Below are positions 1 to 64,000 of a stretch of 64,000 bases of DNA, piece after piece. The notes under the pieces are model-generated. The model was not told where the DNA came from, ran no database searches, and saw nothing but the letters and a program-made list of their open reading frames with translations. The stretch is taken from the NCBI RefSeq assembly GCF_024508335.1, contig NZ_CP101988.1, positions 1,178,001 to 1,242,000 of the forward strand, given 5' to 3'. The translations under genes were made by a program, and so were the position numbers. The DNA comes from Cellulomonas chengniuliangii. Lineage in GTDB: Bacteria; Actinomycetota; Actinomycetes; Actinomycetales; Cellulomonadaceae. Each line of letters opens with the position of its first letter. Positions within the stretch are counted from its first letter, which is position 1.

Positions 1-42
1 AGCGGGTCTGACGGCTGCGGTGTGCCCGGGGCGTTCGCGGGC

Positions 43-1242
43 CTAGGCGCCCGCGACCTCGTCGGCGAGCGCCTCCGCGCTGGCCGCCGGAGCGGCGTGC
101 GCCGCGCGCAGCGCCTGGTCCAGGTCGCGCCAGACGTCCTCGACGTCCTCGATGCCGACCGACAGCCGCAGCAGGTCCTCCGGCACGGTGAGGGACTCGG
201 TGGCGAACCGCCGACGCCGCTCCAGGGTGGACTCGACGCCGCCCAGGCTCGTCGCGGGCGCCCACAGGCGGACCGCCCGCGTCACCGTGTCGGCCGCGTC
301 CGACCCGCCGCGGGGACGCACCCCGATGATCGAGCCGAACCCGTTCATCAGGCGCGCCGCCCGCTCGTGGCCAGGGTCGGACGGAAGGCTCGGGTGACGC
401 ACCTCGAGCACGTCCGGGTGCTCCGCCAGCCGCCGGGCGAGCTCGGCCGCGGTGGCCTGCGAGCGCTCGACCCGCAATGCCAGCGTGCGCAGCCCGCGCA
501 GCGCGAGCCACACCTCGAACGGCCCGGCGATCGCGCCGTGCAGGGTGCGGTGCGCCAGCAGCCGGCCGTGCAGCTCGGCGTCGTCGGCGAGCGCGGCGCC
601 GAGCACCACGTCGCTGTGCCCCGCGAGGTACTTCGTCACGGAGTGGACCACCAGGTCCGCGCCCATGGACAGCGGCTGCTGCCCCAGCGGCGTGGCGAAC
701 GTGTTGTCGACCGCGACCAGGGCGCCCTCCGCGTGGGCTCCGGCGATGAGCGCGGGCAGGTCCGCCACCTCGAGCATCGGGTTGGTGGGCGACTCGACCC
801 ACAGCATGGACGTCGGGGCGGCGGCCACCGCGGCGAGCACGGCGGGGGTGTCGTCGATGTCCACGAGCACGACGTCGACGCCCGACCGCTCCGCGAGCTC
901 ATGCGCGAAGGCGAGGGTCACCTGGTACGAGTGGCGCGGCATCACGAGGCGGCCGCCGACGGGGATCAGGGAGAACGCCGCGGCGATGGCCGCCATGCCC
1001 GAGCCGAACACGAGCCCGGGCCTGGTGGAGCCCTCGAGCGCAGCCAGCGCCTCCTCGAACGGCTGCCACGTCTCCGTGCCGGCGCGCGCGTACAGCAGCT
1101 CGCCCGGGCCGGGCACGCCCGTTGAGACGTACGTGGAGGACAGCACGAGCGGCGGATTGACCGGTGAGCCCTGCGTGCGGACAGGCCGTCCGGCGGTCAC
1201 GGCGAGGGTGGACGGGGCCTGGTCTGCGGGCTCGTGCGACAT
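43..1242 (-). CDS. Cystathionine gamma-synthase/lyase-type PLP enzyme
   Basis: Pyridoxal-phosphate enzyme of the Cys/Met metabolism family, acting in cytosolic trans-sulfuration (joining an O-acylhomoserine to cysteine, or the reverse cleavage). It is 399 aa, full length for the family. The Schiff-base lysine is in SVTKYLAGHSD (K204), preceded by the cofactor-side motif AVDNTFATP near residue 178, and GSGMAAI near 80 matches the phosphate-binding region. The ATG start gives STLAVTAGRP near the N-terminus, as is usual. The gene is divergent from ddl across about 110 nt. Whether it is MetB, a lyase or a methionine gamma-lyase cannot be settled by reading, so no symbol is given. Family certain, subclass inferred. 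Confidence 0.9.
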   Translation of the reverse strand: MSHEPADQAPSTLAVTAGRPVRTQGSPVNPPLVLSSTYVSTGVPGPGELLYARAGTETWQPFEEALAALEGSTRPGLVFGSGMAAIAAAFSLIPVGGRLVMPRHSYQVTLAFAHELAERSGVDVVLVDIDDTPAVLAAVAAAPTSMLWVESPTNPMLEVADLPALIAGAHAEGALVAVDNTFATPLGQQPLSMGADLVVHSVTKYLAGHSDVVLGAALADDAELHGRLLAHRTLHGAIAGPFEVWLALRGLRTLALRVERSQATAAELARRLAEHPDVLEVRHPSLPSDPGHERAARLMNGFGSIIGVRPRGGSDAADTVTRAVRLWAPATSLGGVESTLERRRRFATESLTVPEDLLRLSVGIEDVEDVWRDLDQALRAAHAAPAASAEALADEVAGA

Positions 1243-1351
1243 GGCAGCAGGCTACCCACGGCCCGCGTGTCCAGGCGGGGGCGTCCAACGGGGCCCACGG
1301 GCCGCCCCACGGACGCCGGGGGCACGAGGTCGCGCGGTAAGGTCGCACGCG

Positions 1352-2509
1352 ATGGACACGACCCCGCGCCCCCAGGACCTTGCCCCGACGTCCACCCCGG
1401 CCGGGCGCCCTCGGGTGCTGCTGCTCTTCGGCGGCCGCTCGGGGGAGCACGCGATCAGCTGTGCGACCGCGGGCGGCGTGCTGCGGGCGATCGACCGCGA
1501 CCGCTACGACGTGATCCCGGTGGGCATCACCCCCAGCGGCCGGTGGGTGGGCGTCGATCCGGACCCGGACGCGTGGTCGATCACCAACGGCAGGCTGCCG
1601 CAGGTCGCGGACGCCCCGGAGCGCGTCCTGCTGCCTCAGTCCACTGACGAGCGGTCGGCGCACGTGCTGGCCGACGGCCTGCCGCCTCGGGACCTGGGGC
1701 GGATCGACGTGGTGTTCCCGTTGCTGCACGGCCCGTTCGGCGAGGACGGCACCGTGCAGGGCATGCTCGAGCTGGCCGACCTGCGGTACGTCGGAGCCGG
1801 GGTGCTCGCGTCCGCGGTGGGCATGGACAAGCAGTTCATGAAGCTGGTCCTCGCGGGCCAGGGGCTGCCGATCGGCCCGTACACGGTGCTGCGGCCCGGC
1901 GAGCTGGACCGCGACCCCGACGGGGTGCGCGCGCGCCTCGAGCCGCTGGGCCTGCCGCTGTTCGTCAAGCCGGCCCGGGCGGGCTCCAGCCTGGGCATCA
2001 CACGGGTGACCGACCTCGCCGACCTGCCCGCCGCGGTGGCCGAGGCCGAGCGCCACGACCCGAAGGTGATCATCGAGGCGGCCATCGTCGGCCGTGAGAT
2101 CGAGTGCGCGGTGCTCGGCAGCCCGGGCGCGCAGCGTGCTCGGGCGTCCCTGCCCGGCGAGATCGTGGTCACCGACGCCCGGCACGACTTCTACGACTTC
2201 GAGGCGAAGTACCTGGCGGAGGCGGACGTCGAGCTGAGCTGCCCCGCCGACCTGCCCGCCGACATCATCGAGCGGGTGCGGGACGTCGCCGTGCGCACCT
2301 TCGAGGCCGTCGACTGCGAGGGGTTGGCCAGGGTCGACGTGTTCGTCACGGAGGCGGGCGAGGTCGTCGTCAACGAGATCAACACGATGCCCGGCTTCAC
2401 GCCGTTCTCGATGTACCCGCGCATGTGGGAGGCCTCGGGCCTGCCGTACTCGCAGCTCGTCGACGAGCTGCTCCAGCTGGCCCTGCACCGGCCCACCGGC
2501 CTGCGCTGA
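1352..2509 (+). CDS. ddl: D-alanine--D-alanine ligase
   Basis: ATP-grasp ligase making the D-Ala-D-Ala dipeptide for peptidoglycan precursors in the cytosol. The 385-aa protein opens, after a short proline-rich leader, with VLLLFGGRSGEHAIS, the classic Ddl N-terminal motif. ATP-grasp features follow: PLFVKPARAGSSLGI, IECAVLG, and the metal/ATP site EVVVNEINTMPGF near the C-terminus. The open frame runs much further upstream, but only the ATG chosen here gives a normal family length. The next gene, a DUF3515 lipoprotein, faces it, and thiL follows, an order that I recall from other actinobacteria. Confidence 0.95.
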   Translation: MDTTPRPQDLAPTSTPAGRPRVLLLFGGRSGEHAISCATAGGVLRAIDRDRYDVIPVGITPSGRWVGVDPDPDAWSITNGRLPQVADAPERVLLPQSTDERSAHVLADGLPPRDLGRIDVVFPLLHGPFGEDGTVQGMLELADLRYVGAGVLASAVGMDKQFMKLVLAGQGLPIGPYTVLRPGELDRDPDGVRARLEPLGLPLFVKPARAGSSLGITRVTDLADLPAAVAEAERHDPKVIIEAAIVGREIECAVLGSPGAQRARASLPGEIVVTDARHDFYDFEAKYLAEADVELSCPADLPADIIERVRDVAVRTFEAVDCEGLARVDVFVTEAGEVVVNEINTMPGFTPFSMYPRMWEASGLPYSQLVDELLQLALHRPTGLR

Positions 2510-2563
2510 GGCGCGAGGCCGCTTCGAGCGCAACAGCCCGCGTCGAGCCGTCGGGCCCGGCGG

Positions 2564-3067
2564 TCACAGGCAGGAGCGGGTGGGCTCCACGAGGGCGATG
2601 GCTGGGCCGAGCTGGTCGACGAAGCTCGTCGAGTGGCCCGCGGTGACCGCGGCCGGCACCAGCAGCTCGACGGCGGGCTCGCGGCCGTAGGTGGTGAACG
2701 TCCAGTCGGTCGCGCCGTCGGCGTCCGGCTCGCCGGCCACCGTCACCCAGTCCACCGAGGGCCCGCCCGGGGTCTCGACGGTGACGCAGCGGTCGGTGGT
2801 GGGAGGCGGGGCGTCGACCCCGCAGCGCAGCACCACGGCGGCCTCGGGCGAGCCCCACGCGGCGCTGGCCTGGCTGGTCGTGTCGAGGAGCTCGAGGTCG
2901 CCGAGCACCTCGGGCAGGGCCAGCACGACGCTGGCGCAGGCGGGGTCCGCGGCGTGGGGGGCGCTGGCCACCGACACCGCCGACGTGCAGCCCGCGAGCA
3001 GCAGGCCGAGCGCTGAGGCCGCGGCGGCCACGCTGAGGGGCCGTCGCGCGCGGGATGCGGGATTCAC
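2564..3067 (-). CDS. DUF3515 family lipoprotein
   Basis: Predicted exported lipoprotein of 167 aa. The N-terminus has a basic n-region (RARRP), a hydrophobic stretch and a lipobox LLLAGC, so the mature protein should begin at a lipidated Cys near residue 27. Four further cysteines (in DPACAS, LRCG, DRCV and the terminal SCL) could form two disulfides outside the membrane. Matches in layout the DUF3515 family that sits between ddl and thiL in actinobacteria. Function unknown; its neighbour ddl hints at an envelope role, but that is context only. It starts 68 nt from the divergent thiL. Confidence 0.8.
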   Translation of the reverse strand: MNPASRARRPLSVAAAASALGLLLAGCTSAVSVASAPHAADPACASVVLALPEVLGDLELLDTTSQASAAWGSPEAAVVLRCGVDAPPPTTDRCVTVETPGGPSVDWVTVAGEPDADGATDWTFTTYGREPAVELLVPAAVTAGHSTSFVDQLGPAIALVEPTRSCL

Positions 3068-3135
3068 GCCGCCACGCTAACCCGGCGCGGCGCCGGCCAG
3101 CGACCACCGCCGGGTGTCCGGGATACCGTGGCGCC

Positions 3136-4122
3136 GTGAGCGCTTCCGACGACCCGACCGTCGCCGACCTGTCCGAGGACGCGATCCTCGCCCGGATCTT
3201 CCCCCACCTGCCCCAGGGACCCGGCACCGTCGTGCCGCCCGGCGACGACGCGGCCGTGGTGCGCGCGCAGGACGGTCGTGTGGTCGTCTCGACGGACGTC
3301 CTGGTGGAGGGGCAGCACTTCCGCCGGGAGTGGTCGAGCGGCGCCGACGTGGGCTGGCGGGCGGCTGCGCAGAACCTCGCCGACATCGCCGCGATGGGCG
3401 CCCGCCCCACGGCCCTGGTGGTGGCGCTCGTCGCCCCGGCGGACCTGCCCGCCTCGTGGGTGGAAGGGCTCGCGCGCGGGCTCGCGGGCGCCTGCGGCCC
3501 GCACGGCGCGGGCGTCGTCGGCGGCGACCTGTCCGGAGGCCCGGTGGTGGTCGTCTCGGTGACGGTGCTGGGAGACCTGGAAGGGAGGGTGCCCGTGCTG
3601 CGCTCCGGGGCGCGGCCCGGCGACGTGGTCGCGCACGCGGGAGTCCGTGGGCGCTCCGCCGCCGGTCTGGCGCTGCTCGGCGCGGGCCTGCCCGACCTGG
3701 ACCCCACGCTGGTCGCCGCGTACCTGCGCCCCGACCCCCCGATCGCCGCGGGCGCCGCGGCCGCCGCGTCGGGGGCGACGGCGATGCTCGACGTCTCCGA
3801 CGGGCTGCTGCGCGACGCCGGGCGGATCGCCGCCGCGAGCGGGTCGCGGATCGACCTGGACCCGGTGGACGTGGCCTTCGGGGAGGACCTGGCCCGGGTC
3901 TCGGCGGCGGCGCGCGCCGTGGGGGCCGATCCCCGGGCCTGGGTGCTGACCGGCGGTGAGGACCACGGCCTGCTGGCGACGTTCCCCGCCCGCACGCCGC
4001 TGCCGGCGCCCTTCCGGGTCGTGGGACGGGTGCTCGCGGCCTCGGAGGATGAGCCCGCGGTCACGGTCGGCGGTGGCGCGCCCGAAGTGTCCGGCGTCGG
4101 GTGGGACCACTTCGCGCGGTAG
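3136..4122 (+). CDS. thiL: Thiamine-monophosphate kinase
   Basis: Phosphorylates thiamine monophosphate to thiamine diphosphate with ATP, the last step of cofactor synthesis. The 328-aa protein shows the AIR-synthase/ThiL fold signatures: GDDAAVV near residue 36, DVLVEGQHF near 55, and GGDLSGG near 130, which carries metal and nucleotide ligands, then a C-terminal half with DVSDGLLRDAGRIA. The GTG start gives the N-terminus SEDAILARIFP expected for ThiL; an upstream in-frame ATG would overlap the divergent lipoprotein gene. A TPP-riboswitch-controlled uptake operon lies far away near 56 kb. Confidence 0.95.
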   Translation: MSASDDPTVADLSEDAILARIFPHLPQGPGTVVPPGDDAAVVRAQDGRVVVSTDVLVEGQHFRREWSSGADVGWRAAAQNLADIAAMGARPTALVVALVAPADLPASWVEGLARGLAGACGPHGAGVVGGDLSGGPVVVVSVTVLGDLEGRVPVLRSGARPGDVVAHAGVRGRSAAGLALLGAGLPDLDPTLVAAYLRPDPPIAAGAAAAASGATAMLDVSDGLLRDAGRIAAASGSRIDLDPVDVAFGEDLARVSAAARAVGADPRAWVLTGGEDHGLLATFPARTPLPAPFRVVGRVLAASEDEPAVTVGGGAPEVSGVGWDHFAR

Positions 4123-4138
4123 CCGCCCGCGCCGGGCG

Positions 4139-4663
4139 TCAGCCGCGGCGGTAGCGGACCTGGAGCAGCTCGGCGCCGCCCACGTCCTCGAAGCGCTCGG
4201 TGCCGTCGGGCTGGAAGCCCGTGCGGCGGAAGAAGTGGCGGGCGCGCTCGTTCTCGGCGAGCACCCACAGCGATAGGGGCGCCGACTCCCCGAGCTCGTG
4301 CACCACCGTCCGGACGAGGTGGCGGGCGACGCCGTGCCCCCACGTCCCCGGGTCCAGGTACATCGAGTAGATCTCGCGCTCGCGCGGTCGCGCGTCCTCG
4401 TCCCGACTCGGTCCGACGGTCACGAACCCGAGCAGGGCCCCCTCGAGCGCCGCGATCCACGTGCGGACGTGGTCGTGCGGGCCGTTCGCCAGGTTCCGGG
4501 CCCACTCGTCGGCGCGGGTCTCCGGATCGAGTGAGGCCAGGTGCGCGGCGGGCACGATGCTCTCGTAGGCCTCCTGCCAGGATCGCACGTGCACACGCGC
4601 GATCGCGGGGGCGTCGTCCACCTGGGCGGTGCGGATGGTCACCTCGTCGAGATCGTCCGGCAT
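4139..4663 (-). CDS. GNAT family N-acetyltransferase
   Basis: Single-domain acetyl-CoA-dependent acetyltransferase of 174 aa; substrate unknown. Visible features are the N-terminal IRTAQVDDAPAIARVHVRSWQ of the GNAT fold, motif A around LDPGTWGHGVARHL (a variant of the usual R/QxxGxG/A loop), and the C-terminal ERARHFFRRTGFQPDG, the usual GNAT ending where residues contact the CoA tail. The ATG start begins the conserved N-terminus; the longer open frame upstream runs through the antisense of other genes. Downstream of rpmB on the same strand but separated from it by a terminator. GNAT certain, role unknown. Confidence 0.88.
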   Translation of the reverse strand: MPDDLDEVTIRTAQVDDAPAIARVHVRSWQEAYESIVPAAHLASLDPETRADEWARNLANGPHDHVRTWIAALEGALLGFVTVGPSRDEDARPREREIYSMYLDPGTWGHGVARHLVRTVVHELGESAPLSLWVLAENERARHFFRRTGFQPDGTERFEDVGGAELLQVRYRRG

Positions 4664-4714
4664 GCCCTCACCCTGCCACACGACCCCACGGCCCATCAGT
4701 CCTTGAGCAGCACA

Positions 4715-4744
4715 AAGGCCCGTGAGGATCTCCTCACGGGCCTT
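4715..4744 (-). terminator. Intrinsic terminator of rpmB
   Basis: Inverted repeat with 14-nt arms (AAGGCCCGTGAGGA and its exact complement) around 2 nt. On the minus strand it is followed by a short T run (CCTTTG). It lies 20 nt after the L28 stop codon and isolates rpmB from the GNAT gene. Confidence 0.85.
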
Positions 4745-4763
4745 CGCGCACTGCGGGAAGGGC

Positions 4764-4955
4764 TCAGATCGCGCGCTGGACCTTGCCGGCCTTGAGGCAG
4801 GAGGTGCAGACGTACAGACGCTTCGGGGTTCCCGCGACGACGGCGCGCACGCGCTGGATGTTCGGGTTCCAGCGACGCTTCGTCCGCACGTGAGAGTGCG
4901 AGATGCTGTGCCCGAAGCTCGGGCCCTTGGCGCAGACTTCGCAGTTGGCAGCCAC
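4764..4955 (-). CDS. rpmB: 50S ribosomal protein L28
   Basis: Small large-subunit ribosomal protein, 63 aa. The N-terminus AANCEVCAKGPSFGHSIS and the block RRWNPNIQRV are diagnostic. Two CxxC pairs (CEVC, CTSC) are kept, so this is the zinc-binding form rather than a Cys-less paralog used under zinc limitation. Start chosen at GTG because a clear AGGAG lies 7 nt upstream and the family begins exactly here; the open frame extends further upstream without similarity. It has its own promoter and a strong terminator, so it is probably monocistronic. Confidence 0.97.
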   Translation of the reverse strand: MAANCEVCAKGPSFGHSISHSHVRTKRRWNPNIQRVRAVVAGTPKRLYVCTSCLKAGKVQRAI

Positions 4956-5073
4956 GGTGTTCTCCTGATTCGGTCTTGACACGCCGCAGCGCGGCGAAGT
5001 TCTGGTCCGGGGGCGGGCGCACAACCCGGAATGGGGCGCGACCCGTGCCCGGACGCAGCCGGGCAACCGCTAC

Positions 5074-5102
5074 AGACTAGCCCACCTCCCCGGTGGGCCC
5101 AA
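5074..5102 (-). promoter_or_regulatory. Putative housekeeping promoter for rpmB
   Basis: Read on the minus strand, TTGGGC and TAGTCT are separated by 17 nt, close to the vegetative -35/-10 pattern. The implied transcript start is about 110 nt upstream of the L28 start codon. The leader contains a GC-rich inverted repeat (CGCCGC...GCGGCG). Sequence pattern only. Confidence 0.5.
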
Positions 5103-5156
5103 ACGTGGGCGGGATGCGGCATCGTGTGGGCTGGATCGGATGGAGGACGGAACCGC

Positions 5157-6743
5157 GTGAGACTGCTCGACGGGACGGCTGTGCGCGCCTGGGCGCTCGC
5201 GGCGCAGGAGGCGCTGGCCGGTGCGCGCGACCGCATCGACGCGGTGAACGTGTTCCCGGTGGCCGACTCGGACACCGGGACCAACCTGCACCTCACCGTC
5301 GCCGGGGGCGCCGCCGAGGTCGCCGCGCTGCCGGGCGAGGGGGCCGACGAGGGCGCCGACGTCGCGGCCCGGGCCTTCGCGCGCGGGGCCCTGCTCGCCG
5401 CGCGGGGGAACTCCGGCGTCATCGTCAGCCAGTACCTCGCGGGCCTCGCCGAGGCGCTTCCCGCCCGAGCCGACGGCGCCCAGGTCGCCCAGGCGCTCCG
5501 CGCGGCCGCGACCGCGGCGATGCGAGCCGTCGCCGACCCGCAGGAGGGCACGGTGCTGACCCTCGCCCGGGTGATGGGCGAGGCCGCCGTGTCGGCGTCG
5601 TGCGCGCCAGGCACGGGGCCCGCGGACGTCGCGGCGGTGCTGCGCGCCGCCACGGAGCAGGGCCGCGCGAGCCTCGGCCCGATCAGCGCGAAGCACCCCC
5701 AGCTGCGGGCGGCCCACGTGCTCGACGCCGGCGCCTGCGGCCTGCTGGTCCTGGTGCAGGCGCTCGCGCGGGTCGCCGCCGGCCAGGAGCAGGAGCCGGC
5801 CGACCTGGACTGGCTGCCCGCCTCGGGGCCGAAGCCGCACCCAGCCCCGCAGGGCGGAGGGGCGTACGAGGTGATGCTGCTGGTGCGCCCCCGGCATGAG
5901 GGCGGGTCGGGGGAGGGCCCGGGCCCCGGGCTCGAGGGCGGCCTCGGGGCAGTGCTGAGCGCGCGGATGCAGGCCGTCGGGGACTCCGTCGCCGTGGTGG
6001 GCGCCGAGGGCCTGTGGAACGTGCACGTGCACACCGACGACCCCGCGCGGGCGATCGCCGAGGCCGCAGTGGGCGCGCGCGACCAGGTGGTGGTCCGCCT
6101 GCTCCGCCCCGAAGATCCGGGGTGCGGCGGTGGAGCGCGCGCCGGGGAGCAGCCGGTGGCGCCCGCGCCCGGGGTCGTCGCGTGCACCGCGTCCCCCGAG
6201 CTCGCCGCGGCGCTCGCGGCGGGCGGAGCAGTCGTCCTGGTCCGCTGCGACGGCGCCGAGGTCGGCGGCCGGAACCTGCAGCGCGCGCTGACCGACGCCA
6301 GCGCGTCCCGGGTCGTGCTGCTGCCCGGTGATGCGTCCACCGCCGAGCAGGCCAGGTCGGCCGCCCATGGGCTGGCGCCCGGCGTCCAGGTGGAGGTCGT
6401 CGAGGCGCTCGACGACCTTCGGGTGCTCGTCGGGCTCCTCGCCCTGCAGGGCGGCCCGGGCGACGGCTGCACGCGGCTCGCCGGATGCGCGGCGGCGTTG
6501 GCGCGGCTGCGCACGGCGCGCGTCGACGACCCCGACGCGGCGTCCCTCGCGGCGGCGCTCGACCGGCTCGTCGACGAGCACGGCGCCCAGCCGGAGTCGC
6601 TCACCGTGCTGCTCGGGCACACGGTCGACGAGGTGCTGGCAGCCGGGCTGGAGGCGTACGCGGCGGACCGCCACCCCGGGCTCGCCACGGTCGTGGCAGG
6701 GCCCGTTGAGACGCTGCCCGGCGTCTGGCTGGGGGTCGACTGA
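5157..6743 (+). CDS. DAK2 domain protein (FakA/YloV-like)
   Basis: 528-aa protein of the DAK2/YloV family, related to the fatty-acid kinase subunit FakA and to the dihydroxyacetone-kinase nucleotide domain. The DhaL-type site NVFPVADSDTGTNL (about residues 24-37) supplies the aspartates that bind Mg-ATP. A second conserved block is RGNSGVIVSQYLAG. The C-terminal half has the DegV-like/YloV extension ending in ETLPGVWLGVD. GTG start preceded by a GGAGG element; upstream sequence is the divergent rpmB promoter. The order rpmB (divergent)-DAK2-recG is conserved in actinobacteria, as I recall. A fatty-acid kinase role is inferred; no FakB partner is seen here. Confidence 0.88.
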   Translation: MRLLDGTAVRAWALAAQEALAGARDRIDAVNVFPVADSDTGTNLHLTVAGGAAEVAALPGEGADEGADVAARAFARGALLAARGNSGVIVSQYLAGLAEALPARADGAQVAQALRAAATAAMRAVADPQEGTVLTLARVMGEAAVSASCAPGTGPADVAAVLRAATEQGRASLGPISAKHPQLRAAHVLDAGACGLLVLVQALARVAAGQEQEPADLDWLPASGPKPHPAPQGGGAYEVMLLVRPRHEGGSGEGPGPGLEGGLGAVLSARMQAVGDSVAVVGAEGLWNVHVHTDDPARAIAEAAVGARDQVVVRLLRPEDPGCGGGARAGEQPVAPAPGVVACTASPELAAALAAGGAVVLVRCDGAEVGGRNLQRALTDASASRVVLLPGDASTAEQARSAAHGLAPGVQVEVVEALDDLRVLVGLLALQGGPGDGCTRLAGCAAALARLRTARVDDPDAASLAAALDRLVDEHGAQPESLTVLLGHTVDEVLAAGLEAYAADRHPGLATVVAGPVETLPGVWLGVD

Positions 6744-6792
6744 TGGCCGTGCCCGCGCACGCCGAGGGGCCGAGCGCCGTGGAGGAGCGCCG

Positions 6793-9108
<2,316 letters not shown>

Positions 9109-9167
9109 GGGTCCGCGGTCCGAGTCGGGCGGCGGGGCGCGCATGGAGGCCGCGTACTCTGGCGCGC

Positions 9168-9860
9168 GTGTCCAAGGCCCCTGTCATCCGCGCCCGCAAC
9201 CTCCTCGTCGGGTACGGCGGGGAGCCCGTGTGCGCTCCCGTCACCTTCACCCTCGGGCCGGGCCGTGTGCTGGCCCTGGTCGGCGCGAACGGCTCGGGCA
9301 AGTCCACGGTGCTGCGTGCCGTGCTGGGCCTGCTCAAGCCCGCCGGGGGCGCCGTGGAGGTCTTCGGCCGCCCGGTCGACGAGCGCGAGGCCGGCTTCCG
9401 CGCGAAGGTCGCGAGCGTCCTCGACGACGACGCCTACTTCCCGGCGCTCACGGTCGAAGAGCACCTGTACCTGACGGCCCGCGGGCACGGGGTGCGCGGC
9501 GCCGACGAGGTCGTCGCGGACGCGCTCGAGGCCTTCGGGCTGACCGAGCACGGCGCCTCGCTCCCCGTGGCCCTGTCCTCCGGCCAGCGGCGCCGGCTGC
9601 TCCTGGCCGCGGGCTTCGTGCGGCCGCGCGCCCTGCTGGTCCTCGACGAGCCCGAGCAGCGGCTCGACCTGACGATGCGCAGCCGGCTGGCCGAGCGCCT
9701 CGTCGCCGAGAAGTCCACCGGGGGCTCGGTGCTCCTCGCGACCCACGACCCGGTGCTGCTGCGCGCCGTCGCCGACCGGGCCGTGCTGATCGCCGATGAC
9801 GAGTGCGAGTTGCTGAGCGCCGACGACGCCGCCGCCGCGATCGCGCCGGGCGTGCTGTGA
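9168..9860 (+). CDS. ABC transporter ATP-binding protein
   Basis: Stand-alone ABC ATPase of 230 aa powering the membrane partner encoded next. Walker A is GANGSGKST. The signature is a variant, ALSSGQRRRLLLAAG (LSSGQ instead of LSGGQ). Walker B is ALLVLDEPEQRLD and the H-loop ATHDP. GTG start at the beginning of the domain (VSKAPVIRARNL). The stop overlaps the start of the next gene by 4 nt (GTGA), implying translational coupling. Substrate unknown. Confidence 0.88.
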   Translation: MSKAPVIRARNLLVGYGGEPVCAPVTFTLGPGRVLALVGANGSGKSTVLRAVLGLLKPAGGAVEVFGRPVDEREAGFRAKVASVLDDDAYFPALTVEEHLYLTARGHGVRGADEVVADALEAFGLTEHGASLPVALSSGQRRRLLLAAGFVRPRALLVLDEPEQRLDLTMRSRLAERLVAEKSTGGSVLLATHDPVLLRAVADRAVLIADDECELLSADDAAAAIAPGVL

Positions 9861-11506
9861 GCGCACACGTCGAGCCCGGCGGCCTCGACCCGGCCCACGG
9901 GCTCGAGCCGGTCCTCGTCGGCCCCTCGGACCGGGGCCCCGCGCCGTCCGGCCGGTCGATCCGCCGATACACCGCCGCGGCCGCCAACCAGCGCGGTGGG
10001 GCCAGCCTCGGGCAGCTGCTCAACGACGTGTACTACGCGGTCATCTCCCTGGCCATCAGCATCGGGATGGCGCTGGGCATCACGGGCTCCTTGCGCGAGG
10101 CGCTGCCCGAGCCGCCGACCGGCGGCGTCGACGCGGGCATCAGCCTGCCGGCGCTCGTCGCCGTCGTCGTGGTGGCGTTGACGGGAGTCCTCCTGTCGCT
10201 CGCCGGGCGGCTCGGCCCCGTCGGGGCGGGCGGCGCCGAGGCGGCCTGGTGGCTGTCGCTGCCGGTGGACCGGCGCGGCCTGCTGCGTCCGGCGTCCCGG
10301 CGCCTGCCCTTGCTGGGGGCGGCCGCCGGCGCCGTCATCGTGGCCCTCCTCGACGCGGGGCTGCTCGGCGGGGAGGACATGGCGCAGGTGCTGCGCGCCG
10401 GCCTCGGAGCAGCGCTCGGCGCGGCCGTGGTGGTGCTGGCGGCGGGCATCGGGCAGACGCTGCAGGTCTCTCGTCGCACCACGGCGCTGGTCGGAGACCT
10501 GGTGCTGGCCGCGGCGCCCGTCCTGGCCCTGGTCGGCGCTGTCGCCGGATGGAGCCTCGACGCGCTTCCCACGGCGCCCGCCTGGCTGCTCGCGCTGCTG
10601 GCGGTCGCCGCGGGCCTGCTCGCGTGGCTCCTCGACCGCCGGCTGGACCGCATCCCGTCTCGATCCCTGCGGGAGAGCGGCTCGGTGGCGAGCCAGGCGG
10701 TGGGCGCCATGGTCTCCCTCGACTCCCGCGAGCTGGGCCGCGCCCTGACGGACGGCGCGGCCCGGACGCGGCGGCGCGGCTCCCGGCGGTTCCGCGGCGT
10801 CTCCGGGGCCCCTGCGGCCCTCCTCACGGCCGACGTGACGGTGCTGCTGCGCTCGACCCGGCACGTGGTGCAGATCGTCGTCGCCGCGCTCGTCCCCGCG
10901 CTCGTGGCCTTCGTCCCCCAGCTCGCCGGCCCGGTCGGGTTCCTGCTCGCGATCCTCGTCGGCGGCTATGCCGCGATGACCGCCACGGGGGAGGGCGCGC
11001 GGCGGGCGGAGATGGCCCCGGTGCTGGACCGGCTGCTCCCACTGCCCGCGGGCCAGGTGCGGCGCTGGCGCATGATCGTGCCGGGCGTGGTGATGCTGCT
11101 GTGGTCGGTGGCCGCCTTCGGCTCCATCGGGGCCTGGGCAGGCGACGTGGCCTCCTGGCTTGCCCTGGGGATCGCCTCGGCGCCCGTGTGGGCCGGCGCC
11201 GCGATCCGCTCGGCCTACCGGCCCGCCCCGAACTGGGCGGGCCCGCTCGTGTCCACGCCCATGGGCGCGCTGCCGTCGGGTGTCACCTCGGTGCTGGCCC
11301 GAGGGCCGGACGTGGTGATCCTGGGGATGATCCCGGTGGCCATCGCGATCCTGCTGGGCTCGGTGCTTCCCATCCTGCTCGGCGTCCAGATGGTGCTCTC
11401 GGTGATCGTCGTCGCCGTGTCCGGCGGCACCCGCACCCTGATGGAGCGCATGCAGGACACCCTCGGGCAGGACCCGGCCCAGCCCGGCGGGGCGGTGCGC
11501 CGATGA
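9857..11506 (+). CDS. Multi-spanning membrane protein, ABC permease-like (DUF6297-type)
   Basis: 549-aa integral membrane protein with roughly ten or more hydrophobic segments (for example near AVISLAISIGMALG, PALVAVVVVALTGVLL and VVQIVVAALVPALVAF). No cytosolic catalytic motif is seen. It starts in the 4-nt overlap with the ABC ATPase gene, so it is most likely its permease. It resembles the DUF6297 family as I remember it; substrate unknown. Its stop codon overlaps the rsmD start (ATGA), tying this transporter into the recG-rsmD-coaD run. Confidence 0.75.
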   Translation: MSAHVEPGGLDPAHGLEPVLVGPSDRGPAPSGRSIRRYTAAAANQRGGASLGQLLNDVYYAVISLAISIGMALGITGSLREALPEPPTGGVDAGISLPALVAVVVVALTGVLLSLAGRLGPVGAGGAEAAWWLSLPVDRRGLLRPASRRLPLLGAAAGAVIVALLDAGLLGGEDMAQVLRAGLGAALGAAVVVLAAGIGQTLQVSRRTTALVGDLVLAAAPVLALVGAVAGWSLDALPTAPAWLLALLAVAAGLLAWLLDRRLDRIPSRSLRESGSVASQAVGAMVSLDSRELGRALTDGAARTRRRGSRRFRGVSGAPAALLTADVTVLLRSTRHVVQIVVAALVPALVAFVPQLAGPVGFLLAILVGGYAAMTATGEGARRAEMAPVLDRLLPLPAGQVRRWRMIVPGVVMLLWSVAAFGSIGAWAGDVASWLALGIASAPVWAGAAIRSAYRPAPNWAGPLVSTPMGALPSGVTSVLARGPDVVILGMIPVAIAILLGSVLPILLGVQMVLSVIVVAVSGGTRTLMERMQDTLGQDPAQPGGAVRR

Positions 11507-12081
11507 CCCGGATCGTGGCGGGAACAGTCGGCGGGCGCACATTGCAGGTGCCCGCCAAGGGAACCCGGCCCACGAGCGACCGCGTGCGCGAGGCGCTGTT
11601 CGCCCGCCTTGAGCACCTGGGCGCCGTGGACGGCGCCCGCGTGCTCGACCTGTACGCCGGCTCGGGCGCGCTGGGGATCGAGGCCGTCAGCAGGGGCGCG
11701 GCGCACGCGACCCTCGTGGAGGCGGCGCGCGCCGCGGTCGAGGTGTGCCGGCGCAACGTGGCCGCCCTCGGGCTGGCCGGCGAGGTCGCCGTGGTCGCGG
11801 ACCGCGCCGAGCGCTTCACCGCCCGGGGCGCCGCGCAGCCGTGGGACCTGGTGCTCCTGGACCCCCCGTACGACGTGCCCGAGAAGGACCTGGCCGTGGT
11901 GCTCGCCGGGCTTGAGGGGAGCCTGTCTCCCGACGCGGTGGTGGTGGTGGAGCGCTCGGCGCGCAGCCCCGAGCCCACGTGGCCCGCGGGGCTCGAGCGG
12001 TTCGACGAGCGGGCGCACGGCGAGACCCGGGTCTGGTGCGCCCAGCCTGTCACGCAGCCGTCCGGGGACGCCCTCGCGTAG
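11503..12081 (+). CDS. rsmD: 16S rRNA (guanine(966)-N(2))-methyltransferase RsmD
   Basis: SAM-dependent methyltransferase modifying G966 of 16S rRNA in the 30S subunit. 192 aa. RsmD landmarks: RIVAGTVGGRTL at the N-terminus, GTRPTSDRVREALF, the SAM-binding loop DLYAGSGALGIEAVSRGA, and the catalytic DPPY in LVLLDPPYDV. The start codon overlaps the stop of the preceding membrane-protein gene; coaD follows directly, the usual pairing in actinobacteria. Confidence 0.95.
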   Translation: MTRIVAGTVGGRTLQVPAKGTRPTSDRVREALFARLEHLGAVDGARVLDLYAGSGALGIEAVSRGAAHATLVEAARAAVEVCRRNVAALGLAGEVAVVADRAERFTARGAAQPWDLVLLDPPYDVPEKDLAVVLAGLEGSLSPDAVVVVERSARSPEPTWPAGLERFDERAHGETRVWCAQPVTQPSGDALA

Positions 12082-12091
12082 GTTGGCACCC

Positions 12092-12592
12092 GTGACCACC
12101 GCCGTCTGCCCGGGATCCTTCGACCCGATCACCTTGGGCCACCTGGACGTGGTGCGGCGCGCGCGCAGCCTCTTCGACGAGGTCGTCGTGGGCGTCGCCC
12201 GGAACTCGTCGAAGCAAGCACTGCTGACGCCCGAGGCGAGGGTCGAGCTGGCCCGCGGGGCGTTGGCGGGCATCGACGGGGTGCGGGTCGAGGTGATCCC
12301 CGGGCTCCTCGCCGACTTCGTGCGCGAGGTCGGCGCCGCCGCCGTGGTCAAGGGCCTGCGGGGTGGCGCCGACTTCGACGCCGAGACCCCGATGGCCCTC
12401 ATGAACCGCCACCTGACCGGGGTGGAGACGGTGTTCGTCATCGGCGACACCGCCCTCGCCCACATCGCGTCCTCGCTGGTCAAGGACGTGGCCCGGTTCG
12501 GAGGGGAGATCGACGACCTGGTGCCGCCCGGCGTGGGCCGGGCGGTCCGCGAAGCGCTGGGCGCAGGCCCGGCGGGGGGAGGCAGCAGATGA
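12092..12592 (+). CDS. coaD: Phosphopantetheine adenylyltransferase
   Basis: Transfers AMP from ATP to 4'-phosphopantetheine, the penultimate step of coenzyme A synthesis. 166 aa. The nucleotidyltransferase motif GSFDPITLGHLDVV carries the T/HxGH site; KGLRGGADFDAE and SSLVKDVARFGG are CoaD-specific. GTG start puts the conserved VCPGSFDP at residues 5-12. It ends with a 4-nt overlap into the SepIVA-like gene. Confidence 0.96.
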   Translation: MTTAVCPGSFDPITLGHLDVVRRARSLFDEVVVGVARNSSKQALLTPEARVELARGALAGIDGVRVEVIPGLLADFVREVGAAAVVKGLRGGADFDAETPMALMNRHLTGVETVFVIGDTALAHIASSLVKDVARFGGEIDDLVPPGVGRAVREALGAGPAGGGSR

Positions 12593-13101
12593 CGACCGCA
12601 GACGCGCACAACGACGCCGAGGACCGCACCCGGCCCGAAGGGCTCACGGGGATACTCGAGGCGCTCGCGGCCTCGATCGAGTCCGCGCGGGCGATGCCCA
12701 TGTCCTCGTCGGTGCTGGTGAACCGCGCCGAGCTGCTGGACCTCGTGGACCAGGCGATGGCCGCGCTGCCCAGCCAGCTGGTGCGCGCCGACGCCGTGCT
12801 GGCCGACGCGGCCGCCGCCCAGGAGGCGGCGCAGGCCTCGGCCGACTCGATGCTCCGGGAGGCCCGCATGCAGGCCGCCAGGCTGGTCGAGCGCGAGCAG
12901 GTGGTCGAGGAGGCGCGAGTCCGCGCCGGCGAGTTGATCGCCGAGGCGGAGCACACGGCCGAAGGGCTGCGCCGCGACGCCGACGACTACTGCGACCGCA
13001 GGCTCGCCGATTTCGAGATCGACCTGGGCAAGGTCCTCAGCCAGGTCCAGGCCGGCAGGGCGAAGCTCGCCGGGCGGCTGGCGGGCGCCGACGGCGCCTG
13101 A
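12589..13101 (+). CDS. SepIVA/DivIVA-like coiled-coil protein
   Basis: 170-aa protein, mostly alpha-helical with a long coiled coil: alanine-rich heptads run from about residue 55 to 165 (for example ADAAAAQEAAQASADSML and VEEARVRAGELIAEAEHTA). No signal peptide or membrane segment. It sits between coaD and DUF177-rpmF-rnc-mutM. In Mycobacterium the gene next to DUF177-rnc-fpg encodes SepIVA, an essential septum-associated DivIVA-like protein, so orthology is likely by synteny and architecture. Such proteins are sometimes mis-annotated as ATP synthase subunit b because of the coiled coil. Role in polar or septal envelope growth is inferred. Confidence 0.75.
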   Translation: MTTADAHNDAEDRTRPEGLTGILEALAASIESARAMPMSSSVLVNRAELLDLVDQAMAALPSQLVRADAVLADAAAAQEAAQASADSMLREARMQAARLVEREQVVEEARVRAGELIAEAEHTAEGLRRDADDYCDRRLADFEIDLGKVLSQVQAGRAKLAGRLAGADGA

Positions 13102-13110
13102 CGACTCGGT

Positions 13111-13139
13111 TTGGGACGCGGCCCGGGGTGACGTAGGAT
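13111..13139 (+). promoter_or_regulatory. Putative promoter of the DUF177-rpmF-rnc-mutM operon
   Basis: TTGGGA and TAGGAT separated by exactly 17 nt, just after the SepIVA-like gene and about 45 nt before the DUF177 start. Matches the vegetative promoter pattern; not tested. Confidence 0.5.
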
Positions 13140-13182
13140 CTTTCTTTGGTCCTGCCGGTCATCGTGCGGACCGAGACTCCTC

Positions 13183-13779
13183 ATGACGGGAACCTGGACC
13201 GTGCAGCGCGCGACACACCTCGATCCCCGCTCGCCCTTCGTGCTCGACACCCACGAGCTCGGACGACGTCCGGGATCGATGCGGACCGTGCAGCGGACGG
13301 TGCCCGCCCCTGAGGACCTCGGCACCGAGGTGATCGGCATCCCTGCCGGGAGCGACCTGGAGCTGGAAGTCCGGCTCGAGGCTGTGATGGAAGGGGTCCT
13401 GGTCACCGGATCCGTCCGCGGCCGGGCGGTCGGGGAGTGCGTGCGATGCTTGGAAGAGGTCGTCGAGGACATCGACGTGCCTTTCCAGGAGTTGTACGTC
13501 TACCCTGAGCGCGCGGTGGTCGCGGTCGAGGACGGCGACACCGAGGAGGATGTGCGCGAGCTCGACGGCGACCTGGTCGACATCGAGCCCGCGCTTCGGG
13601 ACACGGTGGTGCCTGCGCTACCCTTTCAACCGCTGTGCGGACCCGACTGCCCGGGCCTGTGCTCCGAGTGCGGTGCACGCCTGGTGGACGACCCGGACCA
13701 CACGCATGAGATCCTTGACCCTCGGTGGGCTGCCCTCGGGCGCCTCCAGGGCACGTTCGACGAGACGAAAGAGAGCTAG
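13183..13779 (+). CDS. DUF177 (YceD) family protein
   Basis: 198-aa homolog of YceD/DUF177, a family encoded directly before rpmF in most bacteria and linked to large-subunit rRNA or ribosome maturation. Conserved cysteines are in GECVRCLE (about residue 86) and in a C-terminal CGPDCPGLCSECG cluster, suggesting a structural zinc. The stop codon is 2 nt from the L32 start, so the two are co-translated. Molecular activity unknown; association with ribosome assembly is from the family. Confidence 0.85.
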   Translation: MTGTWTVQRATHLDPRSPFVLDTHELGRRPGSMRTVQRTVPAPEDLGTEVIGIPAGSDLELEVRLEAVMEGVLVTGSVRGRAVGECVRCLEEVVEDIDVPFQELYVYPERAVVAVEDGDTEEDVRELDGDLVDIEPALRDTVVPALPFQPLCGPDCPGLCSECGARLVDDPDHTHEILDPRWAALGRLQGTFDETKES

Positions 13780-13781
13780 CC

Positions 13782-13979
13782 GTGGCTGTTCCGAAGCGCA
13801 AGATGTCGCGCAGCAACACCCGTGCGCGTCGGTCGCAGTGGAAGACCACTGCCACGACGCTCAGCACCTGCCCGCAGTGCAAGGCTGACAAGCAGCCGCA
13901 CATCGCCTGCCCGTCGTGCGGTGCGTACAACAACCGTCGCTACGCCGAGGCGGTTCGCACCGAGCACGAGGCTCGCTGA
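13782..13979 (+). CDS. rpmF: 50S ribosomal protein L32
   Basis: 65-aa ribosomal protein. The N-terminus [16 protein letters not shown] is diagnostic. Two CxxC knuckles (CPQC and CPSC) are kept, so it is a zinc-containing form. GTG start, 2 nt after the DUF177 stop. RNase III is encoded 58 nt downstream. Confidence 0.97.
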
Positions 13980-14037
13980 GCCGCGGTCGTCTGACCGTGA
14001 GAACCAGCATGCTGCGCGCGCGCCGTCTGACCTGGTC

Positions 14038-14745
14038 ATGAACGACGCCGCCACACCGCTCATCGAGAAGCTCGGGGTCCAACTGGACCCCGAGCTTCTT
14101 GTGCTGTCCCTGACCCACCGGTCCTTCGCGCACGAGGCCGGCGGCATCCCGACCAACGAGCGCCTGGAGTTCCTCGGGGACACGGTGCTCGGCCTGGTCG
14201 TGACCGAGACGCTCTACCGCACTCATCCGACGCTGTCCGAGGGCGAGCTCGCCAAGATGCGCGCCGCGACGGTGTCCCAGCGCGCCCTGGCCGCGGTGGC
14301 CCGCGAGCTCGAGCTCGGGTCGTACATGCTCCTCGGCAAGGGGGAGCTCGCGACGGGCGGGGATGACAAGGACTCGATCCTGTCCGACACGCTCGAGGCG
14401 CTGTTCGGGGCCGTCTACCTCGCCCATGGGCTCGAGGAGGCGCGGGGAGTCGTGCTGCGCCTGGTCGGCCCCACCCTCGAGGCCGCGGCCGACCTAGGGG
14501 CCGGGCTCGACTGGAAGACCAGCTTGCAGGAGCTAGCCGCGGAGCTCGGCCTCGGCGCCCCGGTCTACGAGGTGGTGGGCGAGGGCCCCGACCACGCCCG
14601 CACGTTCACCGCCCGCGCGATCGTCGGGGGCGAGGCCCGGGGGACCGGCACCGGCCCCGCGAAGAAGCTCGCCGAGCAGCAGGCCGCGGCCGACGCCTAC
14701 GGCGCGCTCGACGCCCTCCCACGCTCGACGGCCCCGTCGGCCTGA
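14038..14745 (+). CDS. rnc: Ribonuclease III
   Basis: Double-strand-specific endoribonuclease that processes rRNA precursors and structured mRNAs. 235 aa in two parts: the endonuclease domain with signature [15 protein letters not shown] (about residues 41-55) and the acidic catalytic block [15 protein letters not shown], then a C-terminal dsRNA-binding domain (about 160-225) with [16 protein letters not shown]. The ATG is the only start in this frame giving a normal N-terminus. A perfect 16-bp inverted repeat covers codons 10-21 and could make the mRNA a substrate of its own product (listed separately). Confidence 0.96.
14066..14099 (+). promoter_or_regulatory. Long perfect hairpin within the rnc coding start
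   Basis: Arms of 16 nt (AGAAGCTCGGGGTCCA and its exact complement) separated by only AC. A flanking G-U and a C-G pair extend the stem to 18 bp. It lies about 28 nt into the rnc coding sequence. No T-tract follows, and it is in-frame inside a conserved gene, so a terminator is unlikely. A long uninterrupted RNA stem is what RNase III cuts; autoregulation of rnc by cleavage of its own message is known in other bacteria. Confidence 0.6.
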
Positions 14746-14761
14746 CCTGGCACGGGTCGCC

Positions 14762-15688
14762 TTGCCGGAGCTGCCCGAGGTCGAGACCGTCCGCGACGGG
14801 CTGGCGCGCCACATCGTCGGGCGCACCGTCGCTGATGTCGAGGTGCGCCGGGACTACAGCGTGCGCCGGCACGAGGGCGGGCCGCTCGACTTCGCCGGGC
14901 GGCTGAGGGGGCGCCGCCTGGACGCCGTCGCCCGCCGGGGCAAGTTCCTCTGGCTGCTGCTCGACGCGCCCGGGACAGAGCTGCCCGACGCGGCGCTCAT
15001 GGCCCACCTGGGCATGAGCGGGCAGCTCCTGGTCCGTGGCTCGGCCGAGGACGCCGGCGCTGCCGAGCCGCACCCCCACCTGCGGGTGCGGCTGTGGCTG
15101 GACGGCGGCGGAGCCCTCGATTTCGTGGACCAGCGGACCTTCGGCCACCTCTCCGTCGTCGAGCTCGTGCCGACCCCCGACGGCGCGCCCGGGGGAGCGG
15201 GGTCGCCGTTGCCGCTCATCCCCGAGCCCGCGGCCCACATCGGACGCGACCTGCTGGACCCGGCCCTGGACCGCGACGGGCTCGTCGCCCGGATCCGCGC
15301 GCGCAGGACCGGCCTCAAAAGGGCGCTGCTCGACCAGACCCTGGCCTCGGGCGTGGGGAACATCTACGCCGACGAGGGCCTGTGGCGCGCACGGCTGCAC
15401 TACGCCCGGCCCACCGAGACGTTGCGCAGGGCCGAGGTGGAGCGCGCGCTCGACGGCGCCGCCGAGGTCATGCGGGAGGCCCTCGCGCAGGGCGGGACGA
15501 GCTTCGACGCGTTGTACGTGAACGTGAACGGGGCCTCGGGCTACTTCGACCGGTCGCTCGCGGTGTACGGCCAGGAGGGGCGCCCATGTCCGCGCTGCGG
15601 CGCCCTCGTGCGCCGGGACACGTTCATGAACCGCTCCTCCTACACCTGTCCCAGGTGCCAGCCGCGCCCGCGCAACGCCCGTTGGTAG
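14762..15688 (+). CDS. mutM: Formamidopyrimidine-DNA glycosylase (Fpg/MutM)
   Basis: Base-excision repair enzyme removing oxidised purines such as 8-oxoguanine, with AP-lyase activity. 308 aa. The start is TTG: it gives the obligatory PELPEVETV in which Pro2 is the catalytic nucleophile, so no other start is possible. The helix-two-turn-helix region has [12 protein letters not shown], and the C-terminal zinc finger is [13 protein letters not shown]...CPRC. A mid-protein segment rich in Gly/Pro (about 140-160) looks like a loop insertion. It follows rnc by 16 nt, as in mycobacteria. Confidence 0.96.
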
Positions 15689-15774
15689 ATCCCTCGCCCG
15701 CAGTCCGGGGGTCAGGATGTCGTGCGGCCGGTGGGTCTCGACCGGATGTGCCCCCTCCCTGGATACGATGAGGT

Positions 15775-16455
15775 GTGCCCCCCACGAACTCCGCATCGAA
15801 GCCCGAGCGCACCGGCCCCATCACCGTGATGATCGTCGACGACCATGAGGTGGTCCGACGCGGTATCGCCGAGGTGGTCGAGCGTGCCGACGGCATGACC
15901 GTCATCGCCGAGGCGGGCTCCGTCGCCGATGGCGTCCGCCGCGCGACCTTGGTCCAACCGCAGATCCTGCTGGTCGACCTGCAGCTGCCCGATGGCACGG
16001 GGATCGACCTCATCAACGCCGTGCGCAAGCTGCACCCGGACGTCCGCGCGATCGTGCTCACGTCCTTCGACGACGACGACGCGCTGACGGCGGCGCTCGA
16101 GGCCGGCGCCTCGGCCTACCTGCTCAAGAGTGTGCGCGGCGCGGAGATCACCGACGTGGTGCGCGCTGTCGCGTCGGGCCGCACGCTGCTCGACGAGCGG
16201 ACCGTGACTCGCCGGCGGGCGGGGCACGACGACCCCACGGAGAACCTCACGCCGAGCGAGATGAAGGTGCTCGACCTGATCGGCGAGGGCCTGTCGAACC
16301 GGGAGATCGCCGAGCGCCTCGGCGTCGCGGAGAAGACCGTCAAGAACCACATCACCTCGCTGCTCGCCAAGATGGGGCTGCAGCGTCGCACCCAGGTCGC
16401 CGCCTGGGTGTCGGCGCGCAAGCACAGCGGCTGGCGCGCCGAGACGGGCCGCTGA
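15775..16455 (+). CDS. NarL/DevR-type response regulator
   Basis: 226-aa transcription factor: receiver domain (about 16-135) with acidic pocket VDD, phospho-acceptor D68 in ILLVDLQLPDG and conserved lysine in YLLKSVRG; LuxR-type helix-turn-helix (about 155-215) with LTPSEMKVLDLIGEGLSNREIA and KTVKNHITSLLAKM. The overall pattern resembles DevR/DosR of mycobacteria. A possible -10 hexamer (TACGAT, 15764-15769) ends 5 nt before the GTG, so the mRNA may be leaderless. It faces the DevS-like kinase gene across a shared terminator, making it that kinase's likely partner. DevR identity inferred. Confidence 0.85.
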   Translation: MPPTNSASKPERTGPITVMIVDDHEVVRRGIAEVVERADGMTVIAEAGSVADGVRRATLVQPQILLVDLQLPDGTGIDLINAVRKLHPDVRAIVLTSFDDDDALTAALEAGASAYLLKSVRGAEITDVVRAVASGRTLLDERTVTRRRAGHDDPTENLTPSEMKVLDLIGEGLSNREIAERLGVAEKTVKNHITSLLAKMGLQRRTQVAAWVSARKHSGWRAETGR

Positions 16456-16467
16456 GCGATCCAGCAG

Positions 16468-16502
16468 AACGGGCTGGCCGAGGGAGCCTCGGCCAGCCCG
16501 TT
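16468..16502. terminator. Bidirectional terminator between response regulator and kinase
   Basis: Perfect 16-bp stem (AACGGGCTGGCCGAGG and complement) with a GAG loop, 12 nt after the regulator stop and 13 nt after the kinase stop. It can serve both convergent genes. Confidence 0.85.
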
Positions 16503-16515
16503 ATCGCCGCAGGGC

Positions 16516-18219
16516 TCAGCCGAGCGGCGCCGACCAGCTCAGCAGCGTCCCCGCGCCGCTCGGGGAGACGCCCAGGCTGAACGCGCCGCCGTGCTGGCGG
16601 GCGCGTGCGGCCAGGTTGCCCGTGCCCGATCGACGGTCGCGCACGGCTGGCAGGCCGGACCCGTCGTCCTCGACCTCGACCAGCACCGTGCCGGTGGGGC
16701 CGGAGCCGCGCACCGACACGCGCACGGTGACGCCCGACGCGTGGGCGTGGCGGGCGGCGTTCGCCAACCCCTCGCGCACCACGGCGACGACGTCGTCGGT
16801 CAGGTCGGTGCCGACGCGGGCGTCGACCTGGTCCGCCTCGAGGTAGTCGCCGTCGGGCACCGGAACGTCGTCGAGCAAGACGACCAGGGACGGCGCGAAG
16901 CCCAGCCCGGTGCGGGCGAGGCTGGTCTCCCGGCGCAGCCGCTCCACGAGTCCGGTGGCGGCATCCGGGTCCCGCAGGGCGTAGACGATCTGACGGATCT
17001 GCCGCACTGAGCCGTCGACGTTGTCGAGCGCCTCCTCCACGATGCTCGTCAGCTCGCTGGGGTCGACGCCCCGCGCCGCGCGGCGGCGCACCGTCTCGAG
17101 CTGCATGCCCGTGGCGAAGAGCTGCTGGATGGCCAGGTCGTGCAGGTCCCGGGCGATGCGCTCGCGCTCGTCGAGCAGCGCCGCGACGTCCTGCGCGTGG
17201 CGGGCCTCGGCGAGGACGAAGGCCAGGGCAGCCTGGGAGGCGAACGACTCCGCGGTCACGAGGTCGCTCGGGTCGAACGTCGGGCTGCCGATGCGGCGCA
17301 GCAGGATCAGCACCCCCACCCCGCGCCCGGAGGTCTGCAGCGGGGCGAACAGGGCCGGCCCGAACGCGCGCATCGGCACCACCCGCACCACGCGCGACCT
17401 CGATAGGGACTCGACCAGCAAGCCGCGACCCTCGGTCATCACGGACCACGACCGGCCGTCGCGCGGCATGATCTCGCCGATCAGGCTGTCCGCGTTGTGG
17501 CCGTCGGCGAGCTCGATCATGAGCTCGCCGCCCATCCCGGGCAGCGCCAGGGCGGCGGTGTCGGCGTCTGCCACGTCGCGCGCCGTCGCGGCGATGTGCG
17601 CGAGCGCGTCCTCCTCGTCGACGCCCGAGAGCAGCATCGTGGTGATGTCCTGCCCGGCGCGCAGCCAGTGCTCCCGGCGCGCCGCCTCGGTGTAGAGCTG
17701 GGCGTTGGAGACGGCGACACCCGCGGCGGCGGCGAGCGCGACGACCACCGTGGCGTCGTCCTCGGTGAACCCGCTGGGCTTGTCGGAGAGGTAGAGGTAG
17801 CCGTACACCTGGTCGCGCACGCGCACGGCCGCGCCCAGGAACGAGCCCATGGGGGGATGCCCGGGCGGGAAGCCCTCGAACGCCGGGTGCTGGATGAGGT
17901 CGTCGAGCAGCAGGACTCCGGTGGCCGGGATCTTGCTCAGCACGCCGACACGGTGCGGCGGGTGCCCGAGCATCGCGGCGACCGCCGCGGGCACCCCGGT
18001 CTGCACGAAGGTCGTCGACGTGCCGCGCTTGTCGAGCACGTTGATGGCCCCGTACGCCGCGCCGGTGAGCTCGACGCTGACATGCACGAAACGCTCGAGC
18101 ACCCCGGTCAGGTCGAGGTCGCTCGCAACGGAGAGAACGGCGTTGAGCAGCTCCGTGAGGCCGTCGCCGGTCGGGGCGTCCTCGACTGCGGCGCCACCGC
18201 GGTTCGGGCGGTCGGTCAT
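16516..18219 (-). CDS. DevS/DosT-like GAF-GAF sensor histidine kinase
   Basis: Cytosolic kinase of 567 aa without membrane segments. Two GAF domains (about 30-175 and 195-340) precede a HisKA_3 dimerisation domain (DERERIARDLHDLAIQQLF, H360) and a HATPase domain with N box VVREGLANAARHAH, and DDGSGLP and GTGNLAARARQHGG. The first GAF has GHPPMGSFLGAAVRVRD; H121 is in the motif that holds the proximal heme histidine of M. tuberculosis DosS/DosT, so heme-based sensing of O2, NO or CO is plausible. The ATG overlaps the cydC stop by 4 nt, so it is the last gene of the cyd operon. Ligand specificity inferred. Confidence 0.88.
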   Translation of the reverse strand: MTDRPNRGGAAVEDAPTGDGLTELLNAVLSVASDLDLTGVLERFVHVSVELTGAAYGAINVLDKRGTSTTFVQTGVPAAVAAMLGHPPHRVGVLSKIPATGVLLLDDLIQHPAFEGFPPGHPPMGSFLGAAVRVRDQVYGYLYLSDKPSGFTEDDATVVVALAAAAGVAVSNAQLYTEAARREHWLRAGQDITTMLLSGVDEEDALAHIAATARDVADADTAALALPGMGGELMIELADGHNADSLIGEIMPRDGRSWSVMTEGRGLLVESLSRSRVVRVVPMRAFGPALFAPLQTSGRGVGVLILLRRIGSPTFDPSDLVTAESFASQAALAFVLAEARHAQDVAALLDERERIARDLHDLAIQQLFATGMQLETVRRRAARGVDPSELTSIVEEALDNVDGSVRQIRQIVYALRDPDAATGLVERLRRETSLARTGLGFAPSLVVLLDDVPVPDGDYLEADQVDARVGTDLTDDVVAVVREGLANAARHAHASGVTVRVSVRGSGPTGTVLVEVEDDGSGLPAVRDRRSGTGNLAARARQHGGAFSLGVSPSGAGTLLSWSAPLG

Positions 18220-20105
18220 TGTTCCTCCGGTGCCTCGTGCTCTCGTGCGAAGCCATCACGGTAGCCCGCATGCGAGGCCAGCAAATCCCCGTGGCTGCCG
18301 CGACCGGTCACGCGACCGCCCTCGACCACCAGGATCTCGTCTGCGGCGTCTAGCGGCGACAGGCGGTGCGTGACCACCACCACACCCCGGCGCGTGTCGT
18401 CGGAGCCCTGCGAGAGCAGGTCGCGCACCAGCCGGTCGGCGGTCTCGGCGTCGAGGTGCTCGGCTGGCTCGTCGACCAGGAGCAGCGGCGCGTGGGAGAG
18501 CAGGGCCCGCGCCAGCAGCAGGCGCCGGCGCTCGCCACCGGAGACGCTCTGCGCGTCCGGGCCGAGCTCGGTGGACACGCCGTCGGGCAGGGCCGCCAGC
18601 CACTGGCCGAGGCCCGCCCGCTCGAGCGCCGCCACGGCCTCCTCGGGCGTCACGTCGCCTCGGGACACGCGCAGGTTCTCCAGGACGGAGGTCTCGAAGA
18701 CGTGCGCGTCCTCGGAGGTGAGCACCACGCTGCGCGCGATCTCGTCGTGGGGGAGCCCGTCGAGGGGGAGGCCGCCGAGCTCGAGGCTGCCTCCCTGGCG
18801 GGGGATCAGGCCGGCGAGTGTCAGCAGCAGCGTGGTCTTCCCAGCGCCGCTGGGGCCGACCACCGCGATCGACCGACCGGGCCGCACGTCGAGGTCCAGC
18901 GCGTCGACGACCGGGGCCCGGCCGGGCCACCCGCACGCCAGGCCACGGGCGACCAGGTCCGTGGGCGGCGGGTCCTGCGGGGCGGAGGAGGCGGCGGGGG
19001 AGAGGTCTGGCTCCTCCGACAGCTCGACCGGGACGCCGCCGTCGGGCGCCGCGGAGTCGAGCAGCGACATGATGCGCCGGGCGGCGGCGCGCGAGCGCTG
19101 CAGCTGGATCGCCGCGGTGGGCAGCACGTTGACGGCCTCGAACGAGGCGAGCGGGGTCAGCACGATGACGGCGAGCTCCACCGGGGCCAACGCCCCCGAC
19201 TGCACGGCCGGCACGCCGAACAGCAGCGCGGCCAGCGTCGCGAGGCCTGTCGCGAGCGACCCGAGCAGCGCGCCCAGGGCAGCCGGGCGGGCTCCGGCGT
19301 CGGCGGCCGAGGCGAGCTCGCGGTCGGCCTCGCGCAGCGCGGAGAGCTCCTGGGGCGCGCGGCCCTGCACGGTCAGCGGCCCGGCGTCGTCCAGCAGGCC
19401 GAGGGCCACGGTGGACAGGGCGGCCCGGGCGTGCACGGCGCGCTGCTCGGTGGTGCGGGCGGCGCGGGCGGCGAGCCAGGGCGCCACCACGCCCGCCAGC
19501 AGCAGGCAGGCCGCGAGGCTCAGGCCCGCGGCGGGCAGGAACAGGGACATCGCGACGACGGTGCCCACGCCGAGCACCGCGGCGACCGCGATGGGCAGCA
19601 GCCCTCGCACGACGGCGTCGCCCACCGCGTCGACGTCTGCCCCCACGCGCGTCAGCAGGTCGCCGCGGCGCAGGCGCAGCGTCGCCTCGGGCCTGCCCAC
19701 CGCGAGGCGGCGGTACAGCGCGGTGCGGAGGTTCGCCATGCCGCGGAGCGCAACGTCATGGGAGGTCAGTCGCTCGACGTAGCGGAAGACCCCGCGGCCG
19801 ATGCCGAAGGCCCGCACCCCCACGGTCGCCACCGAGAGGGCCAGCACCGGGGGCATCTGCGACGCGCGGGCGATGAGCCAGGCGGACACCGCGGCCAGGG
19901 CCACGGCGCAGCCCAGGCCGAGGACGCCGAGCAGGACGGCCAGCGCCACCCGTGCCGGGCGCACTCCCAGCAGCGCCACCGCGCGCCACAGCGGGTCGTC
20001 GCTCCGGGCCCACCGGCTCTGCCGGCGGTCCGTGGCGGCGGCGCGAGAGGCGGGAAGCGTGGAGGGCGTGGGGGGGACGGTCGGGGCGGTGGTCGCGGCG
20101 GTCAT
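18216..20105 (-). CDS. cydC: CydC, thiol/heme ABC exporter subunit
   Basis: Fused permease-ATPase of 629 aa. With CydD it forms the exporter (cysteine/glutathione or heme-related) required to assemble cytochrome bd. An N-terminal ABC transmembrane domain (about 45-330) has FGIGRGVFRYVERLTSHD, a CydC hallmark. The C-terminal ATPase has Walker A GPSGAGKTT, signature SVSGGERRRL and Walker B LLLVDEPAEHLD. A low-complexity Pro/Ser/Asp linker joins the parts. It overlaps cydD by 4 nt upstream and the sensor kinase by 4 nt downstream. Confidence 0.93.
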   Translation of the reverse strand: MTAATTAPTVPPTPSTLPASRAAATDRRQSRWARSDDPLWRAVALLGVRPARVALAVLLGVLGLGCAVALAAVSAWLIARASQMPPVLALSVATVGVRAFGIGRGVFRYVERLTSHDVALRGMANLRTALYRRLAVGRPEATLRLRRGDLLTRVGADVDAVGDAVVRGLLPIAVAAVLGVGTVVAMSLFLPAAGLSLAACLLLAGVVAPWLAARAARTTEQRAVHARAALSTVALGLLDDAGPLTVQGRAPQELSALREADRELASAADAGARPAALGALLGSLATGLATLAALLFGVPAVQSGALAPVELAVIVLTPLASFEAVNVLPTAAIQLQRSRAAARRIMSLLDSAAPDGGVPVELSEEPDLSPAASSAPQDPPPTDLVARGLACGWPGRAPVVDALDLDVRPGRSIAVVGPSGAGKTTLLLTLAGLIPRQGGSLELGGLPLDGLPHDEIARSVVLTSEDAHVFETSVLENLRVSRGDVTPEEAVAALERAGLGQWLAALPDGVSTELGPDAQSVSGGERRRLLLARALLSHAPLLLVDEPAEHLDAETADRLVRDLLSQGSDDTRRGVVVVTHRLSPLDAADEILVVEGGRVTGRGSHGDLLASHAGYRDGFAREHEAPEEQ

Positions 20106-21835
20106 GCGGCCACCTCCTCACCGGCGCGCACGGCATCGTCGACGTCAGCGGGCCGGACCTCGACGACCTGGTCGGCCAGGGTCGTCAGCGACGCGCGGTG
20201 CGCGACCAGCAGGACGGTCCGACCGTCGCGTCGCAGCGCCTCGACGGTCCGGAGCACGACGTCCTCCGAGGCGGCGTCCAGGTGGGCGGTGGGCTCGTCG
20301 AGCACCACCAGGGGGGCGTCGGAGAGCAGCGCGCGGGTCAGCGCGACCCGCTGGCGCTGCCCCACGGACAGCCCGCTCCCGCCGCGGCCCAGGGGCGTGT
20401 CCCAGCCCTCCGGCAGCGCGGCCACCACCGCGTCGAGCCCGGTGAGGGCCGCAGCCCGGTCCCGGGCGCTCGTGCGGGCGTCGCTCGCCCGGCTGTCGCC
20501 CGCGCCCGTGTGGGGCAGCGCGCCGCCCCACACGACCTCGTCGACCGTGCCCGGCTCGAGCACCGGCCGTTGCGGCAGCCACGACACTTGGCTCCAGTAG
20601 GTGGCGAGATCGACGTCGGCCAGTGGGAGCGCGTCACCGACGGCGGGGATCACCTCGACGGCGCCCGTGTCCGGACGGAGCAGGCCGAGCAGCACCGACA
20701 CCGCCGTGGTCTTGCCGCCCCCGCTGGCGCCGGTGAGGGCCAGCACCTGCCCGGGGCGCAGCTCGACGTCGAGCCCCGCTGGGGCCAGGACGTCGCGTCC
20801 AGGGGCGCGCACGCTCACGTCCCGCAGCCTGATGGCTGCCGTCCGCAGGTCGGGGCACGGCTGGGAGCCCTGCTCGGGCAGCGGGGTCTCCAGGACCTCG
20901 AAGACCTGCTCCGCGGCGGCGACCCCGTCGGTCGACGCGTGGAAGTGGGCGCCCACCTGACGCAGCGGCAGGTACACCTCGGGGGCCAGGACGAGCACCG
21001 TCAGGCCGGTGACCAGGTCCATCTGGCCGTAGACCAGCCGCATGCCGATCGCGACGGCCACCAGCGCGACGGCGAGCGTGGTGAGCAGCTCGAGGACCAT
21101 CCCGGACAGGAACGCGATCCGCAGCGTGCCCATCGTGGCCCGGCGGTGCGCCCGGCCCAGGTCGGCGACCCGCCCCGCGGCCCCGCGCTCCCGGCCGAAG
21201 CCGCGCAGGGTGGGCAGCCCGGCGAGCAGGTCGAGCACCTGGGAGCCGAGCCGCTGCATGACCCGCAGCCCGCGCTCCGACCGGCCTTGCGTGAGCCGGC
21301 CGACCAGCACCATGAACAGCGGGACCAGCGGGATGGTGCCCACCACGATGGCCGCGGAGATCCAGTCCAGGCCCAGCACCACGAGCACTGTCGCCGGCGT
21401 CACTGTCGCCGCCAGCACCAGCTGGGGGAGGTACTTGACGAAGTAGGGCTCGAGGTTCTCCAGCCCTCGCGTCACGAGCGTGACCACCCGAGGGCCGGCG
21501 CCGCCCGCGAGCCAGCGCGGGCCGAGGGCCGTGGCCCGCTCGACGACCTGCGCGCGGAGCTCGCCGATCGCACGGGTCGCGGCCCGGTGCGCGTACCGCT
21601 CCTGGGCGCCCGCGACGAGGGCGCGCGCCGCCACCACCGCGACGAGCCAGCCGATCAGCGGAGCCAGCTCGGCCAGGTCGGCGCCGTCCTGGACGGCGGA
21701 GCCCAGCGCCTGGCCGAGCAGCAACGCCTGGGCGATGACCAGGCCTGCGACGGCCAGGCCCAGCACCACCGTGAGGCCGACGTACCGCCGTGCCGCGCGC
21801 GCGTGGCGCAGCAGCCGGGGGTCGAGTGGCTTCAC
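20102..21835 (-). CDS. cydD: CydD, thiol/heme ABC exporter subunit
   Basis: 577-aa half-transporter partner of CydC. ABC transmembrane domain (about 15-315) includes the CydD motif YFVKYLPQL and LLAGLPTLRGFGRE; the nucleotide domain has Walker A GASGGGKTT, LSVGQRQRVALTRALL (signature variant LSVGQ) and LVVLDEPTAHLD. An insertion rich in Ser/Asp/Arg near residue 460 is unusual but in a surface position. GTG start, 13 nt after cydB. Confidence 0.93.
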   Translation of the reverse strand: MKPLDPRLLRHARAARRYVGLTVVLGLAVAGLVIAQALLLGQALGSAVQDGADLAELAPLIGWLVAVVAARALVAGAQERYAHRAATRAIGELRAQVVERATALGPRWLAGGAGPRVVTLVTRGLENLEPYFVKYLPQLVLAATVTPATVLVVLGLDWISAAIVVGTIPLVPLFMVLVGRLTQGRSERGLRVMQRLGSQVLDLLAGLPTLRGFGRERGAAGRVADLGRAHRRATMGTLRIAFLSGMVLELLTTLAVALVAVAIGMRLVYGQMDLVTGLTVLVLAPEVYLPLRQVGAHFHASTDGVAAAEQVFEVLETPLPEQGSQPCPDLRTAAIRLRDVSVRAPGRDVLAPAGLDVELRPGQVLALTGASGGGKTTAVSVLLGLLRPDTGAVEVIPAVGDALPLADVDLATYWSQVSWLPQRPVLEPGTVDEVVWGGALPHTGAGDSRASDARTSARDRAAALTGLDAVVAALPEGWDTPLGRGGSGLSVGQRQRVALTRALLSDAPLVVLDEPTAHLDAASEDVVLRTVEALRRDGRTVLLVAHRASLTTLADQVVEVRPADVDDAVRAGEEVAA

Positions 21836-21848
21836 AGCCCGACGCGCC

Positions 21849-22973
21849 TCACGACGACGAGCCGCCCGATCGCGAGCCCGAGGCCACGGGGCCGTCGTCC
21901 GTGGCCGCTCCGTGGTGCGAGCCGCTGCCGTTGTCCGAGCCCCAGGCGGCGGCCTTCACACGGGCGAAGGTCAGGCCGATCGAGTCGGGGATCTGCTCCG
22001 ACGAGATGCGCTTGCGGAACACCCAGTACGTCCAGCCCTGGTAGAGCAGGACGACGGGCACCAGGCACACCGCGACCCACGTCATCACCGTGAGCGTGTA
22101 CGACGACGACGAGGCGTTGTCGATGGTCAGCGAGTTGGCGGGGTTGAAGGCGGGCATCACGTCGGGGTACATCGAGCCGAAGATCAGCACCACCGCGGCG
22201 ACCAGCGTCACGGCCGAGGCGATGAACGCCCAGCCCTCACGGCGGGCGCGGGTGGCCAGGACGAGCGCCACCAGGGCGACCGCGGCCACGGCGACGGCGG
22301 CCCACGTCCACGCCACGGAGTACGCGACCTGCGCCCAGATCGCCCAGGCGGCGGCGACGACGAGCGTGACCACGGACAGCCGGGAGGCGAGCGCGCCGGC
22401 GCGCCGGCGCACCTCGCCGTCGGACTTCAGGGCCAGGAACACGGCGCCGTGCGTGGCGAAGAGCAGCGCGGTGGTGACGCCGCCCACGAGGGCGAACGGG
22501 TTGAGGAGTGCGAAGAACCCGCCGACGTACTGGTGGCTCGCGTCGAGCTCGACGCCGCGCACCAGGTTCGCGAACGCGACGCCCCACAGGATCGCGGGGA
22601 CCCAGGACCCGATGGTCAGGGCCCAGTCCGCGCGGTTGCGCCAGGCGTCGTCGTCGATCTTGCCGCGCCACTCGAAGGCGACGACCCGGACGATCAGGGC
22701 CAGCAGGATCAGCAGCAGCGGCAGGTAGAAGCCGGAGAACATCGTGGCGTACCACTCGGGGAAGGCGGCGAACGTCGCGCCGCCCGCCGTCAGCAGCCAC
22801 ACCTCGTTGCCGTCCCACACCGGGCCGATGGTGTTGATCATGACGCGACGCTCCTTGTCGTCGCGCCCGAGCAGCTTGAGCAGCATGCCCACCCCGAAGT
22901 CGAACCCCTCGAGGACGAGGTAGCCGGCCCAGAGCAGGGCGATCAGCAGGAACCAGACTGTCGTGAGCTCCAT
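21849..22973 (-). CDS. cydB: Cytochrome bd quinol oxidase subunit II
   Basis: 374-aa integral membrane subunit of the bd-type terminal oxidase. The N-terminus LTTVWFLLIALLWAGYLVLEGFD begins the first membrane helix; GMLLKLLGRDDKERRVMINTIGPVWDGNEVWLL is the best conserved CydB block. About eight to nine hydrophobic helices follow, and the C-terminus is a Ser/Gly-rich cytosolic tail. It stabilises the heme-bearing CydA. Follows cydA by 10 nt. Confidence 0.96.
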   Translation of the reverse strand: MELTTVWFLLIALLWAGYLVLEGFDFGVGMLLKLLGRDDKERRVMINTIGPVWDGNEVWLLTAGGATFAAFPEWYATMFSGFYLPLLLILLALIVRVVAFEWRGKIDDDAWRNRADWALTIGSWVPAILWGVAFANLVRGVELDASHQYVGGFFALLNPFALVGGVTTALLFATHGAVFLALKSDGEVRRRAGALASRLSVVTLVVAAAWAIWAQVAYSVAWTWAAVAVAAVALVALVLATRARREGWAFIASAVTLVAAVVLIFGSMYPDVMPAFNPANSLTIDNASSSSYTLTVMTWVAVCLVPVVLLYQGWTYWVFRKRISSEQIPDSIGLTFARVKAAAWGSDNGSGSHHGAATDDGPVASGSRSGGSSS

Positions 22974-22983
22974 GACTCCTGCC

Positions 22984-24471
22984 TCAGTACGCGAACGACA
23001 GCGGCTTGTCGGCCGCGTCGCCGCTGTGGTCGTCGGGTCGGTGGTTGTCAGGGCTGTCGGGGCTCGGGTCGTGCTCGGTGTCGGCCACGCCCTCGACCGC
23101 GAAGCGGTGCATGAGCTTGTACCAGATGACCGCGAGGACCCCGTAGAGCGCCGTGAAGGCGACCATCGAGATGATCACGGAGGTCGGGCTCACCACCTCG
23201 GAGACACCGCGCGCGGTGAGCAGCCACACCCCGTCCACGCCGGTCGGGTTGGGGGCCACCACCCAGGGCTGACGGCCCATCTCGGTGAAGATCCAGCCGA
23301 ACGAGCTCGCCAGGAACGGCATGGGGATCGCGGCGATCGCGAGTCGCGAGAACCAGACGTTGTCGGTGACGCGGCCCTTGCGGGTCAGCCACAGCGACGC
23401 GGCGGCGAGCGCGGCCGATCCGACCGCCAGGCCGATCATCAGGCGGAAGCTCCAGTAGGTGATGGCCAGGTCGGGCGTGTAGTCGACGCCCTCGCCGTAC
23501 AGCTCCTCGTACCGCTCCTGCAGCTGGTTGACGCCCTCGAGGTGCGCGGTGAAGTCGTTCGAGGCGAGGAACGAGGTGACGCCGGGCAGCTCGATCAGGT
23601 GGGTGACCCCGTCGCAGTCGGCGTTGATGTCGCCGATCGCCAGGATCGAGAAGGCGGCGCCGTCGGTGCTCTCGCACAGGGCCTCGGCCGCGGCCATCTT
23701 CATCGGCTGCTGCTCGAACATGAGCTTCGCCTGGATGTCGCCGGACAGGCCCAGCCCCACGCCGGAGATGAGCATCGTCACCATGCCGAGCACGACCGCG
23801 GGTCGGTAGACCTCCCGCGCCTTCTCGGCCTGCCCGTTGCGGACCAGGCGGACCATCCACCAGGCGGCGATGCCGGCGACGAAGGTGCCGGCGGTGAGCC
23901 ACGCGGCGGTGATGGTGTGCGGGAACGCTGCGAGCAGGGTGCTGTTGGTGAGCACCGCCCACACGTCGACCATCTCCGCACGGCCCGTCTCGAGGTTGAA
24001 CACGGTGCCGACGGGGTGCTGCATCCACGAGTTCGCGGCCAGGATGAAGTAGGCCGACAAGTTGGTGGCGATGGCCACGGCCCAGATGCACGCGAGGTGG
24101 ATCTTCTTGGGCAGCTTGTCCCAGCCGAAGATCCACAGCCCCAGGAACGTCGACTCGACGAAGAAGGCGGCCAGGGCCTCCATCGCCAGCGGGGCGCCGA
24201 AGACGTCGCCGACGAAGCGCGAGTACTCGCTCCAGTTCATGCCGAACTGGAACTCCTGGACGATGCCGGTGGCGACGCCGATCGCGAAGTTGATCAGCAG
24301 CAGCTTCCCGAAGAACTTGGTGAGGCGCAGCCAGCGCTCGTTGCCAGTGCGGACCCAGAAGGTCTGCATCAGGGCCACGAGAGGGGCGAGGCCGATCGTC
24401 AACGGGACGAAGATGAAGTGGTAGACGGTGGTGATGCCGAACTGCCACCTGGCCAGGTCGAGGGCTTCCAC
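22984..24471 (-). CDS. cydA: Cytochrome bd quinol oxidase subunit I
   Basis: Heme-bearing subunit of the high-affinity oxygen reductase. 495 aa. Heme ligands can be seen: His in VYHFIFVPLTIGLAP (b595 side), His in AFPHTITAAW and Met in EMGRQPW (heme b558). FFVESTFLGLWIFGWDKL carries the conserved glutamates of the proton path. The Q-loop region contains QPMKMAAAEAL and is of the short type. GTG start with GGAG 8 nt upstream. First gene of the cydABDC-kinase operon; a DevR-like palindrome lies about 90 nt upstream, fitting induction by hypoxia. Confidence 0.96.
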   Translation of the reverse strand: MEALDLARWQFGITTVYHFIFVPLTIGLAPLVALMQTFWVRTGNERWLRLTKFFGKLLLINFAIGVATGIVQEFQFGMNWSEYSRFVGDVFGAPLAMEALAAFFVESTFLGLWIFGWDKLPKKIHLACIWAVAIATNLSAYFILAANSWMQHPVGTVFNLETGRAEMVDVWAVLTNSTLLAAFPHTITAAWLTAGTFVAGIAAWWMVRLVRNGQAEKAREVYRPAVVLGMVTMLISGVGLGLSGDIQAKLMFEQQPMKMAAAEALCESTDGAAFSILAIGDINADCDGVTHLIELPGVTSFLASNDFTAHLEGVNQLQERYEELYGEGVDYTPDLAITYWSFRLMIGLAVGSAALAAASLWLTRKGRVTDNVWFSRLAIAAIPMPFLASSFGWIFTEMGRQPWVVAPNPTGVDGVWLLTARGVSEVVSPTSVIISMVAFTALYGVLAVIWYKLMHRFAVEGVADTEHDPSPDSPDNHRPDDHSGDAADKPLSFAY

Positions 24472-24922
24472 GGGATGACTCCGTCACGTGCTTGGCTACG
24501 GGGGTTCGGGCCGACGCTCCCTGTCCGAACGGTAGGTGGGCGTGGGCGGGGCACCCGGGACCTAGGTCCCGGGCCATTGCGCGCACACCGCGAGCCCGGT
24601 TCCATGGTGCACCCGCCGTGTCGCCTCCCCGTCTCAAGGCTCCTGTGCGATACTGACAGCGGATTCCAGGGCGACCACACCGTTCTGATTCCGTGACCGT
24701 GCTCGCAGTACCTAGCGTGTCGAGCTCGCCAGGCGCCGCCGGATGTGACCGATCCCCACCGTGGGGCTCTCGAACGACATGCTGGCTGGCGATGGCGCTG
24801 ACCGCGGTGCAGCAGCCGCCACCGACGACTTCCGTCGCAGCGCACAGCGCGAGCGACGACCGACCGCCCCTGGGGCGCCGAGGAGTGTGGCCGGCTCCGA
24901 GGGGCATGCAGGAGCACCACGC
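24472..24922. other. Divergent cydA-rne intergenic region
   Basis: About 450 nt between the divergent cydA and RNase E genes. It contains the DevR-like palindrome (24554-24573) on the cydA side. The rne side may be a long 5' leader, with weak -10-like hexamers (GATACT near 24648, TACCTA near 24709) but no convincing -35. In-frame codons upstream of the chosen rne start exist but look unconserved. Confidence 0.5.
24554..24573. promoter_or_regulatory. DevR/DosR-type operator upstream of cydA
   Basis: Perfect 20-bp palindrome CCCGGGACCTAGGTCCCGGG centred about 92 nt upstream of the cydA start. The core GGGAC-N4-GTCCC matches the mycobacterial DosR box consensus TTSGGGACTWWRGTCCCSAA at its conserved positions. 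The matching kinase and regulator are encoded at the far end of the same module. Function inferred. Confidence 0.7.
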
Positions 24923-27900
24923 GTGACGTTCGACATCACCCCCGCGAACAGCGACAGCACCACGAAGGTCGATGCCGGGGGCTCTGCTCCCGACACCGCG
25001 CCCAGCAAGCCCGCACGACGCCGTGCGACCCGCAAGACGGCGCCGCCGTCCGACGGGCCCACGCTCGAGAGCGCGACGTTCGGGGCGGCTGTGACCAGCG
25101 CGTCGACCGCCGCGACCGCGTCCTCCACGGCGGACGCGCCGGCCAACGCGCCGACGGCCGCCGCCGAGGCCTCCGTCGAGCCGCAGCCCGCCAAGGCCCC
25201 CCGCAGCCGTTCGCGTCGGGTCACCAAGCCCGCTGCGGCGGCCGCTCCCGCAGTCGAGGTGGCGGCCGGGCCCTCGGCGGTCGAGCCGGCGCAGCCCGCC
25301 CCCGCGGAGGCCCCGGCCGCGCGTGCCACCCGGTCCCGCCGGGCGGTCCGGCCCGCGGCGTCCGCTGCGGTCGTGCCCGCCACCGGCGCCACGGCCGGCG
25401 ACGTCGCGACGAGCAGCCCTGCCGCGGCCGCCCCTGCCGCCGAGGCCCCTGTCGCCGCAGAGCCCGCGCCGGCCCGCACGCGCAGCCGTCGCTCCACCCG
25501 CCCGGTGACCGCCCCGGCGGCGGACCTGGTCGCCGCGGACGCCCAGACCACAGCGGCTGAGGCGCCCGAGCAGGACGAGGCCGCGCCGGTCGAGAAGCCG
25601 AAGCGCACGCGTCGCGCCCGCAAGGCCCCGGAGCCTGTCGTCGAGGTCGAGGCCGAGGTCGCCGCCGACGAGGAAGAGGACGAGGACGTCGCTGAGAGCC
25701 CGGCCGCCGCGGGCGGGCTCGACGTCTTCGCCGAGCTCGCCGCCACCGGCAAGGCCCCGGCGGACGCGCGCACGGCCACCGGGTCGCGACGCGGCCGCTC
25801 CCGCGCGCCGCGGTCCGAGGCCGCTGGCGACGCTCCGCAGGAGACCGCGTCCGTCGAGCCCACTGAGCAGGCGCGTGCCGAGCAGCCCCGCGGCGCCACG
25901 TCGCGGATGGCCACCACCGCGTTGCTTTTCCAGGCCCCGGACCCGGACGCCCGCCCTCGCCGTCGCCGTGCCCAGGCGCCCGCCGGGCCCCCCGAGCTGG
26001 TCTCGGAGGCCGCGGTCGCGCAGAGCGTCGAGGAGGAGTCCACGGACGCCGCACCCATGGAGGCGCCCGCCGCTCCCGAGCGGCCCTCGCGCCGCCGCGG
26101 CCGTCGCGCGCCCCAGGCGGTCGAGCTGGAGGAGGACGAGCAGTCCGACGTCGTCGACCAGGCGCCCGCTGACGAGGACCTCTCCGACGTCGAGGCGGAC
26201 GGTTCGCAGGACGACGAGTCGCGCGACGACGAGCAGTCCGCGCAGCGCCGCCGCCGCCGCCGTGGCGGCCGTGGCCGTCGTGGCCGCAGCTCGGAGGAGC
26301 AGGCCGACGCCGCCGAGTCGCACGACGCCGACTCCGCCGACGACTCGCACGACGAGGACGCCGCGTCCGAGGCCGCCGAGGGCGAGGGCGAGGGCGAGGG
26401 CGAGCACGACGAGCAGGGCGGCTCGAGCCGTCGTCGCCGGCGTCGCCGCCGCAGCGGGCGGGGCGAGTCGGGGGAGCCGGAGCCGTCGGCGCCGACACGC
26501 TCGCGCGGCTCGCGCACGTCGAGCGACGAGGTCACGGCACTGCGCGGCTCGACCCGCCTCGAGGCCAAGCGCCAGCGCCGCCGCGAGGGCCGGGATGCCG
26601 GCCGCCGCCGCCAGATCATCACCGAGTCGGAGTTCCTGGCCCGCCGCGAGGCCGTCGAGCGCTCGATGGTCGTGCGGGAGGACGACGGCCGCACGCAGAT
26701 CGCCGTGCTGGAGGACGGGGTGCTCGTCGAGCACTACGTCTCCCGCCAGGCGCAGGTCTCGATGGCCGGGAACGTGTACCTCGGCCGGGTGCAGAACGTC
26801 CTGCCCAGCATGGAGGCGGCGTTCGTGGACGTCGGCAAGGGTCGCAACGCGGTGCTGTACGCCGGCGAGGTCAACTGGGACGCCGCGGGCCTCGAGGGCC
26901 AGCCGCGCCGCATCGAGCAGGCGCTCAAGTCCGGCGACTCGGTGCTCGTCCAGGTCACCAAGGACCCGATCGGGCACAAGGGCGCCCGCCTGACGTCGCA
27001 GATCACGCTCGCGGGCCGGTACCTGGTGTACGTGCCCGGCGGCGGGATGACCGGCATCAGCCGCAAGCTCCCCGACACCGAGCGCTCGCGCCTGAAGAAG
27101 ATCCTGCGCGAGATCGTCCCGGACTCCGCGGGCGTCATCGTGCGCACCGCGGCCGAGGGCGCCAGCGAGGACGAGCTCCGCGCCGACATCGCCCGGCTGC
27201 AGGGGCAGTGGGAGGCCATCGAGAAGAAGGCGAAGTCGGCGTCCGCGCCGGCGCTGCTGCAGGGTGAGCCCGACATGGCCATCCGCGTGGTCCGCGACAT
27301 CTTCAACGACGACTTCAGCTCGCTCGTGGTGCAGGGCGACGAGGCGTGGGCGACGATCTCCGGCTACATCGGCGACCTGGCCCCGGACCTGGCCGAGAAG
27401 GTCACCCGGTGGACGGGCAAGGGCGACGTGTTCGCGGCGCACCGTGTCGACGAGCAGCTCGCCAAGGGCATGGACCGCAAGGTCTGGCTGCCCTCGGGCG
27501 GCTCGCTGATCATCGAGCGCACCGAGGCCATGACCGTGGTCGACGTCAACACGGGCAAGTTCACGGGATCCGGCGGCACGCTCGAGGAGACCGTGACCCG
27601 CAACAACCTGGAGGCGGCCGAGGAGATCGTCCGCCAGCTCCGGCTGCGGGACATCGGCGGCATCATCGTCATCGACTTCATCGACATGGTGCTCGAGTCG
27701 AACCGGGACCTGGTGCTGCGTCGCCTGGTCGAGTGCCTGGGCCGGGACCGGACCAAGCACCAGGTGGCCGAGGTCACCTCGCTCGGCCTGGTGCAGATGA
27801 CCCGCAAGCGCGTGGGCCAGGGCCTGGTCGAGGCGTTCAGCGAGACGTGCGAGCACTGCCACGGCCGCGGGTTCATCGTGCACACGGACCCGATCGAGCG

Positions 27901-28444
27901 TGGCGGGCGATCCGACGCGGGCTCGGGCCAGCAGGCCGCTGCCGCTCCCGCCGAGGCGGAGCCCAAGCGCGCGCGTCGCAAGCGCGGCGCCAAGGAGGCC
28001 GCTCCGGCGGCTGCCTCCGCCCTGCCGGCGGTCCCGGTGCTCCCGGAGGCCAGGGAGGCCGTGAAGGCCACTCTCGCGACCATCGCGGCTGCCGCTGCGC
28101 ACGCGCACGAGCACGGCGAGGAGGGCGCCCCCCGCGCCACTGCCGCGCAGCTCGACGCGTTGGCCCCGGCTGCCCGGGGCGCGAAGGCTCCTGCCGCCCC
28201 GGAGCGGCAGGCCGACGCGCCCGCCGTGCTGGACGTGGCAGCGGAGGCAGCAGAGGCTCCTCCGGTGCTCGATGTGCTGGCGGCGTTCGCGGTGCCCTCC
28301 GGCGAGGCGACGGACGTCGTCGCGGCGGAGGAGTCCGTGCAGGCGCAGGAGGCTCAGGCCGAGGTGGTCGAGGCTCTCGCCCTGACCCCTGTGGCGCCCG
28401 AGGTGTTCGAGGCTGACGGGGACGACGAATCCCCGACCGCCTGA
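24923..28444 (+). CDS. rne: Ribonuclease E/G
   Basis: Single-strand-specific endoribonuclease that starts mRNA decay and processes rRNA and tRNA. 1173 aa from the chosen GTG (AGGAG 8 nt upstream). Residues 1-560 are low-complexity, alternating Ala/Pro, Arg-rich and Asp/Glu-rich blocks. The catalytic core follows: S1-like RNA-binding domain (about 605-680, with AGNVYLGRVQNVLPSMEAAF), DNase I-like domain with VVDVNTGKF (about 872) and IVIDFIDM, which hold the metal-binding aspartates, and the Zn-link CEHCHGRG (about 975). A second disordered tail of about 180 aa ends the protein. In actinobacteria such arms are scaffolds for degradosome partners. Confidence 0.94.
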   Translation: MTFDITPANSDSTTKVDAGGSAPDTAPSKPARRRATRKTAPPSDGPTLESATFGAAVTSASTAATASSTADAPANAPTAAAEASVEPQPAKAPRSRSRRVTKPAAAAAPAVEVAAGPSAVEPAQPAPAEAPAARATRSRRAVRPAASAAVVPATGATAGDVATSSPAAAAPAAEAPVAAEPAPARTRSRRSTRPVTAPAADLVAADAQTTAAEAPEQDEAAPVEKPKRTRRARKAPEPVVEVEAEVAADEEEDEDVAESPAAAGGLDVFAELAATGKAPADARTATGSRRGRSRAPRSEAAGDAPQETASVEPTEQARAEQPRGATSRMATTALLFQAPDPDARPRRRRAQAPAGPPELVSEAAVAQSVEEESTDAAPMEAPAAPERPSRRRGRRAPQAVELEEDEQSDVVDQAPADEDLSDVEADGSQDDESRDDEQSAQRRRRRRGGRGRRGRSSEEQADAAESHDADSADDSHDEDAASEAAEGEGEGEGEHDEQGGSSRRRRRRRRSGRGESGEPEPSAPTRSRGSRTSSDEVTALRGSTRLEAKRQRRREGRDAGRRRQIITESEFLARREAVERSMVVREDDGRTQIAVLEDGVLVEHYVSRQAQVSMAGNVYLGRVQNVLPSMEAAFVDVGKGRNAVLYAGEVNWDAAGLEGQPRRIEQALKSGDSVLVQVTKDPIGHKGARLTSQITLAGRYLVYVPGGGMTGISRKLPDTERSRLKKILREIVPDSAGVIVRTAAEGASEDELRADIARLQGQWEAIEKKAKSASAPALLQGEPDMAIRVVRDIFNDDFSSLVVQGDEAWATISGYIGDLAPDLAEKVTRWTGKGDVFAAHRVDEQLAKGMDRKVWLPSGGSLIIERTEAMTVVDVNTGKFTGSGGTLEETVTRNNLEAAEEIVRQLRLRDIGGIIVIDFIDMVLESNRDLVLRRLVECLGRDRTKHQVAEVTSLGLVQMTRKRVGQGLVEAFSETCEHCHGRGFIVHTDPIERGGRSDAGSGQQAAAAPAEAEPKRARRKRGAKEAAPAAASALPAVPVLPEAREAVKATLATIAAAAAHAHEHGEEGAPRATAAQLDALAPAARGAKAPAAPERQADAPAVLDVAAEAAEAPPVLDVLAAFAVPSGEATDVVAAEESVQAQEAQAEVVEALALTPVAPEVFEADGDDESPTA

Positions 28445-28469
28445 CGGGTCCGGGGCGCCTCCGGCTCAT

Positions 28470-28498
28470 TTGACCGAGCCAGAGGCGTTCCGTACTCT
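28470..28498 (+). promoter_or_regulatory. Promoter of rplU-rpmA
   Basis: TTGACC and TACTCT separated by 17 nt, a good vegetative promoter, about 110 nt before the L21 start. The transcript would begin around 28505, at the base of the first leader hairpin. Confidence 0.65.
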
Positions 28499-28502
28499 TG
28501 AG

Positions 28503-28570
28503 CGTCGGTGCCTTTGGGAGCACCGACGTGCGCGTCCGTGATGTGAGGGCCAACACCCGTGTCCATCACG
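28503..28570 (+). promoter_or_regulatory. Structured 5' leader of the rplU mRNA
   Basis: Two inverted repeats follow each other: CGTCGGTGC/GCACCGACG (9 bp, 8-nt loop) and CGTGATG/CATCACG (7 bp, about 20-nt loop). They lie between the promoter and the L21 gene. Ribosomal-protein operons often carry leaders bound by their own product; whether this one does is unknown. Confidence 0.45.
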
Positions 28571-28606
28571 TAGAGCGCGCCCCTGACTGAAGTTCGACGA
28601 GCAGAG

Positions 28607-28927
28607 ATGAGCAGCAACGTGGTGTACGCGATCGTGAAGGCTGGCGGCCGCCAGGAGAAGGTCGCCGTGGGCGACGTCGTCGTCGTCGACCGCCTCTCCG
28701 CACAGGCTGGTGCGACGGTTGAGCTCCCCGCTCTGCTGCTCGTCGACGGTGAGAAGGTCACCCACGACGCTCAGGCCCTGGCCAAGATCACCGTGACGGC
28801 TGAGGTCGTCCGGGATGAGAAGGGCCCGAAGATCGACATCCTGAAGTACAAGAACAAGACCGGCTACCGCGTCCGCAAGGGCCACCGCCAGAAGCTGACC
28901 CGCCTGAAGGTCACCGGCATCAACTGA
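28607..28927 (+). CDS. rplU: 50S ribosomal protein L21
   Basis: 106-aa ribosomal protein. [17 protein letters not shown] at the N-terminus and [16 protein letters not shown] near the C-terminus are diagnostic. ATG start, with a GTG four codons later as an alternative. First gene of the L21-L27 pair; the obg gene follows after a terminator. Confidence 0.97.
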
Positions 28928-28987
28928 TCTTGCGCCGCGGCGTGGTCCGCGGGGCGTCATCCATCTGAGCACGAAGGCAGGTTCGTC

Positions 28988-29245
28988 ATGGCACACAAGA
29001 AGGGCGCGAGTTCGTCGCGCAACGGTCGCGACTCGAACGCGCAGCGCCTGGGCGTCAAGCGCTTCGGTGGCCAGGTCGTCAAGGCCGGCGAGATCATCGT
29101 CCGCCAGCGCGGCACGCACTTCCACCCCGGCATCAACGTCGGCCGTGGCAAGGACGACACGCTGTTCGCGCTGGCGCCGGGCGCCGTGGAGTTCGGCCAG
29201 CGTCGTGGCCGCAAGGTCATCGACATCGTGGCGGCGGCGGTCTGA
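28988..29245 (+). CDS. rpmA: 50S ribosomal protein L27
   Basis: 85-aa ribosomal protein near the peptidyl-transferase centre. N-terminus [21 protein letters not shown] is diagnostic and has no cleavable extension of the Firmicutes type. [16 protein letters not shown] and [17 protein letters not shown] complete the match. Last gene before the terminator. Confidence 0.97.
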
Positions 29246-29265
29246 CCCCGTCCCATCTCGTTCGT

Positions 29266-29298
29266 CGAAGGGGCGCACCGGTGCGGTGCGTCCCTTCG
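29266..29298 (+). terminator. Terminator after rpmA
   Basis: 14-bp stem (CGAAGGGGCGCACC pairing with GGTGCGTCCCTTCG, one G-U) with a 5-nt loop, 20 nt after the L27 stop, followed by TCGTCGTTG. No long T-tract, as is common in high-GC genomes. Confidence 0.75.
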
Positions 29299-29433
29299 TC
29301 GTTGCCGGCGCCGAGCAGGGCGCGGGCAGAAGCAGAGCGCGCACGCGGTGCGGGCGACGCACAGCATGGCCTGCCAGCATTCGCGGCAGTGGAGAGTGGC
29401 CGGCACGTGCCGGCTCGAGGAGAGTGGTGACCG

Positions 29434-30948
29434 ATGGCGACCTTCGTCGACCGCGTCGTCCTGCATGCCAGCGGCGGTGACGGTGGCCACGGGTGCGTCT
29501 CGATCCACCGTGAGAAGTTCAAGCCCCTGGCGGGGCCCGATGGCGGCAACGGAGGCCACGGCGGGAGCGTCACCCTGGTCGTCGACCCCCAGGTGACCAC
29601 CCTGCTCGACTACCACCACGCCCCCCACCGGCACGCCTCCTCGGGCAAGCAGGGCATGGGAGACCACCGCCAGGGCGCCTCCGGCGAGGACCTGGTGCTG
29701 CCTGTGCCGGACGGCACGGTGGTGAAGTCGACCACCGGCGAGGTGCTCGCCGACCTGGTGGGCGCCGGCGCCGAGTACGTCATCGCCGCGGGCGGCCACG
29801 GCGGGCTGGGCAACGCGGCCATCGCGTCCCCGCGCCGGAAGGCCCCCGGCTTCGCGCTGCTGGGCGAGCCCGGCGAGGCCCGCGACGTGGTGCTCGAGCT
29901 CAAGACGATCGCCGATGTGGCCCTGGTGGGCTTCCCGAGCGCGGGCAAGTCGAGCCTGGTCGCCGCGATCTCGGCCGCTCGGCCCAAGATCGCGGACTAC
30001 CCGTTCACCACCCTCATCCCGAACCTGGGCGTCGTGCAGGCCGGCTCGGCCCGCTACACCGTCGCCGATGTGCCCGGCCTGATCCCGGGCGCCAGCGAGG
30101 GCAAGGGGCTGGGCCTGGAGTTCCTGCGGCACATCGAGCGCTGCGCCGTGCTGGTGCACGTGCTCGACTGCGCGACGCTCGAGCCCGACCGCGACCCGAT
30201 CAGCGACCTCGAGGCCCTCGAGGCCGAGCTGGCCACGTACTCGGGCGACCTCGGCATCGAGGGCGGCCGCGTGCCGCTCAACGAGCGTCCTCGCCTGGTC
30301 GTGCTCAACAAGATCGACGTGCCCGAGGCGCGCGAGCTCGCCGAGATGGTGCGCCCCGAGCTCGAGGCACGGGGCCTGCAGGTCTTCGAGATCTCCACCG
30401 CGAGCCACGAGGGCCTGCGGCCGCTCACGTTCGCGCTGGGCGAGCTGATCGACCGGGCGCGCCGCGAGGCGCCGGTTCCCGAGCCGACCCGCGTGGTGCT
30501 GCGGCCCAAGGCGGTCGACGACACGGGCTTCACCGTGACGCGCCGCACCGAGGGCGGCCGGGACTACTTCCAGATCATCGGCTCGAAGCCCGAGCGCTGG
30601 GTCCGCCAGACGGACTTCCGCAACGACGAGGCCGTCGGCTACCTCGCCGACCGCCTGGCCCGGCTGGGCGTCGAGGAGAAGCTCTTCGCCGCCGGCGCCG
30701 TCGCGGGGGCGGAGGTCGTCATCGGCGCGGGCCCGGACGGCGTGGTCTTCGACTGGGAGCCCACGCTGCTCACCGGCTCCGAGCTGCTCGCCGGCCCGCG
30801 TGGCACCGATATGCGCATCGAGGAGCGGTCGCGGCCCACCCGCGGCGAGAAGCGCGAGCAGTACAAGGACCGCATGGACGCCAAGGCCGAGGCGCGCGCC
30901 GAGCTGTGGACGGAGCGCGAGGCAGGCCTCTGGACGGACGAGGACTGA
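29434..30948 (+). CDS. obg: Obg family GTPase CgtA/ObgE
   Basis: Essential ribosome-associated GTPase linked to 50S assembly and stress responses. 504 aa in three domains: the glycine-rich Obg fold (1-158, [16 protein letters not shown]), the G domain (about 160-340) with G1 [10 protein letters not shown]3 [10 protein letters not shown]4 NKID and G5 ISTAS, and the C-terminal OCT domain (about 350-430). A charged tail follows ([19 protein letters not shown]), longer than in enteric homologs and typical for actinobacteria. ATG with a GAGGAGA upstream. Located in the conserved rplU-rpmA-obg-proB order. Confidence 0.97.
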
Positions 30949-31014
30949 CATGGCCGCGGTCCGGGGGGCGGGCAGCCCGGCGAGGACAAGCCGTCGCGGG
31001 GGAGGATGCACCCT

Positions 31015-32154
31015 GTGAGCGCAGCCGCACTGCTCGACCGTCGCCAGCTCGTCGACGCGCCGCGCGTGGTCGTCAAGGTCGGGTCCTCGTCCCTCACGGA
31101 CGAGGACGGCCATCTCGACCCCGAGCGTCTCGACGCGCTGGTCAAGGTGCTGGCCGCCCGGCGTGCCGCGGGCGGCCAGGTCGTGCTGGTGTCCTCCGGC
31201 GCGATCGCGGCCGGTATCGGCCCCCTTGGCCTGTCGTCGCGGCCACGCGACCTGGCGACCCAGCAGGCTGCCGCCTCGGCCGGGCAGGGCCTGCTCGTGG
31301 CGCACTACACCCGCTCGTTCTGGGACCACGGGCTGCGGGTCGGCCAGGTGCTGCTGACGGCGGACGACACGGTGCGGCGCACGCACTACCGCAACGCGCA
31401 GCGCGCCCTGACCCGGCTGCTCGAGCTCGGCGTGGTGCCGGTGATCAACGAGAACGACGCCGTCGCGACCGACGAGATCCGCTTCGGCGACAACGACCGG
31501 CTCGCGGCGCTGGTCTCGCACCTGGTGCGCGCTGACGCGATGGTGCTGCTCACCGACGTGGACGGGCTGCACACCGGGCCGCCGTCACGGCCTGGCTCGG
31601 TGCGGATCCCCGAGGTCCGGGGCCCGCGCGACCTCGAGGGCATCGATGTGACCGCCCGGGGCAGCGCGGTGGGCACGGGCGGCATGGTCACCAAGCTCGA
31701 GTCCGTGGCGATCGCGACGGCGTCAGGCATCCCGGTGGTGCTGACGTCGGCCGAGAACGCCGCGGCGGCACTGGCCGGCGAGGACGTCGGCACCTGGTTC
31801 GCGGCCACCGGACGGCGGGCCTCCACCCGCCTGCTGTGGCTCGCGCACGCGGCCCGGACCCGGGGCCGGCTCGTGCTCGACGAGGGCGCCGTGCGCGCGG
31901 TGGTGGACCGGCGCACGTCGCTGCTCCCCGCCGGTGTGACCCGCGCCGAGGGCACGTTCGAGGCCGGGGACCCGGTCGAGCTGTGCGGGCCCGACGGCGA
32001 CGTCGTGGCGCGTGGCCTGGTCGCCTACTCCTCGGAGGAGGTCCCGGGCCTGCTGGGCCACACGACGTCCGAACTGCGCGCGGACCTCGGCCCGGAGTAC
32101 GGCCGCGTGCTGGTGCACCGGGACGACCTGGTGCTGGTGCGGCGCCGGCGCTGA
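31015..32154 (+). CDS. proB: Glutamate 5-kinase
   Basis: First step of proline synthesis: phosphorylates glutamate to glutamyl-5-phosphate. 379 aa. Amino-acid kinase domain (about 15-265) with VVVKVGSSSLT, VSSGAIAAGIGPLG, INENDAVATDEIRFGDND and GTGGMVTKLESVAIA; C-terminal PUA domain (about 285-375). GTG start chosen because GGAGG lies 9 nt upstream; an ATG 9 nt earlier abuts that ribosome site. The ProA partner is not adjacent: an amidohydrolase and a double acetyltransferase gene lie between them. Confidence 0.96.
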   Translation: MSAAALLDRRQLVDAPRVVVKVGSSSLTDEDGHLDPERLDALVKVLAARRAAGGQVVLVSSGAIAAGIGPLGLSSRPRDLATQQAAASAGQGLLVAHYTRSFWDHGLRVGQVLLTADDTVRRTHYRNAQRALTRLLELGVVPVINENDAVATDEIRFGDNDRLAALVSHLVRADAMVLLTDVDGLHTGPPSRPGSVRIPEVRGPRDLEGIDVTARGSAVGTGGMVTKLESVAIATASGIPVVLTSAENAAAALAGEDVGTWFAATGRRASTRLLWLAHAARTRGRLVLDEGAVRAVVDRRTSLLPAGVTRAEGTFEAGDPVELCGPDGDVVARGLVAYSSEEVPGLLGHTTSELRADLGPEYGRVLVHRDDLVLVRRRR

Positions 32155-32226
32155 CCGTCTCTTCGGCGTGGCCGGGCGTGGACGCGGTTCGACCTGCGGC
32201 GGGCTGGGCCGTCATCCTGGTGGCAG

Positions 32227-32240
32227 GGGACCCGCGTCCC
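32227..32240. promoter_or_regulatory. Second GGGAC-N4-GTCCC palindrome (weak DevR-like box)
   Basis: GGGAC CCGC GTCCC shares the half-sites and spacing of the box at cydA but has a GC-only centre. It is about 120 nt upstream of the M20 amidohydrolase in the 207-nt gap after proB. Could be chance in GC-rich DNA. Confidence 0.25.
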
Positions 32241-32361
32241 GTGCCCGGGGCAGCCGCCGGGCTCCGACCCAGGATCGAGGGAGACCGACCATGACCGTTC
32301 GCCAGCCCACCGCCTCGCGCGATCGGCTCGGCGACGAGCCGCGGAGCGGGAGGGACGCCTG

Positions 32362-33732
32362 ATGTCGGCCGTTGAGGGTCCTCGTCCGGCGGCGCCGAGC
32401 ACCGCCTACCTGGACGAGCTGCGGGCGCAGACCGAGCGTCGCCGGGCGGCCTTCGTGCCAGTCGAGTCGCCCTTCGAGGGCGCCGACGAGCAGGACGTCG
32501 CTCTCGTGCGGTCGGCCGCGCAGTCGTTGCGGGACGACGTGGTGGGTCTCGCGCGGGTGATCCACGCGCACCCCGAGGAGGCGTTCCGCGAGCACCGGGC
32601 GGCAGCGGAGATCGCCGACCTGCTCGCACGGCACGGTGTCCCCGCCACGGTGGGCTCGCACGGGCTGGCCACGGCGGTGCGCGCCGGCTTGACGGCCCAG
32701 GGTCCCGACGCCGGAGGCCCGGACACCGCAGCCGGGCCCACCGTGGCGATCCTCGCCGAGTACGACGCGCTGCCGGGAATCGGGCACGCGTGCGGGCACA
32801 ACGTGATCGCTGCCGCCGGCGTGGGCGCCTTCCTCGCGCTGCGCCGCGCGGTCGCGGAGGGCCTGGCGCTGCCGGGGCGGGTGCTGCTCCTCGGCACACC
32901 GGCCGAGGAGGGCAACTCCGGCAAGGAGATCCTGGCCCGGGCGGGGTTCTTCGACGGGGTCGACGCGGCGATCATGGTCCACCCTTTCGGCTACGACGTG
33001 ATCGACCACCCGTTCCTGGGGCGGCGACGGCTCCAGGTGACCTACCACGGGGTGGCGGCGCACGCGTCGGCCAGCCCGTTCATGGGCAGGAACGCCCTCG
33101 ACGCCGTCGCGCTCAACTACCAGGCGGTTGGTTTTCTGCGCCAGCACATCCCGCCCACCGACCGCGTGCACGGCATCGTGGTCGACGGAGGCGAGCGGCC
33201 AAGCGTGGTGCCCGAGCGCGCCGCCCTCGAGTACTACGTGCGGTCCGCGCACGCCCCCACCCTCCGGGACCTGTCGCAACGGCTCGAGGACATCGCCCAC
33301 GGGGTCGCGCTCGCCACCGGGACCACGGTCGAGGTCACCTGGGACCCTGTGCCGTTCAGCCTCCCGCTGCGCACCAACACCCCGCTCGCCGAGCGCTGGG
33401 CCCAGCACCAGGCGGCCCAGGGGCGCACCGCGCTCGCCGGCGGCATCGTGCCGGAGATCCTCGCCGCGTCCACGGACTTCGGGAACGTGAGCCAGCGGCT
33501 GCCGGGCATCCACCCGATGATCGCGGTCAGCGAGCCTGATGTCGCCCTGCACACCCGTGAGTTCGCGCAGGCCGCGGGCGGCCCGGCCGGGGACCGGGCG
33601 GCCGTCGACGGCGCCGTGGGCCTGGCGCTGACCGCCCTGGACTACCTGGCCGATCCGCGGCTGCGGGAGGCCGTCCGTCAAGACTTCGAGGACGGCGGCG
33701 GGATCGTGGACGTGCCCGGCTACTTCGACTGA
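32362..33732 (+). CDS. M20 family metallo-amidohydrolase (AbgB/PM20D2-like)
   Basis: Zinc-dependent peptidase/amidohydrolase of 456 aa. Metal-binding and catalytic residues are seen in AEYDALPGIGHACGHN and GTPAEEGNSGK, with a further His in AAIMVHPFG; the dimerisation domain insert has VTYHGVAAHASASPFMGRNALDA. The pattern fits the M20D group that cleaves aminoacyl-aminobenzoate, indole-acetyl or dipeptide amides. No signal peptide, so cytosolic. ATG preceded by GGGAGGG. Substrate unknown; its place between proB and proA may hint at dipeptide or amino-acid salvage, but that is only context. Confidence 0.88.
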   Translation: MSAVEGPRPAAPSTAYLDELRAQTERRRAAFVPVESPFEGADEQDVALVRSAAQSLRDDVVGLARVIHAHPEEAFREHRAAAEIADLLARHGVPATVGSHGLATAVRAGLTAQGPDAGGPDTAAGPTVAILAEYDALPGIGHACGHNVIAAAGVGAFLALRRAVAEGLALPGRVLLLGTPAEEGNSGKEILARAGFFDGVDAAIMVHPFGYDVIDHPFLGRRRLQVTYHGVAAHASASPFMGRNALDAVALNYQAVGFLRQHIPPTDRVHGIVVDGGERPSVVPERAALEYYVRSAHAPTLRDLSQRLEDIAHGVALATGTTVEVTWDPVPFSLPLRTNTPLAERWAQHQAAQGRTALAGGIVPEILAASTDFGNVSQRLPGIHPMIAVSEPDVALHTREFAQAAGGPAGDRAAVDGAVGLALTALDYLADPRLREAVRQDFEDGGGIVDVPGYFD

Positions 33733-33801
33733 GGCGATCCACCCAGGGAAGAAGGCGCCACCGCGCTGCGGAGCAGACGCGGTCCGACGAGGGACGTGAC
33801 G

Positions 33802-34821
33802 ATGGGCATCGAGATACGCGCCGCGCGGATCGACGAGCACCCGGCTGTGGGGCGGCTGACCGAGCGCGGCTTCGCGACCGGGGCGTACGGGCCGACGACG
33901 AACCCCGACAGGCTGCGGGCGCTGCACGACGCCGCCGGTCGCGCCGCCGCCGGCGAGCTCCTCGTGGCCGTGGACGGCGGCGACCTGCTCGGCACGGCGA
34001 GCCTGGTGCGGGCGGGCACGGCGCACTCCCGTGAGGCGCAGGACGGCGAGGCCGAGCTCCGGCTCCTGGCCGTCGCCCCCGAGGGCCGGGGCCGCGGGGT
34101 CGGGGCCGCGCTGGCCCTCGAGTCCCTCGCGCGGGCGAGGGACTGGGGCATGCGGGCGGTCGTGCTGGACACCGGGCCCGCGAACGCCGCCTCGCAGCGG
34201 CTCTACGAGCGGCTCGGGTTCGTCCGCGAGCAGCAGCGCGAGACCACGATGGTGGACGGGGTCGGTCGCCTGGTCGTCTACCGCTACGACTTCGCCCGGG
34301 AGGGCGTCCTGGTCCGCCTGGTCGCCGCGCACGAGCACGACCGGGTCGCCGAGCTCACCGTCGCCGCGTACAGCCACGACTACGAGATCTCCGAGCGCTA
34401 CCGCGGCATGCTCGAGGACGTCGCAACCCGCGCGCGGGAGCACCAGGTGTGGGTCGCCCAGGACCTCGCGACCGGGGCCCTGCTCGGCGCGGTCACCACG
34501 CCCCGCCCCGGGGCCCGCCTCTCGGTGGTCGCGCGGGAGGGCGAGCTCGGCCTCCGCCACCTCGCCGTCGACCCGGGCGCGCGAGGCCGCGGGATCGGCG
34601 CGCTGCTCACCCGGCACGCGATCGACCTCGCGCGCGAGCGTGGCCTGCGCAGGGTGGTCCTGAACTCCGGTGAGCACATGGCCCCCGCCCACCGCCTCTA
34701 CGCGCGGCTCGGCTTCGCCCGGCTGCCCGATCGCGAGGAGCGCGTGTTCGAGGGCGGGCTGCTGCTCGCCTTCGGCATCGACGTCCCCGTGGAGGCGGGC
34801 GCGCCCCCGAGCCAGGGCTGA
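33802..34821 (+). CDS. Tandem two-domain GNAT acetyltransferase
   Basis: 339-aa protein made of two GNAT domains in a row. Each has its own acetyl-CoA loop ([15 protein letters not shown] in the first, [16 protein letters not shown] in the second) and the usual ending ([14 protein letters not shown] and [14 protein letters not shown]). Both loops look intact, so neither half is obviously dead; such tandem GNATs include mycothiol synthase-like enzymes, but no specific MshD motif is recognised. Start: the ATG 6 nt after a possible GTG has better spacing from AGGG. Substrate unknown. Confidence 0.8.
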
Positions 34822-34882
34822 GGCCCTCCGCCGGGTCGAGACGGGGCTCGATGCGCGGGGAGGGCCGGACTACATTGGCTCC

Positions 34883-36208
34883 ATGACAGCCTCGCTCGAG
34901 AACACCGTCGCGACCACGTCGTCCCACGTCAGCGCACCGGGCTCTGACGTGGCCGAACGGGTGCTCGACGCGGCGCGCCGCGCGAAGGCCGCGGCGCGCG
35001 TGCTCGCGACGGCGACCAGGGCGACGAAGGACAGCGCGCTCGAGGCCCTCGCCGACGCCCTCGTCGCCCGCACCGACGAGATCCTCGAGGCCAACGCCGA
35101 GGACCTCGAGCGCGGGCGCGCCAACGGCACCTCGCCCGGGCTGCTCGACCGCCTCGCGCTGACCGACGCCCGCATCGTCGCGATCGCCGAGGCGCTGCGC
35201 GAGCTCGCTGCGCTGCCCGACCCGGTGGGCGAGGTCGTGCGCGGCTCCACGCTGCCGAACGGGCTGCGCCTGCGCCAGGTGCGGGTGCCGATGGGCGTGG
35301 TCGGCATGATCTACGAGGCCCGCCCCAACGTGACCGTGGACGCCGCCGGACTCGCGCTCAAGAGCGGCAACGCCGTGGTGCTCCGCGGCGGCTCCGCGGC
35401 GGCGCGCAGCAACGAGGTCATCGTCGGCGTCCTCGCCGAGGCGCTCGCCGCCCAAGGGCTTCCCGCGGACCTGGTCCAGTCGATCGACGCGTACGGGCGC
35501 GAGGGCGCCGTCGCGCTGATGCACGCCCGAGGGCTGGTGGACGTCCTCGTGCCCCGCGGCGGCGCCGACCTGATCCAGACGGTCGTGCGCGAGTCCACGG
35601 TGCCCGTCGTGGAGACGGGAGTCGGGAACTGCCACGTGTACGTCGACGCGACAGCCGACCCGGCGATGGCGCTGCCCATCCTGCTCAACTCCAAGACGCA
35701 GCGGGTCGGCGTGTGCAACGCCGCCGAGACGCTGCTGGTGCACGCCGACGCCGCCGCCGGCTTCCTGCCGGCCGCGCTCGTCGCCCTCGCGGGGGAGGGC
35801 GTGGTGGTCCACGGGGACGAGGCCACCGCCGCGCTCGCGCCCGAGGGTGTCGACGTCGTCCCGGCCACCGACGAGGACTGGGCCACCGAGTACCTCTCGC
35901 TCGACCTGGCGGTGCGGGTGGTCGACGACCTCGACGCGGCGATCGAGCACATCCGCACGTGGTCGTCGGGGCACACCGAGGCCATCGTCACCCGCGACCT
36001 CGCGGCGTCCGAGCGGTTCGTGGCCGAGCTCGACTCGGCCGCGGTGATCGTCAACGCCTCGACCCGGTTCACCGACGGGGGCCAGTTCGGGCTCGGGGCC
36101 GAGATCGGGATCTCGACGCAGAAGCTGCACGCGCGGGGTCCGATGGGCCTCCCCGAGCTGACCACGACGAAGTGGGTCGTCCACGGAGACGGGCACGTCC
36201 GCGCCTGA
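34883..36208 (+). CDS. proA: Glutamate-5-semialdehyde dehydrogenase (gamma-glutamyl phosphate reductase)
   Basis: Second step of proline synthesis: NADPH-dependent reduction of glutamyl-5-phosphate. 441 aa, ALDH superfamily. Conserved blocks: [47 protein letters not shown], the catalytic cysteine in [17 protein letters not shown], and [22 protein letters not shown] at the C-terminus. The ATG chosen is the first consistent with family length; the frame continues upstream into the acetyltransferase gene. Followed by a 50-aa membrane protein and nadD. Confidence 0.97.
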
Positions 36209-36266
36209 GCGCACGACCGACGTGCGACACTTGAGCCGCTCTGTTGAGACCTGACTGGAGGATGCC

Positions 36267-36419
36267 GTGCTGGCTGCCCTGCTCACTGCTGCTGTCGAAG
36301 ACGACGTCGTGAACCACTTGGAGTTCCCGCCCATCGTCTACGGCGGCATCACGCTGGCGTGCCTCCTCGCGCTCCTCGCAGCCACATACGCGTTCCGGAG
36401 CGTGGGCACGCGCCACTGA
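36267..36419 (+). CDS. Small single-span membrane protein between proA and nadD
   Basis: 50-aa product from a GTG with TGGAGG 5 nt upstream. Layout: short N-terminus with [12 protein letters not shown], one hydrophobic helix (about 24-43, including [13 protein letters not shown]) and a short basic end FRSVGTRH. I recall similar tiny proteins between proA and nadD in other Micrococcales, which argues that it is real. Function unknown. An overlapping ATG frame would give only 16 residues and is unlikely. Confidence 0.7.
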
Positions 36420-36469
36420 GCGCAGCGCCGCGCCACCGCACGACGAGGACGAGAGTGAGGGTGCAGCCG

Positions 36470-37072
36470 ATGACGCCGCGACGGCCCCGGCTCGGTGTGA
36501 TGGGCGGCACGTTCGACCCGATCCACCACGGCCACCTGGTCGCCGCGAGCGAGGTGGCGGCCGAGTTCGACCTGGACGAGGTGATCTTCGTCCCCACCGG
36601 GCAGCCGACGTTCAAGCAGGGCCAGCACGTCACCGCCGCAGAGCATCGGTACCTCATGGCGGTCATCGCGACCGCGTCCAACCCGCGGTTCACGGTGAGC
36701 CGGGTCGACATCGACCGCCCAGGCCTGACGTACACCGTCGACACGCTGCGCGACCTCAACTCGCAGCGCCCGGGCGCCGATCTGTTCTTCATCACAGGCG
36801 CCGATGCCGTCGAGCAGATCCTCACCTGGAAGGACCCGGACGAGCTCTTCGGCATGGCACAGTTCGTCGCCGTGACCCGCCCAGGTCACACGTTGTCCAT
36901 CGCCGGCTTGCCCGCGGACCGGGTCAGCCAGCACGAGATCCCTGCGCTGGCCATCTCCTCGACGGATGTCCGCGCGCGTGCGCGCGCCGGTCAGCCCGTC
37001 TGGTACCTCGTCCCCGACGGGGTGGTCCAGTACATCGCGAAGCACGGTCTGTATCGAGGTAACGATGAGTGA
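36470..37072 (+). CDS. nadD: Nicotinate-nucleotide adenylyltransferase
   Basis: Adenylates nicotinate mononucleotide to deamido-NAD in NAD synthesis. 200 aa. The nucleotidyltransferase signature [18 protein letters not shown] carries the HxGH motif; [17 protein letters not shown] and [10 protein letters not shown] match NadD. The ATG is preceded by TGAGG at 9 nt; two upstream GTGs are possible. The stop overlaps the next gene's start by 8 nt. Confidence 0.95.
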
Positions 37073-38255
37073 ACCTGGAGAGCGGCGCCGCCGTCGAGAG
37101 ATGGCGCGCCCGGACGAGGCCGGAGCCCTCGGAGCCCCCGGCGGCTCCGCAGGCGCCGAGAGCACGCCGATGTCGCGTCGGGCGCTGCGCAGCCAACCCG
37201 TCCAGTCGGTCGGGCCTGACGGCCACGCCGGGGCGCAAGGGCCCTACCAGGTGCCTGGCCTGGCGCCCGAGCCGCCGAGCCCGATGCGCTCGCGCCGCGC
37301 CATCCGCGACACCAGCCTCGAGCCGTCCGGGCCTGGGCAGGGCCCGTCCGCCCGCCCGGCGGCGAGCGGCTCGCCCTCCTGGGCCTCGCACCCAGGACAG
37401 CCGTCCGCGCCGACGCAGGGCCGGCCCGAGGCGAGGCCGGCAGCCGCCCCGCCGCCGGCCCGGCCCACCTACGCCGACCGCGCCGCCTCGGCCCCGCCGG
37501 CCGCAGCGCGCCCGTCGTCCACCCCGCCGCCCGCCCCCCGCCAGCCCGAGCCGTCTCGCCCGTGGGGCGCCCCGGCGCCGACCTCCAGCGGCCCCGCGGC
37601 CTGGGGCGCCAGCCCTGCCTCCGCGGCTCCCGCGCCGGCGGCGCCGTTCGGCCAGCCCAGTCCGGCGGCGCCGCAGGGCTCCTCGCCCTCACGGACCAGC
37701 GCCCGCCCGCCAGTGTGGGGCGGGGCCGCGGAGGCCGGGACCGCCGCGCCTGTCGTGAGCCCGGCGGCCGCGCCTGGCTGGCGGCCCACCGCGAGCCCCA
37801 GCGGTCCGTCCTGGGCGAGCACCGCGCCGGGCTCCCCGCCGCAGGCACGCACGGCTCCGCCGGTCGCGCCGGTCGACGCGCCGTCCCCCGCGGCCGCGGC
37901 CACTCCCGCCTGGGCCCCCAGCGCGCCCGCCGATGAGCCGGCTGCCCCGCCGTGGGGCGCCCTGTCCCGCTCGACGCGGGCCGACAGCGAGGACGGGCCG
38001 GAGCCTGGACCCAGCACCACGACGTACGCTAGTCACGACGACGACGAGGACGCCGAGTACGACGAGCGTCCTTCGCACCCGTACACCTGGCTGCAGCTGA
38101 TCGTGCTGGCGCTGGTCGCGTTCGTCCTCGGCTTCCTCATCATGCTGCTCGGCAGCAAGGCGGCGGGCGGCGACGATTCCGCCGCCGGACCGGTGGCCAC
38201 GCACATGGCCGCCGCCGCTGCCGTCGACCTATCGACCGGCCTGCGCGCGCTCTGA
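37065..38255 (+). CDS. Proline-rich protein with C-terminal membrane anchor
   Basis: 396-aa protein. Residues 1-20 are basic ([11 protein letters not shown]); about 60-320 are dominated by Pro, Ala, Ser and Gly with many PPP/APA repeats and almost certainly disordered. A short acidic stretch ([13 protein letters not shown]) precedes a single hydrophobic helix (about 341-363, [17 protein letters not shown]) near the C-terminus. A tail-anchored topology with the long arm in the cytosol is inferred. No enzyme motif. It starts inside the nadD end and precedes rsfS. Function unknown. Confidence 0.75.
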
Positions 38256-38290
38256 CGAGCGCCCGCAGCCGCCCATCACAAAGGAGTCCC

Positions 38291-38707
38291 GTGCCGGCAA
38301 CCGAACGCGCCGTCGAGCTCGCCATCCTGGCAGCCCGCGCCGCAGCCGACCTCAAGGCTGAAGAGATCATCGCCCTCGACGTGAGCGAGCAGCTCGTCCT
38401 GACGGACGCGTTCGTCATCGCGTCGGGCACCAACGAGCGCCAGGTCGGCGCCATCGTCGACGCCGTCGAGGAGTCCCTGCACAAGGCCGGCTCCAAGGCC
38501 GTGCGGCGCGAGGGCAAGTCGGAGGGCCGCTGGGTCCTCCTGGACTTCGGCGACATCGTGGTCCACGTGCAGCACGCCGAGGACCGCGTGTACTACGCGC
38601 TCGAGAAGCTGTGGAAGGACTGCCCGGCCATCGAGCTCCCGGCGGACATCCGCAGCGGGGACGGCACCACCGCCGACGAGACCGTCGAGGACGGAACCGC
38701 CGGATGA
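38291..38707 (+). CDS. rsfS: Ribosome silencing factor RsfS
   Basis: 138-aa RsfS/Iojap protein that binds L14 and blocks 50S-30S joining under starvation. Core motifs: LKAEEIIALDVSEQLVLTDAFVIASGTNERQ at the start (residues 21-51) and EGRWVLLDFGDIVVHVQH. A C-terminal acidic tail follows the domain. GTG start with GGAG 4 nt upstream. Its stop overlaps the phosphatase start (ATGA), as seen in other actinobacteria with nadD-rsfS-phosphatase order. Confidence 0.95.
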   Translation: MPATERAVELAILAARAAADLKAEEIIALDVSEQLVLTDAFVIASGTNERQVGAIVDAVEESLHKAGSKAVRREGKSEGRWVLLDFGDIVVHVQHAEDRVYYALEKLWKDCPAIELPADIRSGDGTTADETVEDGTAG

Positions 38708-39378
38708 CCGCGGGGCGCGTGCTGCTCTGGCGGCACGGGCGCACCGCGCACAACGCCTCCGGGCGTCTGCAGGGACAGGTCGACATCCCGCTCGATGACG
38801 TGGGCCTGTGGCAGGCCCGGACCGCGGCGGCCGCGCTGGCCGCCCGGTACCGGCCCACGCGCGTCGTCAGCTCGGACCTCTCGCGAGCACGGGCCACCGC
38901 CGGCGCGCTCGCCGCGCAGGTCGGGCTCGAGCTCGTGCTCGACCCGCGTGTGCGGGAGCGCTCGTTCGGCGACTGGGAGGGCATGACCTCCGACGAGATC
39001 GCGGCGCGCTGGCCCGACGAGCACGCCGCGTGGGCGCGGGGCGGCGAGCCGCACCGTCCTGGCGGCGAGAGCCGTGCGGACGTGGCGGAGCGCATGCGCG
39101 AGGCAGTGGGCGAGCACGCGGCCGGGCTCGGCGCGGGGGACACCCTCGTGGTCGTCACCCACGGCGCGGCGATCAGCCTGGCCGTGGGCGCGCTCCTCGG
39201 GCTGCCCTCCGACTGGCGGGGCATCACCGGTCCCAGCAACGCCCACTGGGCGGAGCTGCACGCGGGGCGCCTCTCGCACGGCGGGGCGTGGCGGCTCACC
39301 GGCTACAACCTGGGCCCCACAGACGCCTCGGCGGACTGGAACGCGGGACCCGATCAGCAGGTCAGAGATCCCGATTAG
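38704..39378 (+). CDS. Histidine phosphatase family protein
   Basis: 224-aa phosphoglycerate mutase-like phosphatase. The catalytic RHG is in LLWRHGRTAHNASGRLQG, the second active-site His in LVVVTHGAAISL, and the proton-donor Glu likely in VRERSFGDWEG. Translationally coupled to rsfS. Substrate unknown; close homologs are often loosely called phosphoglycerate mutase, which the short length and motif set do not support. Followed by tRNA-Ala. Confidence 0.9.
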   Translation: MTAGRVLLWRHGRTAHNASGRLQGQVDIPLDDVGLWQARTAAAALAARYRPTRVVSSDLSRARATAGALAAQVGLELVLDPRVRERSFGDWEGMTSDEIAARWPDEHAAWARGGEPHRPGGESRADVAERMREAVGEHAAGLGAGDTLVVVTHGAAISLAVGALLGLPSDWRGITGPSNAHWAELHAGRLSHGGAWRLTGYNLGPTDASADWNAGPDQQVRDPD

Positions 39379-39464
39379 CCATTCGGGGCCTCTCTGACCT
39401 ACAGTTATCCACGCCCGCAAGGGCACGGGGGATCCGCCCGGAACACGTTTCTGGTTGGTCTCAC

Positions 39465-39539
<75 letters not shown>

Positions 39540-39542
39540 GAA

Positions 39543-39581
39543 GACGAAGAGCGTCCGACCACTGGTCGGGCGCTCTTCGTC
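39543..39581 (+). terminator. Terminator of tRNA-Ala
   Basis: 18-bp stem (GACGAAGAGCGTCCGACC with its complement, one G-U) and a 3-nt loop, 5 nt after the tRNA. Confidence 0.8.
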
Positions 39582-39653
39582 GTATGCGGCTGCTCTGGTG
39601 CTCTCGAGGGCGGGCGGCATGAGGGCGCCCCTGACCCGGCCGCCCTCGCGTCA

Positions 39654-39885
39654 TCAGGGAGCGATCACGAGCTCCGTGATGAGGCCGTCCTCGAGGCGGA
39701 AGCGCATCCGGAGGTCGACCGTTCCGCCCGGGAAGTCGCCTCGAGGTGCGACAGGACGATCCAGCGGCGCTGTCCGCGTCGCGTGCGACCTGGTGGCCCT
39801 CGAGGCGCCGCCGCACCGGCTCGGGCAGCGATTCAGGCTGGTGCGCCGTGGTGGTCGTCGAGTGGTCCTGTCGCGTGCTCGTCAT
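39654..39885 (-). pseudogene. NTF2/SnoaL-like protein, degraded
   Basis: Three pieces of one NTF2-like protein lie in three reading frames. Piece A: from an ATG, MTSTRQDHS then LPEPVRRRLEGHQVARDADS. Piece B: RRWIVLSHLE. Piece C: GDFPGGTVDLRMRFRLEDG and LITELVIAP before a stop. B to C needs one inserted G (GAGGC for GAGGGC at about 39740). Between A and B about 60 residues of the usual family middle are missing, so there is a frameshift plus an internal deletion. Codon use is like the neighbours. Family from memory of similar C-termini. Confidence 0.7.
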
Positions 39886-39940
39886 GCCGTGGACTGTGCG
39901 CCCTGCCCCAGGGGCGAGGTCCACCGGCGACCAGGGCTCC

Positions 39941-40759
39941 TCAGCGGGAGATCCGGAAGACGGGCCACCCGATCTCGGTCACGGAGTGCGGATCGATCCC
40001 GGGGAACCCCTCGAGGTAGGACTCCCGGATGGGCCCGTCGACTGAGAGCTCGTGGCGGGCGACGTGCTCGCCGAGCGCCGCGTAGACGTGCGGCGTCGTC
40101 TCGTCGGCGCCGCGGTGGGTGGCGACGGCGAGCTCCACCTGCGGGAGCCGCACAACCCTCGCGCGCCCCTCGAGAGCCCAGTCCTCGGGCTCCGCCGCGA
40201 CGGGGACATGGACGGAGGCGGAGCCCTTCTCGTCGAGGAAGAGCTCAGTGGATCACTCCCCGCCGTAGGGCCCGCTCCGGCGCAGCGCGCCGCCGTCGGC
40301 GAGGGCGGTCAGCTCGGCCACCGACCGCTGGAACCACGTGCCGAGATCGGCCAGCGCGATGGTCTCGGTGATCGCCACAGCCAGCGTCTCCGGCACGCTG
40401 CGGTGCGTGATCGGGATGGGCGCCGACGTCTCGTCCAGCAGGCCGCGCAGGCTCCGCACGGCACGGGCCTCCTCGAGTCGCGCCTCCATGCGCTCGAGGT
40501 GCTCGGAGACGAGCTCCGCCCTCGTGGCCACGGCCGGGGCTGCGAGCACGTCGCGGATCACGTCGACCGGCAGCCCGAGTGCGCGCAGCTCGCGGATGAC
40601 CCGGGCGTCGGCCAGCTGCTCGGGCGCGTACCTGCGGTAGCCGTTGTGCGCGTCGACGGCGGCGGGGGTGAGCAGCCCGGACTGGTGGTAGAGGCGCAGC
40701 GCCTTCGCGCTGAGGTGGGTGGCCCGGGAGAAGTCGCCGATGGTCATGGAAGGGCGCAT
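39941..40759 (-). pseudogene. MerR regulator with effector-binding domain, interrupted by in-frame TGA
   Basis: A 273-codon frame with a single TGA (40253-40255). Before it: MerR helix-turn-helix (TIGDFSRATHLSAKALRLYH, NGYRRYAPEQLADARVIREL) and a helical linker (to about residue 168). After it, in the same frame: TELFLDEKGSASVHVPV then VELAVATHRG and FPGIDPHSVTEIGWPVFRI, a GyrI-like effector-binding domain. So this is one gene with a nonsense codon, not two genes. It starts 16 nt inside the end of the EamA gene and is probably co-transcribed with it. The truncated N-terminal piece could still bind DNA. A sequencing error or TGA readthrough cannot be excluded. Confidence 0.75.
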
Positions 40760-41652
40760 GGCTCCATCTTGCGCCGCCACGGGGGAGCGGTGCGGAGAAC
40801 GCCCGCTCCGCTCCGCTGCTGGCTGACCAGCACGCCGAGGAGGACGAGCCCTGAGCCCACCGCCTGGCGGGCGCCGAAGGCCTCCCCGGCGGCCAGGGCG
40901 CCGAGTAGCATCCCGGTGACCGGGTTGAGCAGACCGAGCGCCCCGACGGCGCCCGCGGGCAGCTGGCGCAGGCCCGCGAACCAGGCGACGTAGGCGAGCG
41001 CTGTGGCCACCACCGTCACGTATCCGAATCCCAGGAGCGCGGGGCCGCCGAGCGGCGGTGGCGGGCCCTCGACCACGAGCGCGACGGGCAGGATCAGCGC
41101 GCCGCCGCCGATCAGCTGCCAGGAGGTCACGGCGACGGTCGACTCCGTGGGCGCCCATCGCTTGGTCAGGACGAAGCCGATCGACGACATCGCCATGGCC
41201 GCGATCGACGCGGCCACGCCCCAGCCGCGCACCGGGGCTCCCGGTCCGAGCAGGAGTGCTCCGACGCCCGCGACGCCGGTCACGGCGCCCAGGACGCCGA
41301 GGGCGGCGGGCCGCTCCGAGAGCAGCGGCCAGGCGAGCAGCATGAGGGCGAGCGCCGAGGTCGCCATGATCGTGGACGCCACGCTGGACGGCAGCAGCTG
41401 GGAGGCCACGTACACCAGGACGAAGAAGGCCCCGATGTTGAGCGCGCCCAGCACGAGCGACCGCCACCACCACGAGCCGCGGGGGAGCCTGCGCGCGAGG
41501 AGCAGCAGCAGGACTCCGGCCGGCAGCGCGCGGAGGGCGGAGCCCCACAGCGGCGACTCGGGGGGCAGGAACTGGCGGGTCACGTAGTAGTTCGAGCCCC
41601 ACGCCACGGGCGCGATCGCGGTGACGAGGACCCACCGCCATTTTGCTTCCAT
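40744..41652 (-). CDS. EamA/DMT-family transporter
   Basis: 302-aa integral membrane protein with about ten predicted helices in two repeats, the drug/metabolite transporter layout. First helix WRWVLVTAIAPVAWGSNYYVT with the family's early GSNYY/F motif; APVAWG and NPVTGMLLGALAAGEAF match the EamA repeat. No ABC partner. It is divergent from a MarR regulator; its start codon lies within a palindrome, so MarR-type repression and a leaderless mRNA are likely. Substrate unknown; efflux of a small metabolite or drug is inferred. Confidence 0.88.
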   Translation of the reverse strand: MEAKWRWVLVTAIAPVAWGSNYYVTRQFLPPESPLWGSALRALPAGVLLLLLARRLPRGSWWWRSLVLGALNIGAFFVLVYVASQLLPSSVASTIMATSALALMLLAWPLLSERPAALGVLGAVTGVAGVGALLLGPGAPVRGWGVAASIAAMAMSSIGFVLTKRWAPTESTVAVTSWQLIGGGALILPVALVVEGPPPPLGGPALLGFGYVTVVATALAYVAWFAGLRQLPAGAVGALGLLNPVTGMLLGALAAGEAFGARQAVGSGLVLLGVLVSQQRSGAGVLRTAPPWRRKMEPCALP

Positions 41653-41657
41653 GGAAG
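41646..41657. promoter_or_regulatory. MarR-type operator 1 (over EamA start codon)
   Basis: Perfect palindrome CTTCCATGGAAG (14 bp with flanking G and C), containing the EamA start codon on the minus strand. Confidence 0.6.
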
Positions 41658-41659
41658 CG

Positions 41660-41665
41660 ATAATA
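41660..41665 (-). promoter_or_regulatory. -10 element of the EamA gene
   Basis: TATTAT on the minus strand, 7 nt before the EamA ATG, so transcription should begin at or near the start codon. Confidence 0.45.
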
Positions 41666-41666
41666 G

Positions 41667-41678
41667 CTTCCAGGGAAG
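41667..41678. promoter_or_regulatory. MarR-type operator 2
   Basis: CTTCCAGGGAAG, one change from operator 1; centres are 21 bp apart (two helix turns). It lies between the two divergent -10 elements. Confidence 0.55.
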
Positions 41679-41679
41679 A

Positions 41680-41685
41680 TATAGT
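41680..41685 (+). promoter_or_regulatory. -10 element of the marR-like gene
   Basis: TATAGT 6 nt before the MarR ATG; implies a leaderless transcript and autoregulation through operator 2. Confidence 0.45.
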
Positions 41686-41691
41686 CGTCGC

Positions 41692-42192
41692 ATGGCAGAG
41701 CCGAGCGACCGGGTGGCCCGCATCCAGGCGGAGTGGCGTCGGGAGCGGCCCGACCTCGACGTCGCGCCCCAGGGGGTCATCGGGCGGCTGCACCGGCTCG
41801 CCGGGCGCCTCACCGCCGAGCTGGTCGCCGTCTACGAGAGGCACGGGCTGGGCGAGGGCGAGTTCGACGTGCTCGCGGCGCTCCGCAGGGCGGGCGCCCC
41901 GTACGAGCGCGCCCCGGTCGACCTCGCCCGGCACACCATGGTCACCACCGGTGCGATGACCAAGCGGGTCGACCGGCTCGTGGCCGCGGGGCTCGTGGAG
42001 CGCCGGCCCGCCGAGGGCGACGGCAGGCGCCGGATCGTCGCGCTCACCCCGGCGGGGCTCGAGGTGATCGACGCCGCGTTCGCCGAGCACATGCAGAACG
42101 AGCGGCGGCTCGTGGACCAGCTGTCGCCCGACGACCAGGCGGCGCTCGAGCCGATCCTCACGCGTTGGCTCCAGGCGTACGAGGGCGAGTGA
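41692..42192 (+). CDS. MarR family transcriptional regulator
   Basis: 166-aa winged-helix regulator. The DNA-binding core is visible: FDVLAALRRAGAPYERAPVDLA, MVTTGAMTKRVDRLVAAGLVERRP (recognition helix) and the wing EGDGRRRIVALTPAG. N- and C-terminal helices form the dimer interface. Two near-identical palindromes lie just upstream between it and the divergent EamA transporter, its likely target. The ligand is unknown. No ribosome site is seen before the ATG, consistent with a leaderless mRNA. Confidence 0.9.
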   Translation: MAEPSDRVARIQAEWRRERPDLDVAPQGVIGRLHRLAGRLTAELVAVYERHGLGEGEFDVLAALRRAGAPYERAPVDLARHTMVTTGAMTKRVDRLVAAGLVERRPAEGDGRRRIVALTPAGLEVIDAAFAEHMQNERRLVDQLSPDDQAALEPILTRWLQAYEGE

Positions 42193-42262
42193 CGGCGGTG
42201 CTGAGCCGCGCGGGCTCGAGCGCTCGCCCCCTCGGGCCGCTGAGGCCCACTACCGTGGCGCC

Positions 42263-43600
42263 GTGAGCAGCAACGACGCCACCGAGCAGCCGATCGACCC
42301 CGACAGCACCGCCTGGCGGCGCCGCCTCCCGACCGCCGCCGAGGGGCGCGCCGACGTGGGCATGGCCGTCGCGCTCTTCGCGGGCGCGGTGCTGAGCTGG
42401 GTGCTGTACCGGACCGCCGGGATCTACGAGGACCCCGCTTCCGGGCCGGTGTCCCTGCTCTGCCTCGCTGGCGCGACCCTGCCGCTCGCGTGGCGCAGGC
42501 GGTGGCCGGCGGCAGTGGGCGCCGCGGTGGCCACGGCGTTCGTGCTGATCGCCACGCTGTCGGTGCCGGAGCTGCTGGTCGTCAACATCGCGCTGTTCAT
42601 GGCGCTGTACTCGGTGGGCGCCTGGGAGCCGTCGCGGCGGCGGGCCACGTGGGTGCGCGTCGCCGTGATCATCGGGATGCTGGTGTGGCTCCTGGTGTCG
42701 CTGTTCCAAGCCTCGACCGACGAGGAGATGCTCGAGAAGTTCGACGGGGCGGGCGTGCTCTCCCCGATGGTCGCGTACATGCTCATCCAGCTGCTCACGA
42801 ACGTCCTGTACTTCGCCGGCGCGTACTGGTTCGGCGACCATGCGTGGGCCTCGGCTCGCGACCGGGCCCGCATGCGCTGGCGCACGCGCGAGCTGCAGGT
42901 CGAGCGGCTCCGCGTCGAGGCGCAGGCGGTGACCATCGAGCGGCTGCGCCTGGCCCGTGAGCTGCACGACTCCGTCGGCCACCACGTGTCGTTGATGGGC
43001 GTGCAGGCCGCCGCCGCGCGCACCCTGCTCGACGTCGACCGTGAGCGGGCGGCGGCCGCCATGGAGCACGTCGAGGACGCCGCGCGCGAGGCCGTCGACG
43101 AGCTCCACGGGCTGCTGACCACGTTGCGGGTGCACGAGTCGGAGGGCGGCCCGCAGGAGGCGGTGGGCTCGCTCGGCGTCGACCGGATCCCCGAGCTGGT
43201 CGAGGGCGCGTGCGAGGCCGGGGTGCGGGCCACCTACCAGGTGGTGGGCGAGCCGGCGCCGCTGCCGCCCGTCACGTCGCTCAACCTGTACCGGATCGCG
43301 CAGGAGGCGCTCACCAACGTGCGCAAGCACGCCGGGGCGAGCGCCCAGGCCGACGTGCGCCTGCGGTACCTGACCGACGCGGTGGAGCTCGAGGTCGCCG
43401 ACGACGGAGTGGGGCTGCGCCGGGCGTCGTCCGACGGCGCCGCGGGCAGGCTCGGGCTGGTGGGCATGCGGGAGCGCGTGGCGGCCGACGGCGGCGAGCT
43501 CCTGACGGCGCCACGGCGGCTCGGCGGGTTCGTGGTCCGCGCCCAGGTGCCGCTGCGCAGGGAGACCGCCGACGCCCGACGGGAGACCGCCGATGTCTGA
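42263..43600 (+). CDS. Sensor histidine kinase (DesK/NarX type)
   Basis: 445-aa membrane kinase with about five hydrophobic helices in the first 190 residues, no large extracellular domain, then HisKA_3 (RLARELHDSVGHHVSLMG, H235) and a HATPase domain with N box QEALTNVRKHAG, ADDGVGL and GLVGMRERVAADGGEL. Such kinases sense membrane state, envelope stress or antibiotics. GTG start. Its end overlaps the response-regulator start by 8 nt. An ABC exporter pair follows, the likely target of this system. Confidence 0.92.
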   Translation: MSSNDATEQPIDPDSTAWRRRLPTAAEGRADVGMAVALFAGAVLSWVLYRTAGIYEDPASGPVSLLCLAGATLPLAWRRRWPAAVGAAVATAFVLIATLSVPELLVVNIALFMALYSVGAWEPSRRRATWVRVAVIIGMLVWLLVSLFQASTDEEMLEKFDGAGVLSPMVAYMLIQLLTNVLYFAGAYWFGDHAWASARDRARMRWRTRELQVERLRVEAQAVTIERLRLARELHDSVGHHVSLMGVQAAAARTLLDVDRERAAAAMEHVEDAAREAVDELHGLLTTLRVHESEGGPQEAVGSLGVDRIPELVEGACEAGVRATYQVVGEPAPLPPVTSLNLYRIAQEALTNVRKHAGASAQADVRLRYLTDAVELEVADDGVGLRRASSDGAAGRLGLVGMRERVAADGGELLTAPRRLGGFVVRAQVPLRRETADARRETADV

Positions 43601-44294
43601 GCAGATCACGGTGCTGCTGGTCGACGACCAGGCGCTGGTGCGCGGCGGGTTCGCGACCATCCTCGACGCGCAGCCCGACATCACCGTGGTGGGGGAGGCC
43701 TCCACCGGGGCCGAGGGCGTCGCCGCCGCGCGCCGGCTCGACCCCGACGTGATCTGCATGGACGTGCAGATGCCCGACATGGACGGCCTCGAGGCCACCC
43801 GGCAGGTGGTCGCCGACCCCGGGATCCGCGCCGGCGTGCTGATGCTCACCACGTTCAACCGGCAGGACTACCTGGTCGAGGCGCTGAGCGCGGGCGCCAG
43901 CGGCTTCCTGCTGAAGAACTCGCGTCCCGCGCAGCTGGTCGACGCGGTGCGCGCGCTCGCGGCCGGCGACGCGCTGCTGGCGCCCGAGGTGACCCGGGCG
44001 GTGATCCGGCAGGCGCTCGAGGGCGCCGCCGCCGGGCGGGACCTCGGCGTGCGGGCCGCTCCGCCGCACGGCGGAGGCCTCCCCGCGGAGGTGTCGGCCC
44101 TCACCGACCGGGAGCTGGGCGTGCTCCGGCTGCTGGCCCGCGGGCTGTCGAACGACGAGATCGCCGCGGAGCTCGTCGTCGGCCGGGCGACCGTCAAGAC
44201 GCACGTGTCCAACGTGCTCATGAAGCTCGCCCTGCGCGACAGGGTCCAGGCGGTGGTGTTCGCGCACCAGCACGGCCTGGTCTCCAGCGACTGA
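43593..44294 (+). CDS. NarL/FixJ-family response regulator
   Basis: 233-aa partner of the kinase before it. The receiver has VDDQALVRGGF, D57 in VICMDVQMPDMDG, and LLKNSRP with the conserved lysine; the LuxR-type domain has LTDRELGVLRLLARGLSNDEIA and ATVKTHVSNVLMKL. A Gly/Pro/His-rich linker separates the two. Translationally coupled to the kinase. It probably controls the ABC exporter genes 119 nt downstream. Confidence 0.93.
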   Translation: MSEQITVLLVDDQALVRGGFATILDAQPDITVVGEASTGAEGVAAARRLDPDVICMDVQMPDMDGLEATRQVVADPGIRAGVLMLTTFNRQDYLVEALSAGASGFLLKNSRPAQLVDAVRALAAGDALLAPEVTRAVIRQALEGAAAGRDLGVRAAPPHGGGLPAEVSALTDRELGVLRLLARGLSNDEIAAELVVGRATVKTHVSNVLMKLALRDRVQAVVFAHQHGLVSSD

Positions 44295-44413
44295 CTCAGC
44301 CTCGCGGCGGAGACGCGATTTCCACCTCGCGCCGGAGGTGGGACCTGCGGCGACGTCCGTAATCTCGAGGGCAGCGGGGCAACAGCCCGAACCAGAACTC
44401 GAGAGAGGGCGAC

Positions 44414-45367
44414 ATGCTGCAGCTCGACGGCATCACCCGGTCATTCGGAGATCGTCGCGTGCTCGACGACGTGTCCTTCACGGTCGCGAGCGGCCGCCTG
44501 ACGGGGTTCGTCGGCGCCAACGGCGCGGGCAAGACGACCACCATGCGGATCATCTTGGGCGTGCTCTCGCCCGACGCCGGCGCGGTCACCATCGACGGGC
44601 GTCCCCTGGACACCGTCCAGCGCCGCTCGTTCGGGTACATGCCCGAGGAGCGCGGCCTGTACCCGAAGATGAAGATCGCCGAGCAGCTCGCCTACCTCGC
44701 CCGGCTGCACGGCTTCGACAAGGCGACAGCGATGGACCGGGCCCGCGACCTGCTGGAGCGCCTGGGCCTGGGCGAGCGCGCCGACGACGCGTTGGAGAGC
44801 CTCTCGCTGGGCAACCAGCAGCGGGCCCAGGTGGCCGCCGCGCTGGTCCACGACCCGCAGCTGCTCATCCTCGACGAGCCGTTCTCGGGCCTGGACCCGA
44901 TGGCCGTGGACGTGGTCCTCGCCGTGCTCGCCGAGAAGGCCGCGACAGGAGTCCCGGTTCTGTTCTCGTCGCACCAGCTCGACGTGGTCGAGCGGCTGTG
45001 CGACGACCTGGTGATCATCGGCGGCGGGAAGATCCGCGCCGCGGGATCGCGCGCCGCCCTGCACGAGGAGTTCGGCTCGACCCGCTACGAGATCGCCGCG
45101 ACCCAGGACATCGGGTGGCTGCGCAGCGAGCGCGGCGTGCGCGTCGTCGAGTTCGACGGCGGCTCAGCGCTGTTCGAGGCCGAGCCCGAGGCCGCGCAGG
45201 CCGTGCTGCGCTCGGCGCTCGAGCGGGGCCCGGTGACCACCTTCGGGCCCCAGCGCCCGACCCTCGGGGAGATCTTCCGCGAGATCGTCGCCGAGCCCAC
45301 AGACGAGCCCGGCCACGCCGGCGACGTCACCGCACCCCTCGCGAACCAGAAGGAGATGGCCCGATGA
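44414..45367 (+). CDS. ABC exporter ATP-binding protein (NatA-like)
   Basis: 317-aa ABC ATPase: Walker A GANGAGKTT, YMPEERGLYPKMKI (typical of the Na/drug exporter group), a signature LSLGNQQRAQ (variant of LSGGQ), Walker B LLILDEPFSGLDP and H-loop SSHQLD. The C-terminal 80 residues form the DUF4162 extension. ATG with a GAGAGAGG upstream. The stop overlaps the permease start by 4 nt. It follows a two-component system on the same strand, an arrangement common for antibiotic or bacitracin-type stress exporters. Substrate unknown. Confidence 0.9.
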   Translation: MLQLDGITRSFGDRRVLDDVSFTVASGRLTGFVGANGAGKTTTMRIILGVLSPDAGAVTIDGRPLDTVQRRSFGYMPEERGLYPKMKIAEQLAYLARLHGFDKATAMDRARDLLERLGLGERADDALESLSLGNQQRAQVAAALVHDPQLLILDEPFSGLDPMAVDVVLAVLAEKAATGVPVLFSSHQLDVVERLCDDLVIIGGGKIRAAGSRAALHEEFGSTRYEIAATQDIGWLRSERGVRVVEFDGGSALFEAEPEAAQAVLRSALERGPVTTFGPQRPTLGEIFREIVAEPTDEPGHAGDVTAPLANQKEMAR

Positions 45368-46464
45368 GCGCGCAGCGCCCTGCCGTGCCCTCGATGTGGG
45401 GCTCCACGCTCCTCGTCGCGGAGCGCGAGATCACCACCCAGGTCCGCACCAAGGCGTTCCTCGTGTCCACCGCGATCACTCTCGTCCTCGTCCTGGCCGG
45501 GATCGTGGCCCCCTCCCTGTTCGGGTCGGACGACGACGCCACCAAGGTCGCCGTGGTCGCGTCGACCTCGGCCGTCGTGGAGTCCGCCGAGGGCCTGGAG
45601 GCGGTGCTGGCGGATGACGCTGACGAGGCACGGCGACTCGTCGCCGACGAGGAGGTCGAGGCGGCAGTGCTGCCCGGTGGCGGCGCGGTGGGCCTGACGG
45701 TCGTGGGCCTCACCAGTGCCCCGTCCGAGGTGGTGGGCGCGCTGTCGGTGTCGCCGACCGTCGAGGTGCTCGAGGGCGACGGGACGAGCGACGGCCTGCG
45801 GATGCTGGTGTCCCTGGCCTTCGGGTTCGTGTTCATGATGTCGGCCATGGGGTCGGGCAGCATGATCGCGCAGAACACCGTGCAGGAGAAGCAGACCCGG
45901 ATCGTGGAGATCCTGCTCTCGGCGGTCCCGTCGCGTGCGCTCCTCGCGGGGAAGATCCTGGGGAACTCAGTGGTCGCGTTCGGCCAGACGGTGGCGATCG
46001 CCGTCGTCGCGGTGATCGGGCTGGTCGTCACCGCCCAGGATGACCTGCTCGGGGTGTTGGGCTCGGCGATCGTGTGGTTCGTCGTGTTCTTCGTGGTCGG
46101 GTTCGTGCTGGTGGCCGCGATCTTCGCGGCGAGCGCGTCGCTCGTGTCACGCCAGGAGGACGTCGGCTCAGTGCTGACCCCGGTGATGACGCTCGTGATG
46201 ATCCCGTACTTCCTGGTGCTGTTCCTCAACGACAACGCGTTCGCCATGACGGTCATGTCGTACGTGCCGTTCAGCGCCACGGTGGGGATGCCCGTGCGGC
46301 TGTTCCTGGGGGAGGCCCAGTGGTGGGAGCCGCTCCTGTCGATGGGGATCCTGATCACGAGCACGCTGGTCGTCACGGCCATCGCGGCGCGCATCTACTC
46401 CGGGTCCCTGCTGCGGATGGGCGGGCGCACCACGGTGCGGGAGGCGCTGCGGGCCGACTCCTGA
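45364..46464 (+). CDS. ABC exporter permease (NatB-like, ABC-2 type)
   Basis: 366-aa membrane protein. The first helix (TAITLVLVLAGIVAPSLF) is followed by an extracytoplasmic region of about 125 residues, then five helices from about 155, the ABC-2 layout. NTVQEKQTRIVEILLSAVPS is the best conserved motif of the NatB/YhaP group. It is coupled to the ATPase by a 4-nt overlap. Substrate unknown (sodium, peptide or drug). Confidence 0.9.
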   Translation: MSAQRPAVPSMWGSTLLVAEREITTQVRTKAFLVSTAITLVLVLAGIVAPSLFGSDDDATKVAVVASTSAVVESAEGLEAVLADDADEARRLVADEEVEAAVLPGGGAVGLTVVGLTSAPSEVVGALSVSPTVEVLEGDGTSDGLRMLVSLAFGFVFMMSAMGSGSMIAQNTVQEKQTRIVEILLSAVPSRALLAGKILGNSVVAFGQTVAIAVVAVIGLVVTAQDDLLGVLGSAIVWFVVFFVVGFVLVAAIFAASASLVSRQEDVGSVLTPVMTLVMIPYFLVLFLNDNAFAMTVMSYVPFSATVGMPVRLFLGEAQWWEPLLSMGILITSTLVVTAIAARIYSGSLLRMGGRTTVREALRADS

Positions 46465-46476
46465 GGCGGCGCCCGC

Positions 46477-46520
46477 GACGCGGCCCGGTGGCGAGGACTC
46501 CCTCGCCACCGGGCCGCGTC
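46477..46520 (+). terminator. Terminator after the NatAB-like operon
   Basis: Perfect 20-bp stem (GACGCGGCCCGGTGGCGAGG and complement) with ACTC loop, 13 nt after the permease stop. It may also end the convergent VOC gene. Confidence 0.9.
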
Positions 46521-46548
46521 GTCATGGGCTGGGCACGGGACGGGCTCG

Positions 46549-46950
46549 TCAGCCGACGGCCGACATGTCCATGTGGACGAACTCCCAGACGTGCCCGTCC
46601 GGGTCGGTCACGGCCCGCCCGTACATCGGGCCGTCCTCCTGGGTCTTGCCGTACACCGATCCGCCGTGCGCGACGGCGTTGCCCACCAGCGTGTCGACCT
46701 CCTCGCGGGAGCTCGCGGACAACGCGTTGAGGACCTGCACCGTGGCGCGAGGATCGGCGACGGGCGCCTCCGCGAAGTCGGCGAAGCGGTCGCGCTCCAT
46801 GATCATCACGACGATCGCGTCCGAGACGACGATCGAGGTCACCTGCGCGTCGCTGAACATCTCGTTCACGTTGAACCCGAGCCCGGTGTAGAACTCGCGG
46901 GACGCGGTCACGTCCGCCACGGGCAGGTTCACGAAGATCATGCGTTCCAT
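46549..46950 (-). CDS. VOC (glyoxalase/bleomycin resistance-like) family protein
   Basis: 133-aa single-module VOC protein with two beta-alpha-beta-beta-beta repeats: MIFVNLPVADVTASREFYTGLGF in the first and YGRAVTDPDGHVWEFVHM in the second, where the Glu is a potential metal ligand. The expected early His is replaced (FVNLP), so metal binding and glyoxalase activity are doubtful. Divergent from an ECF sigma factor gene with 130 nt between. Substrate unknown. Confidence 0.82.
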   Translation of the reverse strand: MERMIFVNLPVADVTASREFYTGLGFNVNEMFSDAQVTSIVVSDAIVVMIMERDRFADFAEAPVADPRATVQVLNALSASSREEVDTLVGNAVAHGGSVYGKTQEDGPMYGRAVTDPDGHVWEFVHMDMSAVG

Positions 46951-46995
46951 GGTGCTGGCTCCTCCGGTTGCGCGATCTGCTGACGCCGGTACTGA

Positions 46996-47012
46996 CTGGG
47001 CCCGGGGCCCAG
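46996..47012. promoter_or_regulatory. Palindrome between VOC gene and ECF sigma gene
   Basis: CTGGGCCC-G-GGGCCCAG, perfect 8-bp arms around one base, in the 130-nt divergent spacer. Could be an operator; GC-rich palindromes also arise by chance. Confidence 0.35.
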
Positions 47013-47080
47013 ACTCGTCGCCCTGGCGGGGCCCGCGCCTCGCCCTGTCGCGTGTGGGCGGCCGTGGCTACGGTGGGGAT

Positions 47081-48094
47081 ATGACCTCCGTCACAGGATC
47101 CTCCGCGGCGTCGGACGGAGGGCTGGAGCGTGACTTCGCGGCCCTGGTCGAGCCCATGCGGCGCGAGATCATGGCGCACTGCTACCGGATGACGGGCTCG
47201 GTGCACGACGCCGAGGACCTGGTGCAGGAGACGTACCTGCGCGCGTGGCGCGCGATGCACGGGTTTGAGAACCGGTCGTCGCTGCGCACCTGGATGTTCC
47301 GGATCGCCACGAACACGTGCCTCACGCACCTGGCGGCGCGCTCGCGGCGCCCGCTGCCCACCGGCCTCGGGGCGGCCGCCGCCGATCCCGCGCACGAGCC
47401 CCGACCGGACGAGGCGGTGACGTGGCTCGAGCCGCTGCCCGACACGGTGGTGTGGGGCAACCCGACCACCGACCCGGCTGTGGCGGCGGTGGACCGCGAG
47501 TCGGTGCGACTCGCCTTCGTGGCGGCCTTGCAGCACCTCACCGCGAGGCAGCGCGCCGTCCTGCTGCTGCGCGACGTCCTGGCCTGGAGCGCGGCCGAGG
47601 TGGCCGACGCGCTCGACATGACCGTGGCGGGCGTGAACTCGACGCTGCAGCGGGCCCGGGCGAACGTCGCGCGGCTCGACCGCGAGGCGCCCGGCGAGAT
47701 TGAGGGGGAGCGGCTGCGAGGCCTGCTCGACGCCTACGTCGCCGCGTTCGAGGCGTACGACGTGCCGGCCATCGTGGAGCTGATGGCCGCGGACGTGGTG
47801 TGGGAGATGCCGCCGTTCCCCGGCTGGTACGCCGGGCCCGCGGACGTGGCGGCGCTCATCTCGACGTGGTGCCCCGCCAGCGGGCCCGGCAGCATGCGGA
47901 TGGTCCCCACCGCCGCCAACGGGGCGCCGGCGTACGGCCTCTACATGGCCGGGGCCGACGGCGCGCACCGGCCGTTCCAGGTGCAGGTGCTCGAGGTCGG
48001 AGACCGAGGGGTCGGCCGCGTGACCGCGTGGTTCGGGCCGCGGCTGTTCAGCGCGTTCGGGCTGCCCGACGAGCTGGAGCCGGCCGAGGCGTGA
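47081..48094 (+). CDS. ECF sigma factor with C-terminal SnoaL-like domain (SigG/TIGR02960-like)
   Basis: 337-aa sigma factor. Sigma-70 region 2 (about 28-95) includes MTGSVHDAEDLVQETYLRAW and FENRSSLRTWMFRIATNTC; region 4 (about 150-205) has LTARQRAVLLLRDVLAWSAAE and VNSTLQRARANV. An NTF2/SnoaL-like domain follows (about 215-330) with MPPFPGWYAGPADV, as in the group where this extension replaces a separate anti-sigma factor. No anti-sigma gene is adjacent. The divergent VOC gene is a candidate target. ATG start fits; the frame is open upstream. Confidence 0.88.
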   Translation: MTSVTGSSAASDGGLERDFAALVEPMRREIMAHCYRMTGSVHDAEDLVQETYLRAWRAMHGFENRSSLRTWMFRIATNTCLTHLAARSRRPLPTGLGAAAADPAHEPRPDEAVTWLEPLPDTVVWGNPTTDPAVAAVDRESVRLAFVAALQHLTARQRAVLLLRDVLAWSAAEVADALDMTVAGVNSTLQRARANVARLDREAPGEIEGERLRGLLDAYVAAFEAYDVPAIVELMAADVVWEMPPFPGWYAGPADVAALISTWCPASGPGSMRMVPTAANGAPAYGLYMAGADGAHRPFQVQVLEVGDRGVGRVTAWFGPRLFSAFGLPDELEPAEA

Positions 48095-48109
48095 GGCGGT
48101 CGCGGGCTG

Positions 48110-48910
48110 TCAGTCCCACGAGAGCGCGCCCAACGCGACCTTGACCCCGATGTCGACCGCTGCGAGGAAGCCGGCGTCGGGGAACCTCTCGCGCAGCGCC
48201 TTCGCCGCTACGCCCGGGTCGCTCGTCGCGGTGACCACCTCCTCGAACACGTCCAGGTACTGCAACGTCCAGGTGACCGGGTCGCCCTGCCAGCCCGGCT
48301 TGCGATGTCCGGGGACCAGCTTCCGGGCGCCCGTCTCCTGGACGCCGCGCAGGCGGGCCGCCCACGCCGCGCGGTCTGCCTTCGTCGGCGTCCCGGCCGT
48401 CCAGACGTGATCGCCGCCGAACAGCAGCGCGCCGCCGAGCACCGTCCGGGTCTGCGGCTGCCAGAGGTAGTCGCCGCGCCACGCCAGCGGGTCGCCGCCC
48501 GCGCGCAGCTCGAACAGGAACCCGTCGAACTCGAACGTGTCGTCGGGCCACGGGTCGATCACCGCCCTGCGGGTGGGCAGGTTGCGCCCGAGCCGCTCCC
48601 ACTGGATGCGCTTGCGCTCGTAGGTCCGCAGGATGTGGTCGACGACCCGCGGCGTGGCGAACATGTGCGCGTCGGGGAACGCGTCGGCGACGATGCCCGA
48701 GCCGAAGTAGAAGTCCGGGCCCGCGCCGCTGATCAGCACGTTCGTGACGGGCCTGCCGGTGTCGAGGGCAGCCGCCACGATGCGGTGGGCCTGCGACCGG
48801 GTGAAGCCCGCGTCGACGACCATGAGCGCCTCGTCGCCGTAGACCAGCGTGCTCGTCTTCGTCAGCGTGGTCTCGGAGGAGTCCAGCACGTCGACCGTCA
48901 ACCCTGTCAT
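48110..48910 (-). CDS. Metallo-beta-lactamase-fold protein with degenerate metal motif
   Basis: 266-aa protein with the MBL-fold layout: TLVYGDEALMVVDAGFT, then the position of HxHxDH, then GDPLAWRGDYLW and LGGALLFGGDHVW, with a late His in LVPGHRKPGW. At the key motif the sequence reads SGAGPDFYFGSG (residues 61-72): only the Asp of HxHxDH remains. Metal-dependent hydrolysis is therefore doubtful, although related proteins with partial motifs exist. No signal peptide. Convergent with the ECF sigma gene (15 nt apart). Function unknown. Confidence 0.8.
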   Translation of the reverse strand: MTGLTVDVLDSSETTLTKTSTLVYGDEALMVVDAGFTRSQAHRIVAAALDTGRPVTNVLISGAGPDFYFGSGIVADAFPDAHMFATPRVVDHILRTYERKRIQWERLGRNLPTRRAVIDPWPDDTFEFDGFLFELRAGGDPLAWRGDYLWQPQTRTVLGGALLFGGDHVWTAGTPTKADRAAWAARLRGVQETGARKLVPGHRKPGWQGDPVTWTLQYLDVFEEVVTATSDPGVAAKALRERFPDAGFLAAVDIGVKVALGALSWD

Positions 48911-49044
48911 CGCTGCTCCTGAGCCTGCGTGAGGACGGCTGCCCCTTGGCCCGATCTCGCGCGGTCCCGGTTCGGGGTCGCCTTCGACGTTACGCTCGTG
49001 CCCAGGGCCCAGCCACAGGGCTGGCCGCGCGAGAGGAGCCGGCC

Positions 49045-49677
49045 ATGAGCGACAGCGGGAACGGCGACTTCGAGTTCGAGCGCCGCTTCTTCGTCCGGGA
49101 GGTTCCGAGGGAGGCCCTCGCCGAGCCGGATCCCGTCCTCATCGTGCAGAGCTACTACCTGGCCGACCACGGCTACGCCCTGCGCCTGCGGGCGCAGTCC
49201 TCGACGGCGCGGCTCGAGCTCGACGGCTCCGAGGACGTGCTCGAGGTGCTCGACGAGTTCGCCGACCAGTTCGACTTCTGCGCGTTGACGGCCAAGGGCC
49301 CGATGATCGAGGGCACGCGCTACGAGGCGGAGCGGGAGATCGACGTCAGCGTGGGCGTCGAGATGATCCGCCGGGGTGGCGCCCGCATCGTCAAGAACAG
49401 GTACTCGCTGTGGCTTGGTGGAGACGGCTGGGTGATCGACGTGTTCGGCGGAGCGAACCGCCCGCTGGTCATCGCCGAGTGCGAGCGCGGCGGCCCGGTG
49501 ACGGACCTGACCATCCCCGCGTTCTGCGTCAGCGAGGTGACCGGAGACCGGCGGTTCGCGAACGACGCGCTGTCGGGCGCCCCGTTCTCCGGGTGGGCCG
49601 CCGCCTACGCCGCAGAGCTCGCGTCCCAGGGGCCGCGGTTCCTGCACGGCCTCGGGATCAACCGCTTCGAGCGGTAG
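49045..49677 (+). CDS. CYTH domain protein (triphosphate tunnel enzyme)
   Basis: 210-aa single CYTH domain. The family's ExExK motif near the N-terminus appears as EFERRF (R for K), and further charged strands include ALRLRAQ, YEAEREIDV, IVKNRYSLWL and LVIAECERGG, in which alternate acidic and basic residues would line the tunnel that binds triphosphates or nucleotides with a divalent metal. ATG preceded by GAGAGGAG. A CHAD gene, a frequent partner of CYTH, lies 8 kb away and is not co-transcribed. Activity (thiamine triphosphatase, polyphosphatase or other) unknown. Confidence 0.82.
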   Translation: MSDSGNGDFEFERRFFVREVPREALAEPDPVLIVQSYYLADHGYALRLRAQSSTARLELDGSEDVLEVLDEFADQFDFCALTAKGPMIEGTRYEAEREIDVSVGVEMIRRGGARIVKNRYSLWLGGDGWVIDVFGGANRPLVIAECERGGPVTDLTIPAFCVSEVTGDRRFANDALSGAPFSGWAAAYAAELASQGPRFLHGLGINRFER

Positions 49678-49770
49678 GCCCCGCTCGGTGGGCGCGCCCC
49701 CTGCGGGCGGCGGACAGTGGGAGGACCACATCCGTGCCGCGGCTCTCGCGGCCACCTGGCGGAGGTAGTC

Positions 49771-50400
49771 ATGACCACTGTGAGCATCATCGGCGCCGGC
49801 ACCATGGCGTCCGCGATCGCGTCCGTGGGCGTCAACGGGGGCGCCAGCGTGCAGGTCCTGTCGCGGAACATCGACCAGGGGGTGCAGATCGCCGCGAACC
49901 TCGGCGAGCAGGTCGTGCCCGGACAGCTCGGCGACCCGTTGACCGGGGACATCGTGGTGCTCGCGCTTCCGTACACCGGCCTGTCGCGCGCGGTGGAGCA
50001 GTACACGCCGGAGCTGGGCGGCAAGACGCTGGTGGACATCAGCAACCCCATCGACTTCGCCACCCTCGACGGCCTGGTCGTGCCGCAGGGCAGCTCGGCC
50101 GCCGAGCAGGTGGCGGTGTGGGCGCCCGATGCTCATGTGCTCAAGGCGTTCAACACCAACTTCGCCGCGACCCTCGAATCGGGCACGGTGGGTGGTCTGC
50201 CCACCACGGTGCTGGTCGCGGGCGACGACCCAGCCGCCAAGCGCCAGCTCACCGACCTCCTGGACGCGGCCGGCCTGGTAGGCCTGGACGCGGGCCCGCT
50301 CAGCCGGGCGCAGCAGCTCGAGCAGCTCGGGTTCTTCCAGATCTCGTTGGCCACCGCCGAGCGCATCCGCTGGACTGGCGGGTTCGCAGTGGTGCGGTGA
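49771..50400 (+). CDS. NADPH-dependent F420 reductase-like protein
   Basis: 209-aa Rossmann protein. The dinucleotide motif is VSIIGAGTMASAIA; VVLALPYTGLSRAV and TLVDISNPIDFATLDG match the F420-NADP oxidoreductase family; KAFNTNFAATLESGTV is typical. Whether it uses F420 or another flavin-like partner cannot be read. Start ATG after GGAGG (10 nt). Located between a CYTH gene and a GH13 gene with no operon link evident. Confidence 0.83.
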   Translation: MTTVSIIGAGTMASAIASVGVNGGASVQVLSRNIDQGVQIAANLGEQVVPGQLGDPLTGDIVVLALPYTGLSRAVEQYTPELGGKTLVDISNPIDFATLDGLVVPQGSSAAEQVAVWAPDAHVLKAFNTNFAATLESGTVGGLPTTVLVAGDDPAAKRQLTDLLDAAGLVGLDAGPLSRAQQLEQLGFFQISLATAERIRWTGGFAVVR

Positions 50401-50487
50401 GCCGCGTCGGCGCGAGAGGATCAGGGCGGCCAGCCCGCGGCGACGCGGGGAGGCCGCCGCACCGTGCCACCGCACCGAGGAGCCTTG

Positions 50488-51813
50488 ATGCCCGACTGGG
50501 TCGACCACGCCATCTGGTGGCACGCCTATCCGCTTGGGTTCACCGGGGCTCCGGTGCATGGCCCCGACGCGGACCCGGGCGTCCGCCACCGGCTGGGCCG
50601 GCTGGCCGAGTGGCTGGACTACGTCGTCGAGCTCGGGTGCAACGGGCTCCTGCTGGGGCCGGTGTTCGCCGCGCAGACCCACGGCTACGACACCATCGAC
50701 CACTTCGCGCTCGACCCGCGGCTGGGCGGCGACGAGGACTGGGACGCGCTCGTCGCGGCGGCCCGGGACCGCGGGGTGCGGCTCGTGCTGGACGGGGTGT
50801 TCAACCACGTGGGCCGGGACCACCCGCGGGCGCGGGCGGCGCTCGCCGCGGGGCCGGGCACCGAGGCGGGCCGGTGGGTGCGCTGGACCGGCGATGGCGA
50901 CGGAGCGGTCCCCGAGGTGTTCGAGGGCCACGGGCAGCTCGTGGTGCTCGACCACAGTCAGCCGGAGGTGGCCGAGCACGTCGCCCAGGTCATGTCGCAC
51001 TGGCTGGAGCGGGGCGCCGACGGCTGGCGCCTCGACGCCGCGTACGCCGTGCGGCCGGAGTTCTGGCGGTCGGTGCTGCCGGTGGTGCGCGCCCGCCATC
51101 CGCAGGCGTGGGTGCTGGGGGAGATGATCCACGGCGACTACGCCGCGTACGTGGCGGAGTCCGGGATCGACTCGGTGACGCAGTACGAGCTGTGGAAAGC
51201 GGTCTGGAGCTCGCTGGCCGACCGGAACTTCTACGAGTTGGCATGGGCGCTGGACCGGCACCGGGCGTTCCTGGACGTGTTCCTGCCGCAGACCTTCGTG
51301 GGGAACCACGACGTGACGCGCATCGCCGACCAGGTGGGGGACGCCCGTCATGTGACGCACGCGCTCGCGGTGCTGTTCTTCGTCGCGGGCACCCCCTCGG
51401 TGTACGCGGGCGACGAGCAGGGCTTCCGCGGGGTGAAGGAGGACCGGGCGGGCGGCGACGACGCCATCCGGCCGGAGTTCCCGCCGAGCCCGGGGGACCT
51501 CGCGCCCGACGGCTGGCCCGTCTACCGCGAGCACCAGCGCCTGATCGGCTTCCGCCGGCGCCACCCCTGGCTGGTGCGGGCGCCGGGGAGCACGGTGCAG
51601 GTGGCCAACGAGCAGCTGGTGCTCGAGTCGGCGTCGCCCGACGGCACGGAGCGCCTGCGGCTGGTCCTCAACCTGGGGGACGAGCCTTTCGCGCCGCAGG
51701 AGGGGGTCGGCGAGCGGCTGCTGCGCTCGGGCGGCCTCGACCTCGCCGAGGGCCCTGAGGGCGTCGTGCCGCCGCACGCCTGGGCGGTGTTCCGGGCTCA
51801 GGCCTCCAGGTAG
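50488..51813 (+). CDS. GH13 alpha-amylase-family glycoside hydrolase
   Basis: 441-aa cytosolic protein (no signal peptide). All four GH13 regions are present: region I LDGVFNHVGRDH, region II GWRLDAAYAV with nucleophile D183, region III VLGEMIHGDY with acid/base E212, region IV FVGNHDVTRI with D275. The barrel begins early (WWHAYPLGFTG) and the C-terminal beta domain is short. Without a secretion signal it probably acts on intracellular maltodextrins, trehalose- or sucrose-like sugars. ATG after GAGGAG. Its end overlaps the convergent DUF488 gene by 16 nt. Confidence 0.92.
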   Translation: MPDWVDHAIWWHAYPLGFTGAPVHGPDADPGVRHRLGRLAEWLDYVVELGCNGLLLGPVFAAQTHGYDTIDHFALDPRLGGDEDWDALVAAARDRGVRLVLDGVFNHVGRDHPRARAALAAGPGTEAGRWVRWTGDGDGAVPEVFEGHGQLVVLDHSQPEVAEHVAQVMSHWLERGADGWRLDAAYAVRPEFWRSVLPVVRARHPQAWVLGEMIHGDYAAYVAESGIDSVTQYELWKAVWSSLADRNFYELAWALDRHRAFLDVFLPQTFVGNHDVTRIADQVGDARHVTHALAVLFFVAGTPSVYAGDEQGFRGVKEDRAGGDDAIRPEFPPSPGDLAPDGWPVYREHQRLIGFRRRHPWLVRAPGSTVQVANEQLVLESASPDGTERLRLVLNLGDEPFAPQEGVGERLLRSGGLDLAEGPEGVVPPHAWAVFRAQASR

Positions 51814-52142
51814 GCCAGCAGCACCTGCGCGTGGTTCACGCGCGGGTCGCGCGCCGCGTAGAGCAGCGTGACCCGGGGGCGCTCCTGCGTCACGAGACGC
51901 AGCTCGGTGGCCGCCGGGTTGTGGTCGAGCTCGGCGTCGTACCGCGCGGCGAACTCGGCGAGCTTGTCCGGGTCGTGGTCCCACCAGGTGCGGAGCTCGG
52001 GGCTCGGCGCCACGTCTCGCAGCCAGAGGTCGAGGTCGGCCTCTGCCTTGCTGACCCCTCGCGGCCAGAGCCGGTCGACCAGCACGCGGTACCCGTCGTC
52101 CGGTGCGACGGGGGAGTAGATCCGCTTCGTCGTCACGTCCAT
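51798..52142 (-). CDS. DUF488 (YeaO-like) family protein
   Basis: 114-aa protein. KRIYSPVAPDDGYRVLVDRLWPRGVSK is the family's N-terminal signature (positions 6-32), followed by LWLRDVAPSPELRTWWDHDP and VTLLYAARD. Function unknown in the family; no catalytic mechanism established that I can name. Convergent overlap with the GH13 gene. Confidence 0.9.
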   Translation of the reverse strand: MDVTTKRIYSPVAPDDGYRVLVDRLWPRGVSKAEADLDLWLRDVAPSPELRTWWDHDPDKLAEFAARYDAELDHNPAATELRLVTQERPRVTLLYAARDPRVNHAQVLLAYLEA

Positions 52143-52201
52143 CGATCGAGCATGCCGGTGCCGGACGCGGTGAGCACCGGGAACAGCCGCGGCTCGCTTT
52201 A

Positions 52202-52217
52202 AGTTGAACGATCAACT
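52202..52217. promoter_or_regulatory. Inverted-repeat operator upstream of VOC dioxygenase
   Basis: AGTTGA-N4-TCAACT, 35 nt before the dioxygenase start. AT-rich in a GC-rich genome, so selection is likely. Resembles sites of MarR-type repressors of ring-cleaving VOC genes. Confidence 0.5.
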
Positions 52218-52252
52218 ACATTGAGGGCAGTCCACCAGTCTGAGGAGTCCCC

Positions 52253-53194
52253 ATGAACGCCGTCCCCACCATCAGCACGACGTCCGAGCCGGCCCGCCGA
52301 GACGCGATCGCGACGGGCTCCGGCATGGACGCGGTCACCCTGCTGGTGGGCGACCTCGACCTGCAGGTGCGGTTCTACCGGGACGTCCTGCTGTTCGAGG
52401 TGATCGAGCAGCCCATCGACCGGCTGGCCGGCTCCGGGCGCCCCGACGTCGTCACCCTCGGCCGCCACGGCGTCCCGCTGGTCGTGCTCCGCCACACCCC
52501 GGACCTCCCCCCGCAGCAGCGCGGGCAGGCCGGCCTGTTCCACAGTGCCTTCCTGTTCGAGGACCGCGCCACCCTCGCCGCCACGCTCGCCTCCGTGGCG
52601 CGCAGAGCGCCCCAGCAGTACGTGGGCAGTGCGGACCACCTGGTCTCGCTGGCCTTCTACGTCACGGACCCCGAGGGAAACGGCGTCGAGCTGTACTGGG
52701 ACCGCGCGCGCGCCGACTGGGGCTTCGACGGGCAGGGCCACGTCCGGATGGACTCGCTGCGGCTCGACCCGAACGACTTCCTGCGCGAGCACCTGGCCGA
52801 GCCGGCGCCGAGCGACGCGGCGATCCCCGCCACGGCGCCCGGCGCCGCGTCCATCGGACACGTGCACCTGCAGGTCGGCGACGTGCCCTCGGCGCGCGAC
52901 TTCTACGTGGACGCCGTGGGCTTCGACGTGATGGCGGAGTTCCACGGGGCGCTGTTCGTCGCCGCGGGCGGGTACCACCACCACATCGCCGTCAACACGT
53001 GGAACAGCGCCGGCGCGGGCCCACGCGCCTCCGCGCTGGGCCTCGGCGAGATCGGCATCGTCGTGCCGACCGCCGACGACGTCGCCGCGCTCGGCGACCG
53101 GCTGGCCCACGCCCGGGTGCAGGCGCGCCACGACGGGCTGACCCTCACGTTCGAGGACCCGTGGCGCAACGTCATCAAGGTCACGGCGGGCTGA
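52253..53194 (+). CDS. Extradiol-dioxygenase-like VOC protein (CatE/MhqO-like)
   Basis: 313-aa protein of two VOC modules. Module 1 (about 25-150): VTLLVGDLDLQVRFYRDVL, LFHSAFLF and FYVTDPEGNGVELYWDR. Module 2 (about 195-310): IGHVHLQVGDVPSARDFYVD, GGYHHHIAVNTW. His in HVHLQV, His in HHHIAVN and a late Glu in TFEDP sit near where the iron ligands of type I extradiol dioxygenases fall. Relatives in Bacillus (CatE, MhqO) degrade catechol or hydroquinones under MarR-type control, which fits the palindrome upstream. Substrate inferred. Confidence 0.85.
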   Translation: MNAVPTISTTSEPARRDAIATGSGMDAVTLLVGDLDLQVRFYRDVLLFEVIEQPIDRLAGSGRPDVVTLGRHGVPLVVLRHTPDLPPQQRGQAGLFHSAFLFEDRATLAATLASVARRAPQQYVGSADHLVSLAFYVTDPEGNGVELYWDRARADWGFDGQGHVRMDSLRLDPNDFLREHLAEPAPSDAAIPATAPGAASIGHVHLQVGDVPSARDFYVDAVGFDVMAEFHGALFVAAGGYHHHIAVNTWNSAGAGPRASALGLGEIGIVVPTADDVAALGDRLAHARVQARHDGLTLTFEDPWRNVIKVTAG

Positions 53195-53999
53195 CGCCCC
53201 CGCTGAACGCGCCGAAGGACGAGAGCCAGCCCGCCGCGGCGGACAACCCCACCACCGCGGCGCACGCGGCGAGCACCACTCCCGCGAACACCGCGTCCGC
53301 CGGCCCCAGCGGCGCCGGGCGGTGCACGGTGCGCGGACCCGCGCCCAGCGCCCGGGTCTCCATCGCCACCGCCATGCGCTGGCTCTGCCGCAGCGTCACG
53401 ACCAGCAGGGTGAACGCCGCGCGCGCCGCGGCGCGACCCCGGTCGTGGCCGCGGCGGGCGGGCGGAACCCGTGCCGCCTGCGCTTGGCGGATGGTCGACC
53501 AGCGCTCGGGCAGCTGCTCGAGCATGCGGTAGCCCGCCAGCACCGCGAACGTCACCCGGGGACCCAGGCGGGCGTGCTGGTGCAGGCTGGTCATCAGCCG
53601 GGCGCCGTCCGTGGTGAGCACGAACGCCGTGGAGAGCGTCCCGACGAGCACCGTCCGCCACCCCAGCGAGGCGCCCACCGAGACGCCGACGTCGGTGATC
53701 TCGAGGCCCGCCACCTCGGCCAGCACGCGTCCCGGGCGGGTCACGGCGTTGACCATGAAGATGCTCAGCGCGAACGGGGTGAAGGCCCACTGCGCCCGCA
53801 GCACCGTGCGCCACGGCAGGCCTCCGGCCAGGGTGACGGCCGGGCCCGCGACGAGGAGCAGGGCGAGGGGCGTCCACGGGTCGAGCACCGCGACGAGCGC
53901 GCCCGTGACGAGCAGCAGCACCACCAGCTTCACGGTGGGGTTGCGACGGTGCAGCAGCGAGTCGTGTGCCAGGGCCCGGCCCAGCCCGGGCCCGCTCAC
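53181..53999 (-). CDS. ykoC: ECF transporter T component (YkoC-like)
   Basis: 272-aa membrane protein of the EcfT/CbiQ family, which couples the substrate-binding S subunit to the ATPase. HRRNPTVKLVVLLLVTG begins the first helices; coupling helices carry RQAQAARVPP and RQSQRMAVAMETRALG, where the Ala-Arg pairs contact the ATPases. Start overlaps the ATPase stop (GTGA). Last gene of the riboswitch-controlled thiamine-precursor operon. Its end overlaps the convergent VOC dioxygenase by 14 nt. Confidence 0.88.
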   Translation of the reverse strand: MSGPGLGRALAHDSLLHRRNPTVKLVVLLLVTGALVAVLDPWTPLALLLVAGPAVTLAGGLPWRTVLRAQWAFTPFALSIFMVNAVTRPGRVLAEVAGLEITDVGVSVGASLGWRTVLVGTLSTAFVLTTDGARLMTSLHQHARLGPRVTFAVLAGYRMLEQLPERWSTIRQAQAARVPPARRGHDRGRAAARAAFTLLVVTLRQSQRMAVAMETRALGAGPRTVHRPAPLGPADAVFAGVVLAACAAVVGLSAAAGWLSSFGAFSGGVSPP

Positions 54000-55621
54000 C
54001 GCGGCACGGCCGACGCCGCGGGACCACGCAGGGCCGACGAGGCGCGGACGCCGGCGTCCAGGGCGTCGAGGAAGTCGCGGAGCGCGGCGCCCGACGCCCG
54101 CCATGCGCCCAGGACCGGCGGGAGCGCCAGGCCGGCGCGGTCGAGCAGAGGCTCGTCGGACAGCACGCGGTCCGGCGGGCCGGCCGCCAGGACCCGGCCG
54201 CCGCCCAGCATCACCACCTCGTCGGCCAGCGATCCCACCAGCCTCAGGTCGTGCGTCACCAGCACGACGCCGCGCCCCTCCTCGGCGAGCCCGCGCAGCG
54301 CCGCGGCGACCAGGCCCCAGGTCGACCGGTCCTGCCCGAACGTCGGCTCGTCCGCGAGCAGCACGTCGTGGTCGCACACCGTCATCGCGGCCAACGACAC
54401 CCGCCGCTGCTGGCCCCCCGAGAGCCGGAACGGGTCCTGCTCGGCGAGGCCCCGCAGATCCAGGTCGGACAGCGCCCGGTCGGCCACGGACAGCGCGTCC
54501 ACCCGCCCGGCCGCGCGCGGCCCGTACGCGAGCTCGGCGCGGACGCTGCGGGTCAGGAGCTGGTGCTCCGGATGCTGGAACGCCATCCCGACGCTGCCCC
54601 CGGCCACCGTGCCCTCGCACGGCAGCAGCCCGGCCAGCGCGAGGAGCAAGGAGGACTTCCCCGAGCCGTTGACGCCGACGACCGCCGTCACCGTGCCGCC
54701 TCGAACCGTCAGGTCCACGGGGCCGACCACCACGCGACCGGCGCGCCGCACCTCGACCGACCGCGCCTCGAGCACGACCTCCCCGGGCCGGGCAGCGGCG
54801 GCTCGCGGCCCGCGCCGCGCGGCCGCGGCCACCCGGGCAGGGGAGTCGAAACCGGCGGCCCGCAGCTCGGCGGTCGCGGGCAGCCAGCACCCGAGGCCCA
54901 CCAGCTCCTCCGGGCGCTCGTCGAGGACCACGCGGGTCGGGCCGTCGACGCGCACCCGGCCGCGCTCGTCGAGCACCACGACGCGCGGGGGCAGCGCCCC
55001 GATCTCGTCGAGCCGGTGCTCGACCAGCACGCTCGCCCGTCCCTGGGCGGCAGCCCGCGCCGCGGCGGCGACCTGCCGCGTGCCGACGGGGTCGAGCAGC
55101 GCCGTGGGCTCGTCGAGCAGCAGCACGTGCGGGTCTGCGACAAGGGTCGCCGCGAGCGCGACCCGTTGGCCCTCCCCGCCCGACAGCTCGCTCGTGCGGC
55201 GGCCGATCAGCCCGCCAGCGCCGACCAGCCGGAGCGCGCGCTCCACGCGCGGCCCGATCTCGTGCCGCGGCGCGCGGCGGTTCTCCAACGGGAAGGCGAC
55301 CTCGTCCAGCACCGTCGGCAGCACGAGCTGGTCGACCGGGTCCTGGGTGAGGGTGCCCACCCGCATCGCCAGCGTCGGCACGTCGACCACGGGACCGGGC
55401 CCGAGCACCTCGAGGCCTGCCACCCGCGCCTGGCCGTCAGCCTGTGCCCCGATCGACTGGGGCACGATCCCGGCCAGGACGCGCAGGACGGTGCTCTTTC
55501 CGGCCCCGGACGGCCCGAGCAGCAGCACGTGCTCGCCCGGTCCCACGTCGAGGTCGAGGCCGTCGAGCACCGGGCGCGCGGCGCGGGGGTAGCGGACCGC
55601 CAGGCCGCGCACGCGGATCAC
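53996..55621 (-). CDS. ykoD: ECF transporter duplicated ATPase (YkoD-like)
   Basis: 541-aa fusion of two ABC ATPase domains. Domain 1 (about 1-240): Walker A GPSGAGKST, signature LSGGEGQRVALAA, Walker B VLLLDEPTALLDP. Domain 2 (about 275-541): Walker A GVNGSGKSS, LSGGQQRRVSLAA, Walker B VLLADEPTFGQD. Both sites look intact, so one chain replaces the usual EcfA-EcfA' pair. GTG start overlaps the end of ykoE. Powers import with YkoC and YkoE. Confidence 0.93.
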   Translation of the reverse strand: MIRVRGLAVRYPRAARPVLDGLDLDVGPGEHVLLLGPSGAGKSTVLRVLAGIVPQSIGAQADGQARVAGLEVLGPGPVVDVPTLAMRVGTLTQDPVDQLVLPTVLDEVAFPLENRRAPRHEIGPRVERALRLVGAGGLIGRRTSELSGGEGQRVALAATLVADPHVLLLDEPTALLDPVGTRQVAAAARAAAQGRASVLVEHRLDEIGALPPRVVVLDERGRVRVDGPTRVVLDERPEELVGLGCWLPATAELRAAGFDSPARVAAAARRGPRAAAARPGEVVLEARSVEVRRAGRVVVGPVDLTVRGGTVTAVVGVNGSGKSSLLLALAGLLPCEGTVAGGSVGMAFQHPEHQLLTRSVRAELAYGPRAAGRVDALSVADRALSDLDLRGLAEQDPFRLSGGQQRRVSLAAMTVCDHDVLLADEPTFGQDRSTWGLVAAALRGLAEEGRGVVLVTHDLRLVGSLADEVVMLGGGRVLAAGPPDRVLSDEPLLDRAGLALPPVLGAWRASGAALRDFLDALDAGVRASSALRGPAASAVPR

Positions 55622-56286
55622 GGCGTGCTCGCGTCGGGGGAGCCGGTGACCGCGTCGGCGCCGGCTGGGGGACCGCCGCCGGCGGGCGCAGCGGGCGCGG
55701 CCAGCCGCTCGCGGCCCACGGCGTGGTCGTCGAGCACCCCCGTGCGCAGCAGCGCCTCGCCCGTGACCCGGGCCAGCAGCCCGCACAGCACCACGCCGCT
55801 GACGGCCTGCAGGGCCACGCGCAACGCGAACCAGTCCTGCGTGGCCCACCCGAACCGCACCATCCCGATCGCGAGGTTCGCCGCCGCCGCCGTCAGGCCG
55901 GAGAGGACGAACACGCCCCACCCGTACCTGCGGTAGCGGGTGAGCGCGAACGCCAGCTCCGCCCCGGCGCCCTGCACCACGCCCACCAGGATCAGCATCG
56001 GGCCGACGGGCGAGGCGAGGAACACGACCTCGACGAGGGCGGCCACCACCTCGGCGACGATCCCGACGCCGGGCTTGCGGATGATGAACACGGCGAGCGG
56101 CGCCACGACCATCCAGCCGCCGGCCAGCGCGTTCTGCGCGAGGTCCCCGAACGGGCCCATCGCCACCTGCAGCGCGAGCCACCCCTGCACCAGCGCCCAG
56201 TAGAGGAACCCGGCCACCACGGCGAGCGCGGCCAGCAGCACCAGCTCGTGCAGGGTCAGCGCGGCCCGGCGCCGTGCGGCGCTCAT
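55618..56286 (-). CDS. ykoE: ECF transporter S component (YkoE family)
   Basis: 222-aa membrane protein with about five to six helices. FLYWALVQGWLALQ, VEVVFLASPVGPMLILVG and QGAGAELAFALTRYRRYGWG match the YkoE family of substrate-binding subunits for the thiamine precursor hydroxymethylpyrimidine or thiamine. A Pro/Ala/Gly-rich tail ends the protein. ATGA overlap with ykoF upstream and GTGA overlap with ykoD downstream. The TPP riboswitch at the front of the operon supports the substrate. Confidence 0.9.
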   Translation of the reverse strand: MSAARRRAALTLHELVLLAALAVVAGFLYWALVQGWLALQVAMGPFGDLAQNALAGGWMVVAPLAVFIIRKPGVGIVAEVVAALVEVVFLASPVGPMLILVGVVQGAGAELAFALTRYRRYGWGVFVLSGLTAAAANLAIGMVRFGWATQDWFALRVALQAVSGVVLCGLLARVTGEALLRTGVLDDHAVGRERLAAPAAPAGGGPPAGADAVTGSPDASTP

Positions 56287-56963
56287 CGGGCCGCCGCCGC
56301 GGAGCCGGACGCCGCGCGAGCAGGCGTGGACGGCGAGTTGAGCGAGATCGTGGCGTGCGACACGACGTGCCGGACCTCACGGCCCACCAGCAGCCAGCCC
56401 TGCGCCACGGCGGTCAGGACATCGGCGAGGTCGCCGTCGAGCCGGGTCACGAAGTGCTCCGTGCCGCTCACGACCCCCAGGCCGCGGGCGTGCTCGATCG
56501 CGGCGAGGATGCCGGCCATGTGGTCGCCGGGACGGTCGGGCCCGCCGTCGTCGAGCGGGTATAGGGCCCAGTGGGCGCTGGCCGTCTGACCGCTGCGTGG
56601 CAGCGGCTCCAGAACCACGGGGCGCAGCAGGGTCGAGTCGTCCACCGCGCACGACACCTCGCCGGGGCAGCCCCGGGACAGGTGCAGGTGCGCGACGACG
56701 TGCGCGCCGGAGGCGGCTGCGCTCGCGATCGCCGCCTGCGCGAAAGCCACGACGTCCTGCTCGTCGCCCCGGAGGAACGTCGACACGTCGTCGGTGACAA
56801 CCTCGACCCCAGGCCGTCGGGCCGCCCGCAGGGCATCGAGGATGAGCGGCGCGAAATCGGAGGTCATGGGGTGCAGCGAGAGGCGCGCGCCGACTCCGAG
56901 GGCGTCGGGCTCGGCCCTGCCCTCCGCGTCGGGCGCGGCGGCGTGCTGGTCGGTGGTGGTCAT
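56283..56963 (-). CDS. ykoF: YkoF, thiamine/HMP-binding protein
   Basis: 226-aa cytosolic protein with two repeats of the YkoF fold: GARLSLHPMTSDFAPLILDALRAA (first strand-helix unit) and SAHWALYPLDDG...MAGILAAIEHARGLGVVSG (second). YkoF of Bacillus binds thiamine and hydroxymethylpyrimidine and is encoded with the YkoEDC transporter, as here. Start: ATG with GAGAGG 8 nt upstream; longer in-frame extension would run into the riboswitch. First gene of the operon. Confidence 0.9.
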   Translation of the reverse strand: MTTTDQHAAAPDAEGRAEPDALGVGARLSLHPMTSDFAPLILDALRAARRPGVEVVTDDVSTFLRGDEQDVVAFAQAAIASAAASGAHVVAHLHLSRGCPGEVSCAVDDSTLLRPVVLEPLPRSGQTASAHWALYPLDDGGPDRPGDHMAGILAAIEHARGLGVVSGTEHFVTRLDGDLADVLTAVAQGWLLVGREVRHVVSHATISLNSPSTPARAASGSAAAAR

Positions 56964-57104
56964 CAGAGGGCCTCTCGTCCGTCGTCGGACCCCCGGGCAG
57001 CCGCACGCGGCCGCCGGGCCCTCACGACGATGCGGACGACGGGGTCGGACAGCGGTCGCCGTCCAGCCCGCCGGCCACGCGGCGACGGGGGAGCCCGACG
57101 ACAC

Positions 57105-57210
57105 ATGCCCTGCTCCCTACGCCGGTGTGAACCGGATCAGGTTCCACGGGTCTGCGGGTGGGACTCTCGTCCGGCCGCACTCTCAGCGCTCCTGCGCTCC
57201 CCGGGGGCTT
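57105..57210 (-). promoter_or_regulatory. TPP (thiamine pyrophosphate) riboswitch
   Basis: On the minus strand the Thi-box elements appear in order: CTGAGAGTGCGGCCGGACGA, then ACCCGCAGACCCGTGGAACC, TGATCCGGTTCACACCGGCG and TAGGGA. The CUGAGA and ACCUGAUC cores are exact. It lies about 145 nt upstream of the ykoF start, so it can act through a terminator or ribosome-site sequestration in the leader. Boundaries approximate. Confidence 0.93.
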
Positions 57211-57268
57211 GTCTCCTCGACGCTAGCCGGAGCCGGGCGACCGTGGCGAGCCCGTGTCCGGATGCCGG

Positions 57269-58198
57269 TCAGCGCATCCACTCGTGCCGGCCCCGCGCGG
57301 TGGCCCGCCGGGCGACGCGAGGGAGCCGCTGGTCGAGCGCGACCGAGCGGGCCGCGGCCCGCTCGTGCAGCAGCCCGTAGGTGAAGGCGCTCTCCCCGGC
57401 GGCGTGCGCGTCGAAAGCCACCCGCCGGAGCACGGCCCGCGCCACCACCAGGTCCTGGTGGTGGCCCAGGACCTCCTGCACCTGCTCGGCGGCCCGCGCG
57501 CTGCGGGTGGCCGCCGGGCCGATCACGGGAGCCAGCGCCTCGGCGGCGTACCGGGCCTGGCGGGCGTCCTTGCGCGCCTCGTGCAGCGCCATGTCACGCA
57601 GCGCGCCCGGGGCCTCGGCGCGCGCCGCCCGCCAGGCCCGCCGCAACCGGCGGAAGGCCCTGTCCACGCGGGGCAGGAGCCGGTCCTCGACAGCGCCCGC
57701 GGACTCCGTGACCACGGGCGGATCGGTCGCGAGGCCGCCGAGGCGCGCGCTCAGCCCCGCCCAGGCCGGGCTGTCGAGCACCGCGACGAGCTGCGACAGC
57801 GCGACGTCGAAGGCCGCGCGACGGTCTCCGTCGAGCCGGGCCCGCACGGGTCCCAGGACGAGGCCCTCGGGCGTCTCCTCGAGCAGGGCCAGCAGGCCGT
57901 CACCGCTCACGTCCGCGTCCCGGGCCTCCCCGAGGTGGCGGCCGAGGCGCCGCAGCTCGTCGCGCAGCGGGTCGGTGCGCTCGCGCCGCAGCACAGGGCG
58001 GAAGGTGGCGAGCGCGCTGCGCAGCCTGCGGGTGGCGACGCGCATGTCGTGCACGGCGTTCCCGTCGCCCGCGCGGACCCCGGGCTCGTGGGCGAGGAGC
58101 TCCTCGACCTGGTCGGCGAGGTAGGCCTGCACCAGTCGACCGGCGTCGACCGCCCTCCCGTCACCCGCCGTCTCGTCTCCCGCCGCGAGGTCGATCAT
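57269..58198 (-). CDS. CHAD domain protein
   Basis: 309-aa all-helical CHAD domain. Conserved His and Arg/Lys residues: VHDMRVATRRLRSAL (about 49-63), MALHEARKDARQARYAAEAL, and VQEVLGHHQDLVVARAVL. CHAD proteins bind inorganic polyphosphate through such basic helices, often fused to CYTH; here the CYTH domain is a separate gene elsewhere. No signal peptide or membrane segment. Function in polyphosphate granules is inferred from the family. Confidence 0.88.
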   Translation of the reverse strand: MIDLAAGDETAGDGRAVDAGRLVQAYLADQVEELLAHEPGVRAGDGNAVHDMRVATRRLRSALATFRPVLRRERTDPLRDELRRLGRHLGEARDADVSGDGLLALLEETPEGLVLGPVRARLDGDRRAAFDVALSQLVAVLDSPAWAGLSARLGGLATDPPVVTESAGAVEDRLLPRVDRAFRRLRRAWRAARAEAPGALRDMALHEARKDARQARYAAEALAPVIGPAATRSARAAEQVQEVLGHHQDLVVARAVLRRVAFDAHAAGESAFTYGLLHERAAARSVALDQRLPRVARRATARGRHEWMR

Positions 58199-58264
58199 GC
58201 GCGTCTCCCGTCATCTGGCCGACGCCGGCCCGCTCGGGTGGGCCGGCGGTCGTGGGCCGAGGGC

Positions 58265-59305
58265 TCAGCCCCGCATCGCGGCGGCCGTGTGCTCGACCGG
58301 CACCCGGTCGGGCTCGGGGACGGGGCCGGGCGGGACGCCGTCGCCGAACGGCCGTCCGCCCAGCTCCTCGCGGCCGTGCGGGTCCAGCCAACCGCGAAGG
58401 TCGGGCCCCTGAGGGACGATCCGCGTCGGGTTGATGTCCTCGTGGACCACGTAGTAGTGCCGCTTGATGTCCTCGAAGTCGACCGTGTCGCCGAAGCCGG
58501 GGGTCTGGAACAGGTCGCGCGCGTACGCCCACAGCACCGGCATCTCGGTGAGCTTCGAGCGGTTGGCCTTGAAGTGCCCGTGGTACACGGAGTCGAACCT
58601 CACCAGCGTGGTGAACAGGCGGACATCCGCCTCGGTGATGGTGTCCCCGACCAGGTAGCGCTGGCCGGCCAGCCGCTCGGACAGCCAGTCCAGCCGGGCG
58701 AACAACCGGCGGTAGGCGGAGTCGTACGCCTGCTGGGACCCGGCGAAGCCGCAGCGGTACACACCGTTGTTCACGTCCCGGAAGACGTCGCGGGACACCG
58801 CGTCGATCTCGGCGCGCATGGCCTCGGGGTAGAGGTCCGGGGCGCCGGGCCGGTGCAGCGCCGTCCACTCGGTCTCCAGGTCGAGGGTCATCTGCGCGTA
58901 GTCGTTCGTCACCACCTGGCCCGTGGCGATGTCGACGATGGCCGGCACCGTGATGCCCCGGGGGTAGCCCGGGAACCGGGCGAAGTAGGCGTCCTGCAGG
59001 CGTGGGATGCCGAGCACCGGGTCCACCCCGCCCGGGTCCAGGTCGAAGGTCCACGAGCGGCGGTCGTGCGTCGGGCCGGCCACCGCCATCGACAGCGCGT
59101 CCTCGAGCCCCAGCAAGCGGCGCACGATCACCGCGCGACTGGCCCACGGGCATGCGCGCGAGACGACCAGGCGGTACCGGCCGGCCTCGACGGGGTAGCC
59201 GTCCCGGCCGTCGGCTGTGATCCGCGTCGCGATGTAGCGGTCGTCGCGGGTGAACTCCGCGCCTGCTGTCACGTACGCCCCGGCGGTGCTGACCTCGTCT
59301 GTCAT
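58265..59305 (-). CDS. Glutathionyl-hydroquinone reductase-like (Xi-class GST fold)
   Basis: 346-aa enzyme of the ECM4/YqjG family, which reduces thiol-hydroquinone adducts. The catalytic Cys is in SRACPWASRAVI (C52); the thiol-binding motif is in TVPAIVDIATG and ETEW; the helical domain has QRYLVGDTITEADVRLFTTL and VYHGHFKANR. Actinobacteria generally use mycothiol rather than glutathione, so the physiological thiol is unclear. ATG chosen at the conserved N-terminus; the open frame upstream is antisense to the next gene. Confidence 0.9.
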   Translation of the reverse strand: MTDEVSTAGAYVTAGAEFTRDDRYIATRITADGRDGYPVEAGRYRLVVSRACPWASRAVIVRRLLGLEDALSMAVAGPTHDRRSWTFDLDPGGVDPVLGIPRLQDAYFARFPGYPRGITVPAIVDIATGQVVTNDYAQMTLDLETEWTALHRPGAPDLYPEAMRAEIDAVSRDVFRDVNNGVYRCGFAGSQQAYDSAYRRLFARLDWLSERLAGQRYLVGDTITEADVRLFTTLVRFDSVYHGHFKANRSKLTEMPVLWAYARDLFQTPGFGDTVDFEDIKRHYYVVHEDINPTRIVPQGPDLRGWLDPHGREELGGRPFGDGVPPGPVPEPDRVPVEHTAAAMRG

Positions 59306-59431
59306 AGACCGAATCCTGCCGTGTCCGTCATCGGGCCGCCGCCCCAGGACCGCCGGGGCCGCGCTGGACGCCGGTCGGCCGCCGCGCCCCGCGCCTAAGG
59401 TGTGAGGTCCCTCGCCGAACTCAGGAGCCCT

Positions 59432-61180
59432 GTGTCTTCCCGTCCTGCCCGCCGCGCCGTCCCGCCCCACCGCCTGGTCATGGGAGCCGCGGTCGTCCTG
59501 GGGTTGGTCGTGACGGCCTGCGTCGCCGCCCCGGACCCCGAGCCCACCCCCGTCGCCACGACGGCGCCGAGCCCGGCCGCGCTCGCGGCGGTGACCGCCC
59601 CCGCGGCGGAGCTGGCCCTCGTGGGGGTCGAGGAGGCCGACGCGGTGGCGCTCGCGGCGAGCCGAGCGCTGTACGAGCGGGGGCCTGTCGTGGTGCTGGC
59701 GTCCGCGGCGGAGCACGCTGACCAGCTCGTCGGGGCCTCGGCCGCCGTCGCACTCGGCGTCCCGCTCCTCCTCACCGGCGGACCGGCCGACGGCGAGGTC
59801 GCCGCCGAGCTGGAGCGGCTCGGCGCGACGGCCGTCCTGGTCGTCGGCTCCGCCGCGACTCCGGCCTGGCTCGACGCCGGGCTCGGCGTCGTGACGGTCA
59901 CCGCCGATGGCCGGGCCGCCGACGCCCTCGCGGGCGCCACCGGGCTGCGGCTCGGCGACGCCCAGGCCGTGGAGGAGGGCCAGGAGCTCGTGGCTGTCGC
60001 AGCGCTCGGGCGCCCGACGACCACCGTGCTGTCGTCGGCAGCCGCCGTCGCGCCCGCGGCCGAGACGCCCGAGCCCGCCGATACGCCCGCGCCCGCGGCC
60101 AGCGCGTCCGAGGCCCGGCTGCCGCGCGTCAGCCCGCCCGAGCCCGCCGCGACCACGACGGTGCTGACCGACGGCAGCCGCGCGCATCTCGCCGCTGTCG
60201 CGACCGCGCGCGCCGCGGGCATGCCGGTGGTCCTCGCGCCGGGTGGCGACCCGCGCGCCTCGGCCGCCACGGTCGACGCGCTCGCCGGGGTGGGCCCCGT
60301 CCTCGCGCTCGGCCCGGCGTTCGGGTCCCCGGAGGTCCTCGCCGCCCGGCTCGCGGCGGTCTCCACCGGCGTCCAGGCCCCGGGCGGCGGCCAGCTCGTG
60401 TTCCCCGCGGCGCCGGGCGCCCCGGGCAAGAAGTACGTCGCGCTGTACGGCACGCCCGGCACGGCCGCCCTGGGCCTGCTCGGCGAGCAGGACGTGCCGG
60501 CGACGATCGCGCGCGCGCAGCAGCTCGCCGCCGAGTACCAGGCGCTCACCGCCGACACCGTGGTCCCCATGCTCGAGGTCATCGCCACGATCGCCTCGGC
60601 CGGGCCCGAGGACGGCAGCTACTCGCGGATGCGGCCTATCGAGGAGCTGCGCCCGTTGGTCGAGGCGGCCGGCGACGCGGGCATCGCCGTGGTGCTCGAC
60701 CTGCAACCCGGCCGCACCGACTTCGTGACCCAGGCCCAGCAGTACGCCGAGCTGCTCGCCCTGCCGCACGTGAGCCTCGCCCTCGACCCCGAGTGGCGCC
60801 TGGCCCCGGACCAGGTGCACCTGCGCCAGATCGGCTCGGTGGGCATCGACGAGGTCAACGCCGTGGTCGCCTGGCTCGCAGACTTCACGCGCGAGCGCGC
60901 TTTGCCGCAGAAGATGCTCGTGCTGCACCAGTTCTCCCTGCGGATGATCAGCGAGCGGGAGCGCCTGGACACGAGCCGCGACGAGCTGGCACTGCTGATC
61001 CACGTGGACGGCCAGGGGTCGCAGCCGGCCAAGGCGGGAACCTGGGCCGCGCTGCGGGCCGGCGCCCCGGCGGGCGTGCGCTGGGGGTGGAAGAACTTCA
61101 TCGACGAGGACGTCCCGATGCTCGACCCGGTGCAGACCTACCAGGTCCAGCCCGTCCCCGACCTGGTCACGTACCAGTAG
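59432..61180 (+). CDS. Lipoprotein with two cell-wall-binding-like repeats and a C-terminal domain of unknown function
   Basis: 582-aa predicted lipoprotein. Signal sequence (SRPARRAVPPHRL then a hydrophobic run) ends in VVTAC. Two repeats follow (about 50-150 and 235-330) of the pattern VVVLAS...GVPLLLTGG...LVVGS and TVLTDGS...GMPVVLAPGG...LALGPAF, reminiscent of the cell-wall-binding repeat 2 family. The last 240 residues (from about 340) form another domain with VVLDLQPGRTDF, LALDPEWRL, MLVLHQFSLRM and LLIHVDGQG, like strands of a TIM barrel. GTG after AGGAG; an earlier GTG is possible. Function unknown; surface glycan binding or hydrolysis inferred only. Confidence 0.72.
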   Translation: MSSRPARRAVPPHRLVMGAAVVLGLVVTACVAAPDPEPTPVATTAPSPAALAAVTAPAAELALVGVEEADAVALAASRALYERGPVVVLASAAEHADQLVGASAAVALGVPLLLTGGPADGEVAAELERLGATAVLVVGSAATPAWLDAGLGVVTVTADGRAADALAGATGLRLGDAQAVEEGQELVAVAALGRPTTTVLSSAAAVAPAAETPEPADTPAPAASASEARLPRVSPPEPAATTTVLTDGSRAHLAAVATARAAGMPVVLAPGGDPRASAATVDALAGVGPVLALGPAFGSPEVLAARLAAVSTGVQAPGGGQLVFPAAPGAPGKKYVALYGTPGTAALGLLGEQDVPATIARAQQLAAEYQALTADTVVPMLEVIATIASAGPEDGSYSRMRPIEELRPLVEAAGDAGIAVVLDLQPGRTDFVTQAQQYAELLALPHVSLALDPEWRLAPDQVHLRQIGSVGIDEVNAVVAWLADFTRERALPQKMLVLHQFSLRMISERERLDTSRDELALLIHVDGQGSQPAKAGTWAALRAGAPAGVRWGWKNFIDEDVPMLDPVQTYQVQPVPDLVTYQ

Positions 61181-61338
61181 CGCGGGGCCGTCAGGCCCTG
61201 ACGCGGCCTGCGCCCCGCCGTGGCGGCGCGGGGCGATCGTGACATATCCGCCCAACCATGGCGGACCGTGGCGGCGGCGCGCGGCGACACCCGCGCGCGA
61301 GGTCGTGACCCGCAGGTTCGCGACCTAGGCTTCGGGCG

Positions 61339-63144
61339 ATGAGCGAGCCGTCGGCGCCCTCCGAGCGCCCCCAGGACCCGGTGGACGACGCGTCCGCCCC
61401 ACAGCGGCGCCCGCGTTCGCGATGGTGGACGATCAGCCTCCCCGCCCTGGTCGCGCTCCTCATCTCGATCGTCTTCGGGGTGACCACCGCCACCGCTGAC
61501 CTGAGCCTGGGGCCGCACGAGGCCCGCTACGACGTCACCACTGACAGCCTCGTCACGGTGGACCTCGGCCCGCTGGGGACGCTGCAGCTCGCCTCCCCGC
61601 TGCCGCTCACCCTCGGCGTCCACGTCACCGTCGAGGAGATCCCCGACTCGTTCACGGCGGTCGACGCCGCGACCACCCTGCAGGCGCTCAGCGGCGACCT
61701 CCAGGGCTACTTGCAGTTCTTCGCGGGCCCCCAGGCGACGGTCCATGACGCGACCCGTGCGCTGATCGCCGACGCGGCGTGGCGGGCGGCCAGCGCCTTC
61801 GTGGTGCTGGCGCTCGGCTGGCTCGGTGTGCGGTGGCTGATGGGCCAGGCGCGGCGGGACGAGCTGGCCGACGCGATCGCCCCCCACGCGCGGCAGATCA
61901 CCGCCTCGGTGCTGGTGGCCGGGCTAGGGCTGGGCGTCCTCACGTCGAGCCTGGGCGAGGACGCCCGGCCGGCGGAGGAGGCGCACGTCTCGGCCGTGTT
62001 CGACGGCACGCCGCTCGAGGGAGCCCGGGTGACCGGGCGCCTCGGTGGGGTCATCGACACCTACGGCGGCTACGTCGTCGAGGCGTACCGCTCGAACGCC
62101 GCCTTCTACGAGACGGCCGAGCGCTCGCTGCAGGCCGCCTGGCGCGAGCGGGAGGCCGCGATCGCGCAGGCCGCCGAGCAGGTGAGGGCCGGCCCGTCGG
62201 TGCGCACCGACCCCGGGGTGCAGCCGGCGCCTGAGGCGGGCTCGGCGCAGGACGGGGCGCTGTCGGGCGCGGAGGCCGGGCTGCCCGAGGCGGCTCCGGG
62301 CGCCGCGACGCCGAGCCAGACCCCCAGCCCGAACCCCACCCCGAGCGGGGAGAGGGCGGATCCGGTGGTGCTGCTCGTGATCTCGGACCTGCACTGCAAC
62401 GTGGGCATGGCTCCGGTGATCCGCTCGCTCGCCGAGCTCTCCGACGCCCAGGTGATCCTCGACGCGGGGGACACGTCCATCAACGGCACGGCCGTCGAGC
62501 AGTACTGCGTGACGACGTTCGCGCAGGCGGCGCCCAGCGGCGTGCCCGTCGTCACCTCGCCCGGCAACCACGACTCCCGGGAGACGTCCGCGATGTACGG
62601 GCGGTCTGGCGCCACGGTGCTCGCCGGCGACGTCGTGGAGGTGGCTGGGGTGCGGATCCTCGGCGACCGCGACCCGAACGAGACCCGGCTCGGCTCCGGC
62701 ACGTCGACGGCCGACGCGGAGACCGCCACGGAGATGGGCGCCCGGCTGGCCGAGACGGCGTGCGCCGACGAGGACGGCGTCGACCTGCTGCTCATCCACA
62801 CCCCTCGCGTGGGGCAGGCGGCCCTGGACGGTGGCTGCGTGCCCGCGCAGGTGTCGGGGCACCTGCACCGCCGGGGGGGTCCCGCGCTGGTGGGCGAGGG
62901 GGTCCGCTACATCAGCTCGAGCACCGCGGGGGCGTCTGCGGGCCAGGCGACGGTGGGACCGCTCAACGGCGTCGCCGAGATGACGGTGCTGCGCTTCGAC
63001 CCTGACCGCCGCCAGATGCTCGACTACCAGGTGGTGCAGGTGCGCACGGACGCGTCCGTCGAGGTGGGGCCGCGGGCGGCGTGGCCGTCGCGCTCCCCGC
63101 TGCAGTCGCAGCCCCGCTCCCCGCTCCTCGTGCCGCTGGACTGA
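61339..63144 (+). CDS. Membrane-anchored calcineurin-like metallophosphoesterase
   Basis: 601-aa protein. Membrane helices at about 31-53, 152-168 and 187-204; then a long extracytoplasmic part. A Pro/Ser/Thr-rich linker (about 290-340) leads to the phosphoesterase domain with all five metal motifs: ISDLHCN (D350, H352), DAGDTSING, SPGNHDS, LLIHTPR and SGHLHRRGG. The dimetal site looks intact, so it should be an active hydrolase facing outside the cell. Substrate unknown. Preceded by a 158-nt gap after the lipoprotein gene, same strand. Confidence 0.85.
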   Translation: MSEPSAPSERPQDPVDDASAPQRRPRSRWWTISLPALVALLISIVFGVTTATADLSLGPHEARYDVTTDSLVTVDLGPLGTLQLASPLPLTLGVHVTVEEIPDSFTAVDAATTLQALSGDLQGYLQFFAGPQATVHDATRALIADAAWRAASAFVVLALGWLGVRWLMGQARRDELADAIAPHARQITASVLVAGLGLGVLTSSLGEDARPAEEAHVSAVFDGTPLEGARVTGRLGGVIDTYGGYVVEAYRSNAAFYETAERSLQAAWREREAAIAQAAEQVRAGPSVRTDPGVQPAPEAGSAQDGALSGAEAGLPEAAPGAATPSQTPSPNPTPSGERADPVVLLVISDLHCNVGMAPVIRSLAELSDAQVILDAGDTSINGTAVEQYCVTTFAQAAPSGVPVVTSPGNHDSRETSAMYGRSGATVLAGDVVEVAGVRILGDRDPNETRLGSGTSTADAETATEMGARLAETACADEDGVDLLLIHTPRVGQAALDGGCVPAQVSGHLHRRGGPALVGEGVRYISSSTAGASAGQATVGPLNGVAEMTVLRFDPDRRQMLDYQVVQVRTDASVEVGPRAAWPSRSPLQSQPRSPLLVPLD

Positions 63145-63195
63145 GGCCTCGCGCCGCGCTGGGCTCTTGCCCGACGCCGACTCGGGCGCCAGCAT

Positions 63196-63211
63196 GTTCG
63201 GTGTGCCGAAC
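63196..63211. promoter_or_regulatory. Metal-regulator-type palindrome at the start of the metal-binding lipoprotein gene
   Basis: GTTCGG-TGTG-CCGAAC, perfect 6-bp arms. Resembles operators of DtxR/MntR-type or Fur-like metal regulators in actinobacteria; its position over the gene start fits repression by metal. Confidence 0.45.
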
Positions 63212-64000
63212 TTTTATCTTCGAGGTCCCACGGTGCTGGTGGCGGCGGTGCTCGCGACGCTCCTGCTCACCGGCTGTGCGGGGTCCTCCGGGCGGTCTCA
63301 GGCTGCGGGCCCCACGGGGTCGGAGCACGACGACCGCCCCGTCGTCCTCGCCACGTTCACCGTGATCGCCGACATGGCCCGGGTCGTCGCCGGGGACCAT
63401 CTGAGGGTCGAGTCGGTCACGAAGGCCGGCGCGGAGATCCACGGCTACGAGCCCACGCCCGACGACCTGCGCCGCGCCGCGAACGCCGACCTGGTGCTCG
63501 ACAACGGCCTCGGCCTGGAGGCGTGGTTCGACAAGTTCATCGACCGGCTCGACGCGCCCCACGCGACCCTCTCCGACGGCGTCGACACGATCCCCATCAC
63601 CGGCGGCGAGTCGCGCGGCCACGCGAACCCCCACGCGTGGATGTCGCCCGCCGCGGCGCAGGTCTACGTGGCGAACACCGCCGCCGCGTTCGCCGCCCTC
63701 GACCCGGAGAACGCCGCCGACTACCGCGCCAACGCGGAGGCGTACGCGGCGCAGATCGCGGACCTCGGCGCGGAGCTCGAGCGCGAGCTCGCGGCGCTCG
63801 AGCCCTCACGTCGCGCGCTGGTCACGTGCGAGGGGGCGTTCTCCTACCTCGCCCGCGACGCCGGCCTGGCCGAGGCCTGGCTCTGGCCCGTCAACTCGGA
63901 GCGCCAGGGCACCCCGCAGCAGGTCGCCTCGACCATCGACTTCGTGCGCGACAACCAGGTGCCCGCGGTCTTCTGCGAGTCCACTGTCTCCTCGACCGCG
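63203..64000 (+). CDS. Mn/Zn ABC transporter substrate-binding lipoprotein (cut by window end)
   Basis: N-terminal 266 codons of a cluster A-I (ZnuA/MntA/PsaA-type) metal-binding protein; the C-terminus lies outside the window. Lipobox LLLTGC. Metal ligands visible: His in EIHGYEPTPDD, His in HANPHAWMSP, Glu in CEGAFSYLARDAGL. There is no His-rich loop of the ZnuA kind, so Mn(II) is more likely. Start is uncertain: GTG at 63203 keeps a basic residue in the signal peptide, ATG at 63194 adds three residues, and GTG at 63233 has the best ribosome site (GAGG) but gives a short signal. Confidence 0.85.
   Translation, partial: MPNFYLRGPTVLVAAVLATLLLTGCAGSSGRSQAAGPTGSEHDDRPVVLATFTVIADMARVVAGDHLRVESVTKAGAEIHGYEPTPDDLRRAANADLVLDNGLGLEAWFDKFIDRLDAPHATLSDGVDTIPITGGESRGHANPHAWMSPAAAQVYVANTAAAFAALDPENAADYRANAEAYAAQIADLGAELERELAALEPSRRALVTCEGAFSYLARDAGLAEAWLWPVNSERQGTPQQVASTIDFVRDNQVPAVFCESTVSSTA

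Follow-up and report, generated by a model that had tools for sequence, protein, structure and literature searches.

In the window, the 64-kb stretch of DNA analysed here, a palindrome upstream of cydA is very probably the operator of an adjacent DevR-like response regulator, and in the favoured reading the DevS/DevR-like pair would activate the cydABDC-devS operon as oxygen falls.

Gene organization around cydA

The operon is encoded on the minus strand. The cydA (22984..24471; Pfam Cyt_bd_oxida_I, 3.8e-160) and cydB (21849..22973; Cyt_bd_oxida_II, 2.2e-113) genes encode subunits I and II of the cytochrome bd oxidase, and are followed by cydD (20102..21835) and cydC (18216..20105), which encode ABC exporter subunits with ABC_membrane and ABC_tran matches, cydD being named by gene order. 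The cydC gene overlaps by 4 nt with cydD and by 4 nt with devS (16516..18219, minus strand), the last gene of the operon, which encodes a DevS-like sensor histidine kinase (GAF, GAF, HisKA_3, HATPase). The gene for the DevR-like NarL/FixJ response regulator is located on the plus strand (15775..16455), convergent to devS. On the other side of the operon, the open reading frame of a divergent RNase E/G-like gene begins at 24761, and the palindrome lies between cydA and that gene.

The nearest named CydA relatives are from Cellulomonas, with 83% and 77% identity, and several genera share the order of cydABDC and kinase with the regulator convergent to it. Pseudonocardiales loci (L064, L071, L085) have the same operon and an opposite-strand DevR-like gene with another sensor, a single-GAF kinase that lacks the DevS heme motif. 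The same operon with an opposite-strand DevR-like gene was also seen in a Dermabacter metagenome-assembled genome (L069), the kinase of which has no Pfam GAF match.

The palindrome upstream of cydA

The sequence CCCGGGACCTAGGTCCCGGG at 24554-24573 is palindromic over its full length, with 10/10 dyad base pairs matching, and its centre is situated 92 nt upstream of the GTG start of cydA (24471, minus strand). The initial annotation had described a perfect 20-bp palindrome with the core GGGAC-N4-GTCCC about 92 nt upstream of cydA, and the coordinates, the dyad and the distance were all confirmed. The predicted DevR-type operator, GGGACCTAGGTCCC, occupies 24557-24570 within this palindrome, with no strand assigned.

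At 75% G+C, a perfect 20-bp palindrome is no great rarity and proves little by itself; 3 were seen in the window, as compared with 0.53 expected from the base composition. The bare core GGGACN4GTCCC was rejected as a genome marker, as its count, 15 places in the 3.57-Mb genome as compared with 20.5 expected under a first-order model built from the window, is at the chance level. With an AT-rich centre (GGGACYWWRGTCCC), the motif was found at 4 places in the same 3.57 Mb, including the site before cydA, as compared with 0.11 expected. These counts point to GGGAC-C/T-W-W-A/G-GTCCC, rather than GGGAC-N4-GTCCC, as the telling motif, and the cydA site stands above chance because of its AT-rich centre, its place before cydA and its conservation there. 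A further core match in the window, GGGACCCGCGTCCC at 32227-32240, has a G+C-rich centre and is probably due to chance.

No convincing Rex operator was found within 300 nt of cydA, where the best match to the Rex operator consensus, TGTGAAN4TTCACA, had 4 mismatches. The best candidate for a CRP operator within the same distance had 2 mismatches at -236, far from the promoter, and is a possible but unconvincing site.

Conservation of the site and its co-occurrence with DevR-like genes

Among the 80 named cydA loci, the exact core was present within 300 nt upstream of cydA in 16, or 17 counting the window. Within the genus, the site was exact in 5 of the 6 other genomes, and the sixth (L099) carried AGGAC...GTCCT at the same place and distance, both outer bases having changed together, one per arm.

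In the order-wide survey, 198 genomes were searched, 183 of which had cydA, and 130 of these 183 were examined (in listing order, with second copies omitted). A DevR-like gene was defined as a match at E 1e-38, the top candidates being scored, and absence as none at that threshold. Sites were scored as GGGACNWWNGTCCC located 20-170 nt upstream of cydA, with up to one or up to two mismatches allowed. Under the one-mismatch limit, they were found in 68 of the 109 genomes with a DevR-like gene, whereas none were found in the 21 genomes without one; with at most two mismatches, the corresponding numbers were 83/109 and 1/21. The compared genomes are related, and Fisher values on this co-occurrence are therefore no true probabilities. 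When the genomes were divided by the strength of the DevR match, a site within the one-mismatch limit was present in 52/80 at 200 bits or more and in 16/29 with weaker matches. When divided by the location of devR, the site was present in 42/60 genomes with a linked and convergent gene and in 26/49 with the gene elsewhere or on another contig. At least one site with at most one mismatch lay within 250 nt of cydA in 15 of the 19 families.

The order of the letters in the half-site was also specific. GGGAC was found in 52/80 loci with strong DevR matches, whereas no other order of these letters, of 19 compared, exceeded 2/80, and dinucleotide shuffles over 20 rounds gave a mean of 0.25. The first centre base of the site was C in 79% of the sites, in contrast to T in the mycobacterial DosR box consensus.

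The site was missing from a part of the genomes with a linked convergent DevR, 18/60 at no more than one mismatch and 13/60 at no more than two (20-170 nt). Ten of these 13 genomes belong to a single family, f3 (e.g. G081, G205, G218, G231, G166). In this family DevR is linked and the box is mostly absent, so that the cyd-linked DevR of these genomes must act via another site or have no action on cydA.

Promoter geometry

A predicted -10 hexamer of the cydA promoter, TACCGT (24529..24534, minus strand), starts 29.5 nt after the palindrome centre, and transcription of cydA would be expected to start near 24522. The phasing was analysed for the 62 sites with at most one mismatch, a DevR-like gene in the genome, and a start codon 55 nt or more away. 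With the palindrome as the only anchor, TANNNT started between +29.5 and +32.5 from the centre in 56/62 sites (25, 14, 10 and 7 at 29.5, 30.5, 31.5 and 32.5, respectively), and the 43 other tabulated offsets held 9 TANNNT matches in total. From this fixed spacing, the operator would lie across the -35 position, at about -42 relative to the expected start. An overlap between the start-proximal DevR site and the -35 element is likewise described for the target promoters studied in PMC3029386.

In the set of named loci, which may share species with the order-wide one, the phased TANNNT was found in 12 of the 29 sites having no more than one mismatch, and in 0/7 of the Pseudonocardiales sites. The operator-promoter model, in which the dyad is followed by TANNNT 29-32 nt on, could be used for finding the regulon.

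The DevR-like regulator and the DevS-like kinase

The regulator has a receiver domain (Response_reg, 4e-22) and a GerE/LuxR-type helix-turn-helix domain (GerE, 4.5e-17), which is the NarL/FixJ architecture. Its best match among solved proteins is M. tuberculosis DevR (3c3w; E 7.2e-50), followed by VraR (4.2e-38), and ChrA, a relative of HrrA, is a weaker match than DevR (9.9e-29). The own genome holds 13 further matches spanning both regulator domains, and the next DevR-like protein in it is 41% identical.

In the alignment, D54, K104, K179, K182, and N183 of DevR all have their equivalents in the window regulator. The equivalents of K179, K182, and N183, the DNA contacts of DevR, were present in 23/23 aligned regulators, and those of D54 and K104 in 22/23, the remaining one being a fragment. 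VraR has both lysines but T at the position of N183, which is therefore the discriminating residue. Asp54 of DevR is described as the phospho-acceptor (PMC3029386).

For the kinase, the Pfam domains are GAF_2 (in two stretches), HisKA_3, and HATPase_c, in this order, and the best solved relatives are DevS GAF-A chains (E 1.4e-33). Two other DevS matches in the same genome cover the kinase part only. The numbering of DevS residues was set on E87, a residue that differs between PDB chains, and the window kinase has Asn at this position. Equivalents of H149, the proximal heme ligand of DevS GAF-A, and of Y171 are found in 13/21 aligned kinases, the window kinase among them. The retained ligand histidine supports the prediction that the window kinase is a DevS-like heme-GAF sensor, as the initial annotation had called it. 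The contact residues in 23/23 regulators, as compared with the heme-pocket pair in 13/21 kinases, indicate that the contacts of the regulator are more constant than the sensor.

A feature of DevR/DosR regulators is autoregulation through boxes upstream of devR. For the devR-like gene of the window, no box was found, the best match within 250 nt having 4 mismatches. Therefore, autoregulation of this devR is not claimed here, and such autoregulation is not treated as essential to the DevR family.

Other sites in the genome

The other three exact sites of the GGGACYWWRGTCCC type are located before nuoA, before nrdD, and before a 200-aa open reading frame that has no Pfam match. The box before nuoA (L113:8187-8200, genome 3028186) has its centre at -110, and that upstream of nrdD, which encodes an anaerobic ribonucleotide reductase (Pfam NRDD, 4e-187), lies at L111:4811-4824 (genome 3097810). 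The box before the 200-aa frame, GGGACTTAAGTCCC, lies at L112:3998-4011 (genome 2690997). TANNNT at a cydA-like spacing was found at 0/3 of these sites, where looser hexamers are present.

For nrdD, 26 family loci were collected, one of which had no upstream sequence, leaving 25 to be counted. Allowing one mismatch, the site was seen within 400 nt of the query start in 11/25, the own genome included. Several of these nrdD loci have dyads further downstream that resemble NrdR boxes. For nuoA, the site was found in 3/30 family loci, namely the own genome and the two closest species, and in 0 of the other 27; nuoA was consequently rejected as a widely conserved target.

When one mismatch was allowed, 13 sites were found in the genome, as compared with 7 for the backward control. 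About half of these sites may therefore be due to chance, and the adjoining genes are leads only. One such box (L110:2332-2345) lies ~95 nt upstream of a gene for a molybdopterin oxidoreductase, which has MoaA-type (Mob_synth_C) and MoaE neighbours, and another (L109:2197-2210) separates an open reading frame from a divergent MFS gene, near which a formate/nitrite transporter gene is located. A further one-mismatch box is located beside a gene with an AlaDh/PNT domain (L106).

Discussion

We infer the following course of events. When oxygen falls, or when NO or CO is present, the heme-GAF kinase DevS would phosphorylate DevR. A DevR dimer would then bind to the dyad overlapping the -35 of the cydA promoter and would bring RNA polymerase to the -10 hexamer (24534-24529). 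The predicted output is more of the high-affinity oxidase CydAB, the maturation exporter CydDC, and DevS. DevS would be included because its gene closes the cyd operon, which amounts to a putative positive feedback on the kinase and not on the regulator. The box before nrdD, and that before nuoA in the closest species, may tie other low-oxygen genes to DevR. If the circuit is true, it gives a simple answer to the question of how many non-mycobacterial actinobacteria switch to high-affinity respiration, and offers harmless species for the study of DevR activation.

The initial annotation had suggested a DosR-type operator within a self-contained hypoxia circuit of heme sensor, regulator, operator and high-affinity oxidase. 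The prediction of the operator is supported by the conservation of the site, the co-occurrence with DevR-like genes, the fixed spacing to the -10-like hexamer, and the key residues retained in the adjacent regulator. The circuit is supported as far as the DevS/DevR-like pair, the operator and cyd are concerned, whereas "self-contained" was an overstatement, as devR is without a box and nrdD, together with nuoA in the closest species, has one.

Another regulator of the NarL/FixJ type, such as a heme-responsive one resembling HrrA or ChrA, might bind to the site, with the adjacent DevR-like protein controlling something else. We consider this unlikely: the 13 further genome matches with both regulator domains provide candidates, HrrA of Corynebacterium glutamicum is described as binding and activating cydAB in response to heme (PMC7337898), and family f3 has a linked DevR yet no box, but the site tracks the DevR-like gene (68/109 versus 0/21), a DevR-like regulator is encoded convergent to the operon, and this regulator has the contact triplet of DevR, which is its best solved relative (7.2e-50), ChrA reaching only 9.9e-29.

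It is very improbable that DevR represses cydA from the site, or that the site belongs to the divergent RNase E/G-like gene (open reading frame from 24761). Dyads can repress, and this one does lie between two divergent genes; however, the phased -10 faces cydA and would centre the site at ~-42, as reported for DevR-activated promoters (PMC3029386). In addition, counted from the cydA side alone, the site occurs upstream of this gene in 15 families. As for a chance palindrome in G+C-rich DNA, to which we give almost no credence, the 3 perfect 20-bp palindromes in 64 kb where 0.53 were expected, and the unenriched bare core, would allow it, whereas the conservation, the permutation control, the co-occurrence with DevR and the phasing of the -10 argue against it. 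Activation of cydABDC-devS by the adjacent DevR-like regulator is thus the reading adopted below.

Like the DevS-DevR (DosS/DosT-DosR) system of M. tuberculosis, the system activating cydABDC-devS would comprise a kinase of the heme-GAF type and a NarL-type regulator whose phosphorylation and DNA-contact residues are those of DevR. M. tuberculosis DevR likewise has a GGGAC...GTCCC operator that overlaps the -35 position, a feature predicted here from the sequence. The two systems differ in that the pair is apparently connected here to cydABDC and nrdD, with the kinase within the cyd operon and the regulator convergent to it. We rate the present system as consisting of DevR/DosR parts in an apparently new wiring.

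In the available texts, the control of mycobacterial cydAB is ascribed to SenX3-RegX3 and CRP (PMC7719681), and cydAB of M. smegmatis is described as dependent on PrrAB (PMC6898941). OsdK-OsdR of Streptomyces coelicolor, a non-mycobacterial DevR orthologue, is described as having an overlapping regulon and the palindrome AGGGCCGATCGGCCCT (PMC5069765), and the main text of that paper, in the form available, contains no word beginning with cyd, cytochrome, nuo or nrd. In S. coelicolor, cydABDC is likewise reported to be under redox control, exerted by Rex (PMC2799521). Rex is an NADH/NAD+ sensing repressor; in the 300 nt next to the present cydA, no sequence came closer to a Rex site than 4 mismatches. 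HrrSA of Corynebacterium glutamicum is also a two-component regulator that is reported to bind upstream of cydABDC and to activate cydAB; its signal is heme, and its targets number more than 200 (PMC7337898). Among the matches listed from the open-access literature, none, in its available text, described a box of the DevR type upstream of cyd in this group of bacteria.

A small tree of the regulators bears on the origin of this wiring. A cyd-linked DevS-DevR pair controlling the bd oxidase could conceivably reflect what this two-component family did earlier, or does more widely, in Actinomycetota, with the tuberculosis dormancy regulon derived after devR had left the cyd locus, although we hold this to be doubtful and the tree evidence for it to be suggestive only. 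DevR/DosR is the dormancy regulator of mycobacteria. In the tree, for which all regulators but M. tuberculosis DevR were sampled from loci around cydA and the outgroup was distant, the deepest split of the ingroup has cyd-linked convergent regulators on either side, and M. tuberculosis DevR is nested in one of these two sides.
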